Origin: a virus
Direction: 5' to 3' (one strand)
Length of the DNA: 27,828 nt
Virus record (IMG/VR): IMGVR_UViG_3300037294_000159
Coordinates: 1-27,828 of that record
Part shown: positions 1-27,828 of the stretch, piece by piece
How positions within the stretch are numbered: position 1 is the stretch's first letter
Layout of the letters: the number at the start of each line of letters is the position of its first letter
Notes under the pieces: generated by a model
What the model was told of the DNA's origin: nothing
The model's input: the letters and a program-made list of their open reading frames with translations, nothing else
The model's database searches: none
Made by a program: the position numbers and the translations under genes

Positions 1-210
1 TGACTTACTTGCACCTACTAAGCAAAAGAAATCGCCATAAGATGCAATCGGTGTAGGGTATCTGTTTCCCTTATATTCGTGTTTACCGATACTAAGCGCA
101 ATAGGCTGCTGTTTTATAACCTCGTCAATGTTTACAAATGTGCTTGCGTTTATTGCTGAATAGTCATTGTAGATTATTGGGTGGCTGTTAAATTTTATAG
201 GCTGTATCAT
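1..210 (-). CDS. AAA ATPase, N-terminal 70 codons (partial second copy)
   Basis: This is the beginning of the same ATPase gene found whole at 26992-27825. It starts at an ATG at 208-210 and is cut by the window edge after codon 70, inside the Walker A loop. Compared with the whole copy it has residues H10, Y14 and N15 in place of D10, D14 and I15, plus four silent changes at codons 30, 31, 34 and 35. The start forms an ATGA overlap with the stop of the DUF6291-like gene, so the two genes are adjacent and probably translationally coupled on the closed circle. It is not a separate gene. Confidence 0.9.
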   Translation of the reverse strand, partial: MIQPIKFNSHPIIYNDYSAINASTFVNIDEVIKQQPIALSIGKHEYKGNRYPTPIASYGDFFCLVGASKS

Positions 211-213
211 ATC
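1..213. repeat. Terminal direct repeat, left copy
   Basis: These 213 bases match 27616-27828 with 8 mismatches and no gaps, at 106, 109, 118, 121, 166, 167, 171 and 183. The first 105 and last 30 bases are identical. The natural reading is the overlap of a circular or circularly permuted genome. The differences are too clustered, and too often silent, to be random read error. Confidence 0.93.
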
Positions 214-854
214 GACCCTATTTGTTTAACCGTTCTAAATTTCGCTAATCTACCCGCTACGATTTCCGTACCTATCCAGTTGCTGCAATAGGTGCGAAAT
301 TTATTAAACGGCTCGTTGTATTCTCCACCAGTTTGTGTTCCTAAGTGGATTATAAAGTGGTCAACTAACTCGCGCAAATTACCTTGCTTTATTTTGTGTT
401 TACGGTAAACGCTTTCACGCCATATATCGCTTCCAGATTCGCCTATTTTATTTGAGTATAAATCCATAAGACCTTTAAAATATACCTTATTAATTACATT
501 ATCATTATCATTAACATTAACAGTTGGATTTGTTGAGGTTTGTTGAACACTTTCAACACTTGTTGCTTTTGTTGGATTTTGTTGTTCTTTGTTTAACGCT
601 CTTAGTCTTGCTGATTCTTTTCCAGCATCGCTGCGCTTGCCTTTAACTTCCTCAAACTTTACCAAATCCCTTTTAAGCTGGCTTTGTATAAACTTCCACG
701 CTGATAATACAACCCTATTTTCTAATATTGGATTCATATCATTAACATACTCTAAAAGATGATTAAAGAGTATTCCTTTCTCTTCATTAGTTAAGTGATC
801 GATGTTGTTTATTAGATCAGCGTAAAGAACGAATGATTTTTTATCTTGTGCCAT
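207..854 (-). CDS. DUF6291-like phage replication protein
   Basis: A 215-residue protein. Residues 1-80 (SFVLYADLINNIDHLTNEEK, then a segment containing LFNHLLEYVND) match my recollection of DUF6291, common in replication regions of Bacteroidota phages. Residues 85-125 are a polar, Asn/Thr-rich linker. Residues 125-205, with W145, F187 and W193, resemble the C-terminal domain that often follows in such proteins. It starts with a TAATG overlap on the YopX-like gene and ends with an ATGA overlap on the AAA ATPase. That position suggests an origin-binding or helicase-loading partner of the ATPase. The function is inferred from family and context; no catalytic motif is visible. Confidence 0.7.
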   Translation of the reverse strand: MAQDKKSFVLYADLINNIDHLTNEEKGILFNHLLEYVNDMNPILENRVVLSAWKFIQSQLKRDLVKFEEVKGKRSDAGKESARLRALNKEQQNPTKATSVESVQQTSTNPTVNVNDNDNVINKVYFKGLMDLYSNKIGESGSDIWRESVYRKHKIKQGNLRELVDHFIIHLGTQTGGEYNEPFNKFRTYCSNWIGTEIVAGRLAKFRTVKQIGSI

Positions 855-1177
855 TATGATTGATGTATGTTTCCGATTACTTCAAAATATATGCAATGAT
901 GAATAGGATTTGTATAAGGTGCTTCAACTTTTTCTAAAGAAATAAAACAAAACTCTCCTTCTTCAAAAATAATTTCGTATTGTTGAGGATTCCAGCTTTT
1001 AGAACTAATTATATCCCCTTCATAAATATCCACACCGTTTTTGTCTTGAAGTCCTGTGAATTGTTCAAAGATTGTGTTTTCGTTATCTTTATAATAGAAG
1101 TTGTTTGTAACATCTAAAACTGGATAAACCCAATTATTTATTAATATTGACCATACTCTAAATTTTATCTCTCTCAT
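854..1177 (-). CDS. YopX family protein
   Basis: A 107-residue protein with the YopX signature: MREIKFRVW at the start, FEQFTGLQDKNGVDIYEGDI in the middle (residues 37-56) and FEVIGNIHQS at the end. YopX proteins are small beta-rich phage proteins of unknown function, found in Firmicutes and Bacteroidota phages. This is the first gene behind the promoter at 1279-1308 and follows a folded leader RNA whose 3' end lies about 20 nt before the ATG. Translation of this operon may therefore respond to that RNA. The stop overlaps the next start as TAATG. Confidence 0.85.
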   Translation of the reverse strand: MREIKFRVWSILINNWVYPVLDVTNNFYYKDNENTIFEQFTGLQDKNGVDIYEGDIISSKSWNPQQYEIIFEEGEFCFISLEKVEAPYTNPIHHCIYFEVIGNIHQS

Positions 1178-1196
1178 AATTAAATCTTTTAAACGT

Positions 1197-1272
1197 AAAT
1201 ACCCTTTAACTTCGGAGGGGCATCTCGTCAGTCAAAGGGTATTTTATAATTTCTTAAAGTTCATGCCCGAAC
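1197..1272 (-). ncRNA. Structured leader RNA with two kissing hairpins
   Basis: Read on the minus strand, hairpin 1 has stem GUUC/GAAC (1272-1269 with 1262-1259) and loop GGGCAU (1268-1263). Hairpin 2 has a 14-position outer stem (1244-1231 with 1210-1197, one mismatch), an internal loop UGAC/CGAA that can form tandem G-A pairs, an inner stem GAG/CUC (1226-1224 with 1217-1215) and loop AUGCCC (1223-1218). The two loops are exact reverse complements, so a 6-bp loop-loop helix can form. The element begins where transcripts from the promoter at 1279-1308 should start and ends 19 nt before the YopX start codon. No U-run follows, so it is not a simple terminator. I do not recognise it as a known riboswitch or ribozyme. 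Confidence 0.65.
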
Positions 1273-1278
1273 CGTTTA

Positions 1279-1308
1279 CAAATGTAATACTATTTATTAG
1301 ATATACAA
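1279..1308 (-). promoter_or_regulatory. Bacteroidota-type promoter for the YopX-DUF6291-ATPase operon
   Basis: Minus strand: TACATTTG at 1286-1279 fits the -7 consensus TAnnTTTG, and TTG at 1308-1306 fits the -33 element, with a 19-bp spacer. Transcription should start near 1271-1275, exactly at the first hairpin of the leader RNA. Confidence 0.65.
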
Positions 1309-1332
1309 TACTTTTTAGTTGTTAGTTTAGAT

Positions 1333-1347
1333 ATTAGTAATACTAAT
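1333..1347. promoter_or_regulatory. Palindrome upstream of the YopX promoter, possible operator
   Basis: ATTAGTA-A-TACTAAT is a perfect 7-bp inverted repeat around one central base. It lies 24 bp upstream of the -33 element of the promoter at 1279-1308, a position fitting an activator or repressor site. A related palindrome (GATTAG-A-CTAATC) overlaps the protease start at 12392-12404. Confidence 0.3.
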
Positions 1348-1378
1348 GTATGCCTTTTTTCTTTTTTTTAGTTATTGT

Positions 1379-1600
1379 TTAAATCAATAGCCCTTCGTAT
1401 AATTCAATCGCTCTTTTAATACTTTCGATTGCTTCGTTATAATCTTTGTTAACGTCTTTAAAACCTTGCTGACCGCCTTTAAGTAGTTTCTTTATAGCGT
1501 GCTGGGTTGCTGGGTTAACAACGTTAAAAGCCTTTAAAACATCGTATACGTCTATCATTTGACCGTTGCAGTCTACGTGGTACTTGCTTTGTGGTTTCAT
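1379..1600 (-). CDS. Small conserved phage protein
   Basis: A 73-residue protein that starts with an ATGA overlap on the upstream 118-aa gene. The central segment (VVNPATQHAIKKLLKGGQQG, residues 27-46) and the helical end (NEAIESIKRAIELYEG) recall a small protein widespread in phages of several phyla, of unknown role. It is predicted soluble and mostly helical. It is the last gene of the unit starting at the promoter at 2398-2428; beyond it comes a 201-bp intergenic region with the next promoter. Family memory only; no function is offered. Confidence 0.7.
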   Translation of the reverse strand: MKPQSKYHVDCNGQMIDVYDVLKAFNVVNPATQHAIKKLLKGGQQGFKDVNKDYNEAIESIKRAIELYEGLLI

Positions 1601-1953
1601 AGCCCTTTAATCTCAAAGTCTATACCTAGTTTTACGCCTTTGTCAATCCATTTTTGCAACTTAATACCGTGTATCTTCTTGCGAACTGCAATTATAACCT
1701 CTGTACGTGTTTCTATTGCGTAGCGTGGAACGTCAAAACTTACATCTTTATTCATCACGTAAACAACGCCAATATTTTTAAGTTTCTTTAAGATTGGCAT
1801 TAACTGGTTGTACGTGTATTTAAGCGTTAAACTCAACCTTTGAATGTCATAGCCCTCTACGCTATAAATAAGGTCGTAGACTCTTTGCGTTTGTTCCTGT
1901 GCGGTTCCGTTTTGCAGTTGCTTAACGTAACCCTGTGCTTTTATTTCTTTCAT
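1597..1953 (-). CDS. Hypothetical protein, possible winged-helix
   Basis: A 118-residue basic protein. Residues 25-75 (RVYDLIYSVEGYDIQRLSLT, then NQLMPILKKLKNIGVVYV) look like helix-turn-helix plus wing: an SxT/LxxTLxY helix pair followed by a beta hairpin. The C-terminus is rich in Lys/Ile. It lies between a 36-aa gene and a 73-aa gene with ATGA overlaps on both sides, so all are probably translated together. A DNA-binding role in early expression or replication is plausible from shape and place, but no family was recognised. Confidence 0.65.
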   Translation of the reverse strand: MKEIKAQGYVKQLQNGTAQEQTQRVYDLIYSVEGYDIQRLSLTLKYTYNQLMPILKKLKNIGVVYVMNKDVSFDVPRYAIETRTEVIIAVRKKIHGIKLQKWIDKGVKLGIDFEIKGL

Positions 1954-2060
1954 TGTATTTGTGTGTAAAAGTTAGATTGTATTTTTTGCATCCATATCAT
2001 GAATGCTAGTTTGTCGTTTGGCTTCCAGTCCTCAGGAATGTAGTTTGTGGTTAGTTGCAT
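1950..2060 (-). CDS. 36-aa small protein
   Basis: A short reading frame of 36 codons beginning MQLTTNYIPEDWKPNDKL and ending near NFYTQIQ. Its ATG lies inside the last codons of the DnaA-like gene (10-nt overlap) and its TGA overlaps the next start as ATGA. It exactly fills what would otherwise be a gap in a tightly packed operon, which is the main argument that it is real. The composition (several W, Y, P, D) is protein-like rather than AT-biased noise. Function unknown. Confidence 0.6.
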   Translation of the reverse strand: MQLTTNYIPEDWKPNDKLAFMIWMQKIQSNFYTQIQ

Positions 2061-2368
2061 GATAGGTTTTTTTCAATTATCTCATCCAGCCTTTTAATTT
2101 CAGTAAAATATAAGTCTATCGGGTAAATATCATCGACTGCGCGTATAGCGTTTTTAACCGTTGCCGGAGATTGGCTACCTACTTCGTGATATTGACCTAG
2201 TGAACCGATGCGGTCTAGTGTGTAGTTAGTGTATTTTTTGCAAAAATAAAAAAATATTTGTCGCGGTCTTACAAATTGTACTGCCTTTGACTTTTTAAAA
2301 AGTATGCTCGGATTTATGTTAAACTCCTCGCACACCCTATTCATAATGATTACGTGATTGTTGTACAT
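2051..2368 (-). CDS. DnaA domain IV-like DNA-binding protein
   Basis: A 105-residue protein. Residues 34-75 (RPRQIFFYFCKKYTNYTLDR, then IGSLGQ and SPATVKNAI) follow the layout of the DnaA C-terminal domain: a helix with RxxxFY, the TN-Y-L turn, then an IG..G helix and a T/S-x-TV recognition helix. The AAA+ part of DnaA is absent, so it should bind DnaA-box-like DNA without ATP control. It is the first gene after the promoter at 2398-2428, whose region is rich in short inverted repeats and TTGCA repeats. It may mark the origin or compete with host DnaA. The domain call is firm; the role is inferred. Confidence 0.75.
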   Translation of the reverse strand: MYNNHVIIMNRVCEEFNINPSILFKKSKAVQFVRPRQIFFYFCKKYTNYTLDRIGSLGQYHEVGSQSPATVKNAIRAVDDIYPIDLYFTEIKRLDEIIEKNLSCN

Positions 2369-2393
2369 TGTTTTGTTTTAGATTGTTAACTAT

Positions 2394-2428
2394 GGTGCAA
2401 ATATACACTATTATATTACTTGTGCAAC
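2394..2428 (-). promoter_or_regulatory. Promoter with embedded GTG-N8-CAC operator (DnaA-like operon)
   Basis: Minus strand: TATATTTG at 2405-2398 is a perfect -7 element, with TTG at 2427-2425 and a 19-bp spacer. The -7 box sits inside GTGTATATTTGCAC (2408-2395). The sequence ATAATAGTGTATATTT is shared exactly with the promoter at 24094-24108. TGCAA occurs on the plus strand at 2397, 2424 and 2434. Confidence 0.7.
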
Positions 2429-2436
2429 TATTTTGC

Positions 2437-2467
2437 AAAAAAAACCACTTAAATAAATAAGTGGTTT
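2437..2467 (-). terminator. Intrinsic terminator of the late/lysis operon
   Basis: Minus strand: a 10-bp stem AAACCACTTA/TAAGTGGTTT (2467-2458 with 2451-2442), a 6-nt loop, then an eight-base T-run down to 2437. It follows the metallophosphoesterase gene and precedes the promoter at 2394-2428, separating late from early units. Confidence 0.85.
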
Positions 2468-2472
2468 AAATT

Positions 2473-2509
2473 TTATTGGTTACCGTTTCACCCGAAAGCA
2501 AACCAATAA
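2473..2509 (-). other. Hairpin just upstream of the terminator
   Basis: A 9-bp perfect stem TTATTGGTT/AACCAATAA (2509-2501 with 2481-2473) around a 19-nt loop that can form a 4-bp inner stem (TTTC/GAAA). No T-run follows. It may support termination or protect the 3' end of late transcripts. It overlaps an open frame without ATG (2466-2594). Confidence 0.5.
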
Positions 2510-2587
2510 CCTTATGTAATGTAGGAACTACAAAAGTAAGCAATAATATTACATATGCAAGTAATAATACATCTTTATTACTAAATG

Positions 2588-3706
2588 TTAGAATATGTGT
2601 GTAAGCTTTGCTACTTGACCTTGTGTTTCATGGTGTAGAAAACCTACCACCGCTTTAGGTGCGTGCTGGTAGCCGTTGCGATGATGCCAGCCGTCCGTGC
2701 CGCTGGGGCTTCTTAGCGTTTCTATGCATACACTAAACACATCTTTTGCGCTGGTGTGGTGTATATGGTGTCCGTAAACATAACGGTGCTTACATGCGTG
2801 CCAAAACTCGCTCGCCTCTTCTGCCATTAAGCCGTGCAGCTTATCAACTTTCGCGCTATCCATGTGCGTAGTACCTATAAGGTTGTTTCCGTAAACGGTG
2901 TATTTTCTATGCCGCATGTCATTATCAAATGTAACCTGTTTGCAGTTGTGAAACCAACTTGAAACACTATCTAGTAACATAAAACCGTGAGTAAAGTCGT
3001 GGTTACTTGGATTGTAAACAACCTCAACATCTGCAATAGTTAGCAGCGTTTCTATAATTTCGACTAGCAATTTCTTAGCCATTATAAAGTTGTCATACCA
3101 CATTCCGTCGGTGTCTTGATGCGTGCCGCTTGTAGTGGTAGCGCGTGCGTTGTCTACGTGCAAAATATCATTACCAGTAATAAATAAAACCTTGTTTATA
3201 TGGTAGCCGCTAGCCTTTTGTATAATGCCTTTTAAGCCCTCTCTAACGCGTTGTACGGCAATTTGTGAGTTATATGTCTCCCCTGTTTCAAAGCTGCTGC
3301 AAATCTTACCTATATGTATGTCGGCAGCGTCAAATACTAAGCAATGATTTTCTGTTGATTTTTCACGCTTAAACTTTGGATAAACAAAAGCGTATTTTTT
3401 AGCCTCTTTTATAAATGATTCATGCAGCTCTTTTACGTGCTGCATTTCTTCTTTTATTTCTGGCTTAATGAATAGCGGGTTTGTTACCCTTACGCTTTCC
3501 TGTTTTGTTTTGAGCCAAAGCATTGGTGCGGTTGTTGGGTCAGCACCTACATTTGCACACGCTTCTACAACGCCCTTGTTTTTAATCTCTAAATATAGTC
3601 TTTCTTTTCGGCTGTTTAGGTAGTACCTTGGGTTTCCGTTGCCTGTATAAGTTTTTAACGCAAGCCCTAAAGCAAGCGCAAAATCGTTTGTTAATCTTAC
3701 TTTCAT
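2588..3706 (-). CDS. Metallophosphoesterase-like protein
   Basis: A 372-residue protein with calcineurin-like phosphoesterase motifs in order: DIH (129-131), GND (178-180), NPSNHD (232-237), H281 in GTTHMD and GHHIH (312-316). These supply the expected two-metal ligands. Residues 1-80 are a separate, partly helical region, perhaps a helix-turn-helix. Such enzymes cleave phosphodiesters of nucleic acids, nucleotides or small molecules; the substrate here is unknown. Start region: AAACAAAACAAAACAC precedes the ATG by a base or two, a leader shared with genes at 25686 and 25886. It is the last gene before the terminator at 2437-2467 and follows the lysis genes, an unusual place for a nuclease. 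Confidence 0.8.
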   Translation of the reverse strand: MKVRLTNDFALALGLALKTYTGNGNPRYYLNSRKERLYLEIKNKGVVEACANVGADPTTAPMLWLKTKQESVRVTNPLFIKPEIKEEMQHVKELHESFIKEAKKYAFVYPKFKREKSTENHCLVFDAADIHIGKICSSFETGETYNSQIAVQRVREGLKGIIQKASGYHINKVLFITGNDILHVDNARATTTSGTHQDTDGMWYDNFIMAKKLLVEIIETLLTIADVEVVYNPSNHDFTHGFMLLDSVSSWFHNCKQVTFDNDMRHRKYTVYGNNLIGTTHMDSAKVDKLHGLMAEEASEFWHACKHRYVYGHHIHHTSAKDVFSVCIETLRSPSGTDGWHHRNGYQHAPKAVVGFLHHETQGQVAKLTHIF

Positions 3707-3746
3707 GGTGTTTTGTTTTGTTTCTGTAAAAGTAAACTAAAAAACT

Positions 3747-4238
3747 TTAGCGGAAAAAAGATAATATTTTCCAGCCTTTTAAGTGATTGTGTACAATAAA
3801 AACCAAAGCGGCTACCAAAATAAGGATCCACCAGGGGAAGCCTTTTTTAATTTCTACGTCTTTACTTTTGGCTTTTACCTCAACGCTTGCCGTTGTTACC
3901 GTTTTATCTGCGATTTGCTGCGTTATCTCTTGCTTTGTGTCTATTTGTGTGTCTGCTATCTTTGCAGCCGTTTTAACGTGCTTAAAATTAGTAAACGTTG
4001 TTTTATTCCCTTGCTTTGTGATTGTTGCGGGTTGGCTAACGTCCGCGACCTCTCCTGTAAAGTCGTCGTTTGTTTGCTTATCTACTTGCAGAACCTTTAC
4101 AACCTCTTTTGTTTTGGTTTCAATATCTCTTGCAACCTCTATTTTTGTTTCGGTTTCTAGTTTGTCAACGGATTTTTTTTTAGAGCCGCATGATATTAAA
4201 AGTGCTGCGAATATTATTAGTGTTATTTTTTTTACCAT
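3747..4238 (-). CDS. Unimolecular spanin (u-spanin) candidate
   Basis: A 163-residue protein with a lipoprotein signal at the start (hydrophobic core residues 5-16, lipobox LISC with C17) and one transmembrane helix near the end (about 133-150, WWILILVAALVFIV) followed by a short basic tail. Between them lies a Thr/Lys/Val-rich linker of about 115 residues. An outer-membrane lipid anchor plus an inner-membrane C-terminal helix is the hallmark of u-spanins such as T1 gp11, which fuse the two membranes in the last step of lysis. It starts with a 7-nt overlap on the endolysin gene. No homologue is claimed; the call rests on topology and position. Confidence 0.75.
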   Translation of the reverse strand: MVKKITLIIFAALLISCGSKKKSVDKLETETKIEVARDIETKTKEVVKVLQVDKQTNDDFTGEVADVSQPATITKQGNKTTFTNFKHVKTAAKIADTQIDTKQEITQQIADKTVTTASVEVKAKSKDVEIKKGFPWWILILVAALVFIVHNHLKGWKILSFFR

Positions 4239-4603
4239 CTTGCCTTTTTTAGTCGTACATCATAGTGTACAAAAGTAGGATATAATCCTAAACCACCCTG
4301 TAACATTGCTTTGTCCATTATTAATATTTCAATCGCTTCGTGTACCTTTTTGCTGCTCAATCCCTCCACGCTTATGTCGGCTGCCATTCCTAGAACGTGC
4401 TGGCTGTTTTTAACGCCACCTATTGAACGGTTATGCTTTGGGCTGCGATAGCCGCTGTTTATGGTTATAGGCTTGTTTAAATAGTCGCGTAGTTCTTGCA
4501 GTTGCTCGGATAGTATTTTGATATTGTGCAAAACTTTTGAAGGCATTAACGCGCCGTCTTTGCTGTCAAATTCTGATTTGCTAAAGTTTCTCGTTAGTTT
4601 CAT
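4232..4603 (-). CDS. M15 peptidase endolysin
   Basis: A 123-residue protein of the peptidase M15A family (D-Ala-D-Ala carboxypeptidase / L-Ala-D-Glu endopeptidase type). Zinc ligands are H69 and D76 in SQHVLGMAAD and H113 in FVHYD; NSGYRSPKHN (49-58) is the usual substrate-side motif. No signal peptide or wall-binding domain, so it needs a holin to reach peptidoglycan. It starts with an ATGA overlap on the holin-like gene and ends overlapping the spanin candidate, forming a compact lysis cassette. Confidence 0.9.
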   Translation of the reverse strand: MKLTRNFSKSEFDSKDGALMPSKVLHNIKILSEQLQELRDYLNKPITINSGYRSPKHNRSIGGVKNSQHVLGMAADISVEGLSSKKVHEAIEILIMDKAMLQGGLGLYPTFVHYDVRLKKARW

Positions 4604-4923
4604 AACTTTTTACACCTTGCTATTTCTTTATTTTGCTTTGCGATGATTGCTTTTGATTCTTTTATAACCGTTTCCAACTGACCGATTATACCTTTTAATT
4701 CAGTATTAATTGCTAGTAAGTTTGTCACATTTTCCTGCATATCTTCTAAAAGTTGTTTTTCTACTTCACGGACTGTTTTTAAGTTTTGCAGTTCTACACC
4801 AACGGCATTGGCTTCAGCTTCTTTGTTTGTTGATGCTTGTATTTTACGGCCTGTGAACCACGCAGCAACTGCGCTAAGTGCTAAGAAAATATTATCCCAG
4901 TGGTTCTTAATCAAATCAATCAT
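4600..4923 (-). CDS. Holin-like single-TM protein with coiled coil
   Basis: A 107-residue protein with one membrane helix (residues 9-26, WDNIFLALSAVAAWFTG) followed by a long helical coiled-coil segment (35-100) ending in basic KKL. Class III holins have one membrane helix, and this lies directly before the endolysin with an ATGA overlap, so holin is the best guess. The long coiled coil is unusual for a holin and resembles an Rz-type inner-membrane spanin; because a u-spanin candidate lies two genes on, holin or holin regulator is preferred. Confidence 0.6.
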   Translation of the reverse strand: MIDLIKNHWDNIFLALSAVAAWFTGRKIQASTNKEAEANAVGVELQNLKTVREVEKQLLEDMQENVTNLLAINTELKGIIGQLETVIKESKAIIAKQNKEIARCKKL

Positions 4924-4940
4924 TTTTAAAATATTATTGG

Positions 4941-5336
4941 TTACATTTCTACTGCATCGACTTGCGGTGCTTCTTTTTCTGTTGCTGCTTCTTTTAAATC
5001 TGCTATTTCTTTGGCTGCTTGCGTTGCGCTGGCTTCAAGTTCTGCTATTTCTTTGTCCTTAGTTTCTACTTCCGACTTTAAACCTGCATTTTGACTTTGC
5101 AATGTTTCTATTAAAAGCAAAGCATCTATTAATACTTGCTCTAACACATCGCTTAAAGGGAAGCCCTCTTGCAGTCCTAGCGCCACGCTCTGCACGTTGT
5201 TTTGCTTTTGCGTCAGTACTTCGCCGTCTTTTAAAACGGTGTCTAAAAAGCCTACGTGAGCGCCCGAAATGGTGCTGTCTTGATTCCAACGGACCAAAAA
5301 TTCGTATGGTGTTCTACTTTCTGTAAATTTTGACAT
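4941..5336 (-). CDS. Coiled-coil protein downstream of tail fibre
   Basis: A 131-residue acidic protein. Residues 1-70 (SRTPYEFLVRWNQDSTISGA and onward) form a folded N-terminal part; residues 75-125 are a Glu/Lys/Ala coiled coil. Placement just after the fibre gene suggests a fibre assembly chaperone or a tail appendage protein. No family was recognised. The start ATG follows an A/T-rich leader and the gene ends 17 bp before the holin-like start. Confidence 0.65.
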   Translation of the reverse strand: MSKFTESRTPYEFLVRWNQDSTISGAHVGFLDTVLKDGEVLTQKQNNVQSVALGLQEGFPLSDVLEQVLIDALLLIETLQSQNAGLKSEVETKDKEIAELEASATQAAKEIADLKEAATEKEAPQVDAVEM

Positions 5337-5353
5337 AATTTTTATTTTATTTA

Positions 5354-7591
5354 TTAACTTGATGTTACTGTTTCGTAAGCGGTTGCACCACCTATTCTCA
5401 TTTTATCTAATGTAGTGTTAAAAAACTGCGCGCCTTTTACGTAGGCTGGTTCTGTTGCTGTTGTAAATTGTGCAAATGATATCGCACCCCTCAATATAGT
5501 GTTTGTAATTGCAGTGTTACCTAGAGTTACCGTGTTTGAACCTGCGCCCACGGCATTGTGACCTATTACAATTTGATTGGTTTGGCTATTACCTAACGGC
5601 TTACTTTCAACACCTAAAAACACTGAATTGTTTACTATTGTAGCGTTTGAACCGTCGCCTATAAAACGACCTGCACTTACTCCGTTTGCTGTGTTGTTAG
5701 ACCCTGTGGTGTTAGAAAGTAAGGCACTTACTCCGTTTGAAGTGTTATTAGACCCTGTTGTGTTTGATTGCAAGGCACTTGTTCCATTTGCTGTGTTATT
5801 AGACCCTGTTGTGTTAAAAAGTAATGCATCTCTACCATTTGCTGTATTAAGAGAACCTGTTGTGTTGCTAAATAAAGAAGAAAATCCAAATGCTGCGTTA
5901 CTAGACCCTGTTGTGTTATTAAGAAAGGTAGTATTTCCAACTGATGTGTTACTAAGAATATTACCGCCACCACGTCCAACTGTTACACCGCTTGCGCTTA
6001 TGTTCGAACCTGTTGTTACATCACCGCTAAACTTTCCATTACCTACAACGTCTAGTCGCTCTGTTGGGTTAGTTTGGTTTATACCAACGTTGCCGCTTTC
6101 TGTTATTCTTACGGCTTCAACAGCATTATTAAAACCGAGTTCAATAAAAAACTTAAGACCAGTTCTGTTTGTGCTTACTTTATAAGCTGATATACCAGCC
6201 GCATGATGGTTAGCCCATCCTAGGGTCAACTTGTTTTCACCAGTAAAATCTGTGCTACCATAAGCATTATTTTTAATTAGTAAAGTTTGCCCTATTCCTG
6301 TTGAATTACCCTCAATAGTCTGACTAGCCTGCCCTGTTGATTTTATAACGTTTGACAATCCACTCCCTGAACCTATAAAGTTTGATGCTGAAACCGTGCC
6401 GCTGAACTTACCGTTGCCTACAACGTCTAGTTTTGCTGTTGGGGATGTAGTTCCTAAACCTATATTCGTACCGTTATCAAATAATTGACTATCACCAACC
6501 GCTCCACTTGCCGTGAATTTTGCTAGTCTGTTTGTTGTTCCTGAACCCGAAATTTTAGCATCTACTTCCGAACTAAACGCAACAGCCTTAAACGCGCTGC
6601 CGTCGTGTATGTTTAACCTTGCGTCCTCATCTAGCATTACCGAGCCTTTAACAGCGTTTGTAATAGTAGATAATGCAGCGGTAAAGAACTTTTGCATTCC
6701 GTTTTTAAACAGCGTGTACGCGTCTGAAGGGTTATTGAAATCTACTCCATTACCGTAATTTACAAGTCTGTCTGTAAGGTCGAATACTGTTGCGCTTTGC
6801 GGCGTATAGTCTGTTCCGTTTACACCGCCCGAATGCTCGCCAAATGAACGCGCAAATGTTTGAATACCCTGTGCGTGTGATGCTTGACCGCTTGCTATAT
6901 TGTTTCTACCTTCTGCGTGTGATGCATAACCGCTTGCTGTTGTTGCGCTTCCCTCTGCGTGTGCCGATTCCTCACTTGCGATTGTTTCATCTCCCTCTGC
7001 ATGTGATGCGTAAGCACTTGCAATCGTATTAATTCCTGATGCGTTTGATACGTAGCCACTTGCTGTTGTGAAACTTCCCGAGGCGTGTGATTCAATACCT
7101 GTTGCACCTCTTGTATTGCTTGCTTCTGTTGAGATACTTAAATCAACTGCATTTTCTCCAATATCGCCATAGTTTGCAGGGTCAGCGTCTTTAAGTCTAA
7201 AGCCTGTATTTCCGTTTTCTGTGACTTTTACAAGTTGACCACCCGCTTCTATTGCATCGTCTAAATCCTGCGCCGTTCCAGCATAACCACCGTTTAAAAG
7301 ATAGTCGGCAACAACTGGTATTGCTGGCTTATTTTTAATAAAGTCGTCTTGCGTATCATCATTTTGTAAAAAGTCCGATTGTACGTTTAATTCTGCAAAA
7401 TCTTCAATATTAGCAAGCTTGTTTTTTTCAGTTGTTGTATAGTCGTTTGCGCTTAACCCCTTACCTACTTCTTTATCTACTTTTTCAGTAAATAAGTCGG
7501 TAAAATTAGACTGAACCTTGATAAACGCGGATCTTAGTTTGTCGCCTAGTCCGTCATTCGGCTGTGATACGTTAAAATTTTCCTGTGCCAT
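5354..7591 (-). CDS. Tail fibre / receptor-binding protein with YadA-like repeats
   Basis: A 745-residue protein, probably trimeric. The N-terminal region (1-75, with DGLGDKLRSAFIKVQSNF) is typical of fibre subunits that attach to the tail. Residues 172-255 hold six 14-residue repeats of the type ASGYASHAEG, the left-handed beta-roll motif of YadA-like adhesin heads. A duplicated segment LDVVGNGKFSG occurs near 388 and 513. Residues 559-643 hold five 17-residue repeats NTTGSNNTANGxSAL. The C-terminus (670-745) is a small domain, perhaps for trimerisation or receptor binding; no S74 self-cleaving chaperone is visible. It is expected to bind the host surface, and the repeats could let its length change by recombination. 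Confidence 0.85.
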   Translation of the reverse strand: MAQENFNVSQPNDGLGDKLRSAFIKVQSNFTDLFTEKVDKEVGKGLSANDYTTTEKNKLANIEDFAELNVQSDFLQNDDTQDDFIKNKPAIPVVADYLLNGGYAGTAQDLDDAIEAGGQLVKVTENGNTGFRLKDADPANYGDIGENAVDLSISTEASNTRGATGIESHASGSFTTASGYVSNASGINTIASAYASHAEGDETIASEESAHAEGSATTASGYASHAEGRNNIASGQASHAQGIQTFARSFGEHSGGVNGTDYTPQSATVFDLTDRLVNYGNGVDFNNPSDAYTLFKNGMQKFFTAALSTITNAVKGSVMLDEDARLNIHDGSAFKAVAFSSEVDAKISGSGTTNRLAKFTASGAVGDSQLFDNGTNIGLGTTSPTAKLDVVGNGKFSGTVSASNFIGSGSGLSNVIKSTGQASQTIEGNSTGIGQTLLIKNNAYGSTDFTGENKLTLGWANHHAAGISAYKVSTNRTGLKFFIELGFNNAVEAVRITESGNVGINQTNPTERLDVVGNGKFSGDVTTGSNISASGVTVGRGGGNILSNTSVGNTTFLNNTTGSSNAAFGFSSLFSNTTGSLNTANGRDALLFNTTGSNNTANGTSALQSNTTGSNNTSNGVSALLSNTTGSNNTANGVSAGRFIGDGSNATIVNNSVFLGVESKPLGNSQTNQIVIGHNAVGAGSNTVTLGNTAITNTILRGAISFAQFTTATEPAYVKGAQFFNTTLDKMRIGGATAYETVTSS
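5663..5917 (-). repeat. Five 51-bp tandem repeats in the fibre gene
   Basis: Units recur every 51 bp exactly (conserved ACCCTGTTGTGTT core on the plus strand near 5701, 5752, 5803, 5854 and 5905), each encoding 17 residues starting NTTGS. The three lowest-coordinate units are most alike, suggesting recent expansion at that end. Confidence 0.9.
6827..7078 (-). repeat. Six 42-bp repeats (YadA-like) in the fibre gene
   Basis: Six consecutive 14-codon units, each with pattern G-x-x-x-I/T-A-S-x-x-x-S-H/N-A-E/S, make up residues 172-255. DNA identity between units is moderate, so these are older than the 51-bp set. Confidence 0.85.
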
Positions 7592-7594
7592 AAG

Positions 7595-8053
7595 TTAATA
7601 CCATTGAATTACGTTAGTTTCTCTTTTTACTTCTTCTATTTTGTACTCTGGAACTGGGTTTAATTGCAGAAAGTCCTTGAATTGTATGAAAACATTGTTT
7701 CCTAATTGATTGTAAAGAGCTGAAAGCCTGTTTATTTCGCTTAAATCCGTTCTTTGCTCTGGTTTTATGATGCCATTTTGGCTTATCTGGCTGCTGTTTA
7801 TTGCTATATAATGCGAACAACTAAAATACGCAAGCATAAATATTATAAATTTATCATAAAATTGTAGGTAAAGACCGCTTAAAGTGTCGTTTTCTATATC
7901 TGTATTTATTTTATTGTACAAATCAACGCCTAAAATTGGCAATATATCGTTTGTTTGCGCTATTACTATAAACGGCTTTAGCGCGTCCGTGTCAATATTA
8001 CCTGCAAAGCTTGTTAATGCAGGTATGTCATTTTCTGTTAACCAAATTTTCAT
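7595..8053 (-). CDS. DUF6712-like head-tail connector candidate
   Basis: A 152-residue protein whose pattern (WLTENDI near the start, DALKPFIVIAQTNDILPILG at 24-43, a Tyr-rich helical middle and a final IQWY) recalls DUF6712, found next to portal or fibre genes in Bacteroidota phages and probably acting as a connector. It starts with an ATGA overlap on the portal gene and ends 3 bp before the fibre start. No catalytic motifs. The function is inferred from neighbours. Confidence 0.6.
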   Translation of the reverse strand: MKIWLTENDIPALTSFAGNIDTDALKPFIVIAQTNDILPILGVDLYNKINTDIENDTLSGLYLQFYDKFIIFMLAYFSCSHYIAINSSQISQNGIIKPEQRTDLSEINRLSALYNQLGNNVFIQFKDFLQLNPVPEYKIEEVKRETNVIQWY

Positions 8054-9456
8054 ATCGTTGTGTCTATTTTTGGCTGTCCTAAAAGGCGAACTGCCGTTGG
8101 TTTATCATATCCAAAGATTAAATCTAGCATTGCAATAGCACTTTCGTACGTTGTCGTTCCCGAGCTGTAAGAATTTTGTATTTCTAGCAACGCTTGCACT
8201 CCACCGACTGAACCCTTAAGGCTAGCTTGCGCGTCTAAAGTCTTTTCATCCAGTGAAACGGTATCGCCGTTAACTAATGCATTATCAACGCTTACCACAT
8301 TTGCTATATTATCATTATTATCTAGTTCCGTTTCTTCTTGAAAGTCTTTGAACCACGGCTTAATCTGTGCATCTATTAAATCGGTAATTTGCTTAATTCC
8401 GTCTACCCAATTTTGTCGGCGTGGATTAATTTTTTTACGATAAAATATCTTTAAAGCCATCGAATATTCGTCTGCATTATTTGAAAAACCACCCCCTTGA
8501 TTGTTACCGCTAAAAAGTATATTCGGCATTCCATGACCCACTTTAATTTTTCGCTCGGCTTCTTCTGTAAAGAATGTAATATTTTCGCTTAGATTGCTAG
8601 GTGGTAACTTGTCAAAAGTTACTGATTCCTCAATACTGTCGTTAAACGATACGACCACTTTTGCGGTATTGTCAGTTCCTGTTACGCGGTCTCTTACCTT
8701 TTCAGCTTCGCTTCTTGCGAGTTCTGGTGTGGCCTGCCTGCCTTGATTGTAGTTAACTATTATAATATCGTGCGCGCTGTTTTTAATATAATTGTCCGCG
8801 TAGTTTCCTACGCCACCTTCAAACTTTGCAAAAGGTATGCAGCTGAAGTAATCTGGCACGGCAAAAAACGGCTCGGCGGTTGGTTGTCGAACTAGTAGTA
8901 TTTCTAAATTTTGACCTTCCGTATATTGACCCGTAAATCTAGGGTATAATTCTGGTCGGTATCTTTGCTTATTATCCCAGTCGTAACTGAACCAATAGCC
9001 CTCTACTTCCAAAGATAATTGATTGTACTTTATACCTAATTTATAAATAGGAATGTACTTTATTTTTAAAGGTGTTTTTGTTTGCTCATTCCAAATAACC
9101 TGCACAGAAAACCCACCGTAAATACCATCGTCTTTACAAGTCAATAACACGTCCTCTGGTGACATATATTGCTTTAGGTTTACATTTCCTACACCCTCGT
9201 CAATTAAGCCTTCTCCGTACATGTACGTGCGTATGTCGTTAATTATAGAACTGTTTGTTGGGCTATCTTCGTACGCATCTTTATAAGTAATATAATTTGC
9301 GTTGTTTGTATTGTTTTTGCTGTTTAAAATGTAGTCTATTCCTACCCTTGGCTTTATGTCAATAGGCTGGTAAACGCTAAATTTTTCAACTTTATTTTCA
9401 AACGTAAAAGTTTGCAGTCCTTTATTTGTACGTGAATCTTTCATTTTGTTCGGCAT
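8050..9456 (-). CDS. Phage portal protein
   Basis: A 468-residue protein with the features of Bacteroidota phage portal proteins: an N-terminal clip/wing region, a central segment ending in PDYFSCIPFAKFEGGVGNYA (200-219), and a C-terminal stem/crown part with FFTEEAERKIKVGHGMPNIL followed by a Gly/Asn-rich turn and SMALKIFYRKKINPRRQ. Portals form the dodecameric ring at the capsid vertex through which the terminase pumps DNA. It overlaps the upstream 108-aa gene by 35 nt; M5 (9444) is an alternative start with a shorter overlap. It lies downstream of the capsid gene instead of just after TerL, which is unusual. Confidence 0.85.
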   Translation of the reverse strand: MPNKMKDSRTNKGLQTFTFENKVEKFSVYQPIDIKPRVGIDYILNSKNNTNNANYITYKDAYEDSPTNSSIINDIRTYMYGEGLIDEGVGNVNLKQYMSPEDVLLTCKDDGIYGGFSVQVIWNEQTKTPLKIKYIPIYKLGIKYNQLSLEVEGYWFSYDWDNKQRYRPELYPRFTGQYTEGQNLEILLVRQPTAEPFFAVPDYFSCIPFAKFEGGVGNYADNYIKNSAHDIIIVNYNQGRQATPELARSEAEKVRDRVTGTDNTAKVVVSFNDSIEESVTFDKLPPSNLSENITFFTEEAERKIKVGHGMPNILFSGNNQGGGFSNNADEYSMALKIFYRKKINPRRQNWVDGIKQITDLIDAQIKPWFKDFQEETELDNNDNIANVVSVDNALVNGDTVSLDEKTLDAQASLKGSVGGVQALLEIQNSYSSGTTTYESAIAMLDLIFGYDKPTAVRLLGQPKIDTTI

Positions 9457-9748
9457 AGTTAAAATTTTGTACGCTTGTACCCTCTTTTAAAATCTGTATT
9501 TTTCCTAAATATAAAATATCTTCACCCCTTTTTAATTCAAACTCAAATTTATCTAAAATTTTAAATTGATTGGGTTGCGTTGTTATTGTAATTTCTAATT
9601 TTTGACCCACTGTAAAAGTAAAGTCAGGGTTCAAAATTGTGCTGCCTGTTTCCTTGCGTAAATTTAAAACTAAATTATCGTTTTCGGTTGGGTAAATTCT
9701 AGGAATTAATGAAAAAATTAACGGCGTGTTTAAAAAAAGTACTTTCAT
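9422..9748 (-). CDS. Hypothetical small structural-region protein
   Basis: A 108-residue protein starting MKVLFLNTPLIFSL, preceded by a run of eight A. The frame stays open upstream to an ATG at 9835, but that stretch crosses the previous gene's stop and the terminator hairpin at 9761-9790, so 9748 is the better start. The residues are mostly beta-forming (FTFTVGQKLEITITTQPNQF). The place between capsid-region genes and portal suggests a head completion or decoration role, unproven. Confidence 0.6.
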   Translation of the reverse strand: MKVLFLNTPLIFSLIPRIYPTENDNLVLNLRKETGSTILNPDFTFTVGQKLEITITTQPNQFKILDKFEFELKRGEDILYLGKIQILKEGTSVQNFNYAEQNERFTYK

Positions 9749-9760
9749 TTTTTTTGGTAT

Positions 9761-9790
9761 AAAAAAAGCCGTACGGATGCACGGCTTTTT
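9761..9790 (-). terminator. Intrinsic terminator before the 108-aa/portal genes
   Basis: A 10-bp stem AAAAAGCCGT/ACGGCTTTTT (9790-9781 with 9772-9763), an 8-nt loop, then two further T residues on the minus strand. Because the stem itself ends in A/T runs it could work in either direction. It lies 16 bp after the stop of the 182-aa gene. Confidence 0.8.
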
Positions 9791-9806
9791 GTTTAGTATT
9801 TCAGAA

Positions 9807-10355
9807 TTATACCACCGCCTTAATTGCTGCTGCATATTCTGTTAACGCTGACGAGGTCAACAAGTACTCCCTTGAAAAGTCAGGTTCCATTGTTTGAAAA
9901 GTAACGGTAAAACCGTTTAAATCTCCGATAGTTCCTCCTGTTTGGTCATCAATAGTTATTGCCATAGCGCCGTTCTGTGAGCCTGCTGCCGTAACCGTTC
10001 CGTCCTTCCGCTCTATAAATAAAACCACTTCACCGTTTAGCAACTGCTTAACATCTGAAACCGTTTTAACTAGATCGCCCTTTGGCACGTTTAAGATAAT
10101 TGGCAAATTACCAGTAACTCCTTTGCTTCTGTTATCCCCACCGCTTACACCGTTTTCTACGTAGTTTGCAGTTGTAGATTTTACAGCAAATCTCGCTAAA
10201 GTTGTTGAACCGAAAGCCGTTGCTATTTCAGTAACTCCTGTTACCGTTGCTTCTAGTCTGTTTGCAGAATCATATACTCCTACCGATACGGCTAGTATTC
10301 CTGCTTCGCCTGATATACAAGCTAATTTTCTGCTTCCGCCTAATGTAACACACAT
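9807..10355 (-). CDS. Putative virion structural protein (tail-tube-like or capsid accessory)
   Basis: A 182-residue, Gly/Thr/Val-rich, mainly beta protein. The C-terminal part (GGTIGDLNGFTVTFQTMEPD, then SREYLLTSSALTEY) recalls major tail proteins with an immunoglobulin- or tube-like fold, but its place right after the capsid gene would equally fit a capsid decoration protein. It has its own flanking terminators (10369-10394 and 9761-9790), as expected for a gene whose product is needed in amounts different from its neighbours. A structural role is likely; the exact role is open. Confidence 0.6.
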   Translation of the reverse strand: MCVTLGGSRKLACISGEAGILAVSVGVYDSANRLEATVTGVTEIATAFGSTTLARFAVKSTTANYVENGVSGGDNRSKGVTGNLPIILNVPKGDLVKTVSDVKQLLNGEVVLFIERKDGTVTAAGSQNGAMAITIDDQTGGTIGDLNGFTVTFQTMEPDFSREYLLTSSALTEYAAAIKAVV

Positions 10356-10368
10356 ATATTTTTAGTTT

Positions 10369-10394
10369 AAAAAAGGGCGTATTTTCAACGCCCT
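10369..10394 (-). terminator. Intrinsic terminator after the major capsid gene
   Basis: A 7-bp GC-rich stem AGGGCGT/ACGCCCT (10394-10388 with 10380-10374), a 7-nt loop, then five T on the minus strand, 9 bp after the capsid stop codon. Confidence 0.85.
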
Positions 10395-10403
10395 ATTATT
10401 TAT

Positions 10404-11420
10404 TTATCCACCATAAAGAACACCGTCAGCTTGTGACATTACTGTCGCGTCTAGTGTGTATATTGTTCTCACAAACATCACATCGCTGTCGTTGTCTACT
10501 TTTCCAGTTTCAAAAGAAGCCACGTCAGCGGTGGAATCAGTTGAAAAGAAAATAACGCTTGGTCTGTTTACGTACACAAAGCCAACTGGTATCGGTACGA
10601 ACTCAATCACAACGCCGTTGTAAGATATTACCTCACCTGCGCCTGCGCCTGTAACTAAAAAGTTAACTTGCTGTGATGCACCTACTGCATTGTTAGCAAT
10701 CAAAATTAGTTGTCTGTGTGCATATGGTGCGTACATTACTGGCAATTCCGCGGCTTCAAAGCTTTCTGGCTTAACTGCCGCAAAGATTTTAGCATATTCA
10801 GCGGCTATGTTTGCAGCGGTAATAGTTGTTCCTGTTACTTTGCGATATTCACCTAAAGCTGTTTCATCAAATAGCACTCTAGAAAGCACACCGTCTACAC
10901 CTGCTGCATCAGCATCGTAAGATGCAACAGCGGACTTAGCGGCTGCGGTTATAGAACCTTGACCTGCACCTGCGGTTAATGCTGCAACTGCTGTCTTTGT
11001 AGCTGCTGAAAAGCCCGCCCAAAATTTAAGTTGTGCGTCCTGTGATGTCTTAGGTGCTGTAAGTTGTAGTACTTGCGTATTGAACTCTGAACTATCAATG
11101 TTCAACGCGCCTTGTGCCATATCTCGGTTAAAACGTGATTGTCTTAAAGCTTCCATTTTAAAAGTGTACTTGTATTCAATCTTTTTCGGATTGGCTACAC
11201 GGTCTTTTAAAAGTGGTCCACCTGCGGAAGTTAGTCTTTCGCCAGTGTAAGCTTGGCCCACAACGTTAACAGATGTTTCTGTTATAATTGTAGATGCTTT
11301 TACATCATCTGCGAAATTTACAAGTCCTTTTTCCACGGTTTTGTTTAAGAAAAATATTTCTTGTATAATAGGTGAAACTGCTTCACCTCTGATTGCGATT
11401 GGGCTATAAGTTATTGCCAT
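10404..11420 (-). CDS. Major capsid protein
   Basis: A 338-residue protein, small for the HK97 fold but in range. The start MAITYSPIAIRGEAVSPIIQ, the Ala/Gly/Thr-rich middle (130-200), the segment with LPVMYAPYAHRQLILIANNA and the end with VMFVRTIYTLDA are typical of capsid proteins from Bacteroidota phages. It lies 14 bp after the protease-scaffold gene, the usual protease-then-capsid order, and has a strong terminator right behind it, consistent with a highly expressed gene. No long N-terminal delta domain is seen, in keeping with a scaffold carried on the protease. Confidence 0.8.
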   Translation of the reverse strand: MAITYSPIAIRGEAVSPIIQEIFFLNKTVEKGLVNFADDVKASTIITETSVNVVGQAYTGERLTSAGGPLLKDRVANPKKIEYKYTFKMEALRQSRFNRDMAQGALNIDSSEFNTQVLQLTAPKTSQDAQLKFWAGFSAATKTAVAALTAGAGQGSITAAAKSAVASYDADAAGVDGVLSRVLFDETALGEYRKVTGTTITAANIAAEYAKIFAAVKPESFEAAELPVMYAPYAHRQLILIANNAVGASQQVNFLVTGAGAGEVISYNGVVIEFVPIPVGFVYVNRPSVIFFSTDSTADVASFETGKVDNDSDVMFVRTIYTLDATVMSQADGVLYGG

Positions 11421-11434
11421 AGTATATTATTTTT

Positions 11435-12406
11435 TTATTGGTTTTTTTTTGATTCTCTGTACTTCTCTAGTGCAGTCATTTTTGCAAACTCTTTTTGTTT
11501 TGGCAAATTTTGTATTGCTAATTTTTCAGCTTTGAAAATTGCTAAATCCTTTTCAGCTTTTGCCTTTTGGGATTTCATAGTTTCTAAGTCCGCAGAATCC
11601 TCAACTTCTTTAGCTTCCATACTTGCTAGCTTTTCTTTGAGGTCCTCATTCTCTAACAATAAAGCATCGTGCTTTGCTTGCAGTTCAATCATCGCTTCAA
11701 CTGTTGGACCATCTTCTTCTAACAGAATCTCATCCTCCATTTCTTCTTTGATTTCATCTTCCATTTCTTCTTTAATCTCCCCGTCTAATGCGAAGAAACT
11801 CATCATGTGATTAAAAAAGTTTTCTTTTTTGTCTTTTGTATTCATATTTATATCTGGGTTAATTAATTCATAATCTAAAAAGGCTTCTAAACTTATGCCG
11901 TCAACTTCGCCTGTTTTAACAAAGTTTTGCCACACATCTTCATTTTCAATTTTAAAGCCTAATATCAAATCGCCTGCCTGCACATCTTCCATTAAAAGCG
12001 TCTTGCTTTTGTCCTGCTTTGGGTTTAATACAATCCAGCTTTCAATCGGGTAAACACCTGTAATTGATTCATCCGAATGGTTTAAACTCATTTTTGCAAG
12101 CCCTTGGTTATTGCTTTTAAAATATGACTGCTGCATTTTTTCAACTTCTTCTTCGTCAAAAGTAATGTAACCAGGTTCGCCGTTTATATCTTTACGGAAT
12201 ATTTGCTTATTGGGCCGCATTGCAACAGAATAAATAATCCTTTTTTCTTGGTTGGCAAAGAACACTGGGGTTAAAACCTCGTCAGCAAATTTTGAAAGTT
12301 TAGTTTCAACGGCTGCACCCAAAACTATTGAGAAACAGTTTACGTCGGTTCCAGCTTTTAATTTTGCTTTGTAAACTTTCATAAGTGCAAAGATTAGACT
12401 AATCAT
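11435..12406 (-). CDS. XkdF-like head maturation protease with scaffold-like C-terminus
   Basis: A 323-residue protein. Residues 50-190 match the XkdF-like putative serine protease layout (IIYSVAMRPNKQIFRKDING, MSLNHSDESITGVYPIESWI, then GDLILGFKIE and VDGISLEAFLDYE). Residues 200-323 are acidic and coiled-coil, with a duplicated EIKEEMED, the usual shape of a capsid scaffold fused to its protease. Two starts are possible: M1 at 12406, with an A-run before it, or M9 at 12382, which removes the hydrophobic ISLIFAL. The palindrome GATTAG-A-CTAATC lies between them. It should drive capsid assembly with the next gene. Catalytic residues were not assigned. Confidence 0.75.
   Translation of the reverse strand: MISLIFALMKVYKAKLKAGTDVNCFSIVLGAAVETKLSKFADEVLTPVFFANQEKRIIYSVAMRPNKQIFRKDINGEPGYITFDEEEVEKMQQSYFKSNNQGLAKMSLNHSDESITGVYPIESWIVLNPKQDKSKTLLMEDVQAGDLILGFKIENEDVWQNFVKTGEVDGISLEAFLDYELINPDINMNTKDKKENFFNHMMSFFALDGEIKEEMEDEIKEEMEDEILLEEDGPTVEAMIELQAKHDALLLENEDLKEKLASMEAKEVEDSADLETMKSQKAKAEKDLAIFKAEKLAIQNLPKQKEFAKMTALEKYRESKKNQ
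12392..12404. promoter_or_regulatory. Palindrome at the protease start codon
   Basis: GATTAG-A-CTAATC, 6-bp perfect arms, directly overlapping the first possible ATG of the protease gene. It could be an operator or an RNA hairpin hiding the start. It shares ATTAG/CTAAT arms with the palindrome at 1333-1347. Confidence 0.25.
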
Positions 12407-12431
12407 TTTTTAATATTAAAAAGTGGCACAC

Positions 12432-12462
12432 AAAAAAACCACTACGATTAAATAGTGGTTTT
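12432..12462 (-). terminator. Intrinsic terminator after the RHH gene
   Basis: A 10-bp stem AAAACCACTA/TAGTGGTTTT (12462-12453 with 12444-12435), an 8-nt loop, then T residues on the minus strand. It begins 8 bp after the stop of the 45-aa RHH gene and separates the tail block from the head block. Confidence 0.85.
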
Positions 12463-12470
12463 AATTAAAT

Positions 12471-12608
12471 TTATTTTTTATTGAAGTACTGGAAAAGCGC
12501 TTCGCTTATTATTTCGCTTATTGAGCATTCCTGCCTTTTTGCTTGAAGTCTTAATTTTAAAACTATCCACATTTTAGGGTAGGCAACTAATCTGTTTTCT
12601 TTTTGCAT
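12471..12608 (-). CDS. 45-aa ribbon-helix-helix-like protein
   Basis: A short reading frame (45 codons) with its ATG overlapping the tape-measure stop as TAATG. The sequence fits the Arc/MetJ ribbon-helix-helix plan: a short strand (NRLVAYP), helix A (residues 13-25, MWIVLKLRLQAKR), then the turn ECSIS and helix B (EIISEALFQYF, 32-42). Such proteins dimerise and bind operators through the strand. A terminator follows immediately, so it ends the tail transcript. A DNA-binding protein in the middle of the late genes could tune the tail-to-head switch or shut down early promoters. The fold assignment is from pattern only. Confidence 0.6.
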   Translation of the reverse strand: MQKENRLVAYPKMWIVLKLRLQAKRQECSISEIISEALFQYFNKK

Positions 12609-14749
12609 TATATTGAGTTTGAATTAATCCTATTGTTATCTAGCTGCTGCTGGTCTGTAATATCTTTACTTACCACAAACGCCTGTATTGGTCTTTGCGT
12701 GTTTAGGTTACTTGCAACGGTGTTGCCTATCTGGTTTTCGCGGCTTGCCTGAAAGTCTACTTGCGGGGCTGAGCTTGCTGCGCCACCACCGCTTGGCGAA
12801 GACCCACCTGCACCGCTTCCGCTTGGGTTGCTCGGTGCATTTGTTCCACCAGAATTAATACTTTGAACTGCTTTTGCAGCGCTCGCAATAGTTGAGCCAA
12901 TTTGCAAACCACCCTTTAATGTATTGATTGCTACGAACGGCATACCGCCAGTTAATGGTGATGCTGCAACTGCTTTGGCGTTTGCGATACCAATACTCGA
13001 AATGCTTTCAGATACCGACTTTGACGCTGTTCTAGCAACATCTGCAATCGCTAAAGCCTTTGCTACTTTTTGCATTTTCTTACCACCCAGCGAAAGTATA
13101 TTCTGTAAATTACCTAAATTTTTCTGTAATTCCTGCTCTTTAAAATCTTGCTCGGCTTTTTCAATGTTTGCCCTTACATCTACATTTTCTTTTAATAGTC
13201 TGTTTCTTTCTTCTTCTGTTAATGCTGTGTTTGCTAAAATTAAAGCGTCCCTTTCTGCTAAAATTATCAGCCTATTTTCAAAGTCTGTTTTTTCGTTTGC
13301 AGCTTCTTTTGCTTTTTCTTCAACTTCTTTTTCAAATTTTACCTTATCTTTTTCTTTATTTTCTTCAACTCTTTTAGCTTCCAATTCTTTTTCTAAAGTA
13401 GCAAACTTTTCAGCGTTTAAAATAGTTATATTTTCAACGTCTATATTCTTAGCTACTAGTGCTTTAACCTCTTCGGATGCCCTACTTTTTAACCTTGCTA
13501 GTTTTTGTTCTTCTGTTTTGTCTAGCAGGTCTTCGTTTGCTAAACGCAAAGCAGTTTCTTTGTCTGTGCCCTCTTTAATTAACGCAAGCCTTGCATCTTC
13601 AATGACCTTTGCGTCTGCATCCCTTTTATCACTATCCGCTTTTCTTGCCGCTGCCGCTTCTTTGTCCAGTGATTTTTGCTCGTTTCTTAGGCTGTTTGCG
13701 TTTGCTAGTTGTTCGGATTCTTGACCAGATATACGTTCGTTAATATCTGAAATCTTTAAAAGTGCTTCGGCTCTTTCGTCTAAGTTATCGCTGCTTTTTC
13801 CTTCTTGCGATATTCTTAAGTCAGAAACTTTTTTACCTAAATTAGCGATTTTTAATTCTTCTAAAGACTGTTGTTTTAAAACCGCTGCCAGTTCTTTGTT
13901 TAATTTAGACCTTTCAGCAATAGACAAATTACTGTCGTTATCTCTTTTCTGCCGTATCTTTTCCGCTTTATTTTGAAAATCTAACTGCGTTTGCTGTGCG
14001 TTTCTTCTTGCAGTTCCTAGGTCAGCTTCTGCGTCTGCTAGCTTTTTGCTTGCTTTTATATTTGAATTAACACCCTCTTCTAATTTCTTTAATCCAGCAG
14101 CAGCCGAATCTAAACCAATAGCTTTTAATCCTTTTTGGATTATAGCACTTGTTGCCAATATGGCTTGACCAGCTAGTTCAAAGTTTTTAATTAGCCTATC
14201 TACTAAAAAACTAGCAATCGGCTCGATAACTTTTAACAGCCCACTAAAAATACCACGAATTACCGCAAGCCCTTTTTGTAATTTGTCACCACCTGCTTCT
14301 GTTGACAAAAAAGCCTTCCCTAGTAACGCCACTGCGCCTACAATTAACGCTAATACCGCCCCAACTGGATTGGCTACTATTGCAAACATTTGAATAACCA
14401 ACGCTTTAAAGCCACTTATAGCGCTTGTGATAGGACTGTTTAATCCTTCAATGTTTTTGCCTAAGCTTTTGCTAGACTTCCCTGCCTTTTCTTGCGTGTC
14501 GCTTAACTTTGTGACGCTTGCCTTTGCATCTTCTGTGGCTATAGCAGCCTTTTTTTGCGCTATCTGTAAATTGCGTATTTCTTCAACTGATTTTCCTGTT
14601 GAATTTGCTAATGCTTCGTTAGCCTTTTTTAGTTTTATTTCGGCTTCTTCTACTTTAATGGTCGCCGATTCTAACTTGCGTACTTCCTCGGCTGTTTTGT
14701 TTGCGTTGGTGTCAAACTGGATTTTTATTTTTTGTTCTTTATCTTCCAT
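12608..14749 (-). CDS. Tail tape measure protein
   Basis: A 713-residue protein, almost wholly helical and coiled-coil, rich in Ala, Lys, Glu and Leu. A hydrophobic stretch at 106-148 (ALVIQMFAIVANPVGAVLAL and following residues) is the membrane-active part common in tape measures; residues 670-695 are Gly/Ser/Pro-rich. By the usual rule of about 1.5 angstrom per residue the tail would be near 105 nm, so a siphovirus-like tail is likely. In most siphophages the large tail-tip genes follow the tape measure; here they precede it (14751-18331). Confidence 0.85.
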   Translation of the reverse strand: MEDKEQKIKIQFDTNANKTAEEVRKLESATIKVEEAEIKLKKANEALANSTGKSVEEIRNLQIAQKKAAIATEDAKASVTKLSDTQEKAGKSSKSLGKNIEGLNSPITSAISGFKALVIQMFAIVANPVGAVLALIVGAVALLGKAFLSTEAGGDKLQKGLAVIRGIFSGLLKVIEPIASFLVDRLIKNFELAGQAILATSAIIQKGLKAIGLDSAAAGLKKLEEGVNSNIKASKKLADAEADLGTARRNAQQTQLDFQNKAEKIRQKRDNDSNLSIAERSKLNKELAAVLKQQSLEELKIANLGKKVSDLRISQEGKSSDNLDERAEALLKISDINERISGQESEQLANANSLRNEQKSLDKEAAAARKADSDKRDADAKVIEDARLALIKEGTDKETALRLANEDLLDKTEEQKLARLKSRASEEVKALVAKNIDVENITILNAEKFATLEKELEAKRVEENKEKDKVKFEKEVEEKAKEAANEKTDFENRLIILAERDALILANTALTEEERNRLLKENVDVRANIEKAEQDFKEQELQKNLGNLQNILSLGGKKMQKVAKALAIADVARTASKSVSESISSIGIANAKAVAASPLTGGMPFVAINTLKGGLQIGSTIASAAKAVQSINSGGTNAPSNPSGSGAGGSSPSGGGAASSAPQVDFQASRENQIGNTVASNLNTQRPIQAFVVSKDITDQQQLDNNRINSNSI

Positions 14750-14750
14750 T

Positions 14751-16826
14751 TTAGTAATTAAGTAGGGTTAGTTTTGTTTTGCCTGTGGCTATGTCTATGG
14801 TGGAATCTACTATCGTAAATTTATTTTCGCCTATTATAACATCATTTTCTATCCTAAAATCTCGTACTTCGTTTTCGTTTAATTCTAGGGTAAAATCTTG
14901 TTTCATTACATTCTGGTCAATATATCTTTTGATTATATCGCTGTAATATCTGCTGAATAAATTATCGCGATATGCCACGTTATTATTTACTAAAATAGAA
15001 AATGCAAAACTTTTGTTGTCCGTTGTGTATGGCAATACTTGAATATATGTAGATATGCTTTGCGTTTGAAGCACCCCACTTTGTAATGAACTCTGAACGC
15101 CAAATAAAGCGTTTAACGGCTTGTTACCGTGCGAGTAGAAAACAACCAGCTCGCCAAAGTTTGCAGTGTACCTTGCTTCGCCTGTGTCTATTATTTCGGG
15201 CTGCCCTGATTCAAAACCGTAAATAGTGGTCGCGTTTGTTCTCGCAATGCTTACAGGTGGAATGATCGTGAAATTAGTTTCTACTTTAAATTCTTTTGCG
15301 TTTGCTGGTTTTATTTCTGGAAACGCTGTAAGTCCATAATCTAACCCCGAGCCTGTTTTATAATCTACATTGCTTTTAAATTTGCTTTCAGCGTGTTTAA
15401 AAATATAGTAGTTGAAATCGTCTTGCGTGGATTTTTCCACGTTTGAAATGTCTGCTACGTAAGTAACCTCTTTTTTATTCTCTAAAATATCTTGCGGCGT
15501 AAAGAAAAACAGACTATCATCATCTGGATTTACATCTAGTATTGCAATATTGAACGACTTTAAAAACGAACTTAAAAAGTCAATTACTTTTATTTTTGGT
15601 AGTGATTTTATAAGGTCTATTTTTGACCCACCCATTAACGCAAAATTATTGTTATTTGTTACTAAGCTTACGGTTGCGTTATCTGGGATATCCATTCTAA
15701 AACTTAAAACCGAATTTGTCCAGCTTATTGCATTGGTAAATTCTAAAGTAATAAAATATTCAATTTCTAAACTTGCATCAAAAAATAAAGTTTCTATAAA
15801 AATACCTATCGTTTCATTTGCTTGCGATAAAGAAAAGGTTTCTGTTTTAATAGGAAAATCCTCCCCAACCCTAAATATTTTCATAGTGCAATCCGTATTG
15901 GGCGAGGTTAAATAGTTTATTCCCTGTAAAATAATAGACTGTGCAACTTTGTCGTTTTCCACTCCTAAAGTGGTGATTTTAATTTTTACGGTATCGGTTG
16001 CAGCAAAGTAATCAATTCGATTGCCTAAAAATGAAACACGGCTGTCATTTTGCGTTATAATAAATTTGCTTTGTATTTCACTTCCAAAGTTTTCACCCAT
16101 ACACCAAACAAATGCTTCGGTATATTCCGTTCTGTTTTCCAACGGCGTAACTACTTGCAGTTCGTACTTTTCTTTGATTAATTCAACTATTGTATAAAAA
16201 GTTATTGCTGGTCGTAATTCGTTAGCCTTTAAAACCTTATTAGAAGTAGGTAAGTTTGCCGCATCAAAATATACATTGTCTTGACCTAAACCGTCTTGAT
16301 TGTAGTTTATAACTCTATTTGTAGACGCTAAAGGTACAAAGTACTTTATAGGCGTTCCCTGCACGTTTGCTGATTCCACACCTGTTAATAATGCCTTTAC
16401 AGTTGATGGCTTCCAGTCCACAACTAGAGTACCTAGTAAATCTATTGTATCATCACCTATTTTGTCTTTTAGATTTGTTAAACTAGTTGAGAAACTCGCG
16501 GTAATAACTGACGGCTTACCCATTTTATAGGCTATTTTTTCGAGTTTTAAAAGCCCTGTTTGGTTTAAAAGGCTACCAACGTAAACCTTTGCGCTAACTT
16601 TGCGCAGGTCCGATGGCTTTATTACGTCAGTATTGCCAAAATAACCCAGCGCAAACAAGTTAGTAGGCGTTGCATCAAAAGTAAAGCCTAAAGAATAAGG
16701 AGAAAACACCTTGGAAATGTCCTTAGTATCAACAAAAGTGTATCGCATCGGGATTGATTCATCTTTTATGAGGTCTAATTTGTTATAATTCAATCCGTCA
16801 AGCGATACATATACTTCTGTTATCAT
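14751..16826 (-). CDS. Large tail protein (distal tail / baseplate candidate)
   Basis: A 691-residue mostly beta protein starting MITEVYVSLDGLNYNKLDLI. No enzymatic motif was seen. Its size and place between another large beta-rich protein and the tape measure suggest the tail tip or baseplate hub. It starts with an ATGA overlap on the 502-aa gene and stops 1 bp before the tape-measure start. The class is frequent in Bacteroidota siphophages by my reading, but its exact role is not established here. Confidence 0.65.
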   Translation of the reverse strand: MITEVYVSLDGLNYNKLDLIKDESIPMRYTFVDTKDISKVFSPYSLGFTFDATPTNLFALGYFGNTDVIKPSDLRKVSAKVYVGSLLNQTGLLKLEKIAYKMGKPSVITASFSTSLTNLKDKIGDDTIDLLGTLVVDWKPSTVKALLTGVESANVQGTPIKYFVPLASTNRVINYNQDGLGQDNVYFDAANLPTSNKVLKANELRPAITFYTIVELIKEKYELQVVTPLENRTEYTEAFVWCMGENFGSEIQSKFIITQNDSRVSFLGNRIDYFAATDTVKIKITTLGVENDKVAQSIILQGINYLTSPNTDCTMKIFRVGEDFPIKTETFSLSQANETIGIFIETLFFDASLEIEYFITLEFTNAISWTNSVLSFRMDIPDNATVSLVTNNNNFALMGGSKIDLIKSLPKIKVIDFLSSFLKSFNIAILDVNPDDDSLFFFTPQDILENKKEVTYVADISNVEKSTQDDFNYYIFKHAESKFKSNVDYKTGSGLDYGLTAFPEIKPANAKEFKVETNFTIIPPVSIARTNATTIYGFESGQPEIIDTGEARYTANFGELVVFYSHGNKPLNALFGVQSSLQSGVLQTQSISTYIQVLPYTTDNKSFAFSILVNNNVAYRDNLFSRYYSDIIKRYIDQNVMKQDFTLELNENEVRDFRIENDVIIGENKFTIVDSTIDIATGKTKLTLLNY

Positions 16827-18331
16827 CGTATATTGTTCATTTTGTTGTTTGTTTCTTCTAATTTTAAGTTGTAGTCTATTGCTATTTTGTCATTTAATCT
16901 AGTCTTGCGTGTGAAATCTTCATCTGTAATCACTACTGGTATCTGTTGGTGCGTTTTAAAGTACCCTAGGGCATTTTCTGTTATGGTTTGACTATCTATT
17001 GTTATGTCGTTATTATCTATGCTTAAAACGGCGTTATCAATCGTTATTCCTACTGTGGTAACTGTTTCAAAATCGCCTTTAAAATTAATCAAATAAACAA
17101 CAGGGCTGTATATTAATTCTTCAACTATTGAAGTCATGTTTTCATCCAGCGCGCCTGTGTTAATTAAGTAAGATTGCTCTGCATCAATAGCCGTTATTTG
17201 CTTAGAATGTTTATAAGTGTTATCAATTTGCGAAGGGTCGCGGTGTGATATATTGCTTACCGTTCGGTTTACTTTTACGCTCGCTGTTTTCTTACCGTGC
17301 GGTGTAAACGATTCCCATAACCCTAGCTTATTTATGAACACTATTAAACAAGGGTCTAACGTGCATCGTAATTTTGTAGGTGTTACCGCAATGTAATTGA
17401 CCATATTTTTAGTGCTTCCTTCTTCCACCGTTCTAGTAAAATTAAAAGTCTGATTAAAATAGTTACTGATCTTTGGATTAAACCATTTTTCAACAGGAAT
17501 AACAAAGCCACTAGCACCGTAATTCTGCACTCCGTTATCTTCTATGAGGTTTTGTTCGTAGTTCCATCTATAACCTAGGGTACAAAAAAATGTGTTCGTA
17601 TATCGCGTTGTTTGGCTTGCATCAAAATTAATGTTAATTATTTGTGCCTGTAGAAAAACACCTTGATTTGTAATCGCTGGTGCAGCGGCTCTATTATAAG
17701 CAAAGCGCGGTTTGATAAAAGGTCTTACGATATCGGAAATTTCCAGCGATATGTAATTATCTGATTTACTTACTTTGTCCTTTTTTAATATTACCGTTGG
17801 CTGGTTAATGGCTCTGTCTTGTTCGCCAACCCAAATGTATATATTAACGGTTACAGATTTTGTTTGTTCGTTTGCGTTTTCACGAATAAAAAGAGGGCTG
17901 TTAATAAGTTTTATTTTACTTTCGCCGTCAATCGCTGTGCGAGCGTCAACTGGTAATGCAACGGCTTCCGGGTTAATATCTGGAACGCTAACGTTAACAA
18001 TGGAGAAAGTGAACCCGCTTGTTATTTCTGTTACATTACCGAAAACAGGTGCAGTATAACCTTTGTAACCTGTTAGCACAATGTTTGATTCTAAGCTTTG
18101 AAAACTAAAAGAAGAGCCACCTGTTATTTGCGCTATAAAAAGGTTAGTAGGGTAAAAGGCATTTACTATAAAATAGTTAACCCATCCACTAGGTGTCAGC
18201 GCACCGCCGCTTTCATTTGTTACGCTTATATTGTTTGTGATGTTGGTGTTTGTATCTATATAAGAAATCACATACTTTTGGATATAAAGTATGTTTGCCG
18301 TATGGTTGATATTAATTTTACTAACTGTCAT
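16823..18331 (-). CDS. Tail structural protein
   Basis: A 502-residue beta-rich protein with many Asn/Thr/Ile residues and no catalytic motif. It overlaps the gp10-like gene before it by 11 nt and the 691-aa tail gene after it as ATGA. Position after neck and tail-completion genes and before the large tail protein favours a tail tube- or tip-associated component. The first 60 residues (INHTANILYIQKYVISYIDT region) have alternating hydrophobic strands. No known family was recognised. Confidence 0.6.
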   Translation of the reverse strand: MTVSKININHTANILYIQKYVISYIDTNTNITNNISVTNESGGALTPSGWVNYFIVNAFYPTNLFIAQITGGSSFSFQSLESNIVLTGYKGYTAPVFGNVTEITSGFTFSIVNVSVPDINPEAVALPVDARTAIDGESKIKLINSPLFIRENANEQTKSVTVNIYIWVGEQDRAINQPTVILKKDKVSKSDNYISLEISDIVRPFIKPRFAYNRAAAPAITNQGVFLQAQIININFDASQTTRYTNTFFCTLGYRWNYEQNLIEDNGVQNYGASGFVIPVEKWFNPKISNYFNQTFNFTRTVEEGSTKNMVNYIAVTPTKLRCTLDPCLIVFINKLGLWESFTPHGKKTASVKVNRTVSNISHRDPSQIDNTYKHSKQITAIDAEQSYLINTGALDENMTSIVEELIYSPVVYLINFKGDFETVTTVGITIDNAVLSIDNNDITIDSQTITENALGYFKTHQQIPVVITDEDFTRKTRLNDKIAIDYNLKLEETNNKMNNIR

Positions 18332-18626
18332 AATTTCCTGTTATTTGGTCCACTATTTCTTTGACCACTAAATTTATTGTTTCATCTACATTTGCATTTA
18401 TTGCTACTTCCAACTCGTTAGGCTCTTGAAACTTACCATAGAAAACCTGCGCAACTGTTAACGTTGTATCTGGCTTTACCATATAGTTAACAGAATCCCT
18501 TAGACGTCCAGTATCAACTCTTGAACTATCTCTAGCTTGTTGATATACCTTTTCGCCTAGTTCGTTTAATTGTGCCTTAATTATTTTGTCGGCGTCTATT
18601 TGTTTTCTAGTTCTTCTTTTTGCCAC
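18321..18626 (-). CDS. HK97-gp10-like protein, second copy
   Basis: A 101-residue protein with the gp10-type core SSRVDTGRLRDSVNYMVKPD (34-53) and YGKFQE, as in neck or tail-completion proteins of the HK97 gp10 family. It starts 20 nt inside the upstream paralogue and ends 11 nt inside the next gene. It lacks most of the region present after the core in the first copy and has a distinct helical end (NVDETINLVVKEIVDQI). Together with the neighbouring gene it looks like an old duplication. Confidence 0.65.
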   Translation of the reverse strand: MAKRRTRKQIDADKIIKAQLNELGEKVYQQARDSSRVDTGRLRDSVNYMVKPDTTLTVAQVFYGKFQEPNELEVAINANVDETINLVVKEIVDQITGNYDS

Positions 18627-18981
18627 GTATTCTATTTAATAATGCAGTTACCGCCGTTGTGCTACTTCTTGTTATTGAATCAATTATTTTTCTAGTTGAA
18701 TTTCTACCTGTTTGCGTTACTCCAACTTCATAGGTTGCACCGCCAAATTCAGTATAAATTATTTTCCACTTTACACCTGACGGCATTAACCGCCTTGCGT
18801 TTTGTTCTAACTTTGCATTCTTGCCAAATTGCCCATAATAAAGCATTCTAAAAATAACCTGCTCACGAACGTACGTGAACGAAATGGAACGCTTTAACGC
18901 GCCAGTATCAACCCTCGCGCTAGACTTCGACTGGTCTATTATGTTTTGAGCAACCGCCCTTATGCCTGCATCATCTAACAC
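18607..18981 (-). CDS. HK97-gp10-like protein, first copy
   Basis: A 124-residue basic protein carrying the motif SARVDTGALKRSISFTYVRE (21-40), typical of the HK97 gp10-like family that joins head and tail or completes the tail. The C-terminus is helical and Lys/Arg-rich. It overlaps the 150-aa gene by 7 nt and the second gp10-like gene by 20 nt. Each of the two copies has a VDTG(A/R)L(K/R) core. Confidence 0.7.
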   Translation of the reverse strand: MLDDAGIRAVAQNIIDQSKSSARVDTGALKRSISFTYVREQVIFRMLYYGQFGKNAKLEQNARRLMPSGVKWKIIYTEFGGATYEVGVTQTGRNSTRKIIDSITRSSTTAVTALLNRIRGKKKN

Positions 18982-19427
18982 CCGCTGCCCATATTTGCCA
19001 TAGCTAATTCTATTGTAATCTGGTGTCCGTCTAAAGCGTTTTTGTTAAAATTCTCTAACTTACTGGCTTGCGTGTTTGAAAATAATTCTATATTGTTTGC
19101 GAAATTATTGCTTCGCATCTGATTTAAAAACCTTGTAATTATTGAAAGCGTTTCCCCTAGGTTATCAATTAAATTTGTATCTAATCTTAATTTGCTGTCT
19201 GTCTTTTTAGGGCGTATATCTCGCTGCTGAACCACCGTAATTAAGAAAGTAGAAATTACTGCATCTGGCAAAGTTTCGCTGTTTAAATAGTCGATATTAA
19301 CCAAACAATAGATGTTTTCTTTGTTGTTGTCAATATGATTTGTTTCTACCAAAGTAACTGTATTAACTAAATCGTTTTCCGAAAATTTGTTGATTAAAAA
19401 GTCAGTCAATAAGTATAGTTCGTTCAT
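18975..19427 (-). CDS. Putative tail completion / neck protein
   Basis: A 150-residue mixed alpha/beta protein. The middle (DAVISTFLITVVQQRDIRPK, 55-74) reads like a beta-strand pair as found in tail terminator-type proteins, and helices follow (ETLSIITRFLNQMR). It lies next to gp10-like genes, where tail terminators usually sit. It starts one base after the previous stop. The assignment is by position; no family match is claimed. Confidence 0.55.
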   Translation of the reverse strand: MNELYLLTDFLINKFSENDLVNTVTLVETNHIDNNKENIYCLVNIDYLNSETLPDAVISTFLITVVQQRDIRPKKTDSKLRLDTNLIDNLGETLSIITRFLNQMRSNNFANNIELFSNTQASKLENFNKNALDGHQITIELAMANMGSGC

Positions 19428-19428
19428 T

Positions 19429-19905
19429 TTATTTTAAATTTTCAACGGTTCTTTTTCTTAATAAATATTCACTCCAAAACAGAAAATAATTTGTTTCGTA
19501 GTGAAAAATAACTTTCGGACTTACGCCTTCAAAGGTAGAGCAAAGATATACCATTTCTGTGTACCCGCCGTATGTCAAAGAAAAGTTTTGCCTTTCTATA
19601 CTTCCTTGCGTTGTTTCGCTTGTGTTAGCAAACTGCGGAGGGTTGTATATCCACGGAAAATTGGCTTTTACTTCTTCGGCTTCTTGCAAATATAAAGCGA
19701 CTGCAAAACGCTTTACAAACTCTGGTATCTTTACAAACCAAAGTCTAGGCTTTACAGTCGCTTTAATAAATGCGGCATCATCTTCATCTTTAATAAACGT
19801 TTCTAGGTCTATAAATCTACCCGCATTTTTAAAAGTAACGTCAATTTCAAACAAGATTTTGATAATCAAAAATAACTTTAAGCTTTTTAATGTCTGTTTC
19901 ATCAT
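19429..19905 (-). CDS. Hypothetical neck-region protein
   Basis: From the ATG at 19905 the protein has 158 residues, but the first 17 overlap the 60-aa gene by 59 nt. A TTG at 19854 (residue 18) would give a 141-residue protein with the ordinary 8-nt overlap, beginning LFEIDVTFKNAGRFID, and may be the true start. The rest contains aromatic-rich segments (IPEFVKRFAVALYLQEAEEV and NYFLFWSEYLLRKR). No known motif. Position between TerL and the tail-completion genes suggests a connector or head-completion role. Confidence 0.55.
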   Translation of the reverse strand: MMKQTLKSLKLFLIIKILFEIDVTFKNAGRFIDLETFIKDEDDAAFIKATVKPRLWFVKIPEFVKRFAVALYLQEAEEVKANFPWIYNPPQFANTSETTQGSIERQNFSLTYGGYTEMVYLCSTFEGVSPKVIFHYETNYFLFWSEYLLRKRTVENLK

Positions 19906-20029
19906 TGCCGAATAGTTCTTTTAACGTTTCTTTTTTTCTTAACTCTTTTTTTTCTAGCTTCCTATATTCTTTTTTTAAATAAGGAAAGAATCTGCGCAAG
20001 TGCGTTCGTGTGGTTTCTTTTTGTGTCAT
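19847..20029 (-). CDS. Small basic protein after TerL
   Basis: A 60-residue, strongly basic, helical protein (RRFFPYLKKEYRKLEKKELR core) with an ATGA overlap on the TerL stop. It may bind DNA or TerL, or be a small head protein. The Lys/Glu pattern predicts a single long helix. No family was recognised; the tight overlap is the main evidence that it is translated. Confidence 0.6.
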   Translation of the reverse strand: MTQKETTRTHLRRFFPYLKKEYRKLEKKELRKKETLKELFGNDETDIKKLKVIFDYQNLV

Positions 20030-21237
20030 AGTGGCATAGGTGCTTTACGTTGTATATTAATAAAATATCCAGCGGCTTCTGTTATGTGGTCAAAGCCTGT
20101 GGTTTTGTCGGGTTCTCCATTCTTATATGTTTGTCGCTCTGTGGCTTCTGTGTAAACAGGGCAGTTGTTTGTATTGATAAAATATACCCTTTCGCCTTTT
20201 GCGTTCTTAAAAGCAGCGTTAACAGCGTTTACTCGGTCCTTTACAAATGGGTTCTTGTTTGGTTTTCTTATATTAAACCCAGCATCGCGTAGTACTATTA
20301 TATCGCTTTTACCGCTTGACTTTCTATTGTCGCCACTTGCATCTGGATAAATTACTATTGAATGGCCCGCGTATTTTGACTGGATCAAAGAAACCATTTC
20401 AAAAGTATCGTAAGCGTTTACGATTTCAGCCACCGCGGTTTTAATGCTCCCGTCAATTACGTGGACCACTGCATTCATTTTAGTGATGTTAAAATCCATT
20501 CCTATATGCAGCACATCATTTGATTGTATTTCTCTTATTGAGTTGTTTTCTACCCTATCAAAGTGGTGGTAAACGTTACCGCTTGTTAGGTTGACAAACT
20601 CGCCATTAAGATAGGCTTCTAGTTGTTGGGGTGTATAAATGTCTGAAAGCGTTTCAATATATTCTTCTGGAATAAAGGGGTTATCTAATGTTTTGCCCTT
20701 TATCATTTTGCGGTTTGCCTTTGTTTTGGTTACGAAAAACTCATAAGCCCACTTAAACCCTTCTGGTGTACCTACCACATCAGTTTTATTTTTATCGCCA
20801 TTTGGCAACTGGCAGCGGTTTCTTGCGATAATCTTCACGAACACATCACTCATTGCGTCCTTAGAAAGTATATCTGTTTCGTCAATTAACGAATACCCAA
20901 CCTCGTAGCCTACAATGCGCTCTGGGTTTGACATAGACCTTAAAATTATCTTACCGTACTTAGTGTTAAAAAAATGTTTTGATTGGTTTAGAACGTACGG
21001 TATGTTCATATTTGTAAGAAGTTCCGCAAATTTAGGTATTGCTACGTCCTCAATCAGTCCGTACGTTGGTAAGTAGTAAGCGACTGGAATCGCTGGGTAT
21101 TTCAATTTCATTAAAGTAGTTTTTAAAACACCTGCAAAAGATTTGCCCGAACCATAACCGCCAATTAGCCCTGTGTGGGTTGCGTTACTTTCTACAAATG
21201 CAAGCTGATGTTTTAAAATATCTACTCCTACTCTCAT
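20026..21237 (-). CDS. terL: Terminase large subunit
   Basis: A 403-residue packaging motor protein. ATPase part: Walker A GGYGSGKS (26-33), Walker B SLIDETD with acidic pair D119-E120 (116-122), coupling motif region near VVGTPEGF (154-161). RNase H-like nuclease part: D248 in HIGMDFN, D299 in IYPDASGD and D383 in FDHITEAAGY, the three expected metal-binding acids. It uses ATP to drive DNA through the portal and cuts the concatemer. It starts with an ATGA overlap on TerS. At 403 residues it is short but has both domains complete. Confidence 0.95.
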   Translation of the reverse strand: MRVGVDILKHQLAFVESNATHTGLIGGYGSGKSFAGVLKTTLMKLKYPAIPVAYYLPTYGLIEDVAIPKFAELLTNMNIPYVLNQSKHFFNTKYGKIILRSMSNPERIVGYEVGYSLIDETDILSKDAMSDVFVKIIARNRCQLPNGDKNKTDVVGTPEGFKWAYEFFVTKTKANRKMIKGKTLDNPFIPEEYIETLSDIYTPQQLEAYLNGEFVNLTSGNVYHHFDRVENNSIREIQSNDVLHIGMDFNITKMNAVVHVIDGSIKTAVAEIVNAYDTFEMVSLIQSKYAGHSIVIYPDASGDNRKSSGKSDIIVLRDAGFNIRKPNKNPFVKDRVNAVNAAFKNAKGERVYFINTNNCPVYTEATERQTYKNGEPDKTTGFDHITEAAGYFINIQRKAPMPL

Positions 21238-21626
21238 TTTTTAGAAATTACGTTAAAATCAATTCCAGTTAATGCAACGCCATCAGAAACAATGTCTAAT
21301 TTTTCGCCAAACATTTTAGGGTAAAACTTAGCCATTTTCCATTTTAAAGTTTGAACTAAAGTATTGTAAGTTGATGCGTCAATTTCTTTTGAAATCAACA
21401 TATCCCTATAATCGTCCATCTCTTTTTCTAACGCTTCTGCTTTATCTTGTATGGAGTTTACATACAACGTTCTTAATTCTTCGTTATCTCGCTTCCAACG
21501 TCTAAACGTTGACCAAGCAGGGAAATTGTTGCTAGATTCTAGAACGTTCATTATATTGCCGCCTAATGCTATTATTTCGCAAATCTCTAAACAAAGTTTA
21601 TAATTATATTCCGTTAATCTTGCCAT
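21234..21626 (-). CDS. terS: Terminase small subunit
   Basis: A 130-residue protein with an N-terminal helix-turn-helix (LCLEICEIIALGGNIMNVLE, then PAWSTFRRWKRDN at about 36-48), the layout of terminase small subunits (terminase_5-like). The middle is helical (residues 60-100) for oligomerisation, and the C-terminus (GVALTGIDFNVISKK) probably contacts TerL. It recognises the packaging site. The ATGA overlap with terL supports the call. It begins 3 bp after the lipoprotein gene. Confidence 0.85.
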   Translation of the reverse strand: MARLTEYNYKLCLEICEIIALGGNIMNVLESSNNFPAWSTFRRWKRDNEELRTLYVNSIQDKAEALEKEMDDYRDMLISKEIDASTYNTLVQTLKWKMAKFYPKMFGEKLDIVSDGVALTGIDFNVISKK

Positions 21627-21629
21627 AAT

Positions 21630-21845
21630 TTAATCACATTTTACAATCCTCTTAACTCTAAAGCCTGTATCTAGGACATCTAACAGAACCTTTCCGTTAT
21701 CATTACAATCATTACCATAATAGTAAGATTCACCGTTAGGCACGTTGTCAATCGTTACCACGGCGTTACAGTCGCAAATGGTAGGCTTGTTTTCTGGTGT
21801 GCAGCTTGCCATTAACAGGGCAAAAATAAATAGTGTTTTTTTCAT
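21630..21845 (-). CDS. Small lipoprotein upstream of the terminase genes
   Basis: A 71-residue protein: MKKTLFIFALLMASC is a lipoprotein signal peptide with C15 as lipidated residue, followed by a 56-residue Cys- and Asn-containing exported domain. The frame opens upstream to an ATG at 21872, but that codon lies inside the -7 element of the promoter (21870-21877), so 21845 is the start. It is the first gene of the late unit. Small phage lipoproteins elsewhere block the receptor to stop superinfection (T5 Llp type); that role is possible but unproven here. Confidence 0.7.
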   Translation of the reverse strand: MKKTLFIFALLMASCTPENKPTICDCNAVVTIDNVPNGESYYYGNDCNDNGKVLLDVLDTGFRVKRIVKCD

Positions 21846-21869
21846 TGTTTTTATTTTAATTGTTAAACG

Positions 21870-21877
21870 CAAATATA
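21870..21877 (-). promoter_or_regulatory. Late-unit promoter -7 element
   Basis: TATATTTG, a perfect match to TAnnTTTG, 24 bp upstream of the lipoprotein ATG and ahead of TerS/TerL. No TTG occurs 19 bp further up, so this promoter may need an activator, as expected for late genes. Confidence 0.55.
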
Positions 21878-21901
21878 CAAATAAATTTTGGTTGCTATTT
21901 G

Positions 21902-22099
21902 CTATTCGTTTTTTTCGTTTGCGAGGTGTATTATAGTTTTGTTAATTGCTTCCATTATTGTTTCCGTTCTGTGGTCTACTCTGCCCATTACTTCGCGGTC
22001 TGGATAGGTAGCCAAAACCCTAAATTTATAGTCGTGTTTTTTCCATCCTACGTTTATACCTTGCGCTGCTAGTTTATTTTTTGCTTCTTGTAGTTCCAT
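21902..22099 (-). CDS. Hypothetical 65-aa protein
   Basis: A 65-residue soluble protein (MELQEAKNKLAAQGINVGWK, then KFRVLATYPDREVMGRVDHR) with an alpha-beta-beta-alpha pattern reminiscent of small nucleic-acid-binding or RNA-binding folds. It stands alone between a promoter-like -7 element with a 20-bp repeat (22134-22176) and the late promoter. As a single gene at the early/late border it is a candidate late regulator, but nothing in the sequence proves it. Confidence 0.6.
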   Translation of the reverse strand: MELQEAKNKLAAQGINVGWKKHDYKFRVLATYPDREVMGRVDHRTETIMEAINKTIIHLANEKNE

Positions 22100-22133
22100 T
22101 TTTATTATGTATGCTTTTTATTTTATAAACGTA

Positions 22134-22141
22134 CAAATATG
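22134..22141 (-). promoter_or_regulatory. Promoter-like -7 element before the 65-aa gene
   Basis: CATATTTG (one mismatch to TAnnTTTG) inside TACA-TATT-TGTA. The 20-bp repeat at 22157-22176 ends 15 bp upstream, overlapping where a -33 element would be. Confidence 0.35.
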
Positions 22142-22156
22142 TAGTTAAATTGTTAG

Positions 22157-22176
22157 AGTTTCACATATCCGATGTT
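22157..22176 (-). repeat. 20-bp exact repeat, copy 1
   Basis: AACATCGGATATGTGAAACT on the minus strand, identical to 25010-25029. Both copies lie in the leader region of a small gene (58 and 36 nt before the start codons). Confidence 0.85.
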
Positions 22177-22178
22177 AC

Positions 22179-22616
22179 CTACAAATATCTTTTTTGCTTT
22201 TCAATTTCTGTATGTATGTGTTTTAGGTTTTCAATCTCACCCGCTTCTGGTAAGTAGACGCCATTCTTTACGCTGTATGCTCTGAACCTGTCAATCGCTA
22301 GTGTCATCTGCGTGCTATCCAATAATGCCGTAGACCTTACGTCTTTTCGTGTTATCCCTGTCTTTGTGTTTACTCGCTCGTATATAAACAGGTCAGCGTT
22401 TACTATTGCTTTAAATATGTTTTGCTTTACGTAGTGGAGTGTTTCTCCGTATTCCAAAGCAAACCAGCTTAGAATCAAATGTAAATAACTGTTTTGAGGT
22501 ATTGATCGTATCGGTTTCTTTTCCGTTAGTTCAAACTTTGCCTTTGCTGTCATTAACTTATCAAACCGTGCTATTGCTGTTTGCCTATCAAAGTCTTTTG
22601 AGGTGTCAAATATCAT
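22179..22616 (-). CDS. NinB-like recombination protein
   Basis: A 145-residue protein. RSIPQNSYLHLILSWFALEY (37-56) matches the RS..QN..L..L pattern of lambda NinB (Orf), a single-strand DNA-binding recombination mediator, and the rest (RKDVRSTALLDSTQMTLAID) follows the Bacteroidota phage version. It should assist annealing by ERF or act at recombination forks with NinG. It is the last gene of the ERF unit. The family match is by eye and moderately sure. Confidence 0.6.
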   Translation of the reverse strand: MIFDTSKDFDRQTAIARFDKLMTAKAKFELTEKKPIRSIPQNSYLHLILSWFALEYGETLHYVKQNIFKAIVNADLFIYERVNTKTGITRKDVRSTALLDSTQMTLAIDRFRAYSVKNGVYLPEAGEIENLKHIHTEIEKQKRYL

Positions 22617-22681
22617 TTTTTAGTTTTAAAGTTTTGTTGAAAACGCAAGTTTATTCTTATATACAGTAGTTATAGGTAAGG

Positions 22682-22921
22682 CTAAAGACCGAAATGCAAC
22701 TTAAAAACGCCAATCATTAACTCAGCTTCTTTTTTAGATACTGAAAATTGAGCTTGTTCGTCACTATAATCTTTACGAGTTGGCGAGTTTATAATTATTT
22801 CTTTTCCACCACCATCGCCATCATCCTCTTGACAAAACATCCTTACGCTTTGCTGGTCATTTACAACTTTCATTTGTGCAAATTTAGCGTGTGAGTTAAA
22901 AATTACTTCAAAGTATTCCAT
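22682..22921 (-). CDS. Hypothetical 79-aa protein, cassette-like position
   Basis: A 79-residue acidic protein (MEYFEVIFNSHAKFAQMKVV; DDGDGGGKE at 33-41). It begins 31 bp after the end of the imperfect palindrome at 22953-23078. It is bracketed by a 9-bp inverted repeat: ACCTATAAC at 22948-22956 and GTTATAGGT at 22669-22677, the latter 4 bp beyond its stop. Unlike its neighbours it does not overlap other genes. This arrangement resembles a mobile gene cassette. No function or family was recognised. Confidence 0.6.
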   Translation of the reverse strand: MEYFEVIFNSHAKFAQMKVVNDQQSVRMFCQEDDGDGGGKEIIINSPTRKDYSDEQAQFSVSKKEAELMIGVFKLHFGL

Positions 22922-22952
22922 TTATATCTAAGTTTGTGAAAATCCCAACCTA

Positions 22953-23078
22953 TAACAGCACATAGGCAATATGGATGGCTTTTCGGTTAATATTAAGTTT
23001 ATTTTTTAAAATAAAGTTTAGTGGTTGCAGAAAGTTTAGTGTTACAAATCCGCCACATCGCCTATCTGCAAACCGTTA
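22953..23078 (-). repeat. 126-bp imperfect palindrome (attC-like intergenic element)
   Basis: The arms begin TAAC at 23078 and end GTTA at 22953 (minus strand). Inside, GCAGATAGGCGATGTGG pairs with CCATATTGCCTATGTGC at 14 of 17 positions. The centre contains a direct repeat ACTAAACTTT and an 8-bp hairpin TTTATTTT/AAAATAAA. From memory, similar elements occur many times in flavobacterial chromosomes and look like integron cassette sites, but the canonical GTTRRRY core is not present. The stop codon of the 71-aa gene lies in the first bases of one arm. Confidence 0.55.
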
Positions 23079-23291
23079 CTTATGACGTTTGTTAAACAAG
23101 TATTCTTGTACCTCTTTTGTCGCCTTGCGTTTTGCCTTGTGCAAACTTAAATAGTTAGGGTCGTTTTTGTTATTCTCGTATTCGTTTGCTTCCCTTACTT
23201 CTACGTATGTAAATATCTCACGTTGCGCAGGCGTGAGGATGTTAAAGTCTTCCTCACGCATTCTTAGGAACATTTCTTTTGCGCCTTGCAT
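23076..23291 (-). CDS. Hypothetical 71-aa protein
   Basis: A 71-residue, highly charged helical protein (FLRMREEDFNILTPAQREIF, 8-27; basic C-terminus KRKATKEVQEYLFNKRHK). Similar small proteins occur beside recombination genes of phages. It starts with a TAATG overlap on the ERF gene, so the two are coupled, and its stop codon is the TAA that opens the 126-bp palindrome. It may be an ERF partner; no motif proves this. Confidence 0.6.
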   Translation of the reverse strand: MQGAKEMFLRMREEDFNILTPAQREIFTYVEVREANEYENNKNDPNYLSLHKAKRKATKEVQEYLFNKRHK

Positions 23292-23812
23292 TATTGTAGT
23301 TTTAATTTCATAGCGTCTTTTGTTGCAGCGGTTGCGGCTTGTTCTGCTGGTGTAAACGCCTTGTAAGTAGTTTGTAGTTCACTCATAGTATTGCAAGCGT
23401 TTAGCCTATTGTTTAAACGTGGTACGTCTAGTTTTGGGGATAGTGGTTCGCCTGCTGCGTCTGCATCTTTATCGGTCACTAATCCTAACATGCTAGAAAG
23501 GCTATAACGTCTTATATAAGTGATTGCGCTTCCCAGTACTTGAAAATCATTCATACCCTTTAAGGTAACGCCCTGTGGTATCTCTGTTACGCTTTTGATT
23601 ATTTCTCCACTATCTACGTGAAACAAAATAGTTTCAATAGTTGTTCCGTTTACTAGTTGCGTAAAGCCTAGACCGTTTTTAGCCAATAAAGGATTAATAG
23701 TTTCTAGTATTGTGCTTAGGTTTGTGTACGTGTAGCCATATCCTTTCGTGTCCTGGTGGATTGTTTTTACTTCTTGCTGAAATAAAGCGAGTGATTTATA
23801 AATGTTTTTCAT
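23291..23812 (-). CDS. erf: ERF family single-strand annealing protein
   Basis: A 173-residue protein with the ERF signature: YTYTNLSTILETINPLLAKN (27-46), GLGFTQ, then VDSGEII, GVTLKGMNDFQVLGSAITYI (83-102) and RRYSLSSMLGLVTDKDADAA. ERF proteins anneal complementary single strands, here probably to circularise or recombine the genome. The C-terminus (130-173) is a short Ala-rich helix region. It is followed by a 71-aa partner and a NinB-like protein, with NinG elsewhere: a lambda-like recombination set. Confidence 0.9.
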   Translation of the reverse strand: MKNIYKSLALFQQEVKTIHQDTKGYGYTYTNLSTILETINPLLAKNGLGFTQLVNGTTIETILFHVDSGEIIKSVTEIPQGVTLKGMNDFQVLGSAITYIRRYSLSSMLGLVTDKDADAAGEPLSPKLDVPRLNNRLNACNTMSELQTTYKAFTPAEQAATAATKDAMKLKLQ

Positions 23813-23840
23813 TATATTTGCGTTGTTTTGATTGTTATTT

Positions 23841-23875
23841 AACCGCTGTACTCCTTGTGCAGCGGTTTTTTATTT
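23841..23875 (+). terminator. Plus-strand-oriented terminator hairpin
   Basis: An 8-bp GC-rich stem AACCGCTG/CAGCGGTT (23841-23848 with 23860-23867) followed on the plus strand by TTTTTTATTT. On the minus strand there is only AAAT after the stem, so it would stop antisense transcripts, or serve as a 5' hairpin for the ERF gene, 29 nt before its start. The loop contains AAGGAG on the minus strand. Confidence 0.6.
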
Positions 23876-24072
23876 TAAAGTAATCCTTTGTATTCGTAGC
23901 CTTCCGCCTTTGCATCCTGTATAAAGTCTTTAGCAAGGCGTTTAAAACCCAGTTCTAAGGCGGTGGTGATTAGTATAGGGGCTTCTTGATATATATACTC
24001 GCTGTGCCAGTCTATTGCGTTAAAATCGTTTTGCAATAACTCTTTTAACTTGTCTTTTACTTTTGTTTTCAT
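23875..24072 (-). CDS. Hypothetical 65-aa protein
   Basis: A 65-residue helical protein (KVKDKLKELLQNDFNAIDWH, 4-23; ITTALELGFKRLAKDFIQDA, 35-54). It is the first gene after the promoter/operator at 24094-24108. Helix-only, charged proteins here are often accessory early factors; no family was recognised. The start region AATCTAAACACAAAGCAATG resembles that of the DnaA-like gene, which has the same operator. Confidence 0.6.
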   Translation of the reverse strand: MKTKVKDKLKELLQNDFNAIDWHSEYIYQEAPILITTALELGFKRLAKDFIQDAKAEGYEYKGLL

Positions 24073-24093
24073 TGCTTTGTGTTTAGATTGTTA

Positions 24094-24108
24094 GGTGTAA
24101 ATATACAC
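24094..24108 (-). promoter_or_regulatory. Promoter -7 element within a palindromic operator (ERF unit)
   Basis: GTGTA-TATT-TACAC is a perfect 5-bp inverted repeat. It contains TATATTTA, a near match to TAnnTTTG. ATAATAGTGTATATTT is identical in the promoter at 2394-2428. No TTG was found at -33. It lies 12 bp after the stop of an HTH regulator gene, a likely binder. Confidence 0.55.
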
Positions 24109-24120
24109 TATTATTTGTAA

Positions 24121-24339
24121 TTAAAGCGATTTTATAAAATATATGTAATTAAAATATAGCGTTAGGTCGTAACATTCACCCCTTTCAAATCGTCTTATTT
24201 TTGTAAGATTACAATCCAACTCCATTGCGATCTTTTCTACCGATATATCCGCAGCAATTCTACTTTTGCGTAAGGACTTAACTTGTTCTGTTACTAGCTG
24301 TCTAGTTGTTAAGTCCTTAATGTCGTTTAAAGTAGTCAT
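24121..24339 (-). CDS. Small XRE-like HTH regulator candidate
   Basis: A 72-residue protein from the ATG at 24339, which is 1 bp after the DUF3127 stop; a further ATG at 24357 would overlap that gene and is less likely. Residues 24-62 (SRIAADISVEKIAMELDCNL, then TKIRRFERGE) match the first helices of a Cro/C1-type HTH: helix, ISVEKIA turn, then the recognition helix and the FERG motif typical of XRE proteins. Its small size suggests a Cro-like regulator. It lies just upstream of the palindromic operator at 24094-24108. Confidence 0.65.
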   Translation of the reverse strand: MTTLNDIKDLTTRQLVTEQVKSLRKSRIAADISVEKIAMELDCNLTKIRRFERGECYDLTLYFNYIYFIKSL

Positions 24340-24340
24340 A

Positions 24341-24691
24341 TTAAAAAGGTAAATCATCCGCCTGCGCGTCTAGTTCAGACGTTGCTGGCTGGAATGGTGC
24401 GGTTGCGTTTAACCCTGCTTTTGCTTTGTCAATTCTCCAGCCTGTAATGGTGTTAAAATATTTGTTCTCACCCTTTGGTGATACCCATAAACGACCTCGA
24501 ATGTTTATACCTACCGTTACCGACTCGCCTACTTTAACAGCGTTTAAAAGGTCTGTTTTGTCTTGGTGAAACTCCACTAAAACATCTTGTGGATATTGTT
24601 CTTCGGTTGTGATTACTAACTCACGCTTTCTAAATTTATCGCTTACCGATTGCGCTTCGTTTATTACTTTTACTTTTCCTGTTAATTCCAT
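24341..24691 (-). CDS. DUF3127 SSB-like protein
   Basis: A 116-residue protein with an OB-fold-type beta pattern (ELTGKVKVINEAQSVSDKFR; RELVITTEEQYPQDVLVEFH; VTVGINIRGRLW; YFNTITGWRID) as in DUF3127, and an acidic tail ending DDLPF like the protein-docking tip of bacterial SSB. It probably coats single-stranded DNA during replication and brings in host proteins through that tip. It precedes the HTH regulator by 1 bp and follows the 91-aa gene by 7 bp. Confidence 0.8.
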   Translation of the reverse strand: MELTGKVKVINEAQSVSDKFRKRELVITTEEQYPQDVLVEFHQDKTDLLNAVKVGESVTVGINIRGRLWVSPKGENKYFNTITGWRIDKAKAGLNATAPFQPATSELDAQADDLPF

Positions 24692-24698
24692 TTTTTAT

Positions 24699-24974
24699 TT
24701 ATTTAGTTGTGAAAAAATTAATTACTTCTTTTAATTCTTGTAAACTGTTTATTTTCATGCGCGCTACTATGTCGCCCTCTGATTTTTTACCTACGCGGTA
24801 CATTTCGCAAAGTTGAGTTTCCTTAGCCCAGTTAATCGCTATGTGTGGTGTTAACTGCTTTTCGATTATTGCATAGTCAAAACCGTACCTGTTAAAATAA
24901 ATACTGTCTTTTACAATTTCTTCGGTAAATCCTAAATGCATTATTTCCCTGTACTCTATTTTTTCTTGTTTCAT
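24699..24974 (-). CDS. Hypothetical 91-aa protein
   Basis: A 91-residue protein (FTEEIVKDSIYFNRYGFDYA; AINWAKETQLCEMYRVGKKS) with an alpha/beta pattern. It recalls small phage proteins found beside SSB-like genes, with no known role. Its 5' leader holds the second 20-bp repeat (25010-25029), so its expression may be controlled together with the gene at 21902-22099. Confidence 0.65.
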   Translation of the reverse strand: MKQEKIEYREIMHLGFTEEIVKDSIYFNRYGFDYAIIEKQLTPHIAINWAKETQLCEMYRVGKKSEGDIVARMKINSLQELKEVINFFTTK

Positions 24975-25009
24975 TTTTATTTAGTTGTTAATTGTATTTA
25001 TTTTTTTAA

Positions 25010-25029
25010 AGTTTCACATATCCGATGTT
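25010..25029 (-). repeat. 20-bp exact repeat, copy 2
   Basis: Identical to 22157-22176 and in the same orientation. It lies directly next to the hairpin at 25026-25056. No clear -7 element follows at the distance seen for copy 1. Confidence 0.85.
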
Positions 25030-25056
25030 GTATGCAATTAAAAAAGACATACAACA
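25026..25056 (-). other. Hairpin overlapping the end of the 44-aa gene
   Basis: A 9-bp perfect stem TGTTGTATG/CATACAACA with a 13-nt loop that contains the TAA of the 44-aa gene. No T-run follows on either strand, so it is not a standard terminator; it may be an mRNA processing or protection signal. Confidence 0.5.
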
Positions 25057-25172
25057 ATAAATATAAATAATAAGGCAACTTGGCGAGTATCTACTATTTG
25101 CCACGTCACAGCGTGTATGTAGCCTCCCATTACTCCAAGCCTAACCTCTGTAAAAGTCGCCTTACTATTCAT
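25038..25172 (-). CDS. 44-aa small membrane protein
   Basis: A reading frame of 44 codons starting MNSKATFTEVRLGVMGG, with a hydrophobic C-terminal helix (residues 32-44, VALLFIFIVVCLF). It begins 15 bp after the preceding stop in an otherwise compact operon. The membrane helix and Lys/Arg-bearing N-terminus suggest an N-in, C-out inner-membrane peptide; roles such as superinfection immunity or host takeover are only possibilities. Its last codons run into the hairpin at 25026-25056. Confidence 0.5.
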   Translation of the reverse strand: MNSKATFTEVRLGVMGGYIHAVTWQIVDTRQVALLFIFIVVCLF

Positions 25173-25187
25173 ATTCTTATTCGTTAA

Positions 25188-25391
25188 CTACAATAAGCTA
25201 ATTTCGTGCTTTACTTTATTGTAATAGTCTAAATATTCATCTTGTTCTGTTGCCCAATTGTCGTGAGATAGTATAATTTGCTCAACGCATCTTATCGCAC
25301 ATCTTTTACATTGGTCGTGTTCGTCTTGGTCAGAGTATATAATCATATCAAAAATATTATACAATTGCTCTGCTTTTTCTTTTGGTGTCAT
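25188..25391 (-). CDS. Hypothetical 67-aa protein
   Basis: A 67-residue helical protein (MTPKEKAEQLYNIFDMIIYS; then RCAIRCVEQIILSHDNW), a form very common in Bacteroidota phages where a short MTPKEKA start is followed by two helices. Function unknown. It overlaps the upstream 109-aa gene by 35 nt. Three Cys residues occur close together (CKRCAIRC), which may be a metal site or chance. Confidence 0.65.
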   Translation of the reverse strand: MTPKEKAEQLYNIFDMIIYSDQDEHDQCKRCAIRCVEQIILSHDNWATEQDEYLDYYNKVKHEISLL

Positions 25392-25686
25392 ATTTAAATT
25401 TTAGTTTATTGGTAATTTCTTGCAAACAATCCGCTTGTATTTCGGTAGCTGTTACAAGTAACTCATTTGCTATCTTTAAATCTGCGGGTCTAGTCAGGTC
25501 TAACTCGTTAAACTTTTGCGCTATGTAACTATCCGCGCAGTCAAAACCGCATAGTTCTAAGTACTCCCAGTCGTCGTCTTGAAAATCTTGCTGGCAGCAT
25601 AGGCAATTTGCTGGGTCTGGTGTTACGTGGTTGTAGTTCCAAGGTGCGCGTGGGTCGTGTTCTGCGCCTGCTGGTAGATTGCTCAT
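25357..25686 (-). CDS. Cys-rich hypothetical protein, possible zinc ribbon
   Basis: A 109-residue protein. Residues 28-51 have Cys pairs CLCC and CGFDC spaced like a small zinc ribbon; the rest is helical. The final residues are basic (KYDTKRKSR). The start is preceded by TAACAAACAAAACAAAACAC, identical to the leader of the 55-aa gene next upstream. It probably binds nucleic acid or protein through zinc, though this is inferred. Confidence 0.6.
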   Translation of the reverse strand: MSNLPAGAEHDPRAPWNYNHVTPDPANCLCCQQDFQDDDWEYLELCGFDCADSYIAQKFNELDLTRPADLKIANELLVTATEIQADCLQEITNKLKFKYDTKRKSRAIV

Positions 25687-25718
25687 TGTGTTTTGTTTTG
25701 TTTGTTAGTTTTTAAAAA

Positions 25719-25886
25719 TCACTTTAAACGCTTTACGCCCATCCAGTTTTTGCCGATTTTTTTATATGGTGATTCACTCCAAAAACCGTTTTTATTTGCC
25801 TCTAATTCTTCTCTAGATGATACGGTAACTGTTTTTTGGTGCTTTAATTCGTGCCCTTTAAAAATGCTAAGTGTGAAAGTTTTCAT
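25719..25886 (-). CDS. 55-aa small protein, first gene after promoter
   Basis: A reading frame of 55 codons beginning MKTFTLSIFKGHELKHQKTV and ending with MGVKRLK. It is preceded by an A/C-rich leader identical to that of the next gene and lies 32 bp behind the promoter elements at 25918-25946. A beta hairpin followed by a basic tail is likely. No family was recognised. The promoter and leader make it a confident small gene. Confidence 0.7.
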   Translation of the reverse strand: MKTFTLSIFKGHELKHQKTVTVSSREELEANKNGFWSESPYKKIGKNWMGVKRLK

Positions 25887-25917
25887 TGTGTTTTGTTTTG
25901 TTTGTTATTGTATGGTG

Positions 25918-25946
25918 CAAAATACAATATTATTATTGTTACGCAA
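25918..25946 (-). promoter_or_regulatory. Promoter for the 55-aa to HTH operon
   Basis: TATTTTG at 25924-25918 (one base shorter than TAnnTTTG) with TTG at 25946-25944 and a 19-bp spacer. TAGTTGC at -33 and GCACCATA after the -7 box are also present in the promoter at 2394-2428, so both may be controlled alike. It lies just behind the NinG stop codon. Confidence 0.6.
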
Positions 25947-25949
25947 CTA

Positions 25950-26555
25950 TTAAAGCGTTTTTATTTTATCGCGGTAGTAAATATAAAGTGCTTTTAGTTC
26001 TTGCCTATCCCATTTAAACGCGCTTTGTTTGCTTTCGGCTGCAATTTTTTGCACGGTTTCAAAATTTTCTTTACCTATTCTACTAGGTAATCGCAGCGCG
26101 TACTCGTTTTCGTTCCCTTGTTTGTGTAAATTACATATTCGGCATTGCCCTAATATGTTAAACTCGTGATATTTAAGATTACTATACAACTCCGCTTTAA
26201 AAAAATGCCCTGCTTGGAATTGGTCGTTCCATTTAGCACCGCAAGAAATGCACGGCAAACCTTTGTCGCGCAGCCTTATGTACTTATGGCAAATCGTCAT
26301 AACCTGCTTTTTAAGCGTTTCTAAGTCCTTTGTTTTTTTCTCGCTTACTATCTGCTTATGCATATCTAAACGTGGCGCAGCGGCTTTAAAAATAGCTTTA
26401 TGCATCTTTATACGACCCGCTTCGCTTGTTAGTAGCCAATTTGAATAGCAACACATCTTGCCTAAGCCATAAACGCGATGGTAAGTAAACTTCCCGCAGC
26501 CGTAACCTTTTGCCTGTCCTGTTCCCTTGCACGCTTTTTCTTTTGGCTTAATCAT
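25950..26555 (-). CDS. ninG: NinG-like recombination nuclease
   Basis: A 201-residue protein of the lambda NinG (Rap) family. The N-terminus has C9, C20, C35 and C36, the Cys-rich start usual in Bacteroidota versions. The core is an HNH-like zinc site: C102-x2-C105 (CISC), GHFF with H117, then C138-x2-C141 (CRIC) and H144. Lambda Rap is a structure-specific endonuclease for recombination joints, consistent with the ERF and NinB-like genes here. It is the last gene of the YopX-ATPase operon. Confidence 0.85.
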   Translation of the reverse strand: MIKPKEKACKGTGQAKGYGCGKFTYHRVYGLGKMCCYSNWLLTSEAGRIKMHKAIFKAAAPRLDMHKQIVSEKKTKDLETLKKQVMTICHKYIRLRDKGLPCISCGAKWNDQFQAGHFFKAELYSNLKYHEFNILGQCRICNLHKQGNENEYALRLPSRIGKENFETVQKIAAESKQSAFKWDRQELKALYIYYRDKIKTL

Positions 26556-26564
26556 TTTTATTTG

Positions 26565-27005
26565 TTATTGCGTTTGTTCGTAATCTGTTAAAATTTGGTT
26601 TATTTGATTAATCAAAAACTTGGTTAATTTACTTTGGTCTATGTGAGCCGCTAAAATATCTTCTGTTTTTAAGTTTTCCTTTGCGACTGCGTTGCCTATC
26701 CTTACCGTTTCCATTTCGCTTTTAATATTACCTATGTGAAAACCAATAGGAACGCTTAAAGCGTCTACTAATGCTTTGCGTAAAGGTATGTTAACATCTT
26801 CAAACTGTTTTTTTAAAATAATTTCTCTGTAAAGATAAAGATACAATTTTGCAAACGGTTCCTGCGAGAAACTTATTTGTTCCTGCTGCTGGTTATAAAA
26901 TTCGATTATTCCATTCAAAGCGTCCGTATCATTTTCGTTAGGCGCAAATGATTTACCCTGTGAAAATCTCCAGGCAATGCGGTGAATTGATTTAGTAATT
27001 TCCAT
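26565..27005 (-). CDS. Hypothetical helical protein next to the ATPase
   Basis: A 146-residue helical protein (KSIHRIAWRFSQGKSFAPNE; residues 24-43 NDTDALNGIIEFYNQQQEQI). It overlaps the ATPase gene by 14 nt. Comparable proteins follow replication ATPases in many Bacteroidota prophages, so a helicase or primase accessory role is plausible. No motif was seen. Confidence 0.65.
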   Translation of the reverse strand: MEITKSIHRIAWRFSQGKSFAPNENDTDALNGIIEFYNQQQEQISFSQEPFAKLYLYLYREIILKKQFEDVNIPLRKALVDALSVPIGFHIGNIKSEMETVRIGNAVAKENLKTEDILAAHIDQSKLTKFLINQINQILTDYEQTQ

Positions 27006-27825
27006 TTTTTTTATTTTTTACTTCGGTTTGGATTGGCAGGCTATTATTATCTAAGTTGAACGCAATGTCATAAAAAGCGCGGTTCCGTGTATATTGAGCC
27101 GATAGCGTAGTTGTATCATCTTCGGTTACAACGCTTATAACTGTTTCCGCTTTCTTTGTTACGCTGCTTCCTAAATGTCCTGTGGCTTTTAAAGTGCCGT
27201 AATTCATGTGCAAAACCGTACCGATTGCTATTTTGTATTCTTTACTCCAACTCATAAGTAGTTGTACCACCGCATTACATTCCTCAATATCATTAACGTT
27301 TTTTACTAGGTCAGCGATTCCGTCAATAAACATTAACCCGATGTTTTTTATGTTTTTAATTTGCCATTTTATCAAGCCTATTCGCTGGTCCACGTCAAGG
27401 CTTCTCATGCTGTAAGGATAATAACCACCATATTTATAACCGACCATTTCTAGCACCTGCCTTGCGCCCTGCTGTGTGTGAAATACAGACTGCTCCGTGT
27501 CGTTATCAATAACTATTTTATTTTCGTTGTCGTGTCCTGCAATATCTGGAAAGTAGTCGCTTGCATTACCGCCTATGTAACTGGCTATAATAGCTTTTTT
27601 TGCAAATGTCTTGCGTGACTTACTTGCACCTACTAAGCAAAAGAAATCGCCATAAGATGCAATCGGTGTAGGGTATCTGTTTCCCTTATATTCGTGTTTA
27701 CCGATACTAAGCGCAATAGGTTGTTGTTTTATTACTTCGTCAATGTTTACAAATGTGCTTGCGTTTATTGCTGAATAGTCGATGTCGATTATTGGGTCGC
27801 TGTTAAATTTTATAGGCTGTATCAT
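26992..27825 (-). CDS. AAA ATPase, RepA/DnaB-like replication helicase candidate
   Basis: A 277-residue protein. Walker A is GASKSRKT (66-73) with R71 where the consensus has Gly, and Walker B is GLMFIDGIADL (163-173, D168). Sensor-like segment: GTVLHMNYGTLK (about 203-214), then HLGSSVTKKAETVISV. The layout fits the AAA_25/RepA-like hexameric helicases. It should unwind DNA after loading by the DUF6291-like protein, which lies immediately upstream on the closed circle with an ATGA overlap. The unusual Walker A could lower ATP turnover or be a family trait. The first 71 codons are repeated at 1-213 with differences. Confidence 0.8.
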   Translation of the reverse strand: MIQPIKFNSDPIIDIDYSAINASTFVNIDEVIKQQPIALSIGKHEYKGNRYPTPIASYGDFFCLVGASKSRKTFAKKAIIASYIGGNASDYFPDIAGHDNENKIVIDNDTEQSVFHTQQGARQVLEMVGYKYGGYYPYSMRSLDVDQRIGLIKWQIKNIKNIGLMFIDGIADLVKNVNDIEECNAVVQLLMSWSKEYKIAIGTVLHMNYGTLKATGHLGSSVTKKAETVISVVTEDDTTTLSAQYTRNRAFYDIAFNLDNNSLPIQTEVKNKKNGNY

Positions 27826-27828
27826 ATC
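27616..27828. repeat. Terminal direct repeat, right copy
   Basis: Matches 1-213 with 8 mismatches. This copy encodes D10, D14 and I15 in the ATPase. It contains the start of the complete ATPase gene (ATG at 27823-27825). Confidence 0.93.

Follow-up and report, generated by a model that had tools for sequence, protein, structure and literature searches.

In pT181-type attenuators, kissing of hairpin loops is coupled to a terminator in the leader, often before a replication gene, and in the ColIb-P9/IncI repZ leader pseudoknot, pairing between two hairpin loops takes place within a single leader, ahead of a replication gene. Riboswitches and ribozymes, too, can contain tandem G-A internal loops and kissing loops. 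Orthogonal engineered versions of the pT181-type attenuators exist, according to the accessible part of PMC3753616. The putL site of phage HK022, as described in the accessible part of PMC9378689, is ~70 nt long and consists of two stem-loops directly behind the promoter, with two copies per genome located at the heads of operons.

The 27,828-nt stretch of viral DNA analysed here (the window, IMG/VR record IMGVR_UViG_3300037294_000159) carries a predicted leader RNA with two hairpins, and its relatives form a family. The nearest functional analogue in layout is the put system of HK022 (putL/putR), which likewise has two stem-loops directly behind early phage promoters, at operon heads and acting in cis; the likeness, i.e. 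two stem-loops directly downstream of a phage promoter, is one of description only, and no membership is claimed (PMC9378689, accessible part). The put sites differ in their conserved sequence, in belonging to a proteobacterial phage and, as far as that part of the source describes them, in having neither a terminator U-tract nor a loop-loop helix. With the pT181-type attenuators, the phage leaders share the coupling of hairpin-loop kissing to a terminator in a leader, but in pT181 the kissing partner is an antisense RNA acting in trans, and the terminator is switched by alternative pairings, whereas here both partners lie within the leader and no alternative pairings are conserved. The repZ leader shares loop-loop pairing inside one leader; there, however, the paired region coincides in part with the ribosome site and serves to activate translation, whereas in the phage leaders it is found at the 5' end, before many unrelated genes. 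The P4 CI and P1 c4 immunity RNAs are also short phage leader RNAs with short complementary words, and one member of the present family precedes an antirepressor gene, but these RNAs are trans-acting antisense RNAs, and the c4 family, which is present in Rfam (RF01695), does not match the leader. Finally, purine riboswitches contain two hairpins joined by loop-loop pairs, together with a ligand-binding three-way junction with a conserved core that is absent from the phage leader.

Bacteroidota promoters are of the TTG / TAnnTTTG type, and a putative promoter of this type precedes the leader in the window. The features of the locus are the following.

1306..1308, minus strand: TTG of the -33 element of the putative Bacteroidota promoter, assigned by sequence from the TTG / TAnnTTTG type
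1279..1286, minus strand: -7 box TACATTTG, read from the sequence, with the transcript start expected ~4-7 nt further on
1259..1272, minus strand: hairpin 1, GUUC-GGGCAU-GAAC, at the extreme 5' end of the predicted transcript, from sequence and fold; the homologous stem in relatives is GUUAC/GUAAC
1263..1268, minus strand: kissing word 1, the hairpin 1 loop GGGCAU, exact complement of 1218-1223 and covarying in relatives
1245..1258, minus strand: A/U-rich linker of 14 nt; linkers in relatives are mostly 5-19 nt
1197..1244, minus strand: hairpin 2, from sequence and fold, with a 15-bp basal stem, a GAC/CGA internal loop, a 3-bp apical stem and a 6-nt loop; both stems covary
1218..1223, minus strand: kissing word 2, the hairpin 2 apical loop AUGCCC, covarying in relatives
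1186..1201, minus strand: U-rich tail UAUUUACGUUUAAAA after the last G-C pair, a weak form of U-tract (score 2.42)
854..1177, minus strand: first gene after the leader, with a YopX domain (PF09643) and its start codon at 1177
207..854, minus strand: DUF6291/DUF7833 gene, related to primosomal proteins, which in the relative L040 directly follows the leader

Because the -7 box at 1286-1279 lies only a few nucleotides from hairpin 1, this hairpin would form the 5' end of the transcript. An earlier note, made from the letters of the window, had proposed a folded leader with exactly complementary hairpin loops behind a promoter, and this description holds: on the minus strand, each of the two 6-nt loops is the exact reverse complement of the other, and the 103-nt leader folds at -29.2 kcal/mol, compared with a mean of -16.2 for shuffled sequences (z -4.7, with none of the 200 shuffles as good). 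The dimensions given there require correction. The gap between the hairpins is 14 nt, not 30, and the long second hairpin, correctly recognized by its tandem G-A and the loop AUGCCC, has 18 pairs in total instead of a 14-position stem, with the apical stem GAG/CUC and an internal loop that consists of the tandem G-A plus a C-C. The window fold also includes an outer pairing, UAAACG/CGUUUA, which does not recur in the relatives and does not belong to the family structure.

About 40 distinct relatives were found in IMG/VR contigs and in cultured phages, namely Cellulophaga phi18:3 and phi19:3, Flavobacterium snusmum, hattifnatt, 11b and FCL-2, and Tenacibaculum Gundel_1; members were additionally gathered by a promoter/start pattern search and by blastn against phage records. 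The first 50 kb of crAss001 yielded no leader. The relative L040/L047 (IMGVR_UViG_3300037347_000015, 29.8 kb) shares promoter and leader with the window (76% identity), and its loops, AGGCAC and GUGCCU, both differ from those of the window but remain exactly complementary; in L020, the loops CGUCUGAC and GUCAGACG form an exact 8-nt complement. Over the family, the kissing words are 6-9 nt long and come in about 30 different versions, exactly complementary throughout. A descriptor composed of the -7 box, hairpin 1, a loop word of at least 6 nt and hairpin 2 with the complement in its loop gave 44 distinct matches at a score of at least 26 in 1.73 Mb, compared with 2 in the same DNA reversed, so that ~42 of the matches would be real. 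This estimate agrees with the two or so matches that are probably due to chance, L128 and L119, the latter inside coding sequence. True members escaped the first descriptor because of its strict -7 and stem rules (L013, L015, L062-L068 and, recognized by eye, L058), and the census counts are, therefore, lower bounds.

The family is held together by architecture. Hairpin 1 mostly starts 3-7 nt after the -7 box, with a distance of 10-11 nt in a DUF6291 subgroup where, by eye, an outer pairing seems to extend hairpin 1; the TAnnTTYG-type box precedes all descriptor members by construction but is also found ahead of members detected through hairpin 1 alone (e.g. L087, L107 and L103). In the main subgroup, the hairpin 1 loop consists of the 8 kissing nucleotides plus 6 nt, and the hairpin 2 loop of 2 nt plus the 8 kissing nucleotides, and often, not always, an internal loop with G-A mismatches separates the apical and basal stems of hairpin 2. 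The hairpin 1 stem, the linker and part of the internal loop are common to one subgroup only, from which the window and L040 differ, and across the whole family no nucleotides are conserved, with both words and stems changing freely.

Genome-scale records contain 1-3 leader copies per phage, with three each in G013 and G010. The two leaders of phi18:3 point in opposite directions, leftward before the replication genes (3175-) and rightward before a 26-kb gene block (23591+); those of snusmum precede a helicase and a second helicase/VapE block (9715+ and 14691+), and those of L049 (1263+ and 2372+) have different kissing words and each head a different gene block. At 23591, promoter and leader are overlapped by a small annotated ORF (gp058 in KC821620.1, 23539-23640) that was probably misannotated. 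No genome with several leaders uses the same kissing word twice, which implies pairing in cis, within one RNA.

An unbiased measure of the loop complementarity was obtained by searching viral contigs with the hairpin 1 pattern alone, the complementarity not being used for selection. The pattern was found in 11 viral contigs, with one site cut by the contig end, and all of the ten complete sites are followed by the exact 8-nt loop complement 58-63 nt downstream; for comparison, the same pattern, which covers one subgroup only, has five matches in 84,980 cellular genomes, none with the complement, and these five are chance matches. In an alignment of ten leaders (eight from the hairpin 1 pattern and two found by other routes), the pairing in the kissing helix (14-21/72-79) is 100% across the 10 sequences, 6 of the 8 pairs of this helix are changed on both sides, and its covariation score is reached by none of 500 shuffles. 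A second alignment, with the full hairpin 2, has both-sided changes in 16 of 30 pairs, distributed over hairpin 1, the basal and apical stems and the kissing helix. The two words, accordingly, behave as expected of a kissing-loop RNA: both lie in hairpin loops, are exactly complementary and show compensatory changes. Furthermore, in 39 of 44 cases the transcribed strand gives a better fold of hairpin 2 than the opposite one, an asymmetry which indicates selection at the level of RNA. These comparisons confirm the window leader as a real RNA element, one of a family. They also bear out the view of the earlier note that the loop pairing is hard to explain by chance (10/10 complements, 44 against 2 descriptor matches), as well as the covariation that it predicted in both stems and the two loops.

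The covariance models of Rfam 15 have no match above the gathering threshold in the window or in five relative loci, in line with the earlier statement that no known class has this layout; below the threshold, there are only spurious matches at E 0.02 (SscA, 25.4 of 60 bits) or worse. In the literature covered, which is incomplete, neither a published description of this leader family nor an RNA antitermination or attenuation system of Bacteroidota phages was found, and the accessible part of PMC2864571 lists no matching motif. Judged by its sequences, this is a phage leader family without an Rfam entry, of a known kind, the structured operon leader.

Nearly all copies of the leader directly precede a gene, but the identity of that gene varies. 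In L040, the leader lies directly before a DUF6291 replication-type gene, whereas in the window the YopX gene intervenes; the offset from the leader to the start codon is the same 24 nt for these two different genes. Among 28 loci that were found through DUF6291, the strict descriptor places a leader directly upstream in 10, and a looser one does so in six more (L062-L065, L067 and L068). Other first genes are those for a helicase, an antirepressor and HNH-type proteins. The start codon is mostly 10-28 nt 3' of hairpin 2 and is ~50 nt away in four members. The constancy of the leader under changing first genes (YopX, DUF6291, helicase, antirepressor, HNH) fits control at the level of the operon, and the expected position at operon 5' ends is borne out by the leaders that head operons in many flavobacterial phages. 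An association with YopX, in contrast, did not survive: of the 33 YopX loci that the first search had given, none has a leader immediately upstream by the strict descriptor and two (L013 and L015) do by the looser one, so the leader is not a YopX regulator.

Several neighbouring features of these genomes can be mentioned here. Compared with the window, L040 has an extra stretch with a small ORF (4736-5227) between the end of the upstream gene and the leader, and the YopX gene is absent behind its leader, i.e. genes on both flanks turn over while the leader persists. The window encodes, at 2051-2368, a small protein consisting only of the DnaA C-terminal helix-turn-helix domain (PF08299), and DnaA-HTH-like genes are also located upstream of the leader in phi18:3 and snusmum. 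The ends of the window (1-213 and 27616-27828) form a direct near-repeat, 96% identical with 8 mismatches; since the same gene start is found at both ends, the record probably represents a single turn of a circular or permuted genome, joined together from variants that differ slightly. A long putative tail gene (5354-7591) contains units rich in Asn, Thr, Gly and Ser (NTTGSNNTANG), arranged head to tail, and their number is a candidate for variation.

The sequence behind hairpin 2 bears directly on function. In most members, TTTTTT starts straight after the last G-C pair of the hairpin, and the U-tract score in the leader direction has a median of 4.40 and is at least 3.3 in 27 of 39 hairpins; the same hairpins read on the other strand have a median of 1.71, with 4 of 39 at or above 3.3 (p 1e-6). 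With an earlier trimming, the member median was 4.38, a value reached by 0.3-0.5% of background sites. A hairpin followed by a U-tract in most members makes hairpin 2 an intrinsic terminator by sequence, placed between the promoter and the first gene. The family as a whole has the G-C hairpin and direct U-tract of a terminator or attenuator in this position, and the window copy is a weak instance of it. A classical two-state attenuator was considered and rejected, there being no conserved, mutually exclusive antiterminator pairing against hairpin 2: alternative pairing of the hairpin 2 5' arm with upstream sequence involves 20% of positions, compared with 26% after shuffling, i.e. no excess. 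Hairpin 1 and the terminator are, accordingly, connected by a single conserved feature, the loop-loop contact.

Comparison of the members establishes that hairpin 1 is placed at the first nucleotides of the predicted transcript and that the hairpin 2 loop pairs exactly with the hairpin 1 loop. The element probably governs the expression of the genes that follow it. Tentatively, the explanation favoured is that these flavobacterial phages carry a cis-acting 5' leader RNA which may control transcription into the operon behind it, by conditional termination or antitermination. Hairpin 1, folded first, would capture the loop of hairpin 2 as the polymerase makes it, and whether or not the kissing contact is formed would decide between a stop at the U-tract, with release of a ~90-nt leader RNA, and read-through into the operon. 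The default, we think, would be read-through from the phage's own promoter, because the contact can form by itself in cis, with termination if hairpin 1 is blocked or unformed. Antitermination, as suggested in the earlier note, is on this evidence a live reading, and the translation switch suggested along with it is a rival. Against conditional termination stand the weak U-tracts of the window copy and of the relatives closest to it (L040, L087, L114 and L071), with scores of 2.1-2.4 that do not exceed those of the reverse strand, the absence of a conserved pairing that would break hairpin 2, and the fact that loop-loop pairing alone does not forbid the terminator stem; a start codon at a short and rather uniform distance would likewise be compatible with a role in translation.

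Such a role, with the kissing complex hiding the 5' end from 5'-end-dependent decay and the U-rich stretch serving as a landing site for the ribosome (S1), is rather unlikely. The start of hairpin 1 a few nucleotides after the -7 box, at the very 5' end, would suit it, as would the weak U-tracts of some members and the usual 10-28 nt between hairpin 2 and the start codon, including the 24-nt offset shared by the window and L040 genes. However, the U-tract begins at the last G-C pair and is strongly one-sided, features required of a terminator but not of a landing site; initiation would be hindered rather than helped by a stable hairpin 10 nt from the AUG, and in four members the start codon is ~50 nt away.

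Rather unlikely, too, is a put-like antiterminator, in which the kissing complex would bind the host RNA polymerase and make it resist pauses and terminators far downstream, the U-run being only a loading pause; put RNA itself is also characterised by its binding to the beta-prime zinc-binding domain. The leaders, ~75-110 nt with two hairpins at the transcript start and 1-3 copies per phage, resemble HK022 putL in layout, and phi18:3 has one leader in each direction, the rightward one before a 26-kb gene block, but the family lacks the conserved nucleotides that direct polymerase contact would suggest, and put, as presented in the accessible part of PMC9378689, has no loop-loop helix.

That the terminated leader is a trans-acting small RNA, directed e.g. 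at the leader of a superinfecting relative in the manner of the P4 immunity RNA, appears improbable: the terminator-like 3' end, the compact RNA and the divergence of words between phages would be expected of it, but the words differ between copies of one genome, which leaves no cross-talk among copies, and almost every copy is directly before a gene. A riboswitch or self-cleaving ribozyme, suggested by hammerhead-like letters (CUGACGAG...CGAA) combined with the tandem G-A and kissing loops of the window copy, is highly improbable, and this part of the earlier note is not supported: those letters are private to the window copy and absent from relatives, no ligand-pocket nucleotides are conserved across homologues or any nucleotides family-wide, and in Rfam nothing reaches the gathering score, all matches up to E 10 being spurious. 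As for the hammerhead itself, one continuous stem flanks the motif, with no third stem around CUGANGA...GAAA, and a search of viral contigs with the motif pattern, for a hammerhead or other ribozyme, returned 4 matches, none with the second hairpin. Although hairpins arise easily in AT-rich intergenic DNA, chance hairpins or a DNA-level palindrome are refuted by the covariation, the ten unbiased complements and the strand asymmetry, and have a negligible probability.

Within the favoured explanation of conditional termination or antitermination in cis, a more specific and doubtful possibility is an undescribed RNA class in which the 5'-terminal hairpin kisses the loop of an intrinsic terminator, with a private word for each operon, such that only transcripts with an intact 5' hairpin would pass the terminator. 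It would add a tertiary loop-loop contact in cis with a terminator hairpin as a means of transcription control, and the freely changing kissing words would give a ready set of orthogonal parts. Bacteroidota phages are among the commonest of the sea and the gut, and their gene control is little known; a compact element that recurs in several cultured phages is testable at once.
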